From Cycloclasticus pugetii PS-1 (GTDB lineage: Bacteria > Pseudomonadota > Gammaproteobacteria > Methylococcales > Cycloclasticaceae), in assembly GCF_000384415.1 (NCBI RefSeq), contig NZ_ARVU01000001.1, positions 1,860,001 to 1,924,000 of the forward strand: a stretch of 64,000 nt of DNA, in the 5' to 3' direction. The translations under genes were made by a program, and so were the position numbers. Every line of letters begins with the position of its first letter. Position 1 is the stretch's first letter. Positions 1 to 64,000 of the stretch are shown piece after piece. The notes beneath the pieces were generated by a model, which worked only from the letters and a program-made list of their open reading frames with translations, did not search any database and was not told the origin of the DNA.

Positions 1-105
1 CAATTAGCCGTTGCTATCGTGGTAGAGAACGGTGGTCATGGTGGCTCGGTTGCTGCGCCTATTGCCCGTTCTATTTTCGATCAATATATACAAGTTACCC
101 CATGA
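1..105 (+). CDS. mrdA: Penicillin-binding protein 2, C-terminal end (partial)
   Basis: Only the last 34 codons are present, open at the left edge. They read as the end of the transpeptidase domain of PBP2, with the typical run ENGGHGGSVAAPIAR before a short tail. PBP2 crosslinks peptidoglycan during side-wall growth together with RodA. The stop codon overlaps the rodA start in an ATGA, as expected for the mrdA-rodA operon. Identity rests on this short tail plus the neighbour, and both agree. Confidence 0.85.
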   Translation, partial: QLAVAIVVENGGHGGSVAAPIARSIFDQYIQVTP

Positions 106-1238
106 ATTGGTCTTTCCAAAAAGCCTCACAAATGAGCCTCTATCATCATCGCAAAGAGAGCCTCTTTCAGCGATTGCATATTGACCTCACCTTGCTCATT
201 CTACTGGCCCTCTTATCGTCTATTGGCATTCTTATTTTGATGAGCGCCGAACACCAAAATATTGGATTATTAAACAGGCAAGCCACTCGATTAGCTGTTG
301 CCTTTTTTGCCATGTTTATCATTGCTCAAGTGCCACCTCATGCGTTAAAAATGTTTGCTCCTTGGTTATTTTTTCTCGGCACGCTCTTATTACTGGGCGT
401 GTTATTTGTTGGTGATATGGGGAAAGGCGCTCAACGTTGGCTAGACCTAGGCTTCTTTCGCTTTCAACCCTCTGAATTACTGAAACTGGCAACCCCCATG
501 ATGGTGGCTTGGTACCTAGCAGAACGGCGACTACCTCCCAGTCACAAACATGTCGGTCTCGCCACTGTTTTTATAGCTATCCCTACCGTCTTAATTGCCA
601 AACAACCTGACCTCGGTACCGCTATCTTAATAGCCAGCTCGGGATTAACCGTGCTGTTTCTTGCCGGCATTTCATGGAAGATCATCATCGGCGTCATAGC
701 AACTGGCGCAGGACTCGCCCCTGTTCTATGGAGTTTTATGAAAGACTATCAAAAACAACGGGTTCTTACCTTTTTGAGCCCAGAAGAAGACCCATTAGGG
801 GCTGGTTACCACATTATTCAATCAAAAATCGCCATTGGCTCAGGTGGTATCAATGGCAAAGGCTGGATGCATGGCTCGCAAGCACGCCTAGAGTTTTTAC
901 CCGAAAGTTCTACCGATTTTATTTTTGCCGTCTTCTCTGAAGAATTTGGCTTGATGGGTTGTGTCGGCTTATTAACCATTTATTTGATTATTTTCATCCG
1001 CTCCATTTACATTGCAATTCAGGCACAAGACACCTTTTCACGACTGCTTGCAGGTAGCTTATCGCTAACATTTTTTATCTATTTATTTGTAAACGTCGGG
1101 ATGGTCACGGGTATTTTGCCAGTCGTTGGTGTACCCTTACCTCTAGTGAGTTATGGCGGTACATCAATGGTGACATTATTACTTGGATTTGGCATATTAA
1201 TGTCGATACATACTCATCGAAAATTACTTTCTTCTTAA
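102..1238 (+). CDS. rodA: Peptidoglycan glycosyltransferase RodA (SEDS family)
   Basis: RodA polymerises glycan strands from lipid II in the inner membrane as partner of PBP2 in the elongasome. The 378-residue protein has the usual length and about ten hydrophobic segments. SEDS signatures are visible: PSELLKL near residue 127, KQPDLGTA near 168, the loop STDFIFAVFSEEFG near 275 holding the catalytic acidic position, and PLPLVSYGGTSM near 350. The start is the ATG inside the ATGA overlap with mrdA, which implies translational coupling. The N-terminus is some 25 residues longer than in short RodA versions. Confidence 0.95.
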   Translation: MNWSFQKASQMSLYHHRKESLFQRLHIDLTLLILLALLSSIGILILMSAEHQNIGLLNRQATRLAVAFFAMFIIAQVPPHALKMFAPWLFFLGTLLLLGVLFVGDMGKGAQRWLDLGFFRFQPSELLKLATPMMVAWYLAERRLPPSHKHVGLATVFIAIPTVLIAKQPDLGTAILIASSGLTVLFLAGISWKIIIGVIATGAGLAPVLWSFMKDYQKQRVLTFLSPEEDPLGAGYHIIQSKIAIGSGGINGKGWMHGSQARLEFLPESSTDFIFAVFSEEFGLMGCVGLLTIYLIIFIRSIYIAIQAQDTFSRLLAGSLSLTFFIYLFVNVGMVTGILPVVGVPLPLVSYGGTSMVTLLLGFGILMSIHTHRKLLSS

Positions 1239-1247
1239 GGACAAACG

Positions 1248-2261
1248 ATGCGCAACATAAAACTTTTTTCTTTTCGATTAGCATTAACCCTTCTATTAAC
1301 GCTAGTCTCTATTAGTGCTTGCGCCTCAACATCGTCGTCGCCTAGCAACCCTAGCCTTTATCACGACTTTATTGAAAAAATGGTCGAAGAGCACCAATTT
1401 AATCGTGACGAATTAACAACCTTATTAAATAAATCGGTTGTTAAAGAAAGCATCTTAAAAGCCATGTCATCACCGGCGGAGAAACGCCTAGAGTGGCACA
1501 GTTACCGTAATATTTTTCTTAAACCTAATCGCATTAATGGCGGTATAAAATTCTGGAAAGAAAACAAAGACCTATTGGATGCCGCCACCGAAAAATATGG
1601 CGTACCAGCAGAAATCATTGTCGCCATTATTGGTGTTGAAACACGTTATGGTGGCAACACAGGGTCTTATAAAGTCCTCGATGCCCTAACAACCCTTGGT
1701 TTTCATTTTCCAAAACGCGCTAAGTTCTTTCAACGTGAGTTAGAGCATTTCTTATTACTGTGTCGTGAAGAAGGCTTTGACCCTTATGAACCCAAAGGGT
1801 CTTATGCTGGAGCCATGGGGAAGTCTCAATTTATTTCAAGCAGCTACCGTGCTTACGCTGTTGATGGTGATGGCGATAACAAGCGGGACTTGTGGAATAG
1901 CCAGGCTGATATCATTAACAGCGTGGCCAATTACTTTTCAAGACATGGTTGGAAAAACACAGACCTAGTCACACAACAAACTAACGTTACAGGTGATGCT
2001 TATAAAACCTTACTCAATCGTTCACTCAAACCAAAGAACACCTTAAAACAACTGGCTAAACATCAGGTGCAAACACCACCTAATCTTGCAGATGACACTA
2101 TCGTCAGATTATTGGAACTTAAACAAAAAGACCAATCGGAATTTTGGCTAACATTTCATAATTTTTATGTCATCACCCGCTACAACCATAGTCACTTATA
2201 CGCAATGGCCGTTTATCAACTTGGTCAAGAAATTAAAAAGGGCTTTATAAATAACGCATGA
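1248..2261 (+). CDS. mltB: Membrane-bound lytic murein transglycosylase B
   Basis: MltB cleaves the MurNAc-GlcNAc bond in the periplasm, leaving 1,6-anhydroMurNAc ends. The signal sequence ends in the lipobox ISAC, so Cys25 is the predicted lipidated residue. The catalytic glutamate is E131 in GVETRYGG. The block GAMGKSQFISSSY near 188 and the calcium-loop-like run DGDGDNKRDLW just after it are typical of the SltB/MltB family. The gene begins 9 bases after rodA and overlaps rlpA by 4 bases. The anhydro-sugar products link it in function with MurNAc recycling (murU-amgK). Confidence 0.93.
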   Translation: MRNIKLFSFRLALTLLLTLVSISACASTSSSPSNPSLYHDFIEKMVEEHQFNRDELTTLLNKSVVKESILKAMSSPAEKRLEWHSYRNIFLKPNRINGGIKFWKENKDLLDAATEKYGVPAEIIVAIIGVETRYGGNTGSYKVLDALTTLGFHFPKRAKFFQRELEHFLLLCREEGFDPYEPKGSYAGAMGKSQFISSSYRAYAVDGDGDNKRDLWNSQADIINSVANYFSRHGWKNTDLVTQQTNVTGDAYKTLLNRSLKPKNTLKQLAKHQVQTPPNLADDTIVRLLELKQKDQSEFWLTFHNFYVITRYNHSHLYAMAVYQLGQEIKKGFINNA

Positions 2262-3115
2262 TCCGCCTCCACTTTTTTTTATTATGCTGCTTGTCTGCTT
2301 ACTTTTTAATAGGCTGCACAAGCCAACAACCTTTCGTTACCGATAGCGCCCCATCCGTTCACCCTGCCGGTATTGAACTAACCCCAGATGCGATCCCTAA
2401 AATAGAAGCTAAGAGCCGTGGAGGCAACCCCAGCTCCTATGAAGTTTTTGGCAAAAAGTATTTCGTACAAGCGTCCAGTAAAAACTTTGTTCAACGCGGC
2501 CTCGCCTCTTGGTACGGCACTAAATTTCATGGCAATAAAACTTCGAACGGTGAAACCTACGATATGTATGCAATGACTGCCGCGCATAAAACCCTGCCTC
2601 TCCCAACCTATGTCGAAGTCACTAATCTTTCTAATGGCAAAAAAATCATTGTTCGCGTTAATGACCGTGGCCCTTTTCATGATGAACGAATTATAGATTT
2701 ATCGTATGCCGCTGCCGCTAAACTCGGCACCCTTAAAAACGGCACATCAATGGTAGAAATCAAAGCCCTCGACCCTCACACCTATCTTTCAACCTCTTTA
2801 GATGAGCCACCTGCCGCACCAAAAAGCGACCTCACCTTAAGGTATACTGTTCAGCCACCCCAACCCTCTACTGAACAAAAGGGTTTGTTATTTATTCAAG
2901 CGGGGGCCTTTAGCTCTGAAGAAAATGCCAATAAACTCAAGTATGAATTGACCAATTTACTAAAAACCCCAGTCACCATAGAGTCTGGTGGTAGCACGTC
3001 AAAACCCTTGTATTTTGTGCGTGTCGGCCCTTATATACGAATGAAAAGTGCTGACTCAACAAGATCAAAACTTTACGAGTTAGGCTATAAGAGCACTTTT
3101 TATACCTCTAAATAA
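2258..3115 (+). CDS. rlpA: Septal ring lytic transglycosylase RlpA (DPBB-SPOR lipoprotein)
   Basis: The 285-residue outer-membrane lipoprotein has a lipobox LIGC with Cys20. A double-psi beta-barrel domain spans about 78-160 (GLASWYGTKFHGNKTSNGE, then VNDRGPF and IIDLSYAAA). A SPOR domain at about 208-283 should bind denuded glycan at division sites. In Pseudomonas, RlpA is a lytic transglycosylase acting on glycan lacking stem peptides. The start codon overlaps the mltB stop by 4 bases. The linker around 180-205 is proline-rich and of low complexity. Confidence 0.93.
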   Translation: MIRLHFFLLCCLSAYFLIGCTSQQPFVTDSAPSVHPAGIELTPDAIPKIEAKSRGGNPSSYEVFGKKYFVQASSKNFVQRGLASWYGTKFHGNKTSNGETYDMYAMTAAHKTLPLPTYVEVTNLSNGKKIIVRVNDRGPFHDERIIDLSYAAAAKLGTLKNGTSMVEIKALDPHTYLSTSLDEPPAAPKSDLTLRYTVQPPQPSTEQKGLLFIQAGAFSSEENANKLKYELTNLLKTPVTIESGGSTSKPLYFVRVGPYIRMKSADSTRSKLYELGYKSTFYTSK

Positions 3116-3162
3116 GCCAGCTAAAACAGCCTTCCTCCTAGCCCTTAATGATACGTTTTGCA

Positions 3163-3171
3163 TGATATAAT
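3163..3171 (+). promoter_or_regulatory. Extended -10 promoter candidate for dacA
   Basis: The 96-base gap between rlpA and dacA contains TGATATAAT, a perfect extended -10 element (TGnTATAAT). The -35 region 16-17 bases upstream is poor (near CTTAAT), which fits an extended -10 promoter. It lies about 40 bases before the dacA start codon. Confidence 0.55.
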
Positions 3172-3211
3172 CCGAGCTTATCGTTACCCTAATACCTAAC
3201 ATTGCATTAAT

Positions 3212-4336
3212 ATGAAAAGAATTATCCTGCTGCTGAGCTTTTTTCTCTCTTCTCAAGCCATCGCGTTACCTATTCCTTCCGCCCCAAATTTAAAAGCGAG
3301 AAGCTACCACCTGACCGACTTTCACAGTGGAACAGTTTTAGCCTCTAAAGACCCTGATTTAAAACTAGCCCCCGCCAGCATGACAAAAATCATGACTGCG
3401 TTAATTGTCTTTCGTGAACTAAACCATGGAAATTTGAATTTAGACGATCAAGTTCGTATTAGTGAAAAAGCATGGCGAACTCCTGGTTCTAGAATGTTTG
3501 TGGAAGTTAATAAATTCGTTACGGTCGATGATTTAATTCACGGAATGCTTGTGCAATCAGGTAACGATGCCACTGTTGCATTAGCCGAACATATCGCAGG
3601 GGATGAATCAACTTTTGCACAATTAATGAACCAAGTTGCTAAAGACCTTGGCATGAAAAATAGCCACTTTACTAATAGTTCTGGTCTGCCCGACGAACAG
3701 CATTACACTACCGCTAGAGACCTCTCAGTTCTAACTCGCGCCTTAATCATTGAGTCTCCCGAGTTATATAAAATAAATGCGATCAAATCATTTTCTTTTA
3801 ACGGTATTACTCAACAAAATAGAAACAAGCTGTTATGGCGTGATAGCACAGTAGACGGCGTTAAAACAGGGCATACAGAGGACGCTGGTTATTGTTTAGT
3901 TTCATCTGCTGTTCGCGACAATATGCGTTTAATTTCTGTCGTTATGGGCACAGACAGCGTAGCTGCACGAAATGATATCAATCAGGCCTTGCTGAATTAT
4001 GGTTACCGTTTTTATAAAACTCACTTGCTGTATAAAGCACAACAATCACTAACCACCACCCGCGTCTGGAAAGGCGCGATTAAATCTTTACCAGTAGGCT
4101 TGGCGAAAGACCTTTACCTGACTATTCCTCGCAATGAATATAAATCATTAGATGCGAGCCTAGAGTTAAACCCCCAGCTGATTGCACCCATAAAAAAAGG
4201 CCAACTTGTTGGCAACGCGGTTATTCAACTTAAAGGTGACATTATTGCCAAACGCCCACTCATTGCTTTACAAGATATTCCGGAAGGGTCATTTATGGAC
4301 ATCCTAAAAGATGAAGCATTGTTATTGCTTGAGTAG
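3212..4336 (+). CDS. dacA: D-alanyl-D-alanine carboxypeptidase (PBP5/6 family)
   Basis: This enzyme removes the terminal D-Ala from peptidoglycan pentapeptides in the periplasm. A signal peptide ends near residue 18 (SSQAIA). The serine-peptidase S11 motifs are complete: SMTK with nucleophile S56, SGN at 116-118, and KTG at 218-220. A C-terminal beta domain (about 270-374) follows, and the end should form the amphipathic membrane anchor. The length of 374 residues is normal. It probably has its own promoter and runs on into the D-amino acid aminotransferase 8 bases later. dacC is an equally used name for this class. Confidence 0.93.
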   Translation: MKRIILLLSFFLSSQAIALPIPSAPNLKARSYHLTDFHSGTVLASKDPDLKLAPASMTKIMTALIVFRELNHGNLNLDDQVRISEKAWRTPGSRMFVEVNKFVTVDDLIHGMLVQSGNDATVALAEHIAGDESTFAQLMNQVAKDLGMKNSHFTNSSGLPDEQHYTTARDLSVLTRALIIESPELYKINAIKSFSFNGITQQNRNKLLWRDSTVDGVKTGHTEDAGYCLVSSAVRDNMRLISVVMGTDSVAARNDINQALLNYGYRFYKTHLLYKAQQSLTTTRVWKGAIKSLPVGLAKDLYLTIPRNEYKSLDASLELNPQLIAPIKKGQLVGNAVIQLKGDIIAKRPLIALQDIPEGSFMDILKDEALLLLE

Positions 4337-4344
4337 GAGAATTG

Positions 4345-5211
4345 ATGGTGTCGCACAAAACTGATGTTTTCCTTAATGGCCAATTTCTGCCACTAGCTGA
4401 GGCTAACGTTTCTGTATTAGACCGTGGTTTTTTATTTGCCGATGGTGTGTATGAAGTTATTCCTGCATACGGCGGCAAGCTTTTTCGCCTTCAACAGCAC
4501 TTAGACCGCCTCAATAGTAGCTTAGCCGCTATTCGCATGAAACCGGTCATGAGTGATCAACAATGGACAAAAACACTCTCCCAACTGGTTTCACCGCATA
4601 CGCAATCTGACCAATCGGTCTATGTTCAAGTAACACGTGGTGCTGGCACAAACCGTGATCACCAATTGCCAACTGAGTACTCCGCAACAACTTTTGCAAT
4701 GTGCCAAACAATAGACCCCAAGAGTCTCGATTCTATTGCTAACGGCATTAACGCTATCACTTTAGATGATATTCGCTGGGATTGGTGCCATATAAAATCC
4801 GTCGCCTTACTTGGCAATATATTATTGAAGCAACAAGCCAGTGATCAAGGTTGTACTGAGGCTATTTTATTACGTGATGGTTTTGCAACCGAAGGGTCTG
4901 CTAGTAACTTGTTTATCGTTAAAGACCAGCAACTTATTACGCCACCCAAAAGCCATCATTTATTGCCCGGCATTACACGTGATCTTGTTTTAGAGCTTGC
5001 TATCAAAGAAGGCATTTCATGCATTGAGCAAGAAATATCAGAACAACAACTGTTTGATGCTGATGAAATTTGGTTAACCAGCTCTACCAAAGAAATTATG
5101 CCTGTAGTTAAATTAAACCGCCAAGCGGTCGGCAACGGACAACCGGGGAATTTATGGCAACAAGTCTCAACCAGCTATAGTCAATTTAAGAACCAATTGA
5201 GAAACCAGTAA
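4345..5211 (+). CDS. dat: D-amino acid aminotransferase (fold-type IV PLP enzyme)
   Basis: The protein transfers the amino group between D-amino acids (typically D-Ala) and 2-oxo acids. The PLP lysine is in HIKSVALLGN near residue 153, and the family motifs EGSASNLFIV near 188 and LPGITRDLVLELA near 210 are present. I start at the ATG at 4345 because AGGAGA lies 4-5 bases upstream; an in-frame TTG sits directly before it. Its place behind the DD-carboxypeptidase, which releases D-Ala, suggests use of that D-Ala. A branched-chain or 4-amino-4-deoxychorismate lyase activity is less likely given the motifs and context. Confidence 0.82.
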   Translation: MVSHKTDVFLNGQFLPLAEANVSVLDRGFLFADGVYEVIPAYGGKLFRLQQHLDRLNSSLAAIRMKPVMSDQQWTKTLSQLVSPHTQSDQSVYVQVTRGAGTNRDHQLPTEYSATTFAMCQTIDPKSLDSIANGINAITLDDIRWDWCHIKSVALLGNILLKQQASDQGCTEAILLRDGFATEGSASNLFIVKDQQLITPPKSHHLLPGITRDLVLELAIKEGISCIEQEISEQQLFDADEIWLTSSTKEIMPVVKLNRQAVGNGQPGNLWQQVSTSYSQFKNQLRNQ

Positions 5212-5212
5212 A

Positions 5213-5494
5213 ATGACTGATAACCCAGACGATCAACATAATGCATTAATGGACTACCCTTGTGAGTTCACCATCAAAACAATGGGGCTATCAAACATTG
5301 AGTTTGACGTAATCGTTGTCGAGATTGTGCGTCGCCACGCGCCTGATCTGAGTGAAAATGCGGTATCGTCGAAATTCAGTAAATCTAAAAAATACGTGTC
5401 TGTTAGCATCACCCTTACTGCTCAAAATAAACAGCAAATGGATGCCATTTATCAGGACTTAACGGACTGCGAACACGTTTTAATGTCTCTGTGA
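5213..5494 (+). CDS. ybeD: YbeD family protein (DUF493)
   Basis: This 93-residue cytosolic protein begins with a disordered stretch and continues with the DUF493 alpha/beta fold: [11 protein letters not shown] near 16, a central helix, and [15 protein letters not shown] near 58. The family has an ACT-like, allosteric-domain-like fold and no firmly assigned reaction. It sits, as in many gammaproteobacteria, just before lipB, with a GTGA overlap at the end. A role linked to lipoate metabolism is only suggested by the neighbourhood. Confidence 0.85.
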
Positions 5495-6162
5495 GCATTG
5501 ACACAACACCCCCAGATTTACCATTAGTTATTCGTCAGCTTAACCAGCAGGACTACCTAGCAACCTGGGAAGCGATGAAAGCCTTTTGCATTGATCGTAC
5601 CGGCGAAACACATGATGAAATTTGGTTTGTTGAACACCCCTCTGTTTTCACCCAAGGGGTGAGCGGTAAACCCGAACACGTCTTGAGTGCCAGTGATATT
5701 CCTATTATTCAAACAGACCGTGGCGGTCAAGTCACCTATCACGGACCTGGGCAATTGGTCATGTACGTTTTATTGGATTTACGCCGCCTAGGAATAGGTG
5801 TTCGTGCACTGGTTGATGTGCTCGAAAATATTACTATCTCAGGGTTAAAGAAATACGGATTAAAGGCTGCTGCACAAATAGATGCGCCGGGCGTCTATCT
5901 TAATGATAAAAAAATTGCTTCCTTAGGTTTACGGGTAAAAAAAGGCTGTAGTTATCATGGACTCAGCATAAATGTTGATATGGACCTAACACCCTTTAGC
6001 TTTATTAACCCCTGTGGTTATAAAGGTCTCGAAGTTACCCAATTATCCAAACATGGCGTAAAATGCACTACTGCAGACTTTTCAGCCGTTTTATTGCATG
6101 AATTAAAAGAACAACTCAATTATTCCCAATTAATACTCGGCCCCAATACACTACACGTTTAA
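5491..6162 (+). CDS. lipB: Octanoyl-[acyl-carrier-protein] transferase LipB
   Basis: LipB moves octanoate from acyl carrier protein to the lipoyl domains of 2-oxoacid dehydrogenases and GcvH. Visible family motifs are [14 protein letters not shown] at about 77-90, KIASLG with active-site lysine near 141, YHGLSINV at 155, and NPCGY with catalytic Cys175. The start is a GTG that overlaps the ybeD stop (GTGA). Length 223 is usual. It is followed 4 bases later by lipA, which finishes lipoate synthesis. Confidence 0.95.
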
Positions 6163-6166
6163 CACT

Positions 6167-7141
6167 ATGTCACACGATACTGATACTTTAAAAGCACCCT
6201 CTCGCGCTACACCCGAAACACATCAACGCAGTGAAGCAAAGTTGGCTCGCATTCCGATTAAAGTTGAGAAAAAAGCTGACATTTTACGCAAACCCAAATG
6301 GATACGTGCAAAAGTACCCAGCGGGAACCGCGTTAACGCCATAAAAAAGGCTCTTCGTGAACACGGTTTATATTCCGTTTGTGAAGAAGCGGCTTGCCCA
6401 AACCTTGGCGAATGTTTTAATAATGGCACCGCCACCTTTATGATTATGGGTGATATCTGTACACGGCGCTGCCCATTTTGTGACGTTGCTCATGGTCGGC
6501 CAAACCCGCTAGATAAAGATGAACCACAAAAACTCGCCGACACCATTAAAGATATGAAGCTCCGTTATGTGGTCATTACATCGGTAGACCGTGATGATTT
6601 ACGTGATGGTGGCGCTGACCATTTTGCCCAATGTATTAGTGCCGTGCGTGAAAAAAACCCTACTATACAAGTTGAAGTGCTAGTCCCTGACTTTAGGGGC
6701 CGTATGGATATCGCGGTCAACATATTAGCGCAAACACCACCAGATGTTTTTAATCATAACCTAGAGACCGTTCCACGTTTATATAAAAAAGCGCGCCCCG
6801 GCTCAGACTATCAGTGGTCGCTTGATTTATTAAAGCGTTACAAAGACGCCCACCCTGATATTCCAACTAAATCGGGACTTATGCTTGGTTTAGGGGAATC
6901 CAACGAAGAAACCTTAGCGGTAATGCGAGATTTACGCGCGCATGGATGTAACATGCTGACCTTAGGCCAATACTTACAACCTAGCCAAGGGCATTTAGCT
7001 GTGGAACGATATGTCACCCCAGAAGAGTTTGATGAATTAGCCAAACTGGGCAAAGAGATGGGCTTTTCACACGTCGCCAGTGGACCGATGGTTCGCTCTT
7101 CTTACCATGCCGATCAACAAGCCTCCGGGGTCATCGACTAG
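6167..7141 (+). CDS. lipA: Lipoyl synthase LipA
   Basis: This radical-SAM enzyme inserts two sulfurs into protein-bound octanoyl groups. The auxiliary cluster motif is C72/C77/C83 in [12 protein letters not shown], and the radical-SAM motif is C98/C102/C105 in CTRRCPFC. The conserved C-terminal RSSYHA, with the serine that ligates the auxiliary cluster, is near residue 311. The 324-residue protein has a roughly 50-residue N-terminal extension before the core, common in this family. It is the last gene of the ybeD-lipB-lipA run and converges with murU. Confidence 0.96.
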
Positions 7142-7151
7142 CCTAACGTTT

Positions 7152-7189
7152 GAGTGGCGTTAACGCTGTTTAAGCTTTAACGCCAACTC
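7152..7189. terminator. Bidirectional hairpin between lipA and murU
   Basis: An inverted repeat pairs GAGTGGCGTTAA (7152-7163) with TTAACGCCAACTC (7177-7189): twelve pairs with one bulged A and a 13-base loop. It lies between convergent genes and overlaps the last codons of murU. No strong T-tract follows on either side, so terminator function is inferred from position and stem strength. Confidence 0.5.
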
Positions 7190-7825
7190 AGCAAGCCTTT
7201 CCGGTGTTCCTACATCAACCCACTCCCCCCGATGAAGCTCGCTGCTCACTCGCCCTTGTGCTATAAACTGACGAATAATCGGTGCTAAAGGAAAAACACA
7301 CTCTGTTTGCTGTTCAAAAACAGCGCGGCTAAACACGCCGATTCCACTGTAGGTATAACGTTGACTGTCTTGATTTTTTTTCTCGCCATCCAGCAAGCAA
7401 AAATCACCGTGTTGATTATGATCAGGGTTATTAACAAGCACCAGATGAATATCTTTCACTGTCTTTTTTCTTAAACGCTGGAATGGAAAATCAGTCCATA
7501 CATCCGCATTGACCAATAAAAACGGTTCATCACCTAATAAAGGCAAGGCCCTAAAAACCCCACCGCCTGTTTCTAAGGCGTTATCGCCTTCATCTGAATA
7601 TTCAATGTGAACGCCCCACTGCTCCCCTTTTCCTAAGGCCGTTTTTATTTGATCGCCCAAATAGGCCACATTAATAACAAAGTCATTAAAACCTTGCGAT
7701 TTTAACGCCAATAGGTGATGCACAATTAACGGCTGACCCGAAATTTCAAGCAGCGGTTTCGGGCAATTGTCGGTTAAGCGGCCCATTCTCTCGCCTCGAC
7801 CTGCCGCTAAAATCATGACCTTCAT
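7160..7825 (-). CDS. murU: N-acetylmuramate alpha-1-phosphate uridylyltransferase MurU
   Basis: MurU makes UDP-MurNAc from MurNAc-1-phosphate in the recycling route that bypasses de novo MurA/MurB. The N-terminus shows the sugar nucleotidyltransferase signature AAGRGERMG followed by PKPLLEISGQPLI; the metal-binding VNADVW is near residue 105. Length 221 fits MurU rather than a larger mannose-1-phosphate guanylyltransferase, the other common annotation. It overlaps amgK by 4 bases, and this pairing is diagnostic of the Pseudomonas-type recycling pathway. Confidence 0.88.
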   Translation of the reverse strand: MKVMILAAGRGERMGRLTDNCPKPLLEISGQPLIVHHLLALKSQGFNDFVINVAYLGDQIKTALGKGEQWGVHIEYSDEGDNALETGGGVFRALPLLGDEPFLLVNADVWTDFPFQRLRKKTVKDIHLVLVNNPDHNQHGDFCLLDGEKKNQDSQRYTYSGIGVFSRAVFEQQTECVFPLAPIIRQFIAQGRVSSELHRGEWVDVGTPERLAELALKLKQR

Positions 7826-8844
7826 GCTTCTTCACGCTCTTGTTGAAGCGTTGTAAATCTCTTCATTAATTGGTACTTATTAATCAAATCTGCTAATGGT
7901 TTTAATGTTTCATAACGTGAACACACACGGGTTATATACGCCAGTGTGCGCGGTATATCCTTTAAGTAGCCTTTTTTACCATCCCTTAATAGCAAACGAG
8001 AAAAGATACCTACTGCTTTCATATGTCGTTGAACACCCATCCAATCAAACCATTGGTAAAAACGAAGCGAGTCAAAATCATCGCTACAACCACGTTGCTT
8101 ACGTTGTTGTAGAAACGCATCCAGCCAAGCATAAATTTTTTCATCTGGCCAATTTATATAACAATCCCTGTATAAAGAGACTAAGTCGTAGCTTATTGGC
8201 CCGACAACAGCATCTTGAAAATCAATCACCCCTGGGTTGTTCTTCTCTGTCACCATCAAGTTTCTTGAATGGTAATCTCTGTGTACAAAAACCTGTGGCT
8301 GCTCGAGAGCAGAGCCTGTTAAGGCGTTTTTAACAGTCACTAGTGTTTTCTTATCTTCAGATGATAACTCTACACTTAATAGCTGACTGATAAACCACTC
8401 ATCAAACAAGCCCATTTCTTTGTGAAGCAACTGAGAGTCATAATGCGGAATTGACAGTTCTTTCAGCGCTATAGCATGCATCTTATGTAGAACAGTCGCA
8501 GCATCTTGGTAGAGCCCATTAACAGACATTTCGTTCAATTTATCCAAATAGCTGTCTGTTCCTAAATCACTGAGCACGAGAAACCCTTCTTCAAGCGATT
8601 TGTAAAAAATTTCCGGTGCATAAATGCCGTTTTCGCGTAATACCTCAGCTATCATGATAAAAGAGGTACAGTCTTCTTGAGCAGGGGGCGCATCCATCAC
8701 AACAAAAGATTGTGCCTGACATTTAACCCGAAAATAACGTCGAAAACTTGCATCACTTGAAGCAGGCTCACAACTAAAATCATCGGTTAAGAGAACCCCC
8801 GACAACCATTTAATTAAACGCTGCTTACGCTCATCTCTTACCAT
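7822..8844 (-). CDS. amgK: Anomeric MurNAc/GlcNAc kinase AmgK
   Basis: AmgK phosphorylates the anomeric hydroxyl of MurNAc, giving the substrate of MurU. It has an aminoglycoside-phosphotransferase fold: catalytic HRDYHSRNLMV near residue 190 and the metal-binding VIDFQDAVVGP near 208. Length 340 is normal. The gene is divergent from lptD, with 97 bases between start codons if lptD begins at 8942. The same arrangement occurs in Pseudomonas. In PAO-type genomes loss of this pair sensitises cells to fosfomycin; that is family knowledge, not visible here. Confidence 0.9.
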   Translation of the reverse strand: MVRDERKQRLIKWLSGVLLTDDFSCEPASSDASFRRYFRVKCQAQSFVVMDAPPAQEDCTSFIMIAEVLRENGIYAPEIFYKSLEEGFLVLSDLGTDSYLDKLNEMSVNGLYQDAATVLHKMHAIALKELSIPHYDSQLLHKEMGLFDEWFISQLLSVELSSEDKKTLVTVKNALTGSALEQPQVFVHRDYHSRNLMVTEKNNPGVIDFQDAVVGPISYDLVSLYRDCYINWPDEKIYAWLDAFLQQRKQRGCSDDFDSLRFYQWFDWMGVQRHMKAVGIFSRLLLRDGKKGYLKDIPRTLAYITRVCSRYETLKPLADLINKYQLMKRFTTLQQEREEA

Positions 8845-8941
8845 AAAAAATACTCTATCAGACCTAATTAACGCAGACCGAAAGTTGCGTGTTAATATAT
8901 CGAAAAAATTACATGCTATCGTTGAAGATAAGCACCATTCT

Positions 8942-11668
8942 ATGCGATTTTATACAACTTACGTTAGACTCAAGCAAAAAGGTTCAGCCATTATCTGCTC
9001 ATACAAACACTTTCTTTTAGCCCTAGTGCTTTTATTGATGGCAAGCCAGGCATTTGGTTTCAGTAACTCTCAGTGGGATTGTAAATTAGCGAATGATGGT
9101 CAAACCTGGGATTGTTCCGCGTCTACCAAACCGATTGAAAAAAATGCCAAAGTAGATAGTCCGCAACAACCCTCTAAGGATCAAACAACCGTTGCAGACA
9201 ACACGACTGATAAACCAGCGCCCCCCCCTGTTCCAAGGGTTCGAGTTGCTGGCCAACCAAAAGTCATACAAACAAACAAAAAAGCACCGACTCAGACTCA
9301 AGTCACAACATTAAAAAACACTGGCTCATGGGATTGCAAAACTGGTGAGAATGGAACTTGGGACTGCTCACAAACCAGCGCGCCTTCTACAATGGTAGCC
9401 ACCCTAGATAATAGACAGAGCATTGCCTTGTATGATGATAATGCAGGCCGGGTTAGAAATAATGCGCTGTTTCATCAAATGGTTAGGCAACTTAAAGTTG
9501 ACCCTTGGGACACTTGTGAAGTCACTACCGACTCACTTCGCGAAAGCAGAAACAGCATTCAGCAAAATCGTTTAAATTCTGAGGTAAACATACAATCAGA
9601 CTACGCCGAAGTCCTTGATAAAAGTAATGCCAAATTTAGCGGCGATGTCTTGGTTAATCGTGCTGATCAATCTATTACCGCCGACCAACTGACATATAAT
9701 AATCAACAAGAAAGCGCCTCTGCTTCAGGTGATGTTTTCTACCAAGAAAATGGTTTCGCCTTGCACAGTGACCAAGCTGAACTACAGCTTGCTAAGGATA
9801 CCGGGCAATTTAAAAACAACCAATTTATTCTTGAAACCACACACGCTCGCGGCAGCACCCAAACAACAACACTGGTTAACCGTAATATCACCCAGTCAAC
9901 AAACGTTACTTACACCACCTGCGCACCGAGTGTTAGTGACTGGGAGTTACAGGCAAGAACACTTGAGTTGAACAAGGAAACTGGTCGCGGAACTGGACGT
10001 GACGTATGGGTTGAAGTATTTGATATTCCATTGCTTTATACGCCTTACATTAGCTTCCCTATTGATGACCGACGTCAATCTGGGGTCTTGACACCGACCT
10101 TTGGAAGTTCTGACACAACAGGCGTTGATTTCTCTCTCCCTTACTATTGGAATATTGCGCCAAACTATGATGCAACTATTACTCCTCGCATCATGAGCAA
10201 CCGAGGGTTTATGCTCGGAGGCGAATTTCGCTACCTAACAGGTAGCAGTGAAGGACAGGTATCTGCTGAAATTCTAAGCGATACAGAGACGAGCGACTTA
10301 CGAGGTCAATTTTCATTACAAAACCAATCAACCATTACATCTCGTTTGAGCTCAGATATAGACTTAAACTACATCTCCGATGATGATTATTTTGAAGATT
10401 TTGGTAATAGCCTCATCAGCTCTAGTAACCGTTACCTAAAAAGCCAAGCCAGTTTAAATTACCGTGCCGATCACTGGAGCCTACTAACTAAAATAGATAA
10501 CTATGACTCTATTGATGAATCCCTCTCTAGCACCGCACGTCCTCATCGCCGTTTACCTCAGGTGCTGTTTAATTTACGTGAAACAGACGTATTTGGTATC
10601 GCTAAAGTCGATATGCGCAATGAGTTTGTTTACTTCGACCATAGTTCAGATGTTGATGCCAAACGTGTAGACCTTCACCCAGGCATTAGCGTTCCTTTAA
10701 GAAACGCCAGTGGCTTTTTAACCCCTAGACTAAGCCTAAGACATACCGAATATCGGCTGAGCGATCAAGCCAGCACCATTAACAGCGGTCAAAGTAGAAC
10801 GCTTCCAATACTCTCTGTAGACTCTGGATTGTTTTTTGAAAGAAACCTTAATTTTGCCAGTGGCATGATACAAACACTGGAACCACGCGTATATTATTTA
10901 TACGTTCCCCATGAAGACCAAGATGATATTCCATTGTTTGATACCTCTGAATATGACTTTAGCTTTAATCAATTATTTAGAGAAAACCGTTTCTCCGGCG
11001 CTGACAGAGTAGCCGACGCTAACCAGCTTACCTTAGCAGTCACTTCACGTTTTATTGAGTCTAATACGGGTAATGAACGCCTAAGAGCCAGTATTGGTTC
11101 CATTGTTTACTTTGACGACCTAGATGTACAACTTAAACCAACCAACAAGCCTATTACCGACGATACTTCAGACTTAGTAACAGAAGTTTCCGCAAAAATC
11201 ACAGATACATGGTCCGCTCGTTCAGCCTTGCAATACGACCCACATGCTGGCAAAACAGAAAAAGCAACTCTGGGTCTTCACTACCAAGATGGGGCAAATC
11301 GTTTATTTAACGCAACCTACCGTTCACGCTATGAAGGCACTACTGACTTCAGAGGAAACTCTAATGATATTGAACAAACCGACTTATCATTCAAATGGCC
11401 AATTAGCAAAGAATGGAGTACGGTTGGCCGCTGGAATTACTCACAAGAGCATAACCTAGCACTTGATACCTTCTTAGGGTTAGAGAAAGACACCTGTTGT
11501 TGGCGCTTAAGAGTCATCGCTAGGCGCTACGTTAACGACGCAATAGACGAAGAAGCTAAAGAAGGCATTTTCTTTCAATTTGAACTAAAAGGCCTTACCA
11601 GCTTTGGTGAAAAACTAGACTCTTTCCTTGAAGAAGGCATATTAGGCTACCAAATACCCGAGCAATAA
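8942..11668 (+). CDS. lptD: LPS-assembly protein LptD
   Basis: LptD is the outer-membrane beta-barrel that inserts lipopolysaccharide with LptE. I start at the ATG at 8942: a signal peptide follows (hydrophobic run ending QAFG near residue 39), whereas an in-frame TTG at 8885 would add an unlikely 19-residue leader. A jellyroll LptA-like domain spans roughly 190-320 and a barrel of some 570 residues completes the protein. Conserved cysteines for the inter-domain disulfides are visible (WDTCEV, TTCAPS, and the CC pair in KDTCCW). The N-terminus carries two extra W-D-C repeat units, described separately. surA follows. Confidence 0.93.
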   Translation: MRFYTTYVRLKQKGSAIICSYKHFLLALVLLLMASQAFGFSNSQWDCKLANDGQTWDCSASTKPIEKNAKVDSPQQPSKDQTTVADNTTDKPAPPPVPRVRVAGQPKVIQTNKKAPTQTQVTTLKNTGSWDCKTGENGTWDCSQTSAPSTMVATLDNRQSIALYDDNAGRVRNNALFHQMVRQLKVDPWDTCEVTTDSLRESRNSIQQNRLNSEVNIQSDYAEVLDKSNAKFSGDVLVNRADQSITADQLTYNNQQESASASGDVFYQENGFALHSDQAELQLAKDTGQFKNNQFILETTHARGSTQTTTLVNRNITQSTNVTYTTCAPSVSDWELQARTLELNKETGRGTGRDVWVEVFDIPLLYTPYISFPIDDRRQSGVLTPTFGSSDTTGVDFSLPYYWNIAPNYDATITPRIMSNRGFMLGGEFRYLTGSSEGQVSAEILSDTETSDLRGQFSLQNQSTITSRLSSDIDLNYISDDDYFEDFGNSLISSSNRYLKSQASLNYRADHWSLLTKIDNYDSIDESLSSTARPHRRLPQVLFNLRETDVFGIAKVDMRNEFVYFDHSSDVDAKRVDLHPGISVPLRNASGFLTPRLSLRHTEYRLSDQASTINSGQSRTLPILSVDSGLFFERNLNFASGMIQTLEPRVYYLYVPHEDQDDIPLFDTSEYDFSFNQLFRENRFSGADRVADANQLTLAVTSRFIESNTGNERLRASIGSIVYFDDLDVQLKPTNKPITDDTSDLVTEVSAKITDTWSARSALQYDPHAGKTEKATLGLHYQDGANRLFNATYRSRYEGTTDFRGNSNDIEQTDLSFKWPISKEWSTVGRWNYSQEHNLALDTFLGLEKDTCCWRLRVIARRYVNDAIDEEAKEGIFFQFELKGLTSFGEKLDSFLEEGILGYQIPEQ
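9071..9376 (+). repeat. Twin W-D-C repeat region in the LptD N-terminus
   Basis: Two copies of a short module, WDCKLANDGQTWDCS and WDCKTGENGTWDCS, lie downstream of the signal peptide, separated by some 80 residues rich in Pro, Lys, Gln and Thr. They add four cysteines ahead of the conserved first LptD cysteine (WDTCEV). Each unit could form a small disulfide-closed loop or disturb or assist the LptD disulfide relay. Confidence 0.7.
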
Positions 11669-11693
11669 CGTTCAGAAAAATCACTCTCAACAG

Positions 11694-11746
11694 TAAATAG
11701 AAGGTTACATAATAGCAATCCAAATGTTATTTTAACCTTCTATTTA
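11694..11746. repeat. Long inverted repeat between lptD and surA
   Basis: TAAATAGAAGGTTA (11694-11707) pairs perfectly over 14 bases with TAACCTTCTATTTA (11733-11746) around a 25-base loop. It fills most of the lptD-surA gap. The 3' side runs into AAGCCCCTTTTAACTTG, a weak T-stretch, so it may be a partial terminator, an mRNA stabiliser, or a processing site. Confidence 0.6.
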
Positions 11747-11776
11747 AGCCCCTTTTAACTTGTGAATCTTTCCATC

Positions 11777-13075
11777 ATGAATAATCTTAATCGCGCTCTC
11801 TTTATTAATGCAATCGTGCTATGTAGCTTCCTTTCGCCTGCTGTCTTCGCACAAGAGTCTATGAACCGCATTGTCGCCATTGTTGATAAAGGCGTTATTT
11901 TAAAAAGCCAATTAGACGAGCAAGTTAAACAAACCTACCAACGCCTACCCGCTGAACAACGTGCCTCAATATCAAGAGACGATATTGAAAAACGCGTATT
12001 AGACCGTATGGTACAAACCGAACTACAACTACAAATTGCTAGACGAAGTGCAATGAAAATCTCTGACGCGGAAATCGAAGACTCCATGCAACGTATCGCA
12101 GCCGCCAATAAACTTTCAACAGAAGAATTTTTAGACGTTCTACAAAAAGATGGCGTTACGCTGAAGTCTTTTAAGAACTCAATTAGAGATCAGATGTTAG
12201 TCAGACGTGTACAAGCAAGTTATGTACATCATGAAGTTAAAGTTTCAGACCAAGAAGTCGCCAGTTTTCTAAACTACCTAGAACAAAGCGAAGGAGACCA
12301 GTCTACAGAGTATCATTTAGGACATATCCTCATTGCTACGCCTGAAAACGCATCACCACAACAAATAACAACCGCTCGTAACAAGGCAGAAAAAATTATT
12401 ACTAGCCTTAAACAAGGAAAGAAATTCTCTACGCTGTCCATTGCAAATTCAGACGCCAGCAATGCATTGGATGGTGGTGACCTTGGGTGGATGAAATTAG
12501 CGCAAATGCCGTCATTATTAACGCCCTTCGTTGAGAAAATGCAAGTCAATGAGTTTTCAGACCCTATTGAAAGCCCTAGTGGGTTCCATATTATTAAACT
12601 GTTTGGGACACGTGGCCAACAAAAGGTAATGATTACTAAAACACATGTTCGTCATATTCTTATTAAAATTAATGCATTGATTACCGATCAAATTGCGCAG
12701 GACCGATTGCTTAATCTTAAACAGCGTATTGAAAACGGCGAAGACTTTGCTGCATTAGCAAGAACAAACTCCGAAGATAGAGGGTCAGCCATTAATGGCG
12801 GCGACTTAAATTGGGTGCAACCCGGTGCTCTGGTGCCTGCTTTTGAAGCCGCCATGAACACACTCGAGATCAATGAAATTAGCCAACCTGTACAAACCCA
12901 ATTCGGCTGGCACTTAATTCAAGTGTTAGGTCGCGAGGAACAAGATAACACCCAACTGATGCGCGAAGCTCAAGCACGCTCTCAACTTCAAAAACGTAAA
13001 GCAGATGCTGCGATTGAGTCGTGGTTAACTAAGTTAAGGGATGATGCTTACATTGAATATCGCTTGGATAACTAA
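11777..13075 (+). CDS. surA: Periplasmic chaperone and peptidyl-prolyl isomerase SurA
   Basis: SurA escorts outer-membrane proteins, LptD among them, across the periplasm. The order is signal peptide (ending VFAQ), N-terminal chaperone domain (about 30-165), two parvulin domains (starting near TEYHLGHILIA and KTHVRHILIKI), and a C-terminal helix. The GGDLGWM and GGDLNWV repeats mark the two PpiC units. I prefer the ATG at 11777 over a GTG at 11762 because it gives a standard signal peptide; neither has a strong ribosome-binding site. pdxA follows after 30 bases. Confidence 0.94.
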   Translation: MNNLNRALFINAIVLCSFLSPAVFAQESMNRIVAIVDKGVILKSQLDEQVKQTYQRLPAEQRASISRDDIEKRVLDRMVQTELQLQIARRSAMKISDAEIEDSMQRIAAANKLSTEEFLDVLQKDGVTLKSFKNSIRDQMLVRRVQASYVHHEVKVSDQEVASFLNYLEQSEGDQSTEYHLGHILIATPENASPQQITTARNKAEKIITSLKQGKKFSTLSIANSDASNALDGGDLGWMKLAQMPSLLTPFVEKMQVNEFSDPIESPSGFHIIKLFGTRGQQKVMITKTHVRHILIKINALITDQIAQDRLLNLKQRIENGEDFAALARTNSEDRGSAINGGDLNWVQPGALVPAFEAAMNTLEINEISQPVQTQFGWHLIQVLGREEQDNTQLMREAQARSQLQKRKADAAIESWLTKLRDDAYIEYRLDN

Positions 13076-13105
13076 TTATCTTTTTTATCCAGTGATCATG
13101 TAATC

Positions 13106-14104
13106 ATGCCATTACCTCGAATTGTTATTACACCTGGCGAACCTGCCGGTATTGGGCCTGATATTTGTCTGCAAATCTGCCAGAAACCATGGCCCTGCGA
13201 GCTTATTTTTGTCGCTGACCCTAACCTGTTAGCCCGTAGAGCTACTGAACTAAACCTTTCCATCGACATTCAACAAGCAGACCTAAGGCAAGCCTCTAGC
13301 GCCCATAAACCCGGCACTATGAACGTGTTTCCAATTAAACTCGCTAAGCAAGAAATTAGTGGGCTCTTGGATGTCAGCAATGCCGCGTATATCGTTGAAA
13401 CGCTCAAAGCCGCCGCTCAACTTTGTCTCGACAATCAATGCCAAGCACTCGTTACTGGGCCTGTCCAAAAGAGTGTTATTAATGATGCTCATATACCCTT
13501 TTCTGGCCACACTGAGTTTTTAGCTGATTATTGCGGCAGCTACCCAGTAATGATGCTAGCAACCAAAACCTTACGAGTTGCTCTTGCAACAACGCACCTT
13601 CCACTAAGCAATGTTAGCGCAGCCATTACCCCTACTTTACTGGAAAAAACGATTACAATTTTAAACCATGATCTTCAACGGCAATTTGCCATCGCCAACC
13701 CGCGAATCGCCGTCTGTGGGCTCAACCCCCATGCAGGTGAAAATGGTCACTTGGGCAATGAAGAAATTGACACCATTATTCCTTCACTTGAAAAATTACG
13801 CCTAAATAATATCTGCCTGACTGGCCCCCTGCCGGCTGACACCGCGTTTACACGACCCGTGCTTGAAAAACATGATGTGGTGTTAGCAATGTACCATGAC
13901 CAAGGCTTACCAACCCTTAAGTTCTCTGGCTTTGGCGACGCTGTTAATATCACCTTAGGTCTACCAATTATTCGCACATCTGTTGATCACGGCACAGCTC
14001 TTGATTTAGCCGCTACAGGAAAGGCCAGCGCAAGCAGTTTAGCATCTGCTTTAGACACTGCCATACAACTCGCACAAAGGTCAACCCTTGAACAAACAAC
14101 ATAA
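13106..14104 (+). CDS. pdxA: 4-hydroxythreonine-4-phosphate dehydrogenase PdxA
   Basis: PdxA oxidises 4-phosphohydroxy-L-threonine in the DXP-dependent pyridoxal phosphate pathway. Recognisable motifs are ITPGEPAGIGPD at the start, the metal-site region SGHTEFLADYCG near 131, GLNPHAGENGHLG near 203, and MYHDQGLPTLKF near 260. Length 332 is typical. Its 3' end overlaps the rsmA start by 17 bases, so the two are translationally linked, as in surA-pdxA-rsmA operons elsewhere. Confidence 0.95.
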   Translation: MPLPRIVITPGEPAGIGPDICLQICQKPWPCELIFVADPNLLARRATELNLSIDIQQADLRQASSAHKPGTMNVFPIKLAKQEISGLLDVSNAAYIVETLKAAAQLCLDNQCQALVTGPVQKSVINDAHIPFSGHTEFLADYCGSYPVMMLATKTLRVALATTHLPLSNVSAAITPTLLEKTITILNHDLQRQFAIANPRIAVCGLNPHAGENGHLGNEEIDTIIPSLEKLRLNNICLTGPLPADTAFTRPVLEKHDVVLAMYHDQGLPTLKFSGFGDAVNITLGLPIIRTSVDHGTALDLAATGKASASSLASALDTAIQLAQRSTLEQTT

Positions 14105-14873
14105 AGCTCGTAAACGCTTCGGCCAGAATTTTCTACAAGATAGCCAAATTATTCACCAGATAATCATGGCCATAGACCCTATCGCCACTGAACACCTTGT
14201 TGAAATTGGGCCAGGGCAAGGCGCTATTACAGAACCACTCCTTGATGCTCAATGTGAGCTTGATGTTGTAGAGTTGGATAGAGATTTAGTAGAGCAACTA
14301 ACTAGCCGCTTTTCTCATATCGACCGCTTTACCCTTCACAGTGCAGATGCCTTAACCTTTGATTTTTCTGCTTTAGACCATGGCCAGCCATTGAGAGTTA
14401 TTGGTAATTTACCTTACAATATTTCAACGCCCTTATTGTTCCATCTATTAACCCAAGCCTCGCATATCAAAGATATGCATTTTATGTTGCAAAAGGAAAT
14501 TGTTAATCGGCTTCAAGCACAGCCTGGCAGCAAGCAATTTGGTCGCCTAAGTATCATGGTACAACTTCATTGTCAGGTTGAAGCACTATTTGATGTCGAA
14601 CCAGAATGTTTTCACCCACAACCTAAAGTCATGTCGAGTATCGTCCGTATTACTCCTTACCGCCAACAAAAATACCTGATTGATGATATGCAGCTATTTG
14701 AAACCATAGTAAAGGCCGCCTTTTCTCAGCGTCGTAAAACCATTAAGAACACATTAAAAAATATTTGTGATGACAACGCACTTGACGCCGCTAACATCGC
14801 CCCTAGTCTTCGTGCAGAAGCCCTGACAATTGATGACTTCGTTAACCTTAGCAATCAACTCAGTCGTGCTTAA
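14088..14873 (+). CDS. rsmA: 16S rRNA (adenine1518-N6/adenine1519-N6)-dimethyltransferase RsmA (KsgA)
   Basis: RsmA dimethylates two adjacent adenines near the 3' end of 16S rRNA. The N-terminus carries ARKRFGQNFLQD, followed by the SAM-binding VEIGPGQGAITEPL and the catalytic NLPYNIS near residue 107. The start is a TTG inside pdxA: it reproduces the family N-terminus and there is no ATG before the conserved block. Length 261 fits. The apaG-apaH pair that often follows is absent; a convergent membrane gene lies here instead. Confidence 0.94.
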   Translation: MNKQHKARKRFGQNFLQDSQIIHQIIMAIDPIATEHLVEIGPGQGAITEPLLDAQCELDVVELDRDLVEQLTSRFSHIDRFTLHSADALTFDFSALDHGQPLRVIGNLPYNISTPLLFHLLTQASHIKDMHFMLQKEIVNRLQAQPGSKQFGRLSIMVQLHCQVEALFDVEPECFHPQPKVMSSIVRITPYRQQKYLIDDMQLFETIVKAAFSQRRKTIKNTLKNICDDNALDAANIAPSLRAEALTIDDFVNLSNQLSRA

Positions 14874-14879
14874 GTTAAA

Positions 14880-15422
14880 TTACTGAGCAACCAACGCTGC
14901 TTCAACAGGATATATCAGCTGTATTACGTGGTAGGACAAGTACAAGTAACAAAACGTTAATAATAAACTCACACCCAAACTCTTTTGTATTGTTTGTCGA
15001 ATAATATTTGCCAGCACAGCAAAGCTCCAACAAACAATTAGAAAGACGACCAAACCCAGCACGCCGGTTGAGCCTTCACTGCCAGTCATACCACCCATCA
15101 AAAAAACAAATGGAGCACTGATTACGGTAATTAAAGCACCGCTTCCGTAAATCGCTGTTACTGATTGATTAAAACGATTCTTGAGTGCAAAGAAACTCAA
15201 TAATATATAGACGAATAAGCCCAACAATATGGTCTCAATGAAGGATTGAACAACTGCCTCACCGAATGCCATAGAACTTGAAAGCAGTAAACTACCTGAT
15301 AGAAAATAAATAAAAAATACGGCTTTCAATAATATTGTAGAGTCCGGCACATCTTGCGGCCCTTTCTTGATGAGACAAAGATCAACAAATAGCCGTAACA
15401 CTGTTTTAAAATCATTATTCAT
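14880..15422 (-). CDS. Polytopic membrane protein, possibly Yip1-like
   Basis: I do not recognise this gene with certainty. The product has five strongly hydrophobic segments (starting near residues 24, 58, 90, 117 and 146 of the 180-residue form) and a short cytosolic-looking N-terminus. The layout resembles small bacterial Yip1/DUF-type membrane proteins. I prefer the ATG at 15422 because an upstream ATG at 15443 adds only a short polar stretch; neither has a clear ribosome-binding site. It converges with rsmA (6-base gap) and diverges from the DUF465 gene. Confidence 0.6.
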   Translation of the reverse strand: MNNDFKTVLRLFVDLCLIKKGPQDVPDSTILLKAVFFIYFLSGSLLLSSSMAFGEAVVQSFIETILLGLFVYILLSFFALKNRFNQSVTAIYGSGALITVISAPFVFLMGGMTGSEGSTGVLGLVVFLIVCWSFAVLANIIRQTIQKSLGVSLLLTFCYLYLSYHVIQLIYPVEAALVAQ

Positions 15423-15477
15423 GCCGCAAGTATGCTGTACCATAGGCGTTTATTCAATGCGCTTTGTGTAAATCGAA

Positions 15478-15684
15478 ATGATATTAAGTGAAAATGATCA
15501 AATAGAGCTCAGGATTATTGAACTCAACCAAGAACATCAAGATTTACACTATATCATCGACCATTTAAGTGAAGAAATTCAGCCTGATCAACTGAGAATT
15601 CGTCGATTAAAAAAAAGGCGACTATTTATAAAAGATCAAATCGTACACTTGAAAAGCACCTTAATCCCCGACATTGATGCCTAA
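15478..15684 (+). CDS. DUF465 family protein (YdcH-like)
   Basis: This 68-residue, highly charged protein is predicted to be an alpha-helical hairpin. It shows the DUF465 core: LNQEHQDLHYIIDHL in the first helix and LRIRRLKKRRLFIKDQI in the second, ending LIPDI. The family function is not established. Its stop overlaps the ATG of the following kinase-like gene by one base (TAATG), so both are probably made from one message. Confidence 0.8.
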   Translation: MILSENDQIELRIIELNQEHQDLHYIIDHLSEEIQPDQLRIRRLKKRRLFIKDQIVHLKSTLIPDIDA

Positions 15685-16355
15685 TGGAAAAAATTAGTTA
15701 CGAACAATACCTACAACTGATTGACGGTGCGCAGGTAATAGAAAAAGATGGCGCCGGTATAAAAGTACTGGATACTCAGCAAGGTGAAATCATTAAATTA
15801 TTTCGCCGAAAACGATTCTTTTCGACTGCTCTTTTAAAACCTTACGCAGTTCGCTTTGTAGACAACGCACAACAGCTTGACACCCTTGGTATTCCAACGG
15901 TTAAAATTAATCGACTACTTTGGTGTCACAGCATTAAGCGTCATCTCGTTGTTTACCAACGCTTAGACGGCTTATTACTGCGCGATGTCTTAAGCGATAG
16001 CACACTCAATAGCGATGCCCTCTTTCGACAATTTGGAAGCTTTATTGCCAAGCTACACAATAAAGGAGTTTATTTCCGCTCTGCCCATTTAAAAAACATT
16101 CTTGTTTGTCCTCATGGGGACTTTGCACTGATTGATATTTCAGATATGCAAATCAAGAAAAAAGCCCTCAAGTTAGCGTTACGCATACGGAATTTTCAAC
16201 ACATACTTCGTTATCAGGCAGATAAAGACTTACTCAAAAAACACACTGAAGCCTTTCTTTCAGCTTACCTTGAGGCCAGCCCGTTAAACAAAACCGATGC
16301 AGCAGCTCTAAACCGTGGCTTACAGTCTAATTTGAGTAATACATCAGCGACGTAA
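15684..16355 (+). CDS. Kinase-fold protein of the 'toluene tolerance'/LPS kinase group
   Basis: The 223-residue product resembles the small cytoplasmic kinase-like proteins linked to LPS core genes in Pseudomonas (sometimes labelled toluene tolerance protein). A beta-rich N-lobe with IKLFRRKRFFS near 37 precedes the alpha-lobe. The usual catalytic H-x-D is replaced: the loop reads FRSAHLKNILV near 130, though the N and the following LIDISDM (metal-binding position) are kept. Activity is therefore uncertain. It is coupled to the DUF465 gene and converges with the carbamoyltransferase. Confidence 0.68.
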   Translation: MEKISYEQYLQLIDGAQVIEKDGAGIKVLDTQQGEIIKLFRRKRFFSTALLKPYAVRFVDNAQQLDTLGIPTVKINRLLWCHSIKRHLVVYQRLDGLLLRDVLSDSTLNSDALFRQFGSFIAKLHNKGVYFRSAHLKNILVCPHGDFALIDISDMQIKKKALKLALRIRNFQHILRYQADKDLLKKHTEAFLSAYLEASPLNKTDAAALNRGLQSNLSNTSAT

Positions 16356-16380
16356 ACAAAGTACTGCAAGAACACATCAC

Positions 16381-18114
16381 CTAGTCGACGTTATGTTTTC
16401 TCACTAAAATATCTTCCATCACTAAATATTCCAAGTCAGACCCATAAAACATATTTAGGGCATCGGTTGGTGAACACACCATCGGTTCTCCACGACGGTT
16501 TAGCGAGGTGTTTAACACGACCCCATTGCCGGTGAGCTTTTCAACTTCGCTAATCAGCGAATAATAACGAGGGTTAGTTTTTTCAGTGACAACTTGTGCC
16601 CGTGCTGTTCCATCTTCATGCACTACTTCCGGAATACGTTCTTTCCAACTTTCTGCCACATCAAAGGTAAACGTCATATAAGGGCTTGGGTGATCGGTTT
16701 GCAATATATCCTCAGCCACTGTATCTAAAATACTTGGGCAAAAAGGTCGCCAACGTTCGCGGTATTTGATCTGTGCATTAATTCTATCTGCCACACCTTT
16801 ACTACTGGGGTTACCAATAATACTTCTATTGCCTAACGCACGAGGACCAAACTCCATACGGCCTTGGAACCATGAAATAGGGTTACCCTCAGCCAACAAC
16901 TTAGCTGTGTATTGCGTCGTATTTTCCAACACTTCATACTTTGGTTTATTCGGGTGATCTAAACAGGCCTGAATACACTCTTCATTGGTGTACTTTGGCC
17001 CAAGGTAGACATGTTCCATTTTTTCAATCTCGTCACCTAATTCTTGAGCCGCATAACTCGCCGCACCAATCGCTGTTCCTGCATCACTTGCAGCAGGTTG
17101 TACAAACAGTTCATTAACATCAGGTCGAGCAATAATGCGCTGGTTCAATTTAACATTAAGAGCAACTCCACCGGCGTAACATAACTTGCCAGTTTCTTTT
17201 AAGGTGTCGCCTAGATAGGTATCAATTAGGCCCAGCGCTACTTTTTCAAGCAAGGCTTGAATGCTTGCAGCATAATCAATATACGGATCATCAATCTCAT
17301 CACCTTCACGCTTTGGCCCCAGCCACTCAATCAACTTTGGACTAAAGAAATAGCCTTTGCCATTTTCTTTATAACGACGTAAGCCCAAGCAATTAACCAA
17401 CTTAGTATTCACTCGAAAATCCTTACCATCGGTTTCAATTAAACGTGAAAAATCAAACCGGGAAGGGTCGCCATAGGGTGCCATCCCCATTACTTTAAAC
17501 TCGCCATCAAGCATTTCAAAACCGAGAAATTCGGTAATTGCGCCATAAACACCGCCCAGTGAATCAGGATCATAAAATTCTTTTATTTTATGAATTTTTC
17601 CATGTTCACCGTAACCGAAAAAGGTGGTTGCGTATTCACCTTTTCCATCAATTCCAAGAATAGCCGTTTTTTCTTTAAAACCACTTAAGTGATACGCACT
17701 ACTCGCGTGCGCTAAATGATGTTCAACTGGAACATACTTAACACGCTGAGAGCCAATGCCAAGGTCATCGAGCATTTTCATAACACTATTGAAGTTACGC
17801 TCATATCGACGGTTACCATTAAACAATGCCATCAGCGCACGATCCGGCGCATACCAATGCCGTTTTGCATAATGCCATCTCGCTGGACTAGATAAGCCTA
17901 TTTTCGCGTACGGAAACGCCACTACGTCGACATCGCTTGGTTTAATACCCGCGTACTCTAGACAGAACTTGGTAGATTCGTAGGGAAACTGACCTTTTGC
18001 GTGTTTATCTCGTAAAAAGCGCTCTTCTTCAACCGCCGCAACTAATTTCCCATCAATGTATAACGCTGCTGATGCGTCATGACTAACTGCACCCGACAAA
18101 CCTAAAACTATCAT
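16381..18114 (-). CDS. Carbamoyltransferase of the NodU/CmcH family, probably LPS core (WapO-like)
   Basis: The family transfers a carbamoyl group from carbamoyl phosphate to a sugar hydroxyl. The 577-residue protein has the N-terminal ASKHA-type domain (GLSGAVSHDASAAL at the start, VEEERFLRDKHAKG near 33, metal-site HHLAHASSAY near 137) and the C-terminal YrdC-like part (GRMEFGPRALGNRSIIG near 420). In Pseudomonas aeruginosa an equivalent gene in the same core cluster (wapO) carbamoylates heptose. The location among waa genes supports that role here. A 130-base gap separates it from the upstream kinase gene, so it may have its own promoter. Confidence 0.8.
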   Translation of the reverse strand: MIVLGLSGAVSHDASAALYIDGKLVAAVEEERFLRDKHAKGQFPYESTKFCLEYAGIKPSDVDVVAFPYAKIGLSSPARWHYAKRHWYAPDRALMALFNGNRRYERNFNSVMKMLDDLGIGSQRVKYVPVEHHLAHASSAYHLSGFKEKTAILGIDGKGEYATTFFGYGEHGKIHKIKEFYDPDSLGGVYGAITEFLGFEMLDGEFKVMGMAPYGDPSRFDFSRLIETDGKDFRVNTKLVNCLGLRRYKENGKGYFFSPKLIEWLGPKREGDEIDDPYIDYAASIQALLEKVALGLIDTYLGDTLKETGKLCYAGGVALNVKLNQRIIARPDVNELFVQPAASDAGTAIGAASYAAQELGDEIEKMEHVYLGPKYTNEECIQACLDHPNKPKYEVLENTTQYTAKLLAEGNPISWFQGRMEFGPRALGNRSIIGNPSSKGVADRINAQIKYRERWRPFCPSILDTVAEDILQTDHPSPYMTFTFDVAESWKERIPEVVHEDGTARAQVVTEKTNPRYYSLISEVEKLTGNGVVLNTSLNRRGEPMVCSPTDALNMFYGSDLEYLVMEDILVRKHNVD

Positions 18115-18244
18115 AAATAATCCGTTTTCAATTCCTGTTATTTCACCTAGCTTGGTGATTCTTTTTGCAGCATTTTACAGGATCCAAGGTTCTTGCTGTT
18201 TATAATTTCAACCCGCAAGACAGCCTTTTCAGCGCCCATTAAAT

Positions 18245-19006
18245 TTATTTTTTATTCAACTTATTCCAAAGCCGTTGTGAACCATTGCTCAAATAGCTCT
18301 CACCTTGGTAGGTCTTATAAAATGCTAACTTGTCTTCATCACTCCACGTCTTAGCATGTCGTAATAAGGTATCTAAATCCCTATACATAGCTTGCTTCTT
18401 TGTCAGCACTTTTTTTACTTTTTCCAAGTCTATAACGCGTAAATCCACCCCACCTGCTGCTAATTGCTTTGCGAAAACATGCTTTGGATATAAACAGTTA
18501 TGCTGAAACTTATGCTTATGCATGCTATGGAGTAGTTCAGCCAGTTTTTCAAATAGTGCCGTTTTTTGTTGTTCGTTTGCTAACAGTGCCGAGCCCATCC
18601 TATAGTCTTCGGACGATAGCGGAGCATAGCCAGACAATTCCTCGGTCATAATAAAAGCACGTTGATGCCCATCTTGCTTCCATTGTTCAAAAAAAACGAC
18701 TTCTAACGATGGAATATTATGCTGCTGAAAAGCACGAATAACATTGAATTCTCTAGCAAATGTGGAAAACCCTTTAATGGGGTGCCCCAGTGTACGCGTC
18801 ACATGGTCCTCTTGACGTTTTAAAAACACCCCGACTGAACCACCTAGCGGCAACTTTAACTCAACCCTAGAAACTCCGCTCCAACCACCTCGGCGGTAAT
18901 TAGGCTCTTCAAACCAATCTGCTTTCAGCGCCCATACTTTTTCATAACTGTCTAAGTCATTAAAAACGAGTATGTCCCGCCATTTTTCAGCTATATAATG
19001 TTTCAT
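18245..19006 (-). CDS. InaA-family LPS kinase-like protein (WapQ-like)
   Basis: This 253-residue soluble protein has the lipopolysaccharide kinase (Kdo/WaaP) fold: N-lobe with FLKRQEDHV near 60, a FAREFNVIRAF helix, and hinge TEELSGY near 123. The catalytic loop reads FQHNCLYPKHVFA with no H-R-D aspartate in the usual place, as in other InaA proteins; the metal-binding VIDLEKV is present. It probably modifies or regulates the LPS core. It is divergent from the next kinase gene with only 23 bases between the two start codons. Confidence 0.72.
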   Translation of the reverse strand: MKHYIAEKWRDILVFNDLDSYEKVWALKADWFEEPNYRRGGWSGVSRVELKLPLGGSVGVFLKRQEDHVTRTLGHPIKGFSTFAREFNVIRAFQQHNIPSLEVVFFEQWKQDGHQRAFIMTEELSGYAPLSSEDYRMGSALLANEQQKTALFEKLAELLHSMHKHKFQHNCLYPKHVFAKQLAAGGVDLRVIDLEKVKKVLTKKQAMYRDLDTLLRHAKTWSDEDKLAFYKTYQGESYLSNGSQRLWNKLNKK

Positions 19007-19029
19007 TTGATCACCAACTTACACATCTA

Positions 19030-19848
19030 ATGTCCTCTAGGAAATCATTATATCGGTATATTTTTCACGGTACTCGATTAAATATAGTCCCCCAATACCG
19101 CTCCACTTTATCGACTATCGGGCTCAATGATGCATCGAACTGGCTAACGTTTAATACTGGTGAAACTTTATCATCAGGCAAAACCACCTGCCTAAAAATT
19201 ACTCTGCCAAGCAATCAAGGAGTTTTTTATTTCAAAAGGTATGTCTATAAAAAAAATCGCTGGGAATTTTTCTTACGCCGAAGCAAAGCCGCTAATGAGT
19301 CAATTAACTACCAACGTTTTAAGAATCTTGGCATTCCAACCATAGATACAATTGCCTTATATGAACAACGCTCCTTTGGTCGCTTAGATACTGCTTGCAT
19401 CGTGACAAAGGAACAACCTAATAGCATGCAATTAGATCACTTTTTCAAAAAAGTCCTGTTAAAAATGCCCAACAGTGAGCACAGACTTATACTTAATAGT
19501 CTTAAGGAACAATTATTCCAACAAATAAGAACCGCTCATGACACGGGGCTGTTTCATCTAGATCTCAAATGGCGGAATATCCTTATCCAACAAACAGGAC
19601 AGACTTACACACCTATATGGATAGATTGCCCTCGAGGCATTCAGCGTAAATTTTTTAATTACCGCCTTAAGGTGGCCGACTTAAGCGGCTTAGCCCGCAA
19701 AGCACTCTCCTTCTTTACCACCCAACAACTCTACAGAATGCTTTATTCTTACCTTGGTCCCTCCGCATCAAAAGCAGAGGCTAGAAAGCTGTTTTTGGAT
19801 ATTGCCAAGCATTTAAGCCGCCGCCCACCTAAAAAGATAACGCCTTAA
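19030..19848 (+). CDS. LPS core kinase-like protein (WapP-like)
   Basis: A 272-residue protein with a WaaP-superfamily kinase fold. It shows YFKRYVYKKNRWEFF near 67, the catalytic HLDLKWRNILI near 174 (intact aspartate and asparagine) and a metal-binding WIDCPRG near 195. In P. aeruginosa the neighbour of waaP with this HxDxxWRN loop is WapP, which phosphorylates core heptose. It is the only plus-strand gene in a minus-strand kinase block: 23 bases from the divergent InaA-like start, and overlapping the waaP stop by 4 bases, as if inverted in place. Confidence 0.72.
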   Translation: MSSRKSLYRYIFHGTRLNIVPQYRSTLSTIGLNDASNWLTFNTGETLSSGKTTCLKITLPSNQGVFYFKRYVYKKNRWEFFLRRSKAANESINYQRFKNLGIPTIDTIALYEQRSFGRLDTACIVTKEQPNSMQLDHFFKKVLLKMPNSEHRLILNSLKEQLFQQIRTAHDTGLFHLDLKWRNILIQQTGQTYTPIWIDCPRGIQRKFFNYRLKVADLSGLARKALSFFTTQQLYRMLYSYLGPSASKAEARKLFLDIAKHLSRRPPKKITP

Positions 19849-20648
19849 GCTTTTATCGGTTTAGCTTTTAAGACCCGTGCTTTTCTTTTTACTTCAGCCC
19901 AAAACTTTTTGTTCTCGGTTAATTCTTTAGTCGCTTTATTCCCAGTGTAGTGATGAATAAAGTAAAACAAATCCTGACGACTGAGGCCAAGATCCATACT
20001 TGAAAACCACAAAGCGGCCAAATCTTTTACTAACCAGCGCATCGGCGTTTTAGCTCTTATTTGTACCCGATGTAAGTCTATTAAATAAAGATCAACATCT
20101 TTATTGCCATTAAGGGCTTCAAGTTCATTCTCTTTCAATAAAAAATGGCAAATATACAAATCTCGATGATTAATGCCATTTTCATGCATTTTTCGCGTTA
20201 TGCTAGCCACACGTCTAATCAATGCTCGCTTTAATTTTAGCGAAGGCTTATCTACTGCCCAATTTGCACAGAAATCTTCTAAGCTTATGGCCGGTTCAAG
20301 TGACCGTGTTAGCACAAAGGATTCTTGCTCGGCGATATTCCACCCACGCCGCCCATAAGCTGCAAGTGTCATCGTCTTAATGCCAAGCTTTGTTAGAGCA
20401 CGAATGGCATCATATTCATTTTCGGCACCCAATATAGGTAACCGCCCCTGAATAATGTTTTTTAAAATCTCCCTCCAACCAACACCGTGGTGAATTTTTG
20501 CAAAGTAAAACGTCTCCTTAAGAAGAAACTTGAATGTTTTACGTCGTGCCACTTGTCGATACATTTCACCGTCAAGTGCCATTAACTGATCAAAGCTAGG
20601 GGTGTCGCCCCAGTCTTTTTGAAACTCTTCCGTTACTTCAAGTTTCAT
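19845..20648 (-). CDS. waaP: LPS core heptose(I) kinase WaaP
   Basis: WaaP phosphorylates O4 of the first heptose of the inner core, which is needed for outer-membrane stability. The 267-residue sequence matches the family in length and in the catalytic loop GINHRDLYICHFLL near residue 160 and LIDLHRVQIR near 187. It overlaps the end of waaG by 11 bases, as expected for the waaG-waaP pair. In Pseudomonas the gene is essential; that is family knowledge. Confidence 0.93.
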   Translation of the reverse strand: MKLEVTEEFQKDWGDTPSFDQLMALDGEMYRQVARRKTFKFLLKETFYFAKIHHGVGWREILKNIIQGRLPILGAENEYDAIRALTKLGIKTMTLAAYGRRGWNIAEQESFVLTRSLEPAISLEDFCANWAVDKPSLKLKRALIRRVASITRKMHENGINHRDLYICHFLLKENELEALNGNKDVDLYLIDLHRVQIRAKTPMRWLVKDLAALWFSSMDLGLSRQDLFYFIHHYTGNKATKELTENKKFWAEVKRKARVLKAKPIKA

Positions 20649-21771
20649 TCCGTTTCCTATTTATGACAGTTTCAATCGCCTCTACTGCTTTTTCAGGCAT
20701 GCTGTATAAGTCTTCTTTGTTTGCAAATGCTAATGCATGGTCACGCCGTTCATTGGTTTTACCATCCGTTAGCATGCTCACTAACTGTTCATTAAGTAAC
20801 TGCTGATTAAAGGGTGACGACATTACTGCACCTGCTTTAGACTGCGTAACATACTTTGCATAACCACACACATCCGTTACCAACATGGGTAGGCCTGCAA
20901 CCATTGCTTCTAAAATAACCGTTCCCGTATTCTCCTTACGCGCAGGATGTAACAGCAGATCAGCCGCTAATAAAAAATCAGGCACATCTGAGCGCCCTCC
21001 CATTAAGTGAACCCGTTCACTTACCTTGTTTTCTCGGGCCAAACGCTCATAGCTAGAAAGGTCATCTTCACCAACAACCATTAAAGACGTTTTACTCTTC
21101 AACCCTTCAGGTAACGCCGCTATTGCTTTTATCGCTCGGTCAACGCCCTTGGTTTTAAACCCAGTTCCAACCATCAAGACCATTAAATCTTGCTCAAGCA
21201 TGCCTAGCTGTTGACGAAAAGCTGCCCGCTTACGAAGTGCATCTAATGGTCTACGTCGGTTGATATCAATGCCTGGCGGTAACATCACTAACCTTTCAGC
21301 AGCAGTCTGGTAGTGCTTTTTAAACAGTGCCATTTGCACATCTGATATCATCAAACATACCGTACGACTGGGCGCTTTGAAAACAGCTTTTTCCACCCCA
21401 GCATAAAAACGATATCGTGGATTGAGTTTATTGAAAAACGACCGGGCAGAAAAGCGATCGATGTAACAAGGATCCGCGGCATAATACACATCAACACCGG
21501 GAATTTTATTAAAACCGATCACTGCCTCATACGATTGTTGCTCCAACCTTGATCTCAATTGCTGGTGAAAGTCAGCAACTTTGGCATGATTACTCCACCC
21601 CGAGGAACGCAACACAGAGACATTATAGCCAGCCTTTTGATCACCTTGCCATTCCATTACATACACATCAACTTGATAACCTTTCTCAAGGCAAATATCC
21701 GCAATACGCATAAAATCACGCGCTAGTCCGCCGTACGGGAAATACTTATAAAGTGCAAAAGCTAAACGCAT
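20638..21771 (-). CDS. waaG: LPS core glucosyl/GalNAc transferase WaaG (GT4)
   Basis: WaaG is a cytoplasmic, membrane-associated glycosyltransferase adding the first outer-core hexose to heptose II. The N-terminus reads LYKYFPYGGLARDFMRIA as in RfaG. The GT-B nucleotide-sugar motif HPARKENTGTVILEAM near 280 contains the E-x7-E pattern. Length 377 is normal. It starts the leftward waaG-waaP pair and diverges from msbA across 110 bases that must hold both promoters. Confidence 0.92.
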   Translation of the reverse strand: MRLAFALYKYFPYGGLARDFMRIADICLEKGYQVDVYVMEWQGDQKAGYNVSVLRSSGWSNHAKVADFHQQLRSRLEQQSYEAVIGFNKIPGVDVYYAADPCYIDRFSARSFFNKLNPRYRFYAGVEKAVFKAPSRTVCLMISDVQMALFKKHYQTAAERLVMLPPGIDINRRRPLDALRKRAAFRQQLGMLEQDLMVLMVGTGFKTKGVDRAIKAIAALPEGLKSKTSLMVVGEDDLSSYERLARENKVSERVHLMGGRSDVPDFLLAADLLLHPARKENTGTVILEAMVAGLPMLVTDVCGYAKYVTQSKAGAVMSSPFNQQLLNEQLVSMLTDGKTNERRDHALAFANKEDLYSMPEKAVEAIETVINRKRNET

Positions 21772-21881
21772 GGAAGCTGAAATAAAATCCTATTGAATTA
21801 AAATAATTTTACCCCTAAACACCCTACCAATGGTCAAACTATGCGTTAAAATGTTGGATTGTTAAGCGCAACGGTTAAACA

Positions 21882-23636
21882 TTGAACAAGCAAACTAAAA
21901 AAGCCCCATCAAGCACTAGCATTAAAATTTACTTAAGGTTGCTTGAATACGTTTGGCCTTATTGGAAACCTTTTTCCATTAGCCTCTTAGGGTTTCTCAT
22001 TTTCGCCCTCACGCAACCCGCTCTTGCTGCCTTGATGGAGTACTTAGTTGATTCATTACAGGCTGAAAATAGATCGGAAATTTACTGGGTACCTTTAGCA
22101 ACTATCTGTATTGTCTTTTTTAGAGGCATTGGCTCATTTTTAGGTAGTTATTACATTGCAAAAGTCGCTAACAACGTCGTACATAATTTACGTTGTGAAA
22201 TATTCAACAAATACACTGCCCTGCCTAACTCATATTTCGATGACCAAAACTCTGGGCACTTGCTCTCACGTGTTACCTATAACGTCTCTCAAGTCACATC
22301 TGCTGCAACAGATGCCATTAAGGTTGTGGTCAGAGAGGGCTTAACCATTATCGGTCTACTCGGCTATTTGTTGTACATGAACTGGGCTTTATCTTTAATC
22401 TTTTTAACCATTGCACCCATCATTGGCTTACTTGTAAGGTATGCCGGCAAGCGCTTTAAAGCCATTAGTAAACGCATTCAAACCTCAATGGGCGATATCA
22501 CCCATGTCTCGTCCGAGCTGATCAACAATTACCGCGTTGTTCGAAGCTTTGGTGGAGAAGACTACGAAAAAAAGCGTTTTAAAGAAGCCAGCTTTTCAAA
22601 CTTCAAACAAGCAATGAAAATGGTACAAACAGGTGCTATTAACACACCTGTCCTACAGCTTATTGTTGCGTCTGCCTTGGCCTTAATGATCTATTTAGCT
22701 TTATTGTTCATGACTAATGCAACTCCTGGGGAATTCATTGCTTACATCACTGCCGCCGGTTTAATGCCCAAACCCATCAGACAGCTTAGTGAAGTCAATG
22801 CAAACATTCAAAAAGGCATTGCTGGAGCAGAAAGTATTTTTGAAATCTTTGATACACAACCAGAACAAGACGATGGTGAATATAGTGTCAACAAGGTTAG
22901 CGGACACATTAAAATCAGAAACTTAGACTTCTCTTACCCAGGTACAAATAAAACCGTTCTGAAAAATATTAATATCGATATTAAACCAGGCATGATGGTT
23001 GCGTTAGTTGGTAGGTCCGGTAGCGGAAAAACAACGCTAGCAAACCTCATTCCTCGTTTCTACACACATCAACAAGGTGATATTTTGCTAGATGATGTCG
23101 ACATTAATCAATATACCCTTAAAAATCTAAGGCACCATATTTCTCTGGTTACTCAGAACATTACCCTCTTTAACGACACTATTGCCAATAACATCGCCTA
23201 CGGCACCCTTAAAAACACACCGCTAGACGAAATTAAACAAGCCGCTAGAGATGCAAATGCCGCAGAATTTATCGAACAACTGCCAAATGGTTGGGACACC
23301 TTAGTGGGGGAAAATGGGCTAAAGCTCTCTGGTGGTCAGCGTCAACGTATTGCAATTGCTAGGGCCTTACTAAAAAATGCCCCCATTCTCATTCTTGATG
23401 AAGCAACATCTGCTTTAGATACCGAATCAGAACAACTGATTCAAAATGCATTTGAAAAAGCCGTAAAAAACCGTACGACTATCGTCATAGCCCATAGGTT
23501 ATCAACCATTCAAAACGCCGATGAAATCTTAATTATGGATAAAGGTAAGATTATTGAATCTGGAACACATAGTACTTTGTTGGCAAACAACGGCGCTTAC
23601 ACAAAGCTTTTAAAAAACCAAGTGACTACCCCCTAG
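21882..23636 (+). CDS. msbA: Lipid A export ATP-binding/permease protein MsbA
   Basis: MsbA flips lipid A-core across the inner membrane. The 584-residue half-transporter has six membrane segments (about 30-310), then the ABC domain with Walker A GRSGSGKTT near 377, signature LSGGQRQR near 483, Walker B ILILDEATSALD near 503 and H-loop AHRLS. The start is TTG: it gives a standard MsbA N-terminus and no ATG exists before the first transmembrane region. It is followed 4 bases later by a membrane glycosyltransferase, so the next three genes may be cotranscribed with it. Confidence 0.93.
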   Translation: MNKQTKKAPSSTSIKIYLRLLEYVWPYWKPFSISLLGFLIFALTQPALAALMEYLVDSLQAENRSEIYWVPLATICIVFFRGIGSFLGSYYIAKVANNVVHNLRCEIFNKYTALPNSYFDDQNSGHLLSRVTYNVSQVTSAATDAIKVVVREGLTIIGLLGYLLYMNWALSLIFLTIAPIIGLLVRYAGKRFKAISKRIQTSMGDITHVSSELINNYRVVRSFGGEDYEKKRFKEASFSNFKQAMKMVQTGAINTPVLQLIVASALALMIYLALLFMTNATPGEFIAYITAAGLMPKPIRQLSEVNANIQKGIAGAESIFEIFDTQPEQDDGEYSVNKVSGHIKIRNLDFSYPGTNKTVLKNINIDIKPGMMVALVGRSGSGKTTLANLIPRFYTHQQGDILLDDVDINQYTLKNLRHHISLVTQNITLFNDTIANNIAYGTLKNTPLDEIKQAARDANAAEFIEQLPNGWDTLVGENGLKLSGGQRQRIAIARALLKNAPILILDEATSALDTESEQLIQNAFEKAVKNRTTIVIAHRLSTIQNADEILIMDKGKIIESGTHSTLLANNGAYTKLLKNQVTTP

Positions 23637-23640
23637 ACAC

Positions 23641-25191
23641 ATGAAGGAAAAAACCATTCACTCGTTAACAGCAGCGAATGAAATAACTCACGTTGAGTTA
23701 CGAAACCTTCTTATATTTACAGTCGTCATAAGTCTATTCTTATCATTATCACAACATATAGCTGATTCAGTAATAAATAGTGACGGAATACTCTATCTAT
23801 ACCTAGCATCACTCATTCAAGAAGGTGACTGGCAAAGTGCGACAAAAGCCTATAATTGGCTGTTTTACCCCTATCTAATCTCACAAATTTCCACACTCAC
23901 TACCCTTTCTTTAGAATATTCCGCCTATATTTTAAATGCTTTCTTAACAGCGCTGACCTGCGCTGTATTCATAATCATCGTAAAAGAATTTGCTGGTAAA
24001 AACAAAATACTCCTATATTGTGCCAGTCTCGTGATTTTATGTTACCCAAATTTAAATGAATACCGTAACATGGTGATTCGCGACCACGGTTATTGGGCAT
24101 TTTATTTACTAAGCGTTTACTTCTTCCTTCAAGCCTACAAAAAAACAACGCTAAGGGCCGTTATTTCATTAACTTTCTTCACTACTTTAGCTACTTTATT
24201 TAGGGTAGAAGGCATTATTTTTCTTCTTCTACCGCTGCTATTATTATTCCGTTCTGTTTCCTCAGCAGGCAAACTGACCATAGCAACCACTTTAATACTG
24301 CTAGTAACGTTACTTAGCACCCTCATCTATAGTCATAACTATGAACACATAAACCTTAGGGGCTTTACAAAATTCGATCAAATTGAACATATATTAAGCT
24401 CATTCGGTACAAGCGTTTCATCCGCTTTAAATTCAACTGAAAAATTCATTAACACCCTTTCCCCTCAAGGCTTTTCCAATGATTATGCCTTTGCTGTTCT
24501 TGCCTTTCTTTTCATACTTATTTTACTGACTGAAATTGTTTCCGCGACAAGTCCTCTTTATGCCATTTTCTTAGTTCCCGCACTTTTCTTCAGTAGAACC
24601 ACTGTAAACCATCAAGTTATACGTCCTTGGGCTTACTTAATAGCGATTCATATTATTATATTAGTTGGCTTTTTATCATCCAGATACTTTCTTGCTGGAA
24701 GGTACCCAATCCCACTAGCTCTAACGCTCATCATTCCCTTACCTTTTTTGCTTCAACTAGCTTATCAACAACTACAAAAAAAAGCTTTTTCACCAATTCA
24801 AGCTAACATTGTAAAAATTACAACAGTGCTTTTTATCATCTTAACTCTTGATAGCCTAATATCGACCGGCGCAAGCAAAGCGTATCTGAAAGATGCTGGA
24901 CAATGGATTGCTGCTTCAAATAAAAACCAAGACATCTCGTTATTTACCAACGATCAATTTGTCAGCTTCTACTCTGGTCATCAGAATGGGAAACGAATTA
25001 GAGAACCGCGCTTTAAAGCTGTTATTCAAAAAATAAACAATGGAAAATTAAATCAATTTGACCTTTTAGCTATACAAGTAAGCCGAAAAAACACCACCGG
25101 GGTCTCAACCTTGCTTAATTCATTAAAGACAAAACCAGTAAAGATTTTTAACAACCGTAAGGGTGATAGCGTTTTAATTTTTAAACAATAA
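23641..25191 (+). CDS. Polytopic membrane glycosyltransferase, GT39/PMT-like
   Basis: The 516-residue protein has 10-12 hydrophobic segments and a short soluble C-terminal part. An acidic residue in the first periplasmic loop (NSDGILYLYLASL near 42) and RDHGYWAFYLLSVYF near 145 resemble polyprenyl-phosphate-dependent mannosyl/arabinosyl transferases (GT39/GT83 fold). It would move a sugar from an undecaprenyl-phosphate donor onto a periplasmic acceptor. Following msbA by 4 bases, and followed by an acyltransferase, it may decorate LPS after flipping. It is not WaaL, whose motifs I do not see. Exact donor and acceptor cannot be read. Confidence 0.6.
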   Translation: MKEKTIHSLTAANEITHVELRNLLIFTVVISLFLSLSQHIADSVINSDGILYLYLASLIQEGDWQSATKAYNWLFYPYLISQISTLTTLSLEYSAYILNAFLTALTCAVFIIIVKEFAGKNKILLYCASLVILCYPNLNEYRNMVIRDHGYWAFYLLSVYFFLQAYKKTTLRAVISLTFFTTLATLFRVEGIIFLLLPLLLLFRSVSSAGKLTIATTLILLVTLLSTLIYSHNYEHINLRGFTKFDQIEHILSSFGTSVSSALNSTEKFINTLSPQGFSNDYAFAVLAFLFILILLTEIVSATSPLYAIFLVPALFFSRTTVNHQVIRPWAYLIAIHIIILVGFLSSRYFLAGRYPIPLALTLIIPLPFLLQLAYQQLQKKAFSPIQANIVKITTVLFIILTLDSLISTGASKAYLKDAGQWIAASNKNQDISLFTNDQFVSFYSGHQNGKRIREPRFKAVIQKINNGKLNQFDLLAIQVSRKNTTGVSTLLNSLKTKPVKIFNNRKGDSVLIFKQ

Positions 25192-25199
25192 AATTATTT

Positions 25200-26654
25200 A
25201 TGCTCTTTAATAGCTACGAATTTATTTTTGCTTTTCTACCCGTGTCAGTCATGGTCTTTATTCTATGTCAGCGGGTTGGCAACAAGGAGCTGACATCACT
25301 TTGGCTTATTGCATGCTCACTTTTCTTCTATGGCTGGTGGAACCCAAGCTATTTACCTTTAATTCTTCTTTCAATTTTCGTTAACTTCAGTCTTGCTAAG
25401 AAAATACTTTCTTTAAATACAAGCAATAACGCACTATCTTCAAAACTCTTTTTATTACTGGGCATTAGCCTAAACCTAGTCTTATTGGGCTACTTTAAAT
25501 ATGCTAACTTTTTTATTGAAAATATTAATGCAGTCATCGATACAGAACATTCCACACTGAATATAGTCCTTCCTCTAGCAATTTCATTTTTCACCTTCCA
25601 ACAAATAACTTATTTGGTTGATACATATAAGAAAGAAGTTGAGTCTCATAGAGTTTTAGATTACCTGCTTTTTGTTACATTCTTCCCACAATTAATTGCA
25701 GGCCCTATCGTTCATCATAAAGAGATGATGCCGCAGTTTTCCAACCCAAAATTTTTAATACTCAACACATCAAACATTGCCAAAGGCCTCTCTATTTTCA
25801 GCTTAGGTTTGTTTAAAAAAGTAATTATCGCCGATTATTTCGCTTCTCTCGCTAACCCTATCTTTAATCAGGCTAGCGCTGATATGATTGCCAACTCAAC
25901 CACAGCTTGGACAGGGGCAATAGCATACACATTACAACTATATTTTGACTTTTCAGGGTATAGTGATATGGCAATAGGTTTAGCCTTAATATTTGGCATT
26001 ACACTTCCATATAATTTCAACTCTCCATACAAAGCAAAAAATATCATAGATTTTTGGAGGCGTTGGCACATGACCCTTTCACGCTTCCTAAAAGATTATG
26101 TTTATATCCCGTTAGGTGGAAATAAAAAAGGTGATGCAAGACGTTATATCAATTTGATGATAACGATGCTTCTAGGAGGCCTGTGGCATGGTGCAGGGTG
26201 GACTTTTATACTTTGGGGTCTGTTGCACGGAATATATTTGACCCTTAACCACAGCTGGCAAACACTAGTAAACTCAAAGCCTCATCGCTTAAGTTTCCTC
26301 TCCTCAACTTTTGGAAGGTTATTAACATTTCTTTCTATTGTTCTTGCTTGGGTTATATTTCGTTCAGAAAATATACCTACCGCTATCAATATCATCCAGC
26401 AAATGCTTATTATCAATCCCGAAGGCTTCAGCCAACATCTCGAATCAATCTCTTCACTTATAATTGGACTCTTTTTAGTATGGTTTGCACCCAACAGTAA
26501 CGATATTTTTTCTAATAAAGTCAAACCTGACGTTTACCGGCTTGACTACCGCTGGCATCCAAGTAAAGCGTCAGCATTAACCTTCTCCATCATCGGCTTT
26601 ATTTCGGTTATCTATTTAGCTAGAGCTCAAGAATTCTTATACTTTCAATTTTAA
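25200..26654 (+). CDS. MBOAT family O-acyltransferase (AlgI-like)
   Basis: The 484-residue inner-membrane protein has about ten membrane segments and the AlgI/DltB signatures: DFWRRWHMTLSRFLKDYVY near 285 and the catalytic histidine in GGLWHGAGWTFILWG near 328. MBOAT proteins pass acyl groups, often acetyl, across the membrane for O-acylation of polysaccharides. It lies 8 bases after the glycosyltransferase and 1 base before an SGNH-like gene, which is the usual two-component pairing (AlgI with AlgJ/AlgX). The substrate is likely a surface glycan, perhaps LPS given the location. Confidence 0.88.
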   Translation: MLFNSYEFIFAFLPVSVMVFILCQRVGNKELTSLWLIACSLFFYGWWNPSYLPLILLSIFVNFSLAKKILSLNTSNNALSSKLFLLLGISLNLVLLGYFKYANFFIENINAVIDTEHSTLNIVLPLAISFFTFQQITYLVDTYKKEVESHRVLDYLLFVTFFPQLIAGPIVHHKEMMPQFSNPKFLILNTSNIAKGLSIFSLGLFKKVIIADYFASLANPIFNQASADMIANSTTAWTGAIAYTLQLYFDFSGYSDMAIGLALIFGITLPYNFNSPYKAKNIIDFWRRWHMTLSRFLKDYVYIPLGGNKKGDARRYINLMITMLLGGLWHGAGWTFILWGLLHGIYLTLNHSWQTLVNSKPHRLSFLSSTFGRLLTFLSIVLAWVIFRSENIPTAINIIQQMLIINPEGFSQHLESISSLIIGLFLVWFAPNSNDIFSNKVKPDVYRLDYRWHPSKASALTFSIIGFISVIYLARAQEFLYFQF

Positions 26655-26655
26655 T

Positions 26656-27813
26656 ATGCAATATAAGCAATACCTTTTAATTTTTCTTAGTCTATTTTTT
26701 CTACTTTGCTTGTCTGCCCTATCACTCTCTTTTTACGCCAACCCATACGATATAGACTCTTTTTTGTCTCCAAAAGGCTCCATTAGTTATTTTGGAGGGA
26801 CAAGAACAGCTAAAGCAGTTCATATTGTTAAAGGTGATTACGATGCTTTTATTTTGGGTTCATCACGCTCAGAAATCGGCATTAACCCTAGACACCGACT
26901 TTGGGGCTCACTCAAAGCATATAATGCATCGTTAGCTGGTAGTAACTTTATAGAAACACATAAAGTATTCCAGACCATTATCAAGCACAAGCAACCTAAA
27001 TTAATCATGCTTGCTCTCGATTACGGCCTTTTTTCCGAAGCACGTTCAACCAGCGCAGATTTCACTCTCTCTAGATTTGACGATTCAAACAACGCTTTCT
27101 CATCATTTTTCAAAGAGCATTTCAGCAAAGAGTCTATCGAAAAATCATTTCGAACCTTAAAGTACACCGCAAAAGGATTACCCGCTAAACATAAGCAAGG
27201 CCAAAAGTTAGGCGAACTCACTTTTTCAGATACGATTGATAACGGTGAGCAGCACGAACTAATTCTCAATACCCTAGAAAAAAAAGTCATCAATAATAAT
27301 GAAACTTATTCTTCAAAGGGCTATTCCAGTGATAGGTTAAGATTATTAAAAGAGTTAATAAAAACCTGCCTTGATCATGAGATTAACCTTATGATCGTTA
27401 TTTCACCGGTCCATACTCTACAATTAATGACTTTTAAACAAATGGGCATATGGGAGAACTTTCTTACTTGGAAACAGGAGATCGTCTCTCTAACAAGCGC
27501 CCCCAATAATATTCCTCTTTACGATTTTACTGATTTAAGCACGGTTATATCTGAAACCGTTCCAACCGAGAAAACATCAACACCGATGAAATGGTTTTGG
27601 GAAACATCTCATTACAAAGAATCGATGGGCGATCTCATCTTAAGTAGAGTCATGGCACCATCATCGCCAATAGAGCCAAGCTTTGGCGTCAAATTAACAA
27701 GTGAGAATATTGATTTTGAAATTGCCAAACAACGTATCAAATTAGAGGAGTACGAACAAAAAAATAGCGAGTTATACTCAACGGTTCTTTCATTAATAAA
27801 ACCGAACAGCTAA
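26656..27813 (+). CDS. SGNH-like periplasmic partner of the MBOAT acyltransferase
   Basis: A 385-residue protein with one N-terminal membrane anchor (about 5-28) and a periplasmic domain. It carries an SGNH-like nucleophile block FILGSSRSEIGINP near residue 75, a block with Asn (YNASLAGSN near 97) and a C-terminal HY element (WETSHYKESMGDLIL near 315) that supplies the histidine. These features match acyltransferase partners related to AlgJ/AlgX/DltD. It follows the MBOAT gene by one base. The last 40 residues look like a charged coiled-coil tail. It probably completes acyl transfer to a glycan in the periplasm. Confidence 0.65.
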   Translation: MQYKQYLLIFLSLFFLLCLSALSLSFYANPYDIDSFLSPKGSISYFGGTRTAKAVHIVKGDYDAFILGSSRSEIGINPRHRLWGSLKAYNASLAGSNFIETHKVFQTIIKHKQPKLIMLALDYGLFSEARSTSADFTLSRFDDSNNAFSSFFKEHFSKESIEKSFRTLKYTAKGLPAKHKQGQKLGELTFSDTIDNGEQHELILNTLEKKVINNNETYSSKGYSSDRLRLLKELIKTCLDHEINLMIVISPVHTLQLMTFKQMGIWENFLTWKQEIVSLTSAPNNIPLYDFTDLSTVISETVPTEKTSTPMKWFWETSHYKESMGDLILSRVMAPSSPIEPSFGVKLTSENIDFEIAKQRIKLEEYEQKNSELYSTVLSLIKPNS

Positions 27814-27834
27814 AACTCGTTTTTTACATTAAAT

Positions 27835-28560
27835 TTAAAATTTCAATCTTTCGTAGCCAAAAAAATTAAAGTCTTCTTTATAACGCTCATACACTTTTTC
27901 TTCTAGCTCCCTAGAATACTTCATACGATAATCATCAATATTTAGACTTTTTGTACTATTTTTATGTACTGGCTCCCCTAGGTTAAATCGCTTATCTAAT
28001 GACGCCCAATCTTTTTCAAAGCACTCTAATTGCCCTATAAACTTTGGGATAACGTTTCCTTCATAACTTAGAAACCATGCCTGCGAGCGTAAGTGTCTAT
28101 CTATTCTGTTGTCTGTTAAACCACAAACAATATCAACAAACTCATCAAACTCCATTCCTAACCTAACACCATGATTACTAAAAATATTTTTGCCCCCTAT
28201 TTCTAGTGGCTGTAATACCTTGTTTTTATATGCCGAATATAATCGATCGTAAGGGTTTCTCACAAAAGCAAAAATATAATTTTCTTTTGATAGCAGACTT
28301 AGTACTTTCTGTGATGCATGAAATGCAGTTTTTTCTTCAACCTTTTTGATTGTTTTTTTATCCCACACTATTGGCCTATCAAGAGATTCCTTTTCAACAT
28401 AGTAATTAGCTAAACACTGTTGAATTGACCGCGTTGCTACTTTAGGGATTTGAATATAACCCACACGTATATCTTTCATAAGCCACACTTCTGGCTTTTC
28501 ACGCTGGATTTTATTATTACGCTTCCAATGCTCAAACCTCTTTTTTAGTGTTAATTTCAT
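27835..28560 (-). CDS. Sulfotransferase family protein (Sulfotransfer_2-like)
   Basis: A 241-residue soluble protein with both PAPS-binding elements: the 5'-phosphosulfate loop IQIPKVATRSIQQCL near 34 and the 3'-phosphate motif FVRNPYDRLYSAYKNKVL near 98. Such enzymes move sulfate from PAPS to carbohydrate hydroxyls. The start overlaps the upstream LPS kinase stop by 4 bases (ATGA), so it is the last gene of glnE-ilvE-waaF-waaC-kinase. That places sulfation at or near the LPS core, an inference from position alone. It converges with the SGNH-like gene. Confidence 0.82.
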   Translation of the reverse strand: MKLTLKKRFEHWKRNNKIQREKPEVWLMKDIRVGYIQIPKVATRSIQQCLANYYVEKESLDRPIVWDKKTIKKVEEKTAFHASQKVLSLLSKENYIFAFVRNPYDRLYSAYKNKVLQPLEIGGKNIFSNHGVRLGMEFDEFVDIVCGLTDNRIDRHLRSQAWFLSYEGNVIPKFIGQLECFEKDWASLDKRFNLGEPVHKNSTKSLNIDDYRMKYSRELEEKVYERYKEDFNFFGYERLKF

Positions 28561-29993
28561 TTTAATAATAAGTGTGTGAATTTAATGAAATAAGGGTTTT
28601 CTTTCCACTTATCCGGCCAACTTATCTGAAAGCGCCGAAGGTCTTTAGAAATTTTTTTCTGAAATCTTTTAAAGTTCTGGTTTGACTTAAGACCGTCTAA
28701 GTCTATAAAAAAAGCGCCTTCAGCGGAGCACAAAATATTATGTGCTTTTAAATCACCATGGCTGATCTGACTGAGTTTTAACAGTAAAAACAATTCGTAG
28801 ATTTTTTTTGCCCACTGCTTTTTATTCTCTTCATCATATTGATCATCTTCATAAATATCCCACGCTCTAGGCGCATCAATATATTCTGACAACAGGTATG
28901 AGCGCCGTCTTAGTGCCCTCTTACGCTCCTCAATCATCGCATACGATTTTGCAGTTGGGATGCCCAACATTTCTAAGAGCAGACCGTTCTTCCACGATAT
29001 TGCCGCTCTAGACCAACAAAAACCTCGTAATAAAGCATGAATAGGTTTTTTTATATTGTAACGTTTTAACACATACGGCTGTCCAGCAATCTCCACCTGG
29101 GCTACCGTGGCAGTGGCGCCATCTTTCAACAATCGGCCCTTAGCAATAAGCTTGTCTGGATCAGATAGCGCTACGGCCATTTGTTCAGAGTAATCAGCCC
29201 GTTTAGCCATCAAAAAACGTGATGTATTTTGCTCACAAATATAGGCTGTACATGAGCGAAAAACCTTTTTATTAATAAATCTTTTTTGTCGCCAACGTCG
29301 TTGTTTAAGTAACGCTTGCCGCCAAGATTGTTCGCTCAAGCCGTTCCAGTCAGCCAAACTTTCTAACATTTTTGTTAACAATTGATACGCTTGTTGATCT
29401 AACGTTACCGGTAATTGCGCATAAAATAATGCTAAATTTTGCATCGCTGCTTGAGCGCTAAGCTTGTTTTTTACTTTTTTTATATCACCTGCATCAATAA
29501 GATACACATCACCTTGGCAACATAAAAAATTATCTAAATGAGGGTCTTTAATCTCAAACCCTGCCTGTTGGCACAACAACACTAACTCAGTAACTGCGAG
29601 TAATTTAGTCTCAAGCTCGGCTTGTTCAGGCTGCGACCAAAAAAAGGAAGAAAGCGTTTGCACGTGCTCTATATACTGAATAACGAGCACCCCATAATCA
29701 GTATGTTGTTCACTATGCAGTAACTCGGGCACCTTGATAGATGACTTCTTTAAAGCCTGTAACATTAACGCTTCTTTAAACATTAATGCCTTAAAACCAG
29801 CACCGTAAAAAAACTTCGCGATCACTCGCTTATTCTGCCATTGCGCACGACACGTTAATCGTCTTGTAGGTAAGTGCCTTAAATTCGCCTCTAACTGAAT
29901 AGGTCCATGCTGAGTTGTTAATGCCAACATGTCAGCTGAACTGTTCGCCCAATTCTCAAGTTCCTTCACTGTATTTAGCTTTTCTATATTCAT
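28557..29993 (-). CDS. Tandem-kinase-domain LPS core protein (PA5006-like)
   Basis: The 478-residue protein contains two WaaP-fold kinase domains in a row. The first (about 1-230) keeps a loop DPHLDNFL near 158 and LIDAGDIKK near 173. The second (about 265-478) has the canonical SHGDLKAHNIL near 417 and FIDLDGLK near 433. P. aeruginosa has a similar double-domain protein in its core operon, of uncertain role. It overlaps waaC and the sulfotransferase by 4 bases each. It is probably cytoplasmic and membrane-associated; whether both domains are active is not known. Confidence 0.75.
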   Translation of the reverse strand: MNIEKLNTVKELENWANSSADMLALTTQHGPIQLEANLRHLPTRRLTCRAQWQNKRVIAKFFYGAGFKALMFKEALMLQALKKSSIKVPELLHSEQHTDYGVLVIQYIEHVQTLSSFFWSQPEQAELETKLLAVTELVLLCQQAGFEIKDPHLDNFLCCQGDVYLIDAGDIKKVKNKLSAQAAMQNLALFYAQLPVTLDQQAYQLLTKMLESLADWNGLSEQSWRQALLKQRRWRQKRFINKKVFRSCTAYICEQNTSRFLMAKRADYSEQMAVALSDPDKLIAKGRLLKDGATATVAQVEIAGQPYVLKRYNIKKPIHALLRGFCWSRAAISWKNGLLLEMLGIPTAKSYAMIEERKRALRRRSYLLSEYIDAPRAWDIYEDDQYDEENKKQWAKKIYELFLLLKLSQISHGDLKAHNILCSAEGAFFIDLDGLKSNQNFKRFQKKISKDLRRFQISWPDKWKENPYFIKFTHLLLK

Positions 29994-31006
29994 ACCATTA
30001 GCTCAACTAAGTTTTGCCAAACCAAGTCCGCTGGTAAAGTCTGATAACAGGCGGGGGTTACAGTTGTTTGTTGATTGTAACAACAAACCTTTTTCAAACA
30101 TGGTGAGCAAGCGAAATTTGTTTGTAAACAGGCGTTTTTTTCTCCCATGGTGCCGGTTAAGTCAGCACTCGTTGAGCCGTAAATCGTCACTGATGGTGTC
30201 TCACATGCCGCCGTTAAGTGCGCTAAACCACTATCCACACCCACTACCCCGCTGGCATTCATTAGGATTTCAGCGAGCTGTTTTACGGATGAACGTTTTA
30301 ACACATATGCTTTTTCTGATAAGCGAGAGAGTTCATCAGCACGCGTTTTTTCAAACTCGTTCCCCCAAGGCAAATAAATATTGAAGCCTTTAGCGGTCGC
30401 CAGTGAAATTAATGTTTGCCAGTATTCATTAGGCCAATGCTTGCTTTCCCATGTGGTGCCATGAAGAAAAACCAAATACGGTGCTTCCAGACCCGACGAG
30501 TCACTTATACTTGCTTTATTCAGGCCATATGAAAAAAAGTTACTTGGAACGTCATAACCTAAGCTTTTTGCAAATAACTGCCGAACACGGTCAATCGCAT
30601 GCTGCCCTTTTGCGACATCGACCTTATATTGGTAAGCCAGTGCTGCTAGCGGTTCTCGACAACTTGTTTTAGACAGACCGTACCTTTTACCTTTTGCATA
30701 ACGTGTAAAAAAAGCACTTTTTATTAAACCCTGTGCATCAATCACAGCATCATATTCGTCTGCCTGAATATCGCGAATACTCGCCTTAATTTCAGCACGA
30801 TATTTCCAAAAATTCTTTCGCCAACGCCGAACAGACACCGGTATCACACGCTGCACATTAGGGTGTAAGGCTGGAATATCTTGAAATGATTCTTCTACAA
30901 CCCAATCAAACGAGATACCAGGAATAGCGTGTACCGCATCGCTTAACGCTGGTAAGGTATGAACAACATCACCCAAAGACGATGTTTTAATGATAAGCAC
31001 CTTCAT
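29990..31006 (-). CDS. waaC: LPS heptosyltransferase I WaaC
   Basis: WaaC transfers the first L-glycero-D-manno-heptose to Kdo. The GT9 N-terminus MKVLIIKTSSLGDVVHTLPA starts at 31006; an open frame extends 28 codons upstream into waaF but has no support. ADP-heptose-binding features include TTWESKHWP near 192 and GVDSGLAHLTAA near 262. Length 338 is normal. It overlaps the waaF stop by one base (TGATG) and the downstream kinase gene by 4. A C-terminal cluster of five cysteines (ACSPCLKKVCC and nearby) is a typical feature. Confidence 0.92.
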   Translation of the reverse strand: MKVLIIKTSSLGDVVHTLPALSDAVHAIPGISFDWVVEESFQDIPALHPNVQRVIPVSVRRWRKNFWKYRAEIKASIRDIQADEYDAVIDAQGLIKSAFFTRYAKGKRYGLSKTSCREPLAALAYQYKVDVAKGQHAIDRVRQLFAKSLGYDVPSNFFSYGLNKASISDSSGLEAPYLVFLHGTTWESKHWPNEYWQTLISLATAKGFNIYLPWGNEFEKTRADELSRLSEKAYVLKRSSVKQLAEILMNASGVVGVDSGLAHLTAACETPSVTIYGSTSADLTGTMGEKNACLQTNFACSPCLKKVCCYNQQTTVTPACYQTLPADLVWQNLVELMV

Positions 31007-32028
31007 CAAGGCACTGATGCCACGTCCAAGAGCGCTAACACACGCTCTGGTAAAATTTTTGTAAGACAATCTAAGTGCCCAAGTGGACACTCCCGCTTAA
31101 AGCAAGGCGAACACTCCAATCCTAACGTAATCACCTGTGCATCTGGGTGCAATGGCGGAGTAAACGTTGGGTCGGACGAACCATACAGTGCAATGGTTTT
31201 AATGTTAAGGGCCGCGGCCACATGCATTAAACCAGAATCGTTGCTAACGACCGCATCACATAGTGACATAAGGTCTAACGCTTGAGTCAAACTTGTTTTA
31301 CCAGCAAAATCACTACAGGCTCCACCACTTAGATCATTAATAGTTGCCGCTACGGCCTTATCTTTTGCTGAGCCGAATAGATACACTTGCCAGCCATTTT
31401 CTATGGCTTTTTTTGCCACCTCAGCATAATGCGTTTCAGGCCAACGTTTTGCCGGGCCATATTCTGCCCCTGGGCAAAGCCCAAGTATTTTCCCTGCCTT
31501 GGTGGGCAATAAAAACGTTTCAGTTGTTTTAGCAACACTCGCTGGATCAACTAATAAACGTGGCTGTGGAATAACCGGCAAAATAGCACACGGCTCGGTG
31601 GCCAAGGCCACAAAACGTTGCACCGTTTTAGTCAAAAAATCTTTATTAAGCTTGCGTGCATTATTCAACAAACCCCAACGCATCTCACCTAAATAACCGG
31701 TTCGTTTCGGTATCCTAGCAAAGTAAGGAACTAAGGCCGATTTCCATGAATTTGGCAATACAATCGCTTCGTCATAATTTTCATCACGTAGCGATAGGCC
31801 CAAGTTTTTACGACCCTTGAAATTAAACTGTCCATGCCCCAATGACATAACAATCGCTTTACGTACTTCAGGCATCCGCTCCATCAACGCTAATGACCAT
31901 TGCGGTGCGAGCACATCTATTGAGCAATGTTGATATTGCTCTTTAAGTGCTATAAATAAACTTTGTGCCATCACCATATCGCCGACCCACGAAGGGCCTA
32001 CGATTAGTATGCGATAAGGGTTACTCAA
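31006..32028 (-). CDS. waaF: LPS heptosyltransferase II WaaF
   Basis: WaaF adds the second heptose to the inner core. Motifs are ILIVGPSWVGDMVMAQSLF at the N-terminus, GLCPGAEYGPAKRWPE near 187, NDSGLMHVAAAL near 263 and a cysteine pair CSPCFKRECP near 309, all standard for the enzyme. Length 340 fits. It begins 5 bases after ilvE and overlaps waaC, within the leftward glnE-ilvE-waaF-waaC operon. Confidence 0.94.
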   Translation of the reverse strand: MSNPYRILIVGPSWVGDMVMAQSLFIALKEQYQHCSIDVLAPQWSLALMERMPEVRKAIVMSLGHGQFNFKGRKNLGLSLRDENYDEAIVLPNSWKSALVPYFARIPKRTGYLGEMRWGLLNNARKLNKDFLTKTVQRFVALATEPCAILPVIPQPRLLVDPASVAKTTETFLLPTKAGKILGLCPGAEYGPAKRWPETHYAEVAKKAIENGWQVYLFGSAKDKAVAATINDLSGGACSDFAGKTSLTQALDLMSLCDAVVSNDSGLMHVAAALNIKTIALYGSSDPTFTPPLHPDAQVITLGLECSPCFKRECPLGHLDCLTKILPERVLALLDVASVP

Positions 32029-32033
32029 GCCTA

Positions 32034-32954
32034 TTATACGTAAGTTAGCCAGTCACTATGCTGAGCGGAGCGACCTTGGACGGCATCAAAATACATTGTT
32101 TGTAAGCGTTCGGTAATTGGGCCACGCCCCCCATTGCCGATGGTTCGATCATCCACTTCACGAATAGGCGTCACTTCAGCAGCTGTCCCGGTGAAAAACG
32201 CTTCATCGGCGACATAAACCTCATCACGTGTGATTCTTTTTTCAACGACTTCTAAGCTACACTCTTCAGCCAGTTGGAAAATTGTTTCGCGCGTAATCCC
32301 TTCTAATGCAGAGGTTAGGTCGGGCGTAATTAACTTACCATTGCGAACAAGAAAGATGTTTTCACCGCTGCCTTCTGCCACATAGCCTTCGTGATCGAGC
32401 AACATCGCTTCATCGTAACCGCATGAAATAGCTTCTTGCAGCGCCAAAATAGAGTTCATATAGTTTCCATTTGCTTTAGCTTTGCACATCACACTATTCA
32501 CATGGTTTCTGATATAAGAAGATGTACGAATGCGAATACCTTTTTCTATACCGTCTTCACCAAGGTATTTACCCCATTCCCATGCCGCAACCATGACGTG
32601 AACTTTCAGGCTATCGGCACGTATACCCATTCCTTCAGAACCGTAAAAACACATCGGACGCAAATAAGCAGACTTTAACTTATTTTTAGCCACCGCCTCG
32701 CGCTGCACCTGGTTTAGCGTAGCTTTATCAAACGGAATTTGCATATTTAAAATATGAGCCGAGCGGAACAAACGGTCAGTATGATCCTGCAATCTGAAAA
32801 TAGCGGTGCCTTCATTTGTTTCATAGGCACGTGTGCCTTCAAACACACCCATACCATAATGCAGAGTATGCGTAAGCACGTGGACTTTGGCGTCGCGCCA
32901 ATCTACCCATTCACCGTCCATCCAGATGACGCCATCTTTGTCATCCATTCCCAT
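32034..32954 (-). CDS. ilvE: Branched-chain amino acid aminotransferase IlvE
   Basis: IlvE is the PLP enzyme for the last step of Leu, Ile and Val synthesis. The 306-residue class IV aminotransferase shows GDEF-type N-terminal elements (HYGMGVFEGTRAY near 34), PLP lysine in KAKANGNYMNS near 160, EGSGENIFLV near 194 and the FFTGTAAEVTPI block near 255. Length distinguishes it from the shorter D-amino acid aminotransferase at 4345-5211. Gene order with waaF and glnE matches Pseudomonas. Confidence 0.95.
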   Translation of the reverse strand: MGMDDKDGVIWMDGEWVDWRDAKVHVLTHTLHYGMGVFEGTRAYETNEGTAIFRLQDHTDRLFRSAHILNMQIPFDKATLNQVQREAVAKNKLKSAYLRPMCFYGSEGMGIRADSLKVHVMVAAWEWGKYLGEDGIEKGIRIRTSSYIRNHVNSVMCKAKANGNYMNSILALQEAISCGYDEAMLLDHEGYVAEGSGENIFLVRNGKLITPDLTSALEGITRETIFQLAEECSLEVVEKRITRDEVYVADEAFFTGTAAEVTPIREVDDRTIGNGGRGPITERLQTMYFDAVQGRSAQHSDWLTYV

Positions 32955-32996
32955 AGTTAACTCCTAATTTATTTGTGAAACTAAACGACCATTCGT

Positions 32997-35852
32997 TTAG
33001 TTATTTATCATTATTTCATCCCAAACTAACGCCACCTGCCGAACCTGCTCTTCAACCACATCAACTGGTACCATTGTTGGCTGTTCTGCTAATGAAGCAT
33101 GATGCGAGGCTTCTCGATAGGCTTTGTATGCCCCATCAAGATTCTGCTGTTGTAACGTCGATAAGAAACCAATCTTGTTCAATTCATGTAACAGACGAAT
33201 ATTGTCTGTATACGTTAATAGACTGTCATGTTCATTAGCATTAGCCAATACACCGAATTGTACAATAAACTCAATATCGACAATACCTCCAACACCATGT
33301 TTAAGATCAAAAAAGCCCTGCTTTTTAGTCAGTAACGTTGAACGCATTTTTTCTCGCATTTCAACCACCTCATTTCTCAAGGTTGTTATATCTCGTCGAA
33401 GCCCTAACACCTCACTTCGAATCTTGTTAAATCGCTCAGCTACGTCAGAACACCCAGCAACAAATCGCGCACGTACTAGAGCCTGATGTTCCCACGCCCA
33501 TGCGTTTTTTCGCTGATATTGCTCAAATGATGACTCACTGCTAACTAACAGACCAGAATTTCCATTCGGCCGCAGTCGTAAATCCATTTCATACAATAAA
33601 CCAGAAAAAGTGCGCGTTACCATGTAAGTAATAATTTTTCGCCCCAAGCGCATATAGAACTCACCCAATGAAATCGCACGATCACCCACTGTCATCTCAT
33701 CTATTTGAGCCTCTTTATGCAAAAAAACCACATCAAGATCTGACCCAAAGCCCAGCTCAATACCCCCCATTTTTCCAAAGCCAATCACCGCAAAACCACT
33801 CACCGACTGCGCGCTTGCATTCGCGGGCGTTCCATATTGTGCGCAGATCGATTTCCAACTCAATGTCACCACTTTTTCAACAATGACCTCTGCTATCTCC
33901 GTCAGTTTATCGCTCACCACCATGACCGGCAAAGTACCTGTTAAATCTGAGGCAGCAACATGTAAAACACTGGTTTGCTTAAACAACCTCAACGCTTCCA
34001 TCTGAGCTTCAATATCGTCCGAGTCTATTGATAATAAGGCATTATCTAAATCAGCTTGAAGCTCATCTTTTGACGGCACCTGATATAAACTATGAGGATC
34101 AATCAATTCATCCAATAGAATGGGCGATCTTGTCACCTGCGTTACAATCCAAGGGCTCAATATCGCCAACCGAGTTAACTGATTAAAGACACTTGGGCTT
34201 TCAACCAAAAGAACTAAGTACGCAACACGGTTACAAATCTTTTCAAGCATAGCCAGAAAAACGAGTACTGTTTTTTCTTCTGGCTCCACTATGAGTAAAC
34301 GCTCTAACAACATGGGCAATAACCGAACGATATATTGCCGACCTTTCTCCTGTAATTGTCTAACCGGATAACTGTGGCAAAAATGGATAATGCCTTTTCG
34401 CGTTTCCTCACTCACTGAGCCACCTTTGGCGGCTAAAAAGCTATCCAGCCCCTCCTCAGTTAAGTCTAACCAGTCGGTATTATCAGTTTGTTCGGTAGGC
34501 TCATCAAAATCGACCAGCCTGTCAAAATATTGATGTACTCGCTTCATCGTTTGTTGTGTTTTTTCAAGCAGCTCAAGCCAGCTTGAAAAGCCCATTGAAA
34601 GTACTAGCCGCAGCTGGTTTTTAGTATCGGTGGGTAAATCATGTGTTTGCCGATCATCTATCTCTTGAATATGATTTTCTAAACGACGTAAGTAGCGATA
34701 ATCTTCGCTAAGTTCTTGCGCTGCTAATGGTGAAATTTGATTCCTATCAGCCAATAAGCCTAACACTTTCAAAATACCACGCGCTTGCAACGCTTTATCT
34801 CGACCACCTCGAATCAGCTGGAACGCCTGGCCAATAAATTCAATTTCCCGAATACCACCCGGCCCTAATTTAACATTATGCTCAACACCCTTTTTTTGTA
34901 ACTGCGCTTCAATCTGTCGCTTCATCACGCGAATAGAGTCGAACACGCCATAATCTAAATAACGGCGAAAAACAAAGGCCTTTATCATCGTCGTAAGTTC
35001 AGCCTTACCTTCTTTACTTCCGGTTATCAGCCGTGCCTTCACCATCGCATAACGCTCCCACTCTCGCGCATGGCTTTGGTAATAAATTTCCATGGCATCG
35101 TGGTTTAGCACTAATGCCCCACTTTCACCAAAAGGGCGTAACCGGGTATCTACGCGAAAGACAAAACCATCCACTGTAACCTTGTCTAGCAAGCGAATAA
35201 CCATTCTGCACATTTTAGTAAAGAACTCTTCATTACTTGTAGGCCGTGTACCATCGGTTTCACCCCTTGATGGGTAACAAAATATAAGGTCTATATCCGA
35301 GGAAAAGTTAAGCTCCTTCGCACCCAGTTTCCCCATACCAATCACTATTAACTGCTGCTCTTTGCCTTGCTCATCACGGGGAATACCCGAGCGTGCACAA
35401 GCCATCGAATACGCCCATTCCACTGCACATCGGATCAACGCATCAGCCAATGCAGACAAATACTGCAAAATTGAATCGACCTCAGCGCCAGCGAGATCAA
35501 GCCAAGCAATCTGTAACATGTATTGATTGCGAAACTGGCGAAGCAGGGGCATCATAGTCGCTTCATCAGTAACTCCATCGACCCTGCCCGTTAACTCTTC
35601 AAATAGGCTATCGACACACCAGTTAATTGGGCCGACCCCTTGCAATAGCTTCTCGCTTATCTCAGGAAAGCGTACTGCTTGGCGTTGAATAAACGAACTA
35701 CTCGCCACAACTCGGCCAGCTAAATGAGCATCCATTTCTGCAAGCCGACGTTGATCAAATAAATCCGGCAGCTCACTGACCATATGCGTTATATCTGCAT
35801 GTAATTCGCTAGGCAATTGAGCCAATAATTCACTACTGTCTAATATTGTCAT
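32997..35852 (-). CDS. glnE: Bifunctional glutamine synthetase adenylyltransferase/adenylyl-removing enzyme GlnE
   Basis: GlnE adds AMP to or removes AMP from glutamine synthetase under P-II control. The 951-residue protein has two nucleotidyltransferase domains: the first with GMGKLGAKELNFSSDIDLIF near 172, the second with GFGKMGGIELGFGSDLDVVF near 695. The RRLENHIQEIDDRQTH and KHGVGGIVDIEFIVQ blocks are typical. Full length is retained. It is the first gene of the glnE-ilvE-waaF-waaC run and its promoter must lie in the roughly 170 bases upstream, shared with the leader of the GGDEF gene. Confidence 0.95.
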   Translation of the reverse strand: MTILDSSELLAQLPSELHADITHMVSELPDLFDQRRLAEMDAHLAGRVVASSSFIQRQAVRFPEISEKLLQGVGPINWCVDSLFEELTGRVDGVTDEATMMPLLRQFRNQYMLQIAWLDLAGAEVDSILQYLSALADALIRCAVEWAYSMACARSGIPRDEQGKEQQLIVIGMGKLGAKELNFSSDIDLIFCYPSRGETDGTRPTSNEEFFTKMCRMVIRLLDKVTVDGFVFRVDTRLRPFGESGALVLNHDAMEIYYQSHAREWERYAMVKARLITGSKEGKAELTTMIKAFVFRRYLDYGVFDSIRVMKRQIEAQLQKKGVEHNVKLGPGGIREIEFIGQAFQLIRGGRDKALQARGILKVLGLLADRNQISPLAAQELSEDYRYLRRLENHIQEIDDRQTHDLPTDTKNQLRLVLSMGFSSWLELLEKTQQTMKRVHQYFDRLVDFDEPTEQTDNTDWLDLTEEGLDSFLAAKGGSVSEETRKGIIHFCHSYPVRQLQEKGRQYIVRLLPMLLERLLIVEPEEKTVLVFLAMLEKICNRVAYLVLLVESPSVFNQLTRLAILSPWIVTQVTRSPILLDELIDPHSLYQVPSKDELQADLDNALLSIDSDDIEAQMEALRLFKQTSVLHVAASDLTGTLPVMVVSDKLTEIAEVIVEKVVTLSWKSICAQYGTPANASAQSVSGFAVIGFGKMGGIELGFGSDLDVVFLHKEAQIDEMTVGDRAISLGEFYMRLGRKIITYMVTRTFSGLLYEMDLRLRPNGNSGLLVSSESSFEQYQRKNAWAWEHQALVRARFVAGCSDVAERFNKIRSEVLGLRRDITTLRNEVVEMREKMRSTLLTKKQGFFDLKHGVGGIVDIEFIVQFGVLANANEHDSLLTYTDNIRLLHELNKIGFLSTLQQQNLDGAYKAYREASHHASLAEQPTMVPVDVVEEQVRQVALVWDEIMINN

Positions 35853-35926
35853 AAAGTTACTTTAATCGAAAATATCTCTGTCATAGTCTAATATCATATC
35901 CTTTCTATAAATTTAGTCTAAAATCA

Positions 35927-35955
35927 TTGTACTTCTTTGCGCCCTGGTTTATAAC
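35927..35955 (+). promoter_or_regulatory. Promoter candidate before the GGDEF-EAL gene
   Basis: TTGTAC (35927-35932) and TATAAC (35950-35955) are separated by 17 bases. The -10 matches five of six consensus positions, the -35 only three. It would give a 5' leader of about 150 bases ahead of the GGDEF-EAL gene, including the short ORF at 36026. Confidence 0.35.
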
Positions 35956-36025
35956 GGAGTAATAAATCAAAACTCAATAAAATCAATCATCTATTGAGAA
36001 TCTTGTCATTTATAAGGTTACCCAC

Positions 36026-36109
36026 ATGATCACTACATTAGCTGTACAGGTTGCTAAAAAAACCACTCAAAACTGTGCCGCTGCGTTATGGCACCTTAAA
36101 CATAACTAA
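36026..36109 (+). CDS. Possible 27-residue leader ORF upstream of GGDEF-EAL gene
   Basis: ATG at 36026, preceded by AAGG (36014-36017) at a good spacing of 8 bases, opens a 27-codon frame ending in TAA at 36107-36109, just 4 bases before the ATG at 36114 of the next gene. The peptide starts MITTLAVQVAKK and is not obviously hydrophobic. It could be a translational coupler, because the next gene has no strong ribosome-binding site of its own. It could also be chance; no homology is claimed. Confidence 0.3.
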   Translation: MITTLAVQVAKKTTQNCAAALWHLKHN

Positions 36110-36113
36110 GCCA

Positions 36114-37970
36114 ATGAAAGACGATATGTTTAACCAAAAGGGTTTCTTAATAAATGAACAAAAGCCTCTTTCTAACCCTTCGTCAACCGTTAAGCCTCAT
36201 ATAGCTGCGAAGGCTCAAAAGAAACTGAAAGACCAACAGGCTCGCATTAATCAACCAGAAAAAGAGACTTCAAACATTAAAGAAAAACTAAGCATCGAGA
36301 GAGATTTTCTTCAAGCAACGATGGAGTCAGTGCATGAAGGCGTTATCGTTACCGACCTCAACGGTATCATTCACTATAGCAACCCCGCTGCCCATAAGTT
36401 ATTAAACACTCAACAAAAAGACTGTACCCACCAAGCTATTGATGAGGTTTTAATATTAAAAACCAATGAATCGTTGCCCATTGAGTTGGTTAATATCAAT
36501 AAAGAAACGTTGGAAGCAAAACAACAAGTTGCTTTTATTGAGCACGAAGATGGCAACAAATCCACGATTGAGTGGTCTCGCACTTTTATAACCAACAAAA
36601 ATGCCGAACGTTTAGGGCTTGTCTTTACTATTAACGACATCACAACGGCTTATCATTTAACCAACCAATTAAAGCATCAAGCCTCTCATGACACCTTAAC
36701 CGGCTTATTAAACCGTGGTGAATTTAGCCGCCGCTTAGCAAACTGCCTATCTGCAACTCAAGAAGCCAATATTAGGCATAGCCTGATCTTTATAGACCTC
36801 GATCAATTTAAAATAGTTAATGACACCTGTGGACACCAAGGTGGAGATCAATTACTCAGGCAACTCTCCTCCATTCTTTCGCCTTTAGTCCGAGGACGAG
36901 ATACCTTAGCGAGACTTGGTGGCGACGAGTTTGCCATTTTATTGGAAGCGTGCCCGAAAGAGGCTGCACTTAAAGTGGCTAACGACGTCTTATCCACCAT
37001 ACAAAAGTTTCGTTTCACCTGTGATCATAAAACGTTTAATATCGGCGCCAGTATGGGCATTGCACACTTTTCTTCCGGATTACAATCTGAAAGCGACCCA
37101 CTAACAGTCGCTGATGCTGCTTGCTATAAAGCAAAAGAAGAAGGTAGAAACTGTATTATAGAAATGGATATCTCAAATGTTCAGCAACAGCCGGGCATAC
37201 CTCAACACCAAATGCAATGGCTTAACAAGCTAAACACTGCGCTCGACACCGACCAATTCATTCTCTATCAACAAAGAATAGCCCCAACCAACCCTGGTAG
37301 TAACCAATCTTTACATTACGAAGTCCTACTCAGAATAAAAGATAATGAAAGACTCATCAGCCCCGGCGCTTTCTTACCACCAGCTGAACGTTACGGGCTG
37401 ATACACCGAATTGATCATTGGGTCATTAAAAACACATTGGCATGGCTGTCTGAGCACCCTGATGTGTTAGCGAAAACAAAATTATGCAGCATTAACCTAT
37501 CAGGCCTATCATTGTCAGACGAGGATCTTTCCCATTATGTCACTCGATACCTCAAACAATATGCGATTGATTGTAAAAAAATATGCTTTGAAATAACCGA
37601 GTCATCGGCCATTCAAAACTTATCGTTGGCATTTGAGTTCATACACAATATGCACGAGTTGGGCTGCTCTTTCTCATTAGACGACTTTGGTACGGGCATG
37701 TCATCCTTCTCTTACCTTAAGCAATTACCCGTTAATCATTTAAAAATAGACGGTAGCTTTATTCGTCATATTGAGTCCGACCCCATTGATTTAGCGATGA
37801 CCCGCTCCATCAATGAAATTGGTCATGTTATGGGCATGAGTACAATTGCTGAGTTCGTTGAAAATGAAGAAATTTTTCAGCTGCTTAGGCAACTCGGGGT
37901 AGATTATGCTCAAGGCTACCACATAGCTAAACCCGCACCCCTAGATGAACTGCTTGATCACCTAACTTAA
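36114..37970 (+). CDS. PAS-GGDEF-EAL protein (cyclic-di-GMP turnover)
   Basis: Domain order: charged coiled-coil N-terminus, PAS sensor (starting near [17 protein letters not shown], about 70-190), GGDEF (about 195-355, with intact [12 protein letters not shown]), and EAL (about 380-615). In the EAL domain the signature reads EVLLRI instead of EALLR, while the later DDFGTG and the E-x-T-E block are intact, so phosphodiesterase activity is plausible. No membrane segment is seen. The start is uncertain: ATG 36114, ATG 36126 or TTG 36051. It overlaps the convergent copper ATPase by 4 bases. Pseudomonas has the c-di-GMP phosphodiesterase gene dipA close to glnE; orthology is a guess. Confidence 0.88.
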
Positions 37971-40399
37971 AGCCTTACCATTTTTAACCGCAGCGCATTG
38001 GCAATCACTGATACAGAGCTTAAACTCATCGCTGCGGCGGCAATCATCGGCGACAATAAAATCCCTAAGAAAGGGTACAACACGCCTGCTGCAACCGGCA
38101 CACCTAAGCTATTGTAAAGAAAAGCAAACACAAGGTTTTGCCTGATATTTTTCATCGTTGCTTTACTCAATTTACGCGCGCGGACGATACCTCTCAGGTC
38201 ACCCTTAACTAGTACAACTCCAGTGCTTTCAATAGCAATATCCGAACCGTTGCCCATTGCAATACCTACATTTGCTTGCGCCAGCGCGGGGGCATCGTTA
38301 ACACCATCCCCAGCCATCGCTACCACATGGCCATCAGCTTGAAGACTTTTAATAACATCCGCTTTTTCTGCCGGTAAAACACCCGCTTTAAATTCATCAA
38401 TCCCCAACTGATTGGCTACCTGCTCAGCTGACCCCTGCTGGTCACCCGTTAACATCACGACTTTTACACCAGCTTGGTGCAGTTGATCTATCGCCTCATG
38501 TGTTGAAGGCTTTATTTCATCCTTTAATAAAAACACTGCACAGGCCTGATCATTTACCGCCATATACAATAAAGTTTCTCCTGCACTGTTATCAGATAAC
38601 GACAAGCTATTAAAATCACCCGTATCGATCCCGTTATCATCCAGAAAACGTTTATTCCCTAACAATACAGACTGCTGATTAATCTCACCAGACACTCCTT
38701 TTCCAGTAGTAGCATTAAAATCAACCACCTCAAGCAGAGTTAACTCTTGCGCTGCATTCACAACCGCCTCCGCCAGTGGATGTTCACTGACTTTTTCAAG
38801 GCTTGCCGCCAATAAGAGCGCCTCATCAGTCGTCATCTTCCCTAGTGTTTTGATACCCGTTACACTGGGCTTCCCTTCTGTTAATGTGCCGGTTTTATCA
38901 ACCACCAAGGTATCCACCTTTTCCATCAACTCTAACATTTCAGCATTTTTGATTAACACGCCCATGTTCGCACCACGTCCCATACCCACCATAATCGACA
39001 TCGGTGTCGCTAAACCTAGGGCACACGGACAGGCAATAATTAACACCGCAACGGCATTAACAACAGCCAAACTTAGCGCATATTCGGATGCCAAGGCATA
39101 CCAGGCAAAAAAAGTCACCACAGAAATACTAACAACAATCGGGACGAACCACGACGCTACAACATCCGCCACACGCTGAATCGGCGCACGACTACGCTGT
39201 GCCTCGCTAACCATATGAATGATTTGTGACAACAACGTCTCATTGCCCACGTGCTGCGCCGTTAAGGTAAAGCTGCCAGTGCCATTAACTGTACCGGCAA
39301 TAACTGAGTCTCCTGCTGTTTTCTCCACCGGCACAGGCTCACCGGTGACCATCGACTCATCTATTGAGCTACCGCCATCGAGTAAAACACCGTCCACAGG
39401 CACTTTATCGCCTGGGCGAACACGCAGCACATCACCGACAACAACATCTTCTAATAAAATTTCCTCTTCATCGCCATGCCCATTCACCCGTCGCGCTGTA
39501 TTAGGTGATAGCCCCACCAACAAATGAATTGCTTTGTTGGTTTGACCGCGTGCTTTTAATTCCAACACTTGACCCAACAATACCAAGGTAATAATCACTG
39601 CAGCCGCTTCAAAATAGACAGCAACAACACCCTGTGCATTGAACATTGAGTCCGGAAAGGCATTAGGGAAGAACACCGCCACGAGGCTATACAGCCAAGC
39701 GACGGTTACACCCAAGCCGATCAAGGTGAACATATTAAGGTTCCATGTTTTTATCGACTGCACGGCGCGTTCAAAAAACGGCCAGCCCGCCCATAATACA
39801 ACCGGGGATGCCAGCAGTAGCTGAATCCATTGCCATGTTTTGGCCGATAAAAATGATAAAAACAAATCCCCTACCAGCATTTCTGACATGGCTATAATAA
39901 ATAACGGCACCGTAAATATAAGACTAAAGGTAAACCGTCGACTCATATCATCTAATTCTGGGTTTTCCTCTTCCAAAACCACCGTTCGCGCTTCTAAAGC
40001 CATACCGCAAACCGGGCATGAACCCGGTGACTCTTCCACCACCTCTGGATGCATAGGGCAAATATACTCGGTCTTTTTAGATGGAGGTACAAAGGCTTCC
40101 GGCTCCAATGCCATACCACATTTTGGGCAAATATCTGGGCTATCACTTTCAACACCCGGACACATTGGGCAGATATATTTAGCCCCTAGAGCAGCAGTAG
40201 GTTCAGGTCGTGCTTGACCCGACAGGTACATGTCTTGATCTTTGTTAAATTTTATCAGGCAGCCTTCACAACAAAACCCATACCATTGGCCCTTATATTC
40301 CGTCTGGTACTGAGTATCTTTAGAAACATCCATGCCACATACAGGGTCTTTATGGCTCATTCCCTTCTCCTGTTGAGCTTCATGACAACAATCATGCAT
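37967..40399 (-). CDS. copA: Copper-translocating P-type ATPase with YHS and two heavy-metal-binding domains
   Basis: This P1B-ATPase exports Cu+ (or Ag+) from the cytosol. The N-terminus holds a YHS domain (DPVCGMDV ... FCCEGC, about 17-55) and two short heavy-metal-binding domains ([10 protein letters not shown] near 75 and [10 protein letters not shown] near 110, each with CPKCGMALE or CPVCGMALE). Eight membrane helices follow, with metal-site [10 protein letters not shown] near 455, [11 protein letters not shown] near 495, HPLAEAV near 540, and [13 protein letters not shown] near 690. Two starts have ribosome-binding sites: ATG 40399 with GAGGAG and ATG 40360 with AGGAGAAGG; I keep the longer. 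No copper-responsive regulator is adjacent. Confidence 0.9.
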
Positions 40400-40449
40400 G
40401 TTAGCAACTCCTCATAAAAAAACTGATCAAGATTATTTATAAACTATAT

Positions 40450-40860
40450 TCACACCTCTAAGGCTTTAGCGTTCTTCCAGACCACAAGCCCTGTTGCGAT
40501 AATAATGACATGAATAACCAGCGTAATCAGTGCCACAACAACATCCTCATGGTTCATCGCACTGTAGATATCCCAAATGCCAAAGATCGTTTCTGTGATA
40601 AACACCACAGGAATCAACGCAGGATAGTAGCGCATTGGGTTTCGTGCGCCAGCAATCAACACCACGCCTATTGCTGCTAAACCAAGCCCTACAATCAACC
40701 AAGCATCTAGCAACAATTGAAATATAACCTCATCTTGATATAGCTCAACACCTGGATACATCAAAGGTACTTGCGGCCCCCAAAGGCTTGGCCACAATAA
40801 CACCAAGTTTAATATATAAAAAATACCAACACCGACCATCCAAACTTTTAAGCCTTTCAT
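40450..40860 (-). CDS. Small four-helix membrane protein, possibly BphX-like
   Basis: A 136-residue protein with four membrane segments (about 8-25, 48-70, 78-98, 108-130) and acidic loops (GVELYQDEVIF, DIYSAMNHED). Size and layout recall BphX-like proteins found in some biphenyl degradation clusters, and a BphK-like transferase and BphA-type dioxygenase lie nearby. That label is tentative. It could equally belong with the copper ATPase 50 bases downstream on the same strand. Confidence 0.5.
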   Translation of the reverse strand: MKGLKVWMVGVGIFYILNLVLLWPSLWGPQVPLMYPGVELYQDEVIFQLLLDAWLIVGLGLAAIGVVLIAGARNPMRYYPALIPVVFITETIFGIWDIYSAMNHEDVVVALITLVIHVIIIATGLVVWKNAKALEV

Positions 40861-40918
40861 CAGATTGCTCTCCTAGATTTTGATTAATTTTTTAAAGCAC
40901 GAATACACTAGCATTTAC

Positions 40919-40948
40919 TTAACAATAATCAAAGAACGGCGTTACAAT
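40919..40948 (+). promoter_or_regulatory. Promoter candidate for the glutathione transferase gene
   Basis: TTAACA (40919-40924) and TACAAT (40943-40948), each five of six to consensus, are 18 bases apart. The start codon lies 90 bases downstream and has AAGGA 9 bases before it. The arrangement is good for a sigma-70-type promoter. Confidence 0.5.
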
Positions 40949-40961
40949 AAAACTAAGCATA

Positions 40962-40985
40962 TTGATGCTTTTAGTAGACAATGAC
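40962..40985. promoter_or_regulatory. Inverted repeat downstream of the GST promoter
   Basis: AAGCAT (40965-40970) pairs with ATGCTT (40975-40980) around ATTG, with outer ACT/AGT arms after a two-base asymmetry. It begins 14 bases after the -10, so it sits at or just after the transcription start. An operator or a small 5' leader hairpin is possible. Confidence 0.4.
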
Positions 40986-41037
40986 CCACATTTATTTTGG
41001 GATTTTTAACTAACGATAATTATAAGGAATAACACGT

Positions 41038-41649
41038 ATGAAACTTTATTACTCCCCAGGATCATGTTCTTTATCTCCACATATTGCTATTCATGAAGCA
41101 GGTTTAACAGCTAAAACAGAGCTAGTAAAAGTAGACTTGCAATCACACACTCTCGAGAATGGTGATAACTATCTTGACATTAACCCTTGCGGTTATGTGC
41201 CTGCGTTACAGCTTGATAGCGGTGAATTTTTATTCGAAGGTCCTGCTATTGTGCAATACATCGCAAGCTTAGCACCTGAAAAAAACCTAGCACCTGCTGC
41301 TGACACGTTTGAACGTGCAAAGTTACAGCAATGGTTAAACTTTTTATCAACAGAATTACATAAAGGACTTGCGCCTTTATTTAACCCTGCTCTTTCTGAT
41401 GATACAAAAGGTGTTTTTATTGAAGGTTATAGCAAGCGCCTAACTCAATTAGTTGAGTCAATGGGTGATAGTGAGTACCTAGTAGGTGATCAGTTCTCAG
41501 TAGCAGATATCTACTTATTCGTTATCTTAAGCTGGCACCCATACTTTGAATTTGATGCCTCACCTTGGCCATCACTTAAAGCATTCCAAGAGCGTATTGG
41601 CTCTCGCCCTGCTGTACAAGAAGCACTTAAGCATGAAGGTTTAGCTTAA
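41038..41649 (+). CDS. Glutathione S-transferase, beta-class/BphK-like
   Basis: A 203-residue cytosolic GST. The N-terminal thioredoxin-like domain begins MKLYYSPGSCSLSPHIA, with Cys10 as in beta-class and BphK enzymes, and the glutathione-binding FEGPAIVQYIA near 66. The all-alpha C-terminal domain has FSVADIYLFVILSW near 150. BphK enzymes dehalogenate chlorinated meta-cleavage intermediates; the nearby BphA-type dioxygenase and meta-pathway genes suit that. A general detoxification role cannot be excluded. It has its own promoter candidate and ends before a strong hairpin. Confidence 0.85.
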   Translation: MKLYYSPGSCSLSPHIAIHEAGLTAKTELVKVDLQSHTLENGDNYLDINPCGYVPALQLDSGEFLFEGPAIVQYIASLAPEKNLAPAADTFERAKLQQWLNFLSTELHKGLAPLFNPALSDDTKGVFIEGYSKRLTQLVESMGDSEYLVGDQFSVADIYLFVILSWHPYFEFDASPWPSLKAFQERIGSRPAVQEALKHEGLA

Positions 41650-41665
41650 GTCTTAAGCAAGTAAT

Positions 41666-41688
41666 CGAGGTGCCCATAAGGCACCTCG
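41666..41688. terminator. Bidirectional hairpin terminator between GST and aldehyde dehydrogenase
   Basis: CGAGGTGCC (41666-41674) pairs perfectly with GGCACCTCG (41680-41688) around CATAA. This 9-base GC-rich stem sits between two convergent genes. The flank on the right (GTTATTTCATT) is only moderately T-rich, so termination is inferred from position and stem stability. Confidence 0.65.
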
Positions 41689-41697
41689 GTTATTTCA

Positions 41698-43158
41698 TTA
41701 CAATTTAACGCAAACATTCCGTGTTTCAGTATAAAACTCTAAGGAATGAACACCACCCTCTCGTCCAATACCTGATTGCTTAGAGCCACCAAAAGCGGTT
41801 CTTAAATCACGTAAGAACCAGCTATTAATCCAGGTAATACCCACATCAATTTTGGCAGCCACGCGGTGAGCGCGTGACAAATCCCGTGTCCATACGGTTG
41901 TTGATAAACCATATTCTGTATCATTGGCCCAGTTAATCACTTGTTGCTCATCGTCAAATGGCGCAATGTGGCAGCAAGGACCAAAAATTTCTTCCTTCAT
42001 GACCGTTGCATCTTCTGCAAGCCCCGTCCAAATGGTTGGCTCCACCCAAGCACCCTCTTTTAATTCTTCTGGCATGCTGGGAACGCCACCTCCCGTGACA
42101 ACTGTTGCGCCTTCCTCAACTGCTTTTGCATAATAAGACAGTACCTTTGCTTGATGCTCATGGCTAATCATTGGGCCAAAATTACAGTTTTCATCATCCG
42201 GCCTACCGTGGCGCACTTTTTCGACTTTTTGCTTCAGTGCTTCCACAAATTTATCAAAAATGGGCCGCTCAACATAAACACGCTCCGTGCCTAAGCAGAC
42301 CTGCCCAGAATTCAAGAATGAGGACTTGTATATCCCATCAACCGCTTTATCAAAATCACTATCTGCAAAGACAATACCCGCATTTTTACCACCCAGCTCA
42401 AAGGAAACATCTCGCATCCCCTCCGATGCGGCTTTCATAATGGCCGCTCCTGTAGTCGTTTCACCGGTAAAGGTAATAGCGTCTACCTTTGGATGATGTG
42501 TTAAATACTCACCGGCAGAGTCAGGCCCAAAACCGTGAACAACATTAAACACGCCTTTTGGTACGCCTACTTTATTCATGACTTCACCCAATAAAGCAGT
42601 GGTTAATGGCGTCTCTTCAGAAGGCTTAACCACCACCGTATTTCCACAAGCCAGCGCCGGCCCTACTTTCCACGTCATTAACAAAAAGGGTGCATTCCAA
42701 GGCGACACCACACCAACAACCCCTTTTGGTACACGAATAGCATAGTTCAGCGCACCTAAACCATCGGGTGTTGTCGTTTGAAATGACTCATTCGGAACAT
42801 TCTTAATGACATCAGCAAAAATTTTAAAGTTTGCCGCGCCTCTAGGAATAAACGCATGCGTCATAATACTTTTAGGTTGGCCCGTATCTGCCATTTCCGC
42901 TTCTACAAAATCATCAAAACGTCGGGTAATCTCATCGGCAACACCATATAAAATCTCAACGCGTTGCTCCATGGTAAAAGCTCCCCATTCACCATTTAAA
43001 GCGGCACGCGCTGCTTGGACTGCACGATCAACATCAACCTTACCCCCTTCAGATACCTGAGCGATAAGGCGCCGGTCAACAGGGGAGCGTTTTTCAAATG
43101 ATTTACCGTCAACAGCGGATACAAACTCGCCATTTATGAAATGATTAATATGTTGCAT
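41698..43158 (-). CDS. 2-hydroxymuconic semialdehyde dehydrogenase (DmpC/XylG-type)
   Basis: The 486-residue aldehyde dehydrogenase oxidises the ring-cleavage semialdehyde from catechol-type substrates to 2-hydroxymuconate with NAD+. Catalytic residues are C288 in NSGQVCLGTE and E254 in FELGGKN; cofactor binding uses VVSPWNAP near 150 and FTGETTTG near 230. The MTWKVGPALACGNTVVVKPS block and the exact length match the DmpC/XylG/BphG group. An HpaE-like role in homoprotocatechuate breakdown is the main alternative given the HpaH/HpaI-type genes at 46.8-48.4 kb. It is divergent from the dioxygenase genes across 315 bases. Confidence 0.85.
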   Translation of the reverse strand: MQHINHFINGEFVSAVDGKSFEKRSPVDRRLIAQVSEGGKVDVDRAVQAARAALNGEWGAFTMEQRVEILYGVADEITRRFDDFVEAEMADTGQPKSIMTHAFIPRGAANFKIFADVIKNVPNESFQTTTPDGLGALNYAIRVPKGVVGVVSPWNAPFLLMTWKVGPALACGNTVVVKPSEETPLTTALLGEVMNKVGVPKGVFNVVHGFGPDSAGEYLTHHPKVDAITFTGETTTGAAIMKAASEGMRDVSFELGGKNAGIVFADSDFDKAVDGIYKSSFLNSGQVCLGTERVYVERPIFDKFVEALKQKVEKVRHGRPDDENCNFGPMISHEHQAKVLSYYAKAVEEGATVVTGGGVPSMPEELKEGAWVEPTIWTGLAEDATVMKEEIFGPCCHIAPFDDEQQVINWANDTEYGLSTTVWTRDLSRAHRVAAKIDVGITWINSWFLRDLRTAFGGSKQSGIGREGGVHSLEFYTETRNVCVKL

Positions 43159-44805
<1,647 letters not shown>

Positions 44806-44827
44806 CTTTAAGAGCTGATCTTAACCT

Positions 44828-44843
44828 AAAAATTACTTTTGGA
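44828..44843 (+). repeat. Copy 2 of a repeated translation-initiation region
   Basis: AAAAATTACTTTTGGA precedes the beta-subunit ATG at 44851 by 7 bases and matches the element before the alpha subunit at all but one position over 16 bases. The similarity supports the ATG at 44851 as the beta start. Confidence 0.6.
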
Positions 44844-44850
44844 ATCGACT

Positions 44851-45426
44851 ATGGCCTCACCTATTAACATTAAAGAAATTATTTCAAGCCCTGCGGCTGA
44901 CCTTGCACTACAAAACGAAATTGAGCAGTTTTATTACCGCGAAGCGCTACTATTAGACAACATCAAATACGAAGATTGGTTTGCCTTATTAGATGACGAC
45001 ATTCACTATTATATGCCCATTAGAAGAAACGCTATGCAACGACGTGGACGCGTTCGAGCTAGTGATTTAGTTGAATATACTAACCAGCATGAATTCGCTC
45101 ATTTCGATGAAGACAAAACCACAATGAACGGACGTTTAAGAAAGCTTCTCAGTGACTTTAGTTGGTCTGAAAACCCAGCTTCGCGAACACGTCACACCGT
45201 TTCAAACGTGATTATTACCGAAGGTGAACAGAAAGACACCTTCAATGTTTGCTCATCATTTATTGTTTATCGAAACCGCTTAGAAACGCAGGTGGATATT
45301 TTTGCAGGCGAACGTCACGACGTGCTGCGCCGCTCAGATAATACATTAGGCTTTAAAATAGCCAAACGTACCATTTTAGTAGACCAAAGCACCATCCTAT
45401 CAAACAATATTAGTATCTTTTTCTAG
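44851..45426 (+). CDS. Ring-hydroxylating dioxygenase beta subunit
   Basis: The 191-residue product is the small subunit of the alpha3-beta3 dioxygenase, with the NTF2-like fold. Recognisable stretches are [13 protein letters not shown] near 26, [18 protein letters not shown] near 43, a central [15 protein letters not shown] near 110 and [12 protein letters not shown] near 150, all as in BphA2/TodC2. The ATG at 44851 is preferred over an in-frame TTG at 44839 because it follows the same GGA-bearing leader as the alpha gene. No ferredoxin or reductase gene follows; a strong hairpin lies 20 bases downstream. Confidence 0.9.
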
Positions 45427-45445
45427 TTAGATAGAAACCAGACTA

Positions 45446-45483
45446 CCATGAGGTTGTTGCCAATATTCGCAGCGACCTCATGG
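45446..45483 (+). terminator. Hairpin downstream of the dioxygenase genes
   Basis: CCATGAGGT (45446-45454) pairs with ACCTCATGG (45475-45483), and the stem continues inward with TGTTGC/GCAGCG (two wobble pairs) to about 15 pairs around an 8-base loop. No T-tract follows, so it may be a weak terminator or a 3'-end stabiliser of the dioxygenase message. Confidence 0.5.
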
Positions 45484-45576
45484 CATAATAAACTCTGCTC
45501 TAAAATACCCTTGATCCAAAGAGTAGCCGAACCGACAGCCAGATTCTTTCGGCCTTAGCGCATCACCACTAAACCC

Positions 45577-46464
45577 TCATATACCTGCCACAGCAACCGC
45601 TAACGAGCCAAACATTAGCAAACCGCCTGCTAGTCGACTAATTAATTGTTTACGCGTCAGTTTTTCCATTTGGCTCAAACCAAACCGGGCTAATACATAA
45701 ACCACACCTACGGCAATAAAGCCTCTTGACGCTTGCACAATATTTATCATCGTTGCCTCTTCCGATAACTTAAACGCATACATCAAAATAATAAGCCCCA
45801 TGAAGTGCGCTAACGCATATATAAGCAATGATTTACCAAACGGTTTTGAAACCTTCCAGTCATTTTTAAACAAAATTGGTGAAAGTGGCATTAATAATAC
45901 GGCTGGAACAACAAAAACAAACACCGCCAATTCCAACCCCCCCATGCCATTTTTCAATACATGGACGACAATTATATCGGCCAAGGCAAAGAAGAAACAC
46001 GTTAACAATACAAAGAACAATGCCAACGGCGAGCCATGTAATTTACCGTCATTTAAAAAAAACAAACTAACGAAAGCACCTAGCCCCGCAAGATAGACAC
46101 TCGGCGGATAGGTTTGTTCAAAAAACAGTACCGACAAGCCAGCCACTGCAAAAATTTTACAGCCCAACATCGGCACTACAAATGACGCATCACCATGCCG
46201 CATTGCATTGAGATAACTTGTTTGTCCCAATAGCACGAGCACACACATCGATAAGACTAGCCAAAACTGCTCCCACAATTGTGCTAAATCAACAAACGGC
46301 AATAATAGTACCGCTAGAAACCCCACTGCATACTGACTGTAAAAAGCTAACTTTTGGCGATTCAAAGAATGCGCTAAGAACTGTTTAGTATACGTAAAGC
46401 TAAACGCATGAAAAACAGATGCCAGCAATGTTAGCCAGACATAGGAGGGGATAATTGATATCAA
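45577..46464 (-). CDS. DMT/EamA family transporter
   Basis: A 295-residue inner-membrane protein with about ten hydrophobic segments in two repeats, the layout of drug/metabolite transporters of the EamA type. The first segments are SYVWLTLLASVFHAFSFTY; the second half ends with LAGGLLMFGSLAVAVAG. Substrate unknown. It converges with the dioxygenase beta gene and lies upstream of nothing else on its strand. Because of the position it might import or export an aromatic metabolite, but such neighbours are often incidental. Confidence 0.8.
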   Translation of the reverse strand: MISIIPSYVWLTLLASVFHAFSFTYTKQFLAHSLNRQKLAFYSQYAVGFLAVLLLPFVDLAQLWEQFWLVLSMCVLVLLGQTSYLNAMRHGDASFVVPMLGCKIFAVAGLSVLFFEQTYPPSVYLAGLGAFVSLFFLNDGKLHGSPLALFFVLLTCFFFALADIIVVHVLKNGMGGLELAVFVFVVPAVLLMPLSPILFKNDWKVSKPFGKSLLIYALAHFMGLIILMYAFKLSEEATMINIVQASRGFIAVGVVYVLARFGLSQMEKLTRKQLISRLAGGLLMFGSLAVAVAGI

Positions 46465-46812
46465 AATGATGTCCTAGGTAGGAATAAACCAGAATATTAT
46501 TACAAGCTAATATAATACCAATATTCAGGCTCTGTATCAGCTTTATTAATGACAGTTTACCTTAACATCCGTATCAATATGACTGACTGTGATTCACTAC
46601 TCATTCGCTAACACTTTTAATACTTAAACAGCATATACAAATTTATTTAATACGAACCAACCATCGCCACATTAGCCCATAACAACAAGGCGCTGGGTTA
46701 AATGAAAGAGCGACCTCCTTTAATATCACCTATCTCATTTAAATTTTTCATGGCGCATTAAAAAAGCTTATGAGCACATCACCCATAAGCTTTTTATAAA
46801 ACAAGAAAAAGG
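46465..46812. other. 348-base intergenic stretch
   Basis: No credible gene is seen. The right end holds the terminator at 46761-46795. The left part must carry the promoter of the leftward DMT transporter gene. A palindrome around CCTAGG lies close to that start (near 46473). Otherwise I see nothing in it beyond AT-rich sequence. Confidence 0.5.
46761..46795 (-). terminator. Rho-independent terminator after the aldolase gene
   Basis: AAAAAGCTTATG (46761-46772) pairs perfectly over 12 bases with CATAAGCTTTTT (46784-46795) around an 11-base loop. Read on the minus strand the stem runs into a T-tract of six followed by AATG, 18 bases after the aldolase stop. This ends the leftward hydrolase-hydratase-aldolase operon. 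Confidence 0.75.
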
Positions 46813-47589
46813 CTAATCCTTATTAAAGCGATCTAGCAAAGAGCCAGCAGCTGCCTTTAACAATAAGGTATCTGCTCCAATCAAGAAAAAACTAGCTCCC
46901 ATTTGTTGGTAGCGCTCTGCTTGTTCAGGATCACCACAATAAACACCCACCGGCTTTCCAAGTTCATGAACACGCTTAATTGATCGCTCAACGACCTTAC
47001 AAACTTCAGGGTGTCCAGGTTGACCTATATAGCCCATTGCAGCCGCTAAGTCTGCAGGGCCTATAAACACCGCATCTACACCATCAACTTGAGTAATCGC
47101 ATCAAGATCCGCAATGCCTTCTTTACTTTCTAGCTGTAAGACTAAACAAATATTATCGTCTGCTTGTTGAAGGTAATCTTTGATGCTCCCCCAGCGAGTT
47201 GCTCGGGTCAAAGCCCCTCCCATACCTCGCACACCCTTCGGTGCATAACGTACCGCGTCGACTAATTGCTTCGCTTGCTCAGCCGTGTCAACCATAGGAA
47301 TAAGCAATGTTTGCGCACCAATATCAAGCACCCTTTTAATATCGCCAACATTATGATCTTGCAAGCGAACAACTGAGTTAACGTCATACGCACTCATCGC
47401 TTGCAGTTGATGCATAATATTTTTGATATCATTCGGGCCGTGTTCGGCGTCGATCAACAACCAGTCAAAACCGGTCGTCGCCATCAGCTCTGCTGCCGTA
47501 GAATCGGCCAGTGCCATAAAGGCGCCCAGTTGTTTTTTATTCGCCTGTATCGACTGCTTAAATATATTCTTTGTCATCGGTAATGACAT
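46813..47589 (-). CDS. HpcH/HpaI family aldolase (class II pyruvate aldolase)
   Basis: The 258-residue TIM-barrel enzyme splits 4-hydroxy-2-oxo acids into pyruvate and an aldehyde with a divalent metal. HpaI residues can be matched: H50 in DAEHGPND, R75 in VVRLQD, metal ligands E154 (LQLESKEG) and D180 (IGPADL). It follows the HpaH-like hydratase by 25 bases, so it should take that enzyme's product. This is not the DmpG/BphI type aldolase usually found in catechol meta-cleavage, and no acetaldehyde dehydrogenase gene accompanies it. Confidence 0.88.
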   Translation of the reverse strand: MSLPMTKNIFKQSIQANKKQLGAFMALADSTAAELMATTGFDWLLIDAEHGPNDIKNIMHQLQAMSAYDVNSVVRLQDHNVGDIKRVLDIGAQTLLIPMVDTAEQAKQLVDAVRYAPKGVRGMGGALTRATRWGSIKDYLQQADDNICLVLQLESKEGIADLDAITQVDGVDAVFIGPADLAAAMGYIGQPGHPEVCKVVERSIKRVHELGKPVGVYCGDPEQAERYQQMGASFFLIGADTLLLKAAAGSLLDRFNKD

Positions 47590-47614
47590 ATTTCTCTACC
47601 TCTTAAATATTTAA

Positions 47615-48418
47615 TTAGACGAAACGGAATCCAATGCTACCCAAAGTGCCAAAATCAGCATGAAAGGTATCTCCACGTTCGACTGACAAAAGGCGCGTAA
47701 ATGAGCCACCTAATATCACTTGCCCCGGTTCCAGCGATATACCATGCGGAGCAAAACGCTTTGCCAGCCATACAATCCCATTACCTGGGTGATTAAGCAC
47801 GCCCGCAGAAACGCCCGTTTCTTCGATTAAACCATTACGCGAAATGACACCACCTATCCATCTTAAATCAACATCCATTGGCTTTACTGGTCGGCCACCA
47901 GTAATTAAACCAGCACAAGCAGCATTGTCCGCAATAGTATCAAACACTTTGCGTCGTTTGCCGGTTTCTGGGTCTACACGTATTACCCGTGAATCAACTA
48001 TTTCTACAGCTGGACAAACATAGTCAGTCGCTTTCAGCACATCCGTTAGCGTAATATCTTCACCAACAAGGCGTTTTCCTAAAACAAATGCTATCTCTAC
48101 TTCAACCAACGGCGCAATAAAACGGTCAAATGGAATTTCAGAGTTATCTGAAAATACCATATCATCCATTAACGTACCGTAATCAGGCTCGGTTATTTGC
48201 GATGCCATTTGCATAGCACGGGATGTTAAACCAATTTTTCGCCCTACAATTTTTCGCCCTTGAGCCAACCTAATTTTTGTCCATTCAGCTTGGATGGCAT
48301 AACCATCTTCAATGGTCATTTCAGGATACAGCTGAGAGAACTGCGGGATAGTCTCACCACTGGCTAGCGCTTTATCAAGCGCTAGCGCAGAGGCTTCTAA
48401 TATTTTTTGGTCTAACAC
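47615..48418 (-). CDS. 2-oxo-alkenoate hydratase, HpaH-like
   Basis: The 267-residue enzyme adds water to a 2-hydroxydienoate or 2-oxo-enoate. It resembles 2-oxo-hept-4-ene-1,7-dioate hydratase (HpaH) throughout: YPEMTIEDGYAIQAEW near 30, GRKIGLTSRAMQMASQI near 60, EPDYGTLMDDMVF near 78, VEVEIAFVLGKRL near 106, and the end ILGGSFTRLL/GDTFHADFG. The related 2-oxopent-4-enoate hydratase (BphH/DmpE) is the alternative and fits a hydrolase-based route better. It overlaps the hydrolase gene by 7 bases. Confidence 0.85.
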   Translation of the reverse strand: MLDQKILEASALALDKALASGETIPQFSQLYPEMTIEDGYAIQAEWTKIRLAQGRKIVGRKIGLTSRAMQMASQITEPDYGTLMDDMVFSDNSEIPFDRFIAPLVEVEIAFVLGKRLVGEDITLTDVLKATDYVCPAVEIVDSRVIRVDPETGKRRKVFDTIADNAACAGLITGGRPVKPMDVDLRWIGGVISRNGLIEETGVSAGVLNHPGNGIVWLAKRFAPHGISLEPGQVILGGSFTRLLSVERGDTFHADFGTLGSIGFRFV

Positions 48419-49275
48419 CTGATTTCTTTACCCAAGAAGTGAGACATAATAATTGGATACATACCGTCCCAACGTTGTGTTTGAGCCCAGTGACCACAAC
48501 GATCCAATACATGTAGCTCAGCACGTTTCAAATGCTGTAAGAAGTACATGCTAGTTTCTAGTGGTACCACTTTATCTTGACGACCGTGAATAATCGCCCA
48601 TTCATGGTCCATAGAAGCAAGGATAGGTGGTGGAATAACGAGCACTGTATTCATCTCTTCATTCATCGCTTTAAACATTACTTCTTGAATAGGACGCATT
48701 TTAGGGTCCATTGCTTTATCAAAACGATCTTGCATCACTGCTTCTAAATCTTCAAAGATACTTGGATCATAAACAAAGCTTTGAATTAACTCACGGTAAC
48801 GCGCTTTTCTTGGATCATCATAAAAAGTCATCATACGTGTAAGCGTGGATGATTTTTCGAATGGCGCACCGATAGCGCCCATCAACATACACTTATCAAA
48901 ACGATCTGGCATTTCAACAACACACTGCATAGCAAGCGCACCACCCATTGAATTACCAATAATATGTGTTTTTTCAATGCCTAACTCATCAAGCAAGCCC
49001 TTAATTTGCTCCACGCGATAGCCCATCCATCTAGCAATTTTTGTCGGCACTTCTTTCGGTAATTCTGATTGGCCGAAACCAATCGCATCCGGTGCAATCA
49101 CATAAAAATCTTTTGCTAAAATAGGAGCACATTGCGCCCAATTTGACATCGCACTGGCTCCTGGGCCTGCACCATGTAATAACAATAGCGGTGGATTTTT
49201 AGGGTTTCCTGCAATAATACAATTACTTGCAAGCTCCCCTGAAGGGATCATTTTTTCAACCATTTCAAAACTCAT
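48412..49275 (-). CDS. Meta-cleavage product hydrolase (alpha/beta hydrolase, BphD/DmpD-like)
   Basis: Hydrolyses the C-C bond of a ring-cleavage product (2-hydroxy-6-oxo-dienoate) to a 2-hydroxypentadienoate and a carboxylate. The alpha/beta hydrolase elements are LLLLHGAGPGASAMSNW near 30 (oxyanion region), nucleophile S109 in GNSMGGA, the acid in HGRQDKVVP near 235 and the histidine in DRCGHWAQ near 262. Length 287 and the GAGPGA loop match BphD/MhpC/DmpD. It starts the operon hydrolase-hydratase-aldolase. It could act on the product of an extradiol dioxygenase not present in this window. Confidence 0.87.
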   Translation of the reverse strand: MSFEMVEKMIPSGELASNCIIAGNPKNPPLLLLHGAGPGASAMSNWAQCAPILAKDFYVIAPDAIGFGQSELPKEVPTKIARWMGYRVEQIKGLLDELGIEKTHIIGNSMGGALAMQCVVEMPDRFDKCMLMGAIGAPFEKSSTLTRMMTFYDDPRKARYRELIQSFVYDPSIFEDLEAVMQDRFDKAMDPKMRPIQEVMFKAMNEEMNTVLVIPPPILASMDHEWAIIHGRQDKVVPLETSMYFLQHLKRAELHVLDRCGHWAQTQRWDGMYPIIMSHFLGKEIRC

Positions 49276-49320
49276 ATTTCTCTTCCTCTATATTAATTTA
49301 TAAAAAACTTCTACAACTCT

Positions 49321-49345
49321 AAAAACGATGGCCCTTAAAAGGCCC
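49321..49345 (-). terminator. Hairpin with T-tract between the LEH-like gene and the hydrolase
   Basis: On the minus strand GGGCCTTTTAAGGGCC (49345-49330) can fold into a stem with one G-G mismatch and is followed by ATCG and five Ts. It would partly separate the LEH-like gene from the hydrolase operon. Confidence 0.4.
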
Positions 49346-49392
49346 ATTAGTTTATTCACCACTATAAAATAACAGTATTCATTTAACGTCTG

Positions 49393-49785
49393 CTATAACA
49401 CTGGTCCACCACGTTTAAGCCAATCTTGCATATCCCAATACTCACGCCACGAACTTATTTTGCCATTATTATCAAACTCAAATATACCTAATACTGGCAG
49501 TTCTTCCATCATCGTGCCATCTTTAAAAGCAAAGGTATCGACTCGTTCGGTTACAACACGCTTACCATCTGCCACCAAGGTTAATATTTTAAATTCAGTG
49601 CTTGCTGTCATCTTTAAAAAACCTTCTACAGAGCCTGCTATTTGCTCGCGGCCCTTTAATGGCCCTAGCGGTAAGTTATGGTAAACAGCATCATCACTCA
49701 TTAACGATAAGATTGTATCCTGATCCATTTCATCCCAAGCCTCACAGAATCGCTTAACCGTTTCCTCATTATTGGTTACCAGCAT
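49393..49785 (-). CDS. Limonene-1,2-epoxide hydrolase/SnoaL-like small protein
   Basis: A 130-residue NTF2-fold protein. It has the pattern of limonene-epoxide hydrolases: an R-x-D pair in TERVDTF near 79 and a later aspartate in SWREYWDMQDW near 115, which together form the Asp-Arg-Asp catalytic set. The N-terminus FCEAWDEMDQDTILSLM and NLPLGPLKGREQI are typical of the superfamily. An epoxide hydrolase would suit arene- or alkene-oxide detoxification near a dioxygenase cluster. SnoaL-like cyclase or isomerase function is possible; the precise substrate is unknown. Confidence 0.7.
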   Translation of the reverse strand: MLVTNNEETVKRFCEAWDEMDQDTILSLMSDDAVYHNLPLGPLKGREQIAGSVEGFLKMTASTEFKILTLVADGKRVVTERVDTFAFKDGTMMEELPVLGIFEFDNNGKISSWREYWDMQDWLKRGGPVL

Positions 49786-50118
49786 GCCCCTCCTTCTTAT
49801 ATATGAGAACCGCGCTTTTCATACCACTTAGGGCTAGCATTCAACATGCACGACACAAAACGCAGATGTTGGCGACTCAAAAGAAAACTAACACTTGTTA
49901 TTTTTACAGATCGGCATAATGCTAACCACTTACAGCGACTAAATCAATGCTTTTTATGCTTGAGATTTAGTAAAAATCTACTCTTAACTTTAATCTAATT
50001 CTCAAGTCGAAGCAAAGCTAGTTGATTCTCCTCATTATTGTATTTTTTTAAAACTTTGGCAGGCCATCATCATTCAGCTGTTCTTGTTTTAGACTGAGCT
50101 TTTAAAAAGCAATGTCAG
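49786..50118. other. 333-base intergenic stretch with an inverted repeat
   Basis: No gene is seen here; in particular the HyuB subunit expected after HyuA is absent. ACTAAATC (49938-49945) and GATTTAGT (49964-49971) form an 8-base inverted repeat with an 18-base spacer upstream of the leftward LEH-like gene, a candidate operator. The rest is AT-rich with no clear terminator for the hydantoinase gene. Confidence 0.45.
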
Positions 50119-52062
50119 CTATAGTTTCGATAGAACCAAGTTACCTATATGATCAACCTGACATTGCCAACCAGCGGCTAGGTACGTGGTTGCCACCTGT
50201 TCAACAATGAGCGCTTCCCCATTAATTACGTCATTCGACATTAACTCTTTTCGTTGGTAAATATGCATTCCATCATCCATTTCAACAGGCACCTTACCGT
50301 CTTTATCACGTGAACACTGTTCAACTAACCTAGGCTTCGGCATTTCACCCGATAATGACACCCTCAGATTAACTAATTCAACGGCCAGCTCTAGATCATG
50401 CCCATAACGGCTCTTATGCATCGTATGAAAGTCTTTAATCACTGTCGCCGAATCACTCCATTGTATTGGCAACGTATACGACTGACCGACATACCTTAGA
50501 TCAACCAGGTAGTTTATTTTTATATCGTCTAAGGACACGCCTTCCGCCATTAATTCTGCTTGGCCTTGCCTCACTAAAGTTAAAAAACCATGCTCTATTT
50601 GCTCAACAGCTACATCATCCAACCGCCCTAGTAAGCTTCGGGACAACTCACGCGAGCGTGGCGCTGCTAACATCCCAAAGGCAGACAGCACACCCGAGTT
50701 AACAGGGACTATGGCTGTTTGCATTCCCAAAGCCTCCGCTAAAGCACACACATGCAAACTGCCTGCCCCACCAAACGTCATTAAGGCATAAGGCCTTGGA
50801 TCAATACCACGCTGAATTGAAATAACACGTAACGCTCGTGCCATATGTTCATTCGCTAACTTAATAACCCCTTGCGCTGCCTCTTTAGGTTCACATCCCA
50901 AGTCTGCCGCTAAGCTCTCCATTGCTTGATTTGTCGACTTTATATCTAAGGGCATATCACCACCAAGAAAATAACGCGTATTAATTCTAGCCAAATATAC
51001 ATTGGCATCCGTTACTGTTACTGCCTGCCCACCTTTGCCATAACAAGCTGGCCCAGGTGAGGCACCCGCAGATGCAGGTCCAACACACAGCAACCCACCT
51101 GCATCAACAGATGCAATAGAGCCACCGCCTGCACCAATGGTATGCATATCCACCATTGGAACCGCAACGGGATAACCCTCAATTTGCCCCTCGTTTGTTA
51201 ACGCTATCGCACCATCTAATAAGGCCACATCCGTAGACGTCCCCCCCATATCCAACGTTAACAGACGATCAAACCCTGCTTTTTCACCTATATGTAATGC
51301 GGCCATTAATCCGCCAGCAGGGCCAGACAAAAGCATTCGAACCGCTTGTTTACCTGCCTGTTCTGCGGCTATCGTTCCACCAGAGCTTTGCATCACAGAA
51401 ACGGATGATGCTTTAACTGCTGCTCTTAGTCTATCTAGATAACCAATGACTAACGGCCCAACATAAGCATTCAACCAAGTCGCCATACCGCGTTCATATT
51501 CTTTATATTCAGCCAAAACCAGCGATGAACGCGATACAAATAAACCTTCAGGCATGGCCGCCTCTAATCGTCTTTCTGCTGCATCATCTAAAAAAGAGAA
51601 TAAGAAATTAATCGCAACTGCTTCTGGTTCTAGATAATTTATTTTTGAAATCAATGTTGCGATCTGCTCATCGCATAGCGGTTCAATCACTTCACCCTGC
51701 GCTGAGACACGCCCGCCCGTTTCCAAACACAAGTTTGAGGGCACCGGCGGCTCTTCCGGTTTTGGGTTTAAGTTGTAAAGCTCTTTCCTTGCTTGGCGAC
51801 CTATCGTTAACATATCCGCTAAGCCATGGTTTGTCACAAAGCAGCAACGGACACCTTTTTTTTCTAATACAGCATTAGTCGCCACTGTTGATCCATGCAC
51901 AATCAACAAACTTTCATTATCAACGCCCAAGGCATTAATGCCTTGCAAAATAGCTTTTTCAGGAGCCTCTGGGGTTGAAAGCACCTTATGAATACGCACG
52001 CCTTGATCGTCTATGTAAACAAAATCGGTGAAAGTGCCGCCAGTATCTATACCTAATAACAT
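50119..52062 (-). CDS. Hydantoinase/oxoprolinase A-subunit family protein (HyuA-like)
   Basis: A 647-residue ASKHA-fold protein: GIDTGGTFTDFVYI at the N-terminus (phosphate 1 loop), LLSGPAGGLMAALHIG near 244, LTLDMGGTSTDVALL near 268 (phosphate 2 loop), and MTFGGAGSLHVCALAEAL near 427. Family members are ATP-dependent hydantoinases, 5-oxoprolinases or acetone carboxylase beta subunits and usually work with a HyuB subunit, which I do not find. The substrate is therefore unclear. It is divergent from the ABC operon at 52.2 kb and 333 bases from the next gene downstream. Confidence 0.82.
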   Translation of the reverse strand: MLLGIDTGGTFTDFVYIDDQGVRIHKVLSTPEAPEKAILQGINALGVDNESLLIVHGSTVATNAVLEKKGVRCCFVTNHGLADMLTIGRQARKELYNLNPKPEEPPVPSNLCLETGGRVSAQGEVIEPLCDEQIATLISKINYLEPEAVAINFLFSFLDDAAERRLEAAMPEGLFVSRSSLVLAEYKEYERGMATWLNAYVGPLVIGYLDRLRAAVKASSVSVMQSSGGTIAAEQAGKQAVRMLLSGPAGGLMAALHIGEKAGFDRLLTLDMGGTSTDVALLDGAIALTNEGQIEGYPVAVPMVDMHTIGAGGGSIASVDAGGLLCVGPASAGASPGPACYGKGGQAVTVTDANVYLARINTRYFLGGDMPLDIKSTNQAMESLAADLGCEPKEAAQGVIKLANEHMARALRVISIQRGIDPRPYALMTFGGAGSLHVCALAEALGMQTAIVPVNSGVLSAFGMLAAPRSRELSRSLLGRLDDVAVEQIEHGFLTLVRQGQAELMAEGVSLDDIKINYLVDLRYVGQSYTLPIQWSDSATVIKDFHTMHKSRYGHDLELAVELVNLRVSLSGEMPKPRLVEQCSRDKDGKVPVEMDDGMHIYQRKELMSNDVINGEALIVEQVATTYLAAGWQCQVDHIGNLVLSKL

Positions 52063-52215
52063 GAAAAAAGCTCAACCTTTTAAACCTGTATTTTTACATG
52101 CCTCTATAATAGATTCACCCCTATTTATCTGACCATCGTTGCTTGAAAGGAAGTCAGGCACATATTAGACTCCTTCGTTTAACCCCCTAAACTAAGATCA
52201 CAGATACTAAATTTG

Positions 52216-53148
52216 ATGAGCAGCCTAATAGAAGTTAACCATTTATCGCGTCAATTTGGTCACCATTGTGCTGTTGACGATGTAAGCTTTTCGCTTAATA
52301 AAGGCGAGGTTCTTGGCTTTTTGGGGCCAAATGGGGCTGGTAAATCAACCACCATGAAAATGATTTGTGGCAACTTAACACCCACCGTCGGTGAAATTAA
52401 AATTAATGGTTATGACATTATCGACCAACCCAAACTTGCCAAAGCTGAATTAGGGTTTTTGCCTGAAATACCCCCTGTTTATCCAGATCTGACGGTAGAT
52501 GAATACCTGCGCTACTGCGCCAAACTGCACGGTTTACGTAAACACGCCATTAAACTCTCTGTAGAACGTGGAAAGCTAAAATGTGGTTTAAGCGACATGG
52601 GGCATCGTTTAATTGGCAATTTATCAAAGGGTTATCAACAACGCGTTGGTATTGCTCAAGCTATTTTACATAACCCATCGGTGATTATTTTAGACGAACC
52701 CACGGTTGGCCTAGACCCTATTCAAATTTTAGAAATTCGTGAACTCATTCGTGAACTTGGCAATGAACACAGTGTCATTTTATCCACTCATATACTGCCC
52801 GAGGTTCAGCATTCATGCAGTAGAGTACAAATCATTCATCACGGAAAACTGGTATTAAATGAGCCTGTTGAAGGCTTATCTCGCAGAATGACGTCTTCGA
52901 GCTTAATAGTGCGCTTTCGTCAACAACCGAACGAGGAAGTACTGCAAAACGTGCCCAACATAACAGCCCTTGAAGCCCTCGACACCGGGCAGTACCTGAT
53001 TCAGCATACCCAAGGCACTAGTATCTCAGAAACGATAGTCGAGCTGTCGGTAACAAATAACTGGGGCTTGCTAGAGTTGACACCTCAGCAACACGATATG
53101 GAACAAATTTTCCTTTCACTCACTCAACATTCAAATAACCATGAATAG
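52216..53148 (+). CDS. ABC transporter ATP-binding protein, GldA-like
   Basis: A 310-residue ATPase with Walker A GPNGAGKST near 38, an LSKGYQQRVGIAQA signature near 136 and Walker B VIILDEPTVGLDP near 156. The C-terminal extension of about 90 residues is usual in GldA/NosF-type exporters. The ATG at 52216 is chosen over the TTG just before it. It overlaps the permease gene by 8 bases and starts a four-gene run with mutM at the end. The exported substrate is not known; in Bacteroidetes GldA/F/G serve gliding, but such sets are common in non-gliding bacteria. Confidence 0.88.
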   Translation: MSSLIEVNHLSRQFGHHCAVDDVSFSLNKGEVLGFLGPNGAGKSTTMKMICGNLTPTVGEIKINGYDIIDQPKLAKAELGFLPEIPPVYPDLTVDEYLRYCAKLHGLRKHAIKLSVERGKLKCGLSDMGHRLIGNLSKGYQQRVGIAQAILHNPSVIILDEPTVGLDPIQILEIRELIRELGNEHSVILSTHILPEVQHSCSRVQIIHHGKLVLNEPVEGLSRRMTSSSLIVRFRQQPNEEVLQNVPNITALEALDTGQYLIQHTQGTSISETIVELSVTNNWGLLELTPQQHDMEQIFLSLTQHSNNHE

Positions 53149-53884
53149 TTTCACGATTGCCAGCCGAGAACTGCGCAGTTTATTTCTGTCACCACTTGCG
53201 TGGACCATTCTCGGTGTTAGCCAGCTTATTTTGGCCTACATGTTTTTAACACAAATTGATTATTATTTAGCGATACAACCCAAACTTATTGGTATACCGG
53301 GTGCGCCTGGCGTAACCGATCTGATTGTCGCACCGCTGTTTGGTAATGCTGCTGTCATCTTGTTACTTATTATTCCACTGCTAACCATGCGAACCATCAG
53401 TGATGAACGCCGCAACAAAACCATTAGCTTGCTGTTTTCTGCTCCCGTCAGTCTAACTGAAATTGTGCTTGGTAAATTCCTTGCCATTTTTGCTTTCTTA
53501 CTGATTATTCTTTTATCCATCACCCTAATGCCGCTCTCGTTATTGACTGTAGGCGAACTCGATATAGGCAAGCTTTTCGCCTGCCTGCTTGCCATGGTCT
53601 TACTGATGGCTTCGTTCAATGCGCTAGGGCTTTACATGTCTGCTATTGCCTCTCAACCAACGGTTGCAGCAATCGGAAGTTTTGGCGCTTTATTACTCTT
53701 ATGGATTATTGATTGGGCTGGTAACAGCAGCAGTGTGCTTGAATATATTTCTATCATGCGACATTTCGAAAACTTACTACGCGGCTTAATACACTCGACT
53801 GATATTTTTTACTTTATTTTGTTTATAGCCGGGTTTTTAATTCTCAGCATTCGTCGATTAGATAACGACCGTTTACAAAAATGA
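53141..53884 (+). CDS. ABC transporter permease, GldF-like
   Basis: A 247-residue ABC-2 type permease with six membrane segments: first near 20-38, a long periplasmic loop, then segments near 68-90, 106-132, 140-165, 172-195 and 220-240. A cytoplasmic stretch TMRTISDERRNKTISLL near 84-100 is the coupling region typical of the NosY/GldF group. It overlaps the ATPase by 8 bases and the next gene by 4, so the three are made together. Confidence 0.85.
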   Translation: MNSFTIASRELRSLFLSPLAWTILGVSQLILAYMFLTQIDYYLAIQPKLIGIPGAPGVTDLIVAPLFGNAAVILLLIIPLLTMRTISDERRNKTISLLFSAPVSLTEIVLGKFLAIFAFLLIILLSITLMPLSLLTVGELDIGKLFACLLAMVLLMASFNALGLYMSAIASQPTVAAIGSFGALLLLWIIDWAGNSSSVLEYISIMRHFENLLRGLIHSTDIFYFILFIAGFLILSIRRLDNDRLQK

Positions 53885-55230
53885 AAATATCCCGCAAAGC
53901 ACACCAATTTATTCGGCTGCAAAATGTCGTTTTCACACTTTTATTTCTTGGCGTACTTGGCCTACTCGCTTGGCTAAGCACACAATATACCGCCCAATTT
54001 GATTGGACAGCCAATAGTAGAAATTCGTTATCTACCCCGAGCATCCAATTACTGAAACAATTAACACACCCCATAGAGGTAGACGCGTACGCCACTGAAA
54101 ATGATATTTTGCGCCAACAAATCTCTGAGCTTATTGATAAATATAGCCACCATAAAACAGATATTACATTAACCCTTATTAACCCCGATATACGCCCTGA
54201 CCAAGCACGTGAAGAAGGCATCACCGCCGATGGTGAGTTAGTGATTCGCTATAACGGTAAACGCGAATCACTACAACAATTAAACGAGCAAGCCTTTACC
54301 AATGCCCTACAAAGGCTTGCTAATAGTGATCAGCGTTGGGTTGTTTTTCTCACCGGGCACGGCGAGCGCAACCCAGCAGGCCATTCAAATTATGACTTTG
54401 GCCTATTCGCAAACGAATTAAAAAACAAAGGCATTAATAGCCAAACCATTAATCTAATGGATACGCCATCCATACCAAACAATACATCCTTGCTCGTCAT
54501 CGCTGACCCACAGGTAAATTACCTAGCCGGAGAAATCGACGTGATAAAACAATATCTTGCTAAAGGTCGGGCATTATTATTGTTGGGCGAACCTAATCAA
54601 TCCGAACCTCTTAAGCCTTTAACAGAACTGTTAACGATTCAACTCTTGCCCGGCACTGTGGTCGATGCCACTACCCAAGTCTTTGGTATTGATGACCCAA
54701 CCTTTGCCTTGGTCACCGCATACCCTAACCATTTAGCAACCAAACATTTAAAGGCTATGAGCTTGTTTCCAGGCGCCGCTGGACTCAGTTTATTAGCTAA
54801 CAGCCCTTATCAAGCCGACCCCTTATTATCTACGCTGGAACGTTCATGGACAGAAACAGGTGATATTGAAGGGCAAATACAATTTGACCCCGATACGGAT
54901 GAAAAGCAGGGCCCCATTACAATTGGTTATGCGCTGAATAAAAAAGATGACAATACCAAAGAGCAGCGCATTATTGTTTTGGGCGATGCGGATTTCTTAT
55001 CCAATACTTTTCTTGGTAATGGCGCTAATTTAGACCTTGGTCTTAGTCTGATTCAATGGCTCAACCACGATGATTCCTTTATTGATATTCCTGCAAAAAC
55101 AGCGCCCGATACCACACTAGAAATAAGCCAACAGTGGTCGCTTATTTTTGGTCTTGGGTTTTTGTTTCTGCTACCGGCCCTCTTTATCGTCAGTGGCCTG
55201 CTCATTTGGCTTAAACGCAAAAAACGTTAA
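53881..55230 (+). CDS. GldG-like ABC transporter auxiliary protein
   Basis: A 449-residue protein anchored by an N-terminal membrane segment (about 18-38) and a second at the C-terminus (about 420-443), with a large extracytoplasmic domain between. The VVFLTGHGERNP motif near 150 and the following LLVIADPQ block are hallmarks of the GldG/DUF4350-type domain (a ThuA-like fold). It probably forms part of the transporter complex with the two preceding genes. Its molecular job is not established. Confidence 0.8.
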   Translation: MKISRKAHQFIRLQNVVFTLLFLGVLGLLAWLSTQYTAQFDWTANSRNSLSTPSIQLLKQLTHPIEVDAYATENDILRQQISELIDKYSHHKTDITLTLINPDIRPDQAREEGITADGELVIRYNGKRESLQQLNEQAFTNALQRLANSDQRWVVFLTGHGERNPAGHSNYDFGLFANELKNKGINSQTINLMDTPSIPNNTSLLVIADPQVNYLAGEIDVIKQYLAKGRALLLLGEPNQSEPLKPLTELLTIQLLPGTVVDATTQVFGIDDPTFALVTAYPNHLATKHLKAMSLFPGAAGLSLLANSPYQADPLLSTLERSWTETGDIEGQIQFDPDTDEKQGPITIGYALNKKDDNTKEQRIIVLGDADFLSNTFLGNGANLDLGLSLIQWLNHDDSFIDIPAKTAPDTTLEISQQWSLIFGLGFLFLLPALFIVSGLLIWLKRKKR

Positions 55231-55233
55231 GCT

Positions 55234-56091
55234 ATGAAAAATCGTCTACTTATCAACTTGCTACTAATTACCTTAGTGGTCTGTCTAGGCATGATTGCCT
55301 GGCTAAAGCCCGGGCATGAAGCCCCTAAAAAAAACAACCTAGCTGGGTTAGACATCAACACTATTCAGCACATTAAGATCGAGCGAACAGCGGCTAATAC
55401 CATAGAATTAAAGCGCCTACAAAACCAGTGGTACTTAACCCAGCCTGTCAACACACTAGCCTTAGCAGGCAAGGTAGAAAGGTTACTTAAAATATCTCAG
55501 ATCAAACCAACCACTAGCTACCCATTAGAAAAACAGCCACTCAGTCAATTTGGCCTAGATACACCAACAGTTAAGGTCTCTTTTAACAAAAAAACACTCA
55601 ATATTGGCAAAACAGAAAGCGTTCAATCACGTCGCTACGTCAGCAACGACACACAATTATTTTTATTAGACGACACTTTTTTACATCATCTAACCGCGCC
55701 TGTTGATGCTTATATTGACACTCGGCTGATACCCAATAACGGTCAGATTATTGGCTTAAAAACACCCGAGATAACGCTTCAACGACAAGAAGATAATACT
55801 TGGAAAAATATCCAATCACCCACTGACGAGCTCTCATCAGACGCGGTTCAAATGCTTCTCGATGAATGGCGATTTGCCCGCGCTATTACTGTTACTACAA
55901 AATTCGACGCCACACCTACCGAACAGATTATTATTTCTCTCTACGAGCAGCCAAACTTGACCTTTCATTTAATAAAGCAAAAAGACAGCGTCTTGCTAGT
56001 CTCCAATGATAAAAAACTTGCATATCAGTTTAGTGATACAAAATATAAGAAAATGACAACTCTACCGAGATTGGAGACACCCGATGCCTGA
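55234..56091 (+). CDS. DUF4340 family protein
   Basis: A 285-residue protein with one N-terminal membrane anchor (about 5-22) and an extracytoplasmic domain rich in beta-strands. DUF4340 features are visible: INTIQHIKIERTAANTIEL near 46, WYLTQPVNTLA near 67, an SQFGLDTPTVKVSF block near 108 and later a strand IIGLKTPEITLQRQEDNTW. This family routinely follows GldA/F/G sets, as here, 3 bases after the GldG-like gene. The function is unknown. It overlaps mutM by 8 bases. Confidence 0.8.
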   Translation: MKNRLLINLLLITLVVCLGMIAWLKPGHEAPKKNNLAGLDINTIQHIKIERTAANTIELKRLQNQWYLTQPVNTLALAGKVERLLKISQIKPTTSYPLEKQPLSQFGLDTPTVKVSFNKKTLNIGKTESVQSRRYVSNDTQLFLLDDTFLHHLTAPVDAYIDTRLIPNNGQIIGLKTPEITLQRQEDNTWKNIQSPTDELSSDAVQMLLDEWRFARAITVTTKFDATPTEQIIISLYEQPNLTFHLIKQKDSVLLVSNDKKLAYQFSDTKYKKMTTLPRLETPDA

Positions 56092-56899
56092 GTTACCAGA
56101 AGTCGAAACGACTCGTCGCGGAATTGCCCCTCATATTGAAGGCAAACAAGTTTCACAGGTCATTGTCCGACAAGCAAAATTACGTTGGCCCGTTAGCCCA
56201 GAAGTTTCCACCTTATTACCGGGTCTTTGCATTAACCATGTTAAACGTCGTGCAAAATACCTATTGCTTGAAACCGATAAGGGCACGTTAATTATCCACC
56301 TGGGCATGTCGGGTAGTTTACGCATCGTTCAGGCTTCAACGACACCAGAAAAACACGAGCATATTGACATTATTTTTAGTAATAACACCTGCTTGCGCTA
56401 TAAAGATCCGCGCCGTTTCGGTTCGCTGTTATGGTCAACAGATGTCATTGAAAATCACAAATTAATACAACACCTTGGGCCAGAGCCTTTATCCGACGCA
56501 TTTAATATTGACGATTTTTACCCAAAGGCTCAATTAAAAAAAACACCCATTAAAAGTTTTATTATGGATGGGCAAGTCGTTGTCGGCGTTGGTAATATTT
56601 ATGCTAGCGAAGCATTATTTCAGGCAGGCATTCACCCTAAACGTGCCGCTAACAAAGTTTCTAAAAAGCGCTTGATTAACCTCGTTTTTGCCATTAAAAA
56701 AATCCTAGCGCAAGCTATACAACAAGGCGGCACAACGTTAAAAGATTTTGTTAACAGTGACGGCAACCCTGGTTATTTTCAACAAACACTTAATGTTTAC
56801 GGGCAAAAAGACAAACCTTGCCCAAGGTGCAAAGCACCCATTAAACAAATCATTATTGCTCAACGATCGACCTTTTACTGCACCCACTGCCAACGTTAA
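56084..56899 (+). CDS. mutM: Formamidopyrimidine-DNA glycosylase MutM (Fpg)
   Basis: MutM removes 8-oxoguanine and formamidopyrimidines and cuts the abasic site. The N-terminus PELPEVETTRRG supplies catalytic Pro2 and Glu3, K58 is in RRAKYLLLE, and the zinc finger at the C-terminus reads CPRC and CTHCQR. The helix-two-turn-helix GVGNIYASEALF is near 166. Length 271 is normal. It overlaps the DUF4340 gene, so its expression appears tied to the ABC operon. Confidence 0.96.
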   Translation: MPELPEVETTRRGIAPHIEGKQVSQVIVRQAKLRWPVSPEVSTLLPGLCINHVKRRAKYLLLETDKGTLIIHLGMSGSLRIVQASTTPEKHEHIDIIFSNNTCLRYKDPRRFGSLLWSTDVIENHKLIQHLGPEPLSDAFNIDDFYPKAQLKKTPIKSFIMDGQVVVGVGNIYASEALFQAGIHPKRAANKVSKKRLINLVFAIKKILAQAIQQGGTTLKDFVNSDGNPGYFQQTLNVYGQKDKPCPRCKAPIKQIIIAQRSTFYCTHCQR

Positions 56900-56997
56900 A
56901 TACTTGACGAGCTAACGCCTACCAATAACGTTTTTTAATTCTTTATTAGGCATACCCTCCTAATTCCTATAGAGTTATAGCTCTAAAGGGAGTTTGC

Positions 56998-57732
56998 TTG
57001 TTTCAGTTAAAAAATAAATTTATTAACCAATTATTCGGCAGTTTTATGGACCTGCTGCCAATTTTTTCAGTGGTTCTTTTTTTTCAGTTATTTATTCTGC
57101 GCCAACCCATCCCCAATATAGCGGATATTGCTATTGGTACAGCTTTTGTTGTACTCGGCTTAACGCTGTTTATTCAAGGTCTTGAAAAAAGCCTATTCCC
57201 CATTGGTGAGACCATGGCCTATGCGTTTGCTAAGAAAGGTAGCTTATTGTGGTTACTAGTCTTTGCCTTTTCATTAGGCTTTGGCACCACTGCAGCCGAA
57301 CCCGCCTTAATTGCTGTTGCCGACGAAGCAGCACGTATTGCAGCGGAAGGTGGCATGATCGAGAAAACTAACAAAGCAAAAGAATCTTATGCTTTTGGTC
57401 TTCGGTTTACCGTTGCCTTCTCTGTAGGCTTTGCCATTTTGTTAGGGGTACTAAGAATTATTCGTGGCTGGCCTCTGCATTATTTGATTATTCCAGGCTA
57501 TATCGGCGTTGTGGTGATGACTTTTTTTGCACCCGAATCAATTATCGGTATTGCCTACGATTCAGGTGGCGTTACTACGTCTACTATCACAGTCCCCTTG
57601 GTAACCACTCTCGGCGTTGGCTTAGCCTCAGCCATTCAGGGCCGCAATCCAATGACTGACGGTTTTGGCTTAATTGCCTTTGCATCACTCACCCCGATGA
57701 TTTTTGTGATGGCATACGGGGTCATTTTATAA
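56998..57732 (+). CDS. DUF1538 membrane protein, first subunit
   Basis: A 244-residue membrane protein with about six to seven hydrophobic segments. The DUF1538 signatures are ALIAVADEA (after AEP) near 103 and [18 protein letters not shown] near 185, then [17 protein letters not shown] near 220. The start is TTG with GGGAG 8 bases upstream; no ATG exists before the first membrane segment. I recall a DUF1538 pair (UmpAB) described in Halomonas as a two-component Na+/H+ antiporter; whether that holds here is inference. An inverted repeat TAGAG-6-CTCTA (56970-56985) sits just before the ribosome-binding site. Confidence 0.85.
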
Positions 57733-58526
57733 TGATATTGCTGGCGGAATTGTGGAGCACTTTCTTAAGTACCTTACGTGATGTCGCGCCAATTATTTTT
57801 GTTATCCTTTTCTTTCAATTGGTCATTATCCGACGACCATTTAGTCATTTGAAAAACTTAATAACCGGAATGGTTTACGTAGTTCTAGGGATGACTTTCT
57901 TTCTTGTGGGTTTAGACAAAGCCCTTTTTCCTTTAGGCACCAGCATGGCCGAACAATTAACCAGCCATGACTTCATCAACCCAACAACCGATCAACGTAT
58001 TTCTATTGCTTGGCAAGACTATTATTGGGTTTATATTTTCGGGGGCTGTATTGGCTTTGCTACAACATTAGCAGAACCTGCTCTTATTGCTGTTGCTATC
58101 AAAGCTCAACAAATTTCTGGTGGTACTATTAAAGCTTGGTACCTAAGGTTGGCTGTGTCTATTGGTGTTGCAGTTGGTATTTCACTAGGGACATTTCGAA
58201 TTGTAAGCGGCATTGATTTATATATGTTTATTATTGCTGGCTACGTCGTTGTCATTATCCAGACTATTTTTTCACCAAAACTCATCATTGGCCTTGCTTA
58301 TGATTCAGGTGGCGTTACCACATCAACCGTCACCGTACCGCTAGTTACCGCATTAGGTATCGGTTTAGCTTCAAGCATTCCTGGCCGAAACCCATTGATG
58401 GATGGTTTTGGCCTTATTGCCTTTGCCAGCCTATTTCCCATCATGGCTGTGTTAGCCTACGCACAATTTGCTGAGTGGGTAAATCATCGCGCACAACTTA
58501 AACAAGCAGACCAAATAGGAGAATAA
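57732..58526 (+). CDS. DUF1538 membrane protein, second subunit
   Basis: A 264-residue paralogue of the preceding gene, joined to it by a TAATG overlap. It shares the [14 protein letters not shown] block near 118, [18 protein letters not shown] near 195 and [17 protein letters not shown] near 228, and has the same membrane layout. Its extra 20 residues lie mainly in a loop near 75-100 (LTSHDFINPTTDQRISIAW). Two related but distinct subunits fit a hetero-dimeric transporter. The P-II-like gene follows after 1 base. Confidence 0.85.
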   Translation: MILLAELWSTFLSTLRDVAPIIFVILFFQLVIIRRPFSHLKNLITGMVYVVLGMTFFLVGLDKALFPLGTSMAEQLTSHDFINPTTDQRISIAWQDYYWVYIFGGCIGFATTLAEPALIAVAIKAQQISGGTIKAWYLRLAVSIGVAVGISLGTFRIVSGIDLYMFIIAGYVVVIIQTIFSPKLIIGLAYDSGGVTTSTVTVPLVTALGIGLASSIPGRNPLMDGFGLIAFASLFPIMAVLAYAQFAEWVNHRAQLKQADQIGE

Positions 58527-58527
58527 A

Positions 58528-58878
58528 ATGCACTTTAAACTCATTATCGTCTTTGTTGATGACAACAAAACTGACAAAGTCCTTAAAGCGGCTAGAGAAG
58601 TAGGCGCCACCGGCGCTACTATTATCAATAATGCACGCGGCGAAGGTATTAAACAGCAAAAAACATTCTTGGGTCTAAATTTAGATACTCAACGAGATGT
58701 TTTGCTTTTCTTGGTCGAAGAACATTTAAGTCGAAAAATTATCGAAGAGGTATCACGAGCGGGTTTATTCGATGAAGAACCGGGCAGCGGCATCGCCTTA
58801 CAAATAGATGTTGAAGATGCTATTGGCGTGCTACATCAAGCAAAAAAAATTACCCAATCAATAGAGACAGAACTATGA
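58528..58878 (+). CDS. P-II-like signalling protein
   Basis: A 116-residue protein with the P-II ferredoxin-like fold: LIIVFVDDNKTDKVLKAAREVG at the start and GATIINNARGEG near 32, where the T-loop would begin. The T-loop is short and lacks the uridylylated tyrosine region of GlnB; the B-loop area reads DEEPGSGIALQIDVEDAIGV. It is therefore an atypical P-II family member rather than GlnB/GlnK. Its place in a DUF1538 operon suggests that it binds and gates the transporter in response to a nucleotide or other ligand. Confidence 0.78.
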   Translation: MHFKLIIVFVDDNKTDKVLKAAREVGATGATIINNARGEGIKQQKTFLGLNLDTQRDVLLFLVEEHLSRKIIEEVSRAGLFDEEPGSGIALQIDVEDAIGVLHQAKKITQSIETEL

Positions 58879-59288
58879 ATGATGCAAAACTTATCACCGT
58901 ACGCGATGTGATGAAAACCGAGTTTTATATGATTGATGGAACAGCCACCATCACAGCAGCTATTAGAATGATGAAAAAAAATAAAACCTCGGTTTTATTT
59001 GTCGATAAATTTCACGAACATGATGAGTATGGCGTGATTAATGCGGGCATTATTGCAAGACTTGTTTTAGCAAAAGATAGAGCACCCGACCGTGTCAATG
59101 TATACGAAATAAATGAAAAGCCACTCATTAACGCACACCCCGACATGGATATTCGTTACTGTTCTCGTTTATTTGCGCGCTATAATTTGATGCGCGCACC
59201 GGTTATGGAACAAGGCAAAATTATTGGTGTTGTTAGTCCTATTCAGCTAGTGCTTGATGGTTTATGTGAAATTACTGGCATTTGTTAA
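58875..59288 (+). CDS. Two-CBS-domain protein
   Basis: A 137-residue protein consisting of a CBS pair: the first starts at VRDVMKTEFYMIDGTATI near 9 and the second near INEKPLINAHPDMDI (75), ending IIGVVSPIQLVLDGL. CBS pairs sense adenine nucleotides. It overlaps the P-II-like gene by 4 bases and ends the four-gene operon, so it is probably a second regulatory subunit of the DUF1538 transporter. Specific ligand unknown. Confidence 0.85.
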   Translation: MNDAKLITVRDVMKTEFYMIDGTATITAAIRMMKKNKTSVLFVDKFHEHDEYGVINAGIIARLVLAKDRAPDRVNVYEINEKPLINAHPDMDIRYCSRLFARYNLMRAPVMEQGKIIGVVSPIQLVLDGLCEITGIC

Positions 59289-59329
59289 TTAGCCGTATAA
59301 AAAGCTCATCAAAAACGCAGCAACGCGAT

Positions 59330-61018
59330 TTATTTTGCTGTGCTTAAAGGTACTGACTCAACAATAGCTGCCCCAGATCCTCTACGGTCACTGGCGGCAA
59401 CAAGTTTATTAGACTTTTTATCCCACAAGACTGCGTGCATATTGCCATAATGCCTTCCAACAGACTTTAGTTTGTGGCCTTTTTCGGTCAACTCCAGCAA
59501 AGTTTCTGCTTTAAAAGTATCTGGCTCATGTTGAATAACATCCGGTAAGTATTGATGATGATAACGTGGCAAGTTGACCCAAGATTCAGGACTATGTCCT
59601 TGCTCGGCATCCAAAATACCCAATAACACCATACTAATAATTCGGCTGCCTCCTGGTGTACCCAAAACGCCCACTTTTTCCTCTGTTTCAATAAAAGTTG
59701 GAGACATGCTCGATAACATTCGCTTACCTGCTGCGATTGCATTTGCCTCTCCGCCCACCAAGCCGTATACATTTGGCGTGCCTGGCTTAATAGAAAAATC
59801 ATCCATTTCATCATTCAACAAAACACCCGTCCCTTGAGGCACAAATCCAGAACCAAATGGGTAATTAATCGATAAAGTTGCCGCCACACGGTTACCCCTT
59901 TTATCGATCACAGAGAAATGCGTTGTATCATGTCCTTCAATTTCGTTTAAACCACTAATGTGTTGACTGGGTGTAACCTCATCTAGCCTTAAATCTTTAG
60001 AGATAGTATGAGCATACGACTTTTCACTCAGCTCACTTACTGGCACGCTGACAAAATCACTATCGCCCATATGTAATGCGCGATCACGGTACGCTCGTTT
60101 CATTGCTTCAACCACAACATGAATTCGTGTGGCTTCGTCCATCGTTGACAAGTCATATTGTTCTAAAATATTTAGCGCAATAGACAACACCAATCCACCC
60201 GATGAGGGCAAAGCAGCACTGGTCACCTTGATATTTTTATAATGCGCAACCACCGGCAAACGCTCTTTCACTGTGTATCGAGCCAAATCCTCTTTGGTCC
60301 ATATGCCCCCAGCTTGTTGCACACCTTTTACTAACTTATCTGCAAGCTCTCCACTATAAAACCCATCAAAACCTTGTGTTGCCAATAACTGCAAAGTATT
60401 AGCTAAATCGTTTTGTATAATGTTTGCGCCCAAGGCAGGTACCTTTCCATCACTTAGGAAAATAGCCTTCGCAGAGTCATTTGACGCTAAAACCGCCTGA
60501 CGAAATTTAGCCAATCGCTGGTAATGCTCGTTAACTAAAAAACCGTCTTTAGCCAGCTTTATCGCCGGCTGCAAACTATCCGACAGTGCTAATACTCCAT
60601 AATGCTTTGCTAAATGATCTAAAGCAGCTGGTAAACCCGGAATACCGGCAGCTAATGCCCCATCGACCGAGGCATTCTTAATTGGCTCACCCTGACTGTC
60701 TAAATACATATCACGTGTGGCGGCCAAAGGCGCTACTTCACGCCCATCTATCATCACTTGTTTACCATCATGTTGGCGATGTAATAACCAAAATCCACCA
60801 CCACCCAGTCCAGAACCGAAGGGTTCGACAACTGCCAGTGCCGCACTAACGGCAATGGCTGCATCAAAAGCATTACCTCCTTGGTTGAGCACACTAAGTC
60901 CTGCTTGAGTTGCCGCCGGGTGTGCACTTGCTACTGCTTGTTGATGCAGCTGTGTGGCAGGGGTTGCATACGCTGTTATTGCAAATAAAATACTGGTGAA
61001 AAAAAGAATTTTTTTCAT
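59330..61018 (-). CDS. ggt: Gamma-glutamyltransferase (GGT)
   Basis: GGT hydrolyses or transfers the gamma-glutamyl group of glutathione in the periplasm. A signal peptide ends near residue 18 (ITAYA). The autoprocessing threonine starts the small subunit in GHDTTHFSV near 374; GSGLGGGGFWLL near 66 and the SSMSPTF block near 430 are family motifs. I start at ATG 61018 since GAGGA lies 8 bases upstream; an ATG 15 bases earlier overlaps the ferredoxin stop. The order ggt-fdx-coaD is shared with Pseudomonas. The gene converges with the CBS gene. Confidence 0.93.
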   Translation of the reverse strand: MKKILFFTSILFAITAYATPATQLHQQAVASAHPAATQAGLSVLNQGGNAFDAAIAVSAALAVVEPFGSGLGGGGFWLLHRQHDGKQVMIDGREVAPLAATRDMYLDSQGEPIKNASVDGALAAGIPGLPAALDHLAKHYGVLALSDSLQPAIKLAKDGFLVNEHYQRLAKFRQAVLASNDSAKAIFLSDGKVPALGANIIQNDLANTLQLLATQGFDGFYSGELADKLVKGVQQAGGIWTKEDLARYTVKERLPVVAHYKNIKVTSAALPSSGGLVLSIALNILEQYDLSTMDEATRIHVVVEAMKRAYRDRALHMGDSDFVSVPVSELSEKSYAHTISKDLRLDEVTPSQHISGLNEIEGHDTTHFSVIDKRGNRVAATLSINYPFGSGFVPQGTGVLLNDEMDDFSIKPGTPNVYGLVGGEANAIAAGKRMLSSMSPTFIETEEKVGVLGTPGGSRIISMVLLGILDAEQGHSPESWVNLPRYHHQYLPDVIQHEPDTFKAETLLELTEKGHKLKSVGRHYGNMHAVLWDKKSNKLVAASDRRGSGAAIVESVPLSTAK

Positions 61019-61022
61019 TTTT

Positions 61023-61756
<734 letters not shown>

Positions 61757-61764
<8 letters not shown>

Positions 61765-62338
61765 TTGCTTCTCGATGATATAGGTAATAGGCCACTTGAC
61801 CTGTTTTTTTTTGTCGGTGCTCTGTCCAGTTTTTTGGCAGAAAATCTAAATTTAGCGCGTTTTCGCATTCCAAATAAATAACAGCATCATCCGATAAGCA
61901 GCCACTTTCTTCAAGCCGTTTCACGCATTCACTAAGTTCACCTTGCTTAAACGGTGGGTCAAGAAAAACAACATCAAATAGCGCATCTGTTTGTTTACGC
62001 TTATCGTTTAAAACATCCAACGCCATTCGTTGCATTAATTGAATATTATCTGCTTTTATCAGTTCTTTATTCGTCCTTAGTGCCTTTATTGCCTTAATAT
62101 CTTTTTCCACCATTAAAACAGAACGCGCACCACGCGATGCCGCCTCAAACCCTAATGCACCACTACCTGCATATAAATCTAAACAATTAGCTTGCGGTAA
62201 GTAAGGTTGCAACCAGTTAAATAGTGTTTCACGAATTGGGTCTGTAGTTGGACGCAAACCGTCAATACTAGGAAATTCGAGTTTACGCCCTCGCCATTGT
62301 CCACCAATGATACGAACACGGTTTCCCTTAGCAGCCAT
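61757..62338 (-). CDS. rsmD: 16S rRNA (guanine966-N2)-methyltransferase RsmD
   Basis: RsmD methylates G966 of 16S rRNA. The 193-residue SAM enzyme shows RIIGGQWRGRKL near 9, TTDPIRETLFNWL near 32, SAM motif LDLYAGSGALGFEAASRG near 53 and the catalytic DPPF near 126. It shares one base with the upstream M16 gene stop and overlaps coaD. Confidence 0.95.
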
Positions 62339-63657
62339 TAATCTTTTTGTACGACAGATTGGCCAGCAGTTACCATGACCATTTTTTCCATCTTCAGATG
62401 TCTTTGGAAAGCTTGTTTTATTTGCTGCTGTGTGACCGCTTCTATTTTCTGCATATAGCTATTTAAATAATTTAAGGGCGCACCACTAACAACGATTCTC
62501 ACCACATTTCCTAACAATTTTTTATTGCTGTCTAACTTAAGCGCGAAGCCCCCTATGATATTTTTCTTAGCGGCCATTAGCTCTTCATCTGTTGGTCCGT
62601 CCTGTATAAAAGTTCGCAACGTTTGTTTAACAGCCATTGACGCTTCCTTTGCTTTTTCATTACGTGTCTGTAGGCCCATTACAAACGGCCCCTTTTGAAT
62701 CATCGGGTGAAAGTAACTGTAGGCACTGTAGGCCAGCCCTCTTTCTTCACGAATTTCTTTAACAATGCGTGAGCTAAACCCGCTGCCACCGAGAATATGG
62801 TTACCCACATACAATGGAAAGTAGTCTGGATCATTATGCTGTAATACCGGCAAACCATACAGTAAGTGCGTCTGCTCAGATGGATATTCTAGATGAATAA
62901 CCTTACCTTTTTGCGGCGTCAGCACCGCTTCAATCGGCGCCGCTTTTTTACCCGCTAACAAATCAACCACCAACTCCTCCACCATGCGTTCGGCCTGATC
63001 ACGCGAAATACCGCCGACTAAAACAACCGCAAGGTTATTGGCTACATAATACTGCTGATAAAACTGCTTTAAGTCGTTAACTTGAATCTCTTTCACCGTA
63101 CTTTCGACACCTTGTATTGCATGCGAATAAGGGTGGTTTTTATATATTTCTTGGTAGAGCGCCAATTGCCCCAGTACTCCCGGTGACTCTTGGCGCTGCT
63201 TAATCCCCAGTAATGTACGAGCCTTAATTCGATTAAAGTCCTGCAGAGGAAAGCTCGGTTTGCTTAATACTGCTTTCAATAACTGCCACGAGGTTTGTAG
63301 CGCTTTTTCATCTGTTAAGCTTCGGTAACTAATTGTTGTTAAGTCACGCGATGTTGATGCGCTGAGTTGCGCCCCAACACTGTCTAGTCGCTCTGCAATA
63401 TCTTGCGCATTAAGCCCCGCTGCACCTTGAGTCAGTAAAGCACTGGTTAACGCTGCCACGCCATTTTTATCTCCGTCCGCTGAACTGCCTGCCCGCAAGA
63501 CTAGTTGTGCGTCTAAAATTGGCAACCCTTCAGTTGGCACAAAATATACCTGAACGCCGTTATTTGTTTGCCAATGTTGAATACTTGGGAGAGCCAGCGA
63601 TAACGGGCTGAGTAACAACAGAACACTACTGACTATAACCTTTATTTTAATTTTCAT
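62338..63657 (-). CDS. M16 family zinc-peptidase-like protein, inactive subunit type
   Basis: A 439-residue periplasmic protein with a signal peptide ending near residue 22 (SLA). It has the two M16 half-domains, but the HxxEH zinc motif is missing: the matching region reads GVAALTSALL where the catalytic partner would have H-x-x-E-H. The later R/Y substrate residues (GSGFSSRIVKEIREERGLAYS near 290) are present. Such inactive subunits form heterodimers with an active M16 subunit, here the partly seen upstream gene, with which it overlaps by 11 bases. The target proteins are unknown. Confidence 0.85.
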   Translation of the reverse strand: MKIKIKVIVSSVLLLLSPLSLALPSIQHWQTNNGVQVYFVPTEGLPILDAQLVLRAGSSADGDKNGVAALTSALLTQGAAGLNAQDIAERLDSVGAQLSASTSRDLTTISYRSLTDEKALQTSWQLLKAVLSKPSFPLQDFNRIKARTLLGIKQRQESPGVLGQLALYQEIYKNHPYSHAIQGVESTVKEIQVNDLKQFYQQYYVANNLAVVLVGGISRDQAERMVEELVVDLLAGKKAAPIEAVLTPQKGKVIHLEYPSEQTHLLYGLPVLQHNDPDYFPLYVGNHILGGSGFSSRIVKEIREERGLAYSAYSYFHPMIQKGPFVMGLQTRNEKAKEASMAVKQTLRTFIQDGPTDEELMAAKKNIIGGFALKLDSNKKLLGNVVRIVVSGAPLNYLNSYMQKIEAVTQQQIKQAFQRHLKMEKMVMVTAGQSVVQKD

Positions 63658-64000
63658 TAGCGTCCCCCATCGGCAGCATATGAACGACTGTTAAATGATC
63701 TTCAATCAAATATTGTTGTGCAACGGCACGAACTTGCTCAGCCGTCACAGCGTTTACTTTTTCAACATAATCATGCGCTTTTTGCCAACCAACACCTACA
63801 GTTTCAAGCATACCCAACTGCATCGCCTGATAAAAATTGGAATCTTTTTCATACACCGATGCCGCTATCACTTGCGCTTTAACCCTGTTCAATTCTTTTT
63901 CCTCAATTAAATCCGTTTGCAAGTTTGCTATTTGCTCCACTAAGGCCTCCTCAAGCTGTTGAATGCTTTTATCTGCAGCCGGCGCACCATCAAACAAAAA
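63647..64000 (-). CDS. M16 family peptidase, C-terminal part (partial)
   Basis: The frame is open at the right edge; 117 sense codons are visible. They encode the C-terminal M16 domain with YEKDSNFYQAMQLGMLETVG near 50 and AVAQQYLIEDHLTVVHMLP near the end. The zinc site would lie outside the window. In Pseudomonas this gene precedes the inactive-subunit gene, with rsmD, coaD and ferredoxin genes in the same neighbourhood, so it is probably the active peptidase of the pair. Confidence 0.85.
   Translation of the reverse strand, partial: FLFDGAPAADKSIQQLEEALVEQIANLQTDLIEEKELNRVKAQVIAASVYEKDSNFYQAMQLGMLETVGVGWQKAHDYVEKVNAVTAEQVRAVAQQYLIEDHLTVVHMLPMGDANEN

Follow-up and report, generated by a model that had tools for sequence, protein, structure and literature searches.

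A conserved P-II-like partner gene beside DUF1538 membrane subunits in a Cycloclasticus-group genome: a candidate regulated cation/proton antiporter

Described systems and their likeness to the locus

UmpAB of Halomonas zhaodongensis consists of two adjacent, paralogous membrane subunits encoded by overlapping genes. UmpAB is described as a heterodimer and as a Na+,Li+,K+/H+ antiporter, and it rescued a salt-sensitive E. coli (PMC5484666). The 4.2-kb clone used in that work extended no further than umpB; therefore, P-II-like and CBS regulators were outside the published assays, and the main text of the paper mentions neither P-II (or PII) nor CBS (PMC5484666). Since UmpAB works in E. coli without these regulators, they are not needed for activity.

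In GlnK-AmtB and SbtB-SbtA, the regulator docks on the transporter via its T-loop (PMC10710835, PMC8352866). One of these sources, a 2023 review, describes P-II control as apparently confined to transporters that are able to work as trimers; its table of P-II partners lists transporters for ammonium, nitrate/nitrite, urea, and bicarbonate (PMC10710835).

We analyzed a stretch of 64,000 nucleotides (the window) from a Cycloclasticus-group genome, in which positions 56998-59288 form a single tight operon of four genes: umpA, umpB, a gene for a P-II-like protein, and a gene for a CBS pair. The membrane subunits share with UmpAB the adjacent paralogous arrangement, the overlapping genes, and the Pfam family; they differ in scoring below the equivalog cut-offs of the UmpAB models (NF041627/NF041628). 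As in GlnK-AmtB, a transporter gene is linked to its own P-II gene, and the P-II fold is predicted to be shared; however, the window protein has a shorter T-loop, no uridylylation motif, and no GDGK or RxR ligand residues, the transporter is from another family, and a CBS partner is present. SbtB, too, is P-II-like, has a ligand site that departs from the canonical one, and is encoded next to its transporter; it binds adenyl nucleotides in ways other than canonical P-II. The window P-II-like protein contains no cysteine at all and so lacks the C-terminal cysteine R-loop that is conserved in some SbtB, and DUF1538 takes the place of SbtA, which is a trimer. CPII of Thiomonas (5d4l-5d4p), known from a carboxysome-linked context, is among the best fold matches of the P-II-like model, although its identity to the window protein is about 16-20%. 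The closest solved relative of the window CBS protein by sequence is CBS-CP12 (5nmu, E 4.1e-19); in contrast to it, the window protein has no CP12 tail beyond its CBS pair, and the nucleotide motif is lost in the window's clade.

The operon and its products

The initial annotation had described a linked unit of four genes with junctions of 1-4 bases, encoding two paralogous DUF1538 membrane subunits, an atypical P-II-like protein with a shortened T-loop, and a CBS pair. The reading frames and the Pfam matches agree with this description (Table 1). The genes umpA and umpB overlap by one base (at 57732), as in the UmpAB-type antiporter with its paired paralogous subunits, umpB and the P-II-like gene are separated by one base, and the P-II-like and CBS genes overlap by four. 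The Pfam gathering scores are 22.6 bits for PF07556 (DUF1538), which both UmpA and UmpB exceed, 25 bits for PF00543, and 24 bits for PF00571. The TTG start of umpA is invariant in seven aligned sequences (the window and six relatives). The strict order umpA, umpB, P-II-like, CBS was found in 72 of 80 named loci, and gene order across these loci shows that the four-gene arrangement is not due to chance. All four genes are under purifying selection (dN 0.045-0.074 versus dS 1.2-1.8 between the window and L162). PADLOC returned no match for UmpB, the P-II-like protein, or the CBS protein.

Table 1. Positions of the operon genes, motifs, and upstream elements in the window.
Feature	Position	Strand	Basis
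Imperfect palindrome before umpA ribosome-binding site	56970..56985	.	14/16 bases self-complementary
umpA ribosome-binding site AAAGGGAG	56985..56992	+	sequence
umpA-type DUF1538 membrane subunit, 244 aa, TTG start	56998..57732	+	PF07556 235.4 bits; NCBIfam UmpA model 371.1 bits
umpB-type DUF1538 membrane subunit, 264 aa	57732..58526	+	PF07556 235.1 bits; NCBIfam UmpB model 331.3 bits
UmpB TTLAEP motif, first helix break in model, residues 111-116	58062..58079	+	alignment A4 and model
UmpB second helix-break motif, residues 190-199	58299..58328	+	alignment A4 and model
P-II-like protein, 116 aa	58528..58878	+	PF00543 2.1e-9, 38.0 bits; AlphaFold2 model pLDDT 81.2
Short T-loop of P-II-like protein, residues 36-57	58633..58698	+	family consensus ARGEGLKxSKTFFGLxLETQRD
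Stand-alone CBS pair, 137 aa	58875..59288	+	PF00571 52.2 bits, two stretches
CBS1 nucleotide-motif position, NAGI, residues 56-59	59040..59051	+	S/T-x-x-D absent
CBS2 nucleotide-motif position, SPIQ, residues 121-124	59235..59246	+	S/T-x-x-D absent

The inverted repeat that had been noticed before the first ribosome-binding site is present, but it is not a shared feature of the six relatives compared, and it was rejected as a shared operator. At the same place the closest relative (L162) has a weak 5-bp hairpin; in another (L167) the ribosome-binding site is surrounded by a different stem, of 7 bp, and the other four have stems of only 3-4 bp, often matched by shuffles. In the 101-nt leader of the window the ribosome-binding site is paired (z -2.35; 4 of 200 shuffles as stable). 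Promoter and terminator scans gave about as many sites as shuffled sequences (6 versus 6.3; 3 versus 2.5). The neighboring genes, identified by visual inspection alone, are AmpD-like, AmpE-like, NadC-like, and an AGCS-type symporter. They mostly reflect local synteny and were dropped as a functional hint; their counts were not used, because some genomes occur in two collections and raise the numbers.

Both membrane subunits score below the equivalog cut-offs of their NCBIfam models (490 bits for NF041627, UmpA; 500 bits for NF041628, UmpB), and the substrate is therefore transferred by homology. The UmpB cut-off is narrow, since none of 369 class genomes reaches it; the best match among them (G309, 469.9 bits) carries P-II-like and CBS genes. 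With the substrate so transferred, the proposed ion transporter with two linked partners is supported as a UmpAB-type antiporter, and the suggested link of DUF1538 pairs to Na+/H+ exchange is correct (PMC5484666). 

UmpB was modeled alone because alignment A2 had placed UmpB rows onto the UmpA half; the fused UmpA-UmpB model (L225) was set aside. In the AlphaFold2 model (pLDDT 91.3) a helix stops at residue 113 and resumes at 116, and in alignment A4 A114, E115, and P116 are invariant. At the second break the helix stops at 195 and resumes at 201; here D191, G193, and S198 are invariant. A sequence search found no solved relative of DUF1538. Foldseek was used to look for a known transporter fold, and its best match to the UmpB model had an E value of 0.41; VIA gave a best Z of 5.7 (rmsd 3.7, 69 aligned), 5.2 for 4u9l (rmsd 5.1, 106 aligned), and 4.4 for MgtE (2zy9), with the last two entries covering the same residue range. 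All of these matches are within background, so no fold family is claimed or excluded. Half-profile comparison found no internal repeat within UmpB.

The P-II-like protein is predicted to have the P-II fold: its model has P-II, CPII, and SbtB as best PDB matches in Foldseek (E about 3e-6 to 1e-5) and reaches Z 12.8 in VIA (rmsd 4.2, 93 aligned), while sequence comparison to solved structures gave marginal P-II matches only. Compared to the two canonical P-II proteins of the same genome, the T-loop is interrupted by a gap of five residues, immediately preceded by a single-residue insertion. Its mean entropy across 73 sequences is 0.59 bits, versus 0.87 for the whole protein; three core segments are slightly lower still (0.49-0.52 bits). 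The model is least confident at the T-loop (block means 66 and 55). Canonical GlnB and GlnK carry a uridylylation motif and a B-loop signature; neither pattern was matched by any of 99 P-II-like sequences, and the one canonical control (from L242) matches both. The ATP-phosphate residues of canonical P-II are R38, K90, R101, and R103, and a lysine or arginine is found at the aligned positions in 0, 0, 0, and 3 of 79 P-II-like sequences, respectively. Judging from these alignments, the canonical ATP-phosphate and uridylylation residues are missing, whereas the polar residues R37, R56, D57, E64, H66, R69, and D97 are invariant in alignment A3. The c-di-AMP receptors PstA/DarA and DarB belong to organisms with a DAC-domain enzyme. 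No DAC domain was found in this 99.99%-complete genome by a search that was positive in 11 of 14 controls, and c-di-AMP was rejected as the ligand for this reason.

CBS domains bind nucleotides through an S/T-x-x-D motif. Among 165 CBS sequences, which include some genomes twice, the motif is full in CBS2 in 93, and in 60 it is full in neither repeat. The aspartate is missing from both repeats in eight sequences, seven of which are the window and L162-L167; the motif is thus degenerate in the window's clade. The claim of two separate nucleotide-sensing subunits is not supported in that form: with the canonical P-II residues lost (neither lysine nor arginine ever aligns with R38, K90, or R101) and S/T-x-x-D absent from both CBS repeats in this clade, two nucleotide sensors are unproven.

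Linkage of the P-II-like gene to DUF1538

The P-II-like gene accompanies DUF1538 nearly always, across classes and into three Clostridia. In the class sample of 274 genomes, DUF1538 occurs in 90, the P-II-like protein in 91, and both in 89 (Fisher p 7e-69, uncorrected for relatedness). The sole genome with DUF1538 only (G235) yielded a P-II-like gene in a profile search. Further loci, picked by their DUF1538 or UmpB score, contained the P-II-like gene in 65 of 66 cases (class 30/30, phylum 35/36); DUF1538 occurs without a P-II-like gene downstream in L321 (G473). The class loci are 30 of 35 new UmpB-positive genomes, with the weak matches G275, G285, G295, G316, and G332 omitted, and the phylum loci are 36 of 113 positive genomes that had not entered the earlier counts, chosen at the positions with the best scores. 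Weak and diverged types of DUF1538 are therefore under-sampled. All samples consist of related genomes and not of independent lineages.

Loci L062-L160 were picked by a match to the P-II-like protein (L062 is the window's own, also a match), and L161 was picked for its DUF1538 pair. Because this choice makes it largely true by construction, the figure of 138/140 was not used as a test; the linkage tests are the counts in the 274 class genomes and the 66 score-picked loci. Of the 80 named loci picked by the P-II-like protein, 77 have umpB ahead of it, and in the other three the contig ends no more than 177 bases away. The gene that follows is CBS in 80/80, with a 4- or 1-base overlap in 73; beside DUF1538 and the P-II-like gene more generally, CBS is common but optional. 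Nine plasmid records matched, and in 5/5 of those examined (hosts Chelativorans, Methylocystis, Peptoclostridium, Paraclostridium, and Vescimonas) the P-II-like gene adjoins DUF1538. In the three clostridial records the P-II segment is present twice in one protein, with a weak score for one of the six, and this protein adjoins a DUF1538 protein of about 500 residues, which is double in both of the two scanned.

Eight loci carry the P-II-like gene without DUF1538. Three of these (L141, L142, and L159) are extra copies in genomes that also carry a linked copy, and in L081 the gene lies among other genes. Another three (L086, L105, and L126) are contig ends, and L106 adjoins an umpB remnant.

A probable P-II-like gate on the antiporter and its alternatives

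We consider it probable that the operon combines a heterodimeric UmpAB-type antiporter for monovalent cations and protons with dedicated control proteins in the cytoplasm, of which the P-II-like protein docks via its T-loop and the CBS pair is optional. The UmpA-UmpB heterodimer would exchange monovalent cations and protons. The P-II-like protein, most likely as the usual P-II trimer, would dock on the cytoplasmic face of the heterodimer via its short, highly conserved T-loop and hold the antiporter in one state, and a small ligand in the cleft between the P-II subunits may decide docking. The CBS pair may act as a second, optional input, either via the P-II-like protein or on the transporter. 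By analogy to GlnK on AmtB and SbtB on SbtA, such docking and ligand-dependent gating is our best reading. P-II control is so far reported for trimer-capable transporters and UmpAB is described as a heterodimer; therefore, the symmetry may not match.

The same nearly constant linkage and overlapping genes would also be expected if the P-II-like and CBS proteins served the antiporter as fixed accessory subunits or in its assembly and were not ligand-driven switches. The loss of canonical K90 and R101 in 79 of 79 P-II-like sequences and of S/T-x-x-D in the window's clade fits such a role, and the fused and tandem forms hint at a fixed stoichiometry; however, E. coli shows activity of UmpAB by itself, the P-II-like protein has kept invariant polar residues, and CBS is optional. 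We regard this explanation as unlikely. It is also rather improbable that the physiological substrate is not mainly Na+/K+ (but, for example, a cation-coupled inorganic carbon, ammonium, or organic ion), with the P-II-like protein reporting the carbon/nitrogen state as for AmtB and SbtA. The nutrient transporters in the review's table of P-II partners (PMC10710835), the scores below the equivalog cut-offs, and the lack of a solved sequence relative or convincing fold match for DUF1538 argue for another substrate. Against it stand the Na+, Li+, and K+/H+ exchange and the salt rescue obtained with the homologous UmpAB (PMC5484666) and our neighbor survey, in which no nutrient gene was constantly linked to DUF1538/P-II-like loci.

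We give little credence to the possibility that the targets of the P-II-like and CBS proteins lie elsewhere and that they are in this operon only through a need under the same salt or pH conditions. The free-standing P-II protein GlnB can act on soluble enzymes, as can CBS proteins; DarB is reported to act on (p)ppGpp synthesis and pyruvate carboxylase; and four of the loci without DUF1538 (L081, L141, L142, and L159) are explained neither by a contig end nor by an umpB remnant. The remaining four are so explained, however, and the linkage to DUF1538 persists across classes and into Clostridia while other neighbors change.

The transporter half, UmpAB, was known already (PMC5484666); added here is the near-constant P-II-like partner of DUF1538, which itself occurs in about a third of the sampled class genomes (90/274). 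Should the antiporter be gated by the P-II-like protein, cation and pH balance would be connected directly to a P-II signal, and the kinetics reported for UmpAB would be those of a transporter assayed without such a regulator. The locus also offers a test of the trimer restriction on P-II control, as worded in the 2023 review (PMC10710835). Tentatively, and with less confidence than a gate in this operon, DUF1538 antiporters may be P-II-gated in general, by P-II-like proteins with a rebuilt non-canonical ligand pocket that dock on a dimeric, pseudo-symmetric cation/proton antiporter and exist in single, tandem-double, and perhaps triple forms. If so, the ligand may be a non-nucleotide (e.g., bicarbonate, an ion, or a metabolite), and P-II control would reach beyond nutrient transporters of the trimeric kind and include Na+/K+ balance and the pH of the cytoplasm.

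The four-gene unit and its transporter half

The initial annotation had described four tightly joined genes, and this unit was borne out by co-directed open reading frames that, from umpA to the CBS gene, overlap by 1 base, lie 1 base apart, and overlap by 4 bases. Family searches identified their products as two DUF1538 membrane proteins, one P-II-like protein, and one CBS pair. The DUF1538 pair is the only one in the 2.38-Mb single-contig genome, and the TTG start codon of umpA is unchanged across seven aligned sequences. The closest named relatives of the P-II-like protein are from an uncultured Cycloclasticus MAG (91%), a Methylococcaceae-labelled MAG (88%), and a Cycloclasticus symbiont MAG (86%). 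The leader of umpA can fold in this strain with the ribosome-binding site paired (z -2.35); in L167, one of the six closest relatives of the unit, a different 7-bp stem surrounds this site.

Positions of the features discussed in the window and in three fetched loci
Feature	Sequence	Positions
Leader of umpA	window	56900-57000
umpA (DUF1538)	window	56998-57732
umpB (DUF1538)	window	57732-58526
P-II-like gene	window	58528-58878
CBS gene	window	58875-59288
P-II-like neighbor of fused DUF1538	L292 (genome G144)	2226-3380
P-II-like neighbor of fused DUF1538	L293 (genome G235)	1974-3152
Transposase-like ORF (by eye) between umpB and the P-II-like gene	L074 (genome G122)	6472-7726

The unit had also been read as an ion transporter with two nucleotide sensors. 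The transporter part, already known, stood: the DUF1538 pair UmpAB of Halomonas zhaodongensis was shown to form a heterodimer with Na+(Li+,K+)/H+ antiport activity (PMC5484666). The sensor part was not supported as worded, as the canonical P-II residues and the CBS motif are absent from the window proteins. The window UmpA and UmpB score 371.1 and 331.3 bits, below their respective curated cut-offs (490 and 500), and are therefore assigned to the DUF1538 family and not to the equivalogs. The closest of 369 class genomes to the curated UmpB model (G309) reached 469.9 bits against the cut-off of 500; its gene order is umpA-umpB-P-II-like-CBS. The 4.2-kb UmpAB clone carried a truncated ORF1 together with ORF2, umpA, and umpB, and the main text of PMC5484666 uses none of the terms "P-II", "PII", or "CBS"; as far as that text goes, the assays were thus made without the P-II-like and CBS partners, if Halomonas has them. 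PMC12093952 also belongs to the DUF1538/umpAB literature, and a table of pH-linked families in PMC13255231 includes DUF1538; the available text of PMC7143216, PMC13249358, and PMC10117731 held nothing further on the family.

The predicted UmpB model is confident (pLDDT 91.3), with helices broken at two highly conserved motifs. Sequence searches gave no solved relative at a useful E-value (best 0.32), and no PDB structure matched the model convincingly. The missing match is no proof of a new fold; judging from the model, DUF1538 may represent an unsolved transporter fold.

Linkage of the P-II-like gene to DUF1538

DUF1538 was found in 90 of 274 class genomes, the P-II-like protein in 91, and both in 89, counted as presence per genome, with the genes on separate contigs in some drafts. 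As for the exceptions, DUF1538 is split over two frames in G235, whose P-II-like gene is detectable by profile only; in G191 a remnant of umpB lies upstream of the P-II-like and CBS pair; and in G098 this pair lies 120 bases from the contig end. The adjacency test used further loci picked by UmpB or DUF1538 score, not by the P-II-like protein, a set in which diverged DUF1538 types are under-sampled. The P-II-like gene was present in all 30 class loci and in 35 of the 36 from the phylum, giving 65 of 66; the single miss is L321 from genome G473. There, neither a P-II-like nor a CBS gene comes after umpA-umpB, the ORF that follows is similar to one lying past the P-II-bearing copy in L322, and G473 has another DUF1538 pair on contig C33.

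In the 80 named loci, which were selected through their P-II-like protein, umpB is upstream in 77, and the remaining three begin at most 177 bases from a contig end. CBS follows in all 80; the two genes overlap by 4 bases in 60 loci and by 1 base in 13. Against a strict linkage rule, eight of the fetched loci carry a P-II-like gene but no DUF1538: three are at contig ends, one is by an umpB remnant, three are extra copies in genomes that also have a linked copy, and one (L081) is among other genes. L344 (G490) holds two adjacent units: one of fused DUF1538, P-II-like, and CBS genes, and after it another in which a P-II-like gene precedes a DUF1538 pair that is split.

Nine plasmid records had a DUF1538 match. 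An annotated P-II family gene adjoins it in all five inspected, from Chelativorans and Methylocystis (Alphaproteobacteria) and from Peptoclostridium, Paraclostridium, and Vescimonas (Clostridia). The clostridial neighbors have 222-224 residues and two P-II segments in tandem; in Vescimonas the first is partial and weak, and Pfam detects one only. In all three (L247, L248, L249) the tandem gene overlaps the end of the DUF1538 gene. The neighbors in G144 and G235 have 384-392 residues, with one clear P-II segment flanked by weak ones in the former and two clear segments plus a weak third in the latter; from their sequence, these proteins are possibly P-II pseudo-trimers in a single chain. Full four-gene units also occur in two MAGs labelled Pirellulaceae (L210 and L220, the latter on a 1.2-Mb contig; P-II-like identity 68-69%), through either transfer or mis-binning.

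P-II-like and CBS proteins

The AlphaFold2 model of the P-II-like protein (pLDDT 81.2) matched P-II, CPII, and SbtB structures (Foldseek E ~3e-6 to 1e-5; by VIA, Z 12.8, rmsd 4.2, 93 aligned). The shortened T-loop reported initially was recovered: in alignment with the genome's two canonical P-II proteins, the loop shows a gap of 5 residues that is preceded by a one-residue insertion. Mean entropy is 0.59 bits in the T-loop, 0.87 in the whole protein, and 0.49-0.52 in core segments; positions 41-44 of the loop are variable (1.92). The T-loop is the least confident part of the model, and a loop that is conserved yet poorly modelled is what would be expected if it folds on a partner. Lysine or arginine occurs in none of 79 sequences at positions aligned with R38, K90, and R101, and in three at R103; both canonical P-II signature patterns were absent from all 99 P-II-like sequences. 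In SbtB, adenyl-nucleotide binding can survive loss of the canonical residues, according to the available text of PMC10991534; the loss is therefore compatible with a nucleotide ligand in the P-II-like protein.

CBS is an optional member of the unit, present in 55 of the 65 P-II-like-bearing adjacency-test loci; six are too short to judge, and four have room but none. In L152-L155, where DUF1538 is fused (~590 residues) and the P-II-like protein has diverged, CBS is absent despite more than 5 kb of remaining sequence; L150, L151, and L157 are similar, with less sequence. The S/T-x-x-D motif is missing from both CBS repeats in the window and its six closest relatives, and one further sequence (L219) has the Asp in neither repeat. 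Among 165 CBS sequences, 93 have the full motif in CBS2 and 60 in neither repeat; weakening of the motif therefore extends beyond the window clade. Comparison of the CBS gene with L162 (dN 0.045, dS 1.65) indicates purifying selection, the ratio being indicative only because dS above 1 approaches saturation. A domain search found no c-di-AMP synthase domain in the window genome.

A possible P-II-gated antiporter

AmtB is plugged by the GlnK T-loop, and SbtA is locked by AMP-bound SbtB (PMC10710835, PMC8352866). The unit fits this logic: it has a P-II-like protein of its own, the T-loop of that protein is conserved, and the P-II-like gene stays linked to DUF1538 where other neighbors change. 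By analogy, the P-II-like protein would dock by its T-loop on UmpAB and gate the antiporter; a ligand and a stoichiometry for this are likewise inferred. Searches of the open-access literature pointed to no P-II or CBS protein as a partner for DUF1538. P-II control appears, according to PMC10710835, to be confined to transporters that are able to work as trimers, and heterodimeric UmpAB as its target would be a departure from this. With P-II-like and CBS genes alongside DUF1538, the unit is a variant of the P-II-with-transporter arrangement.
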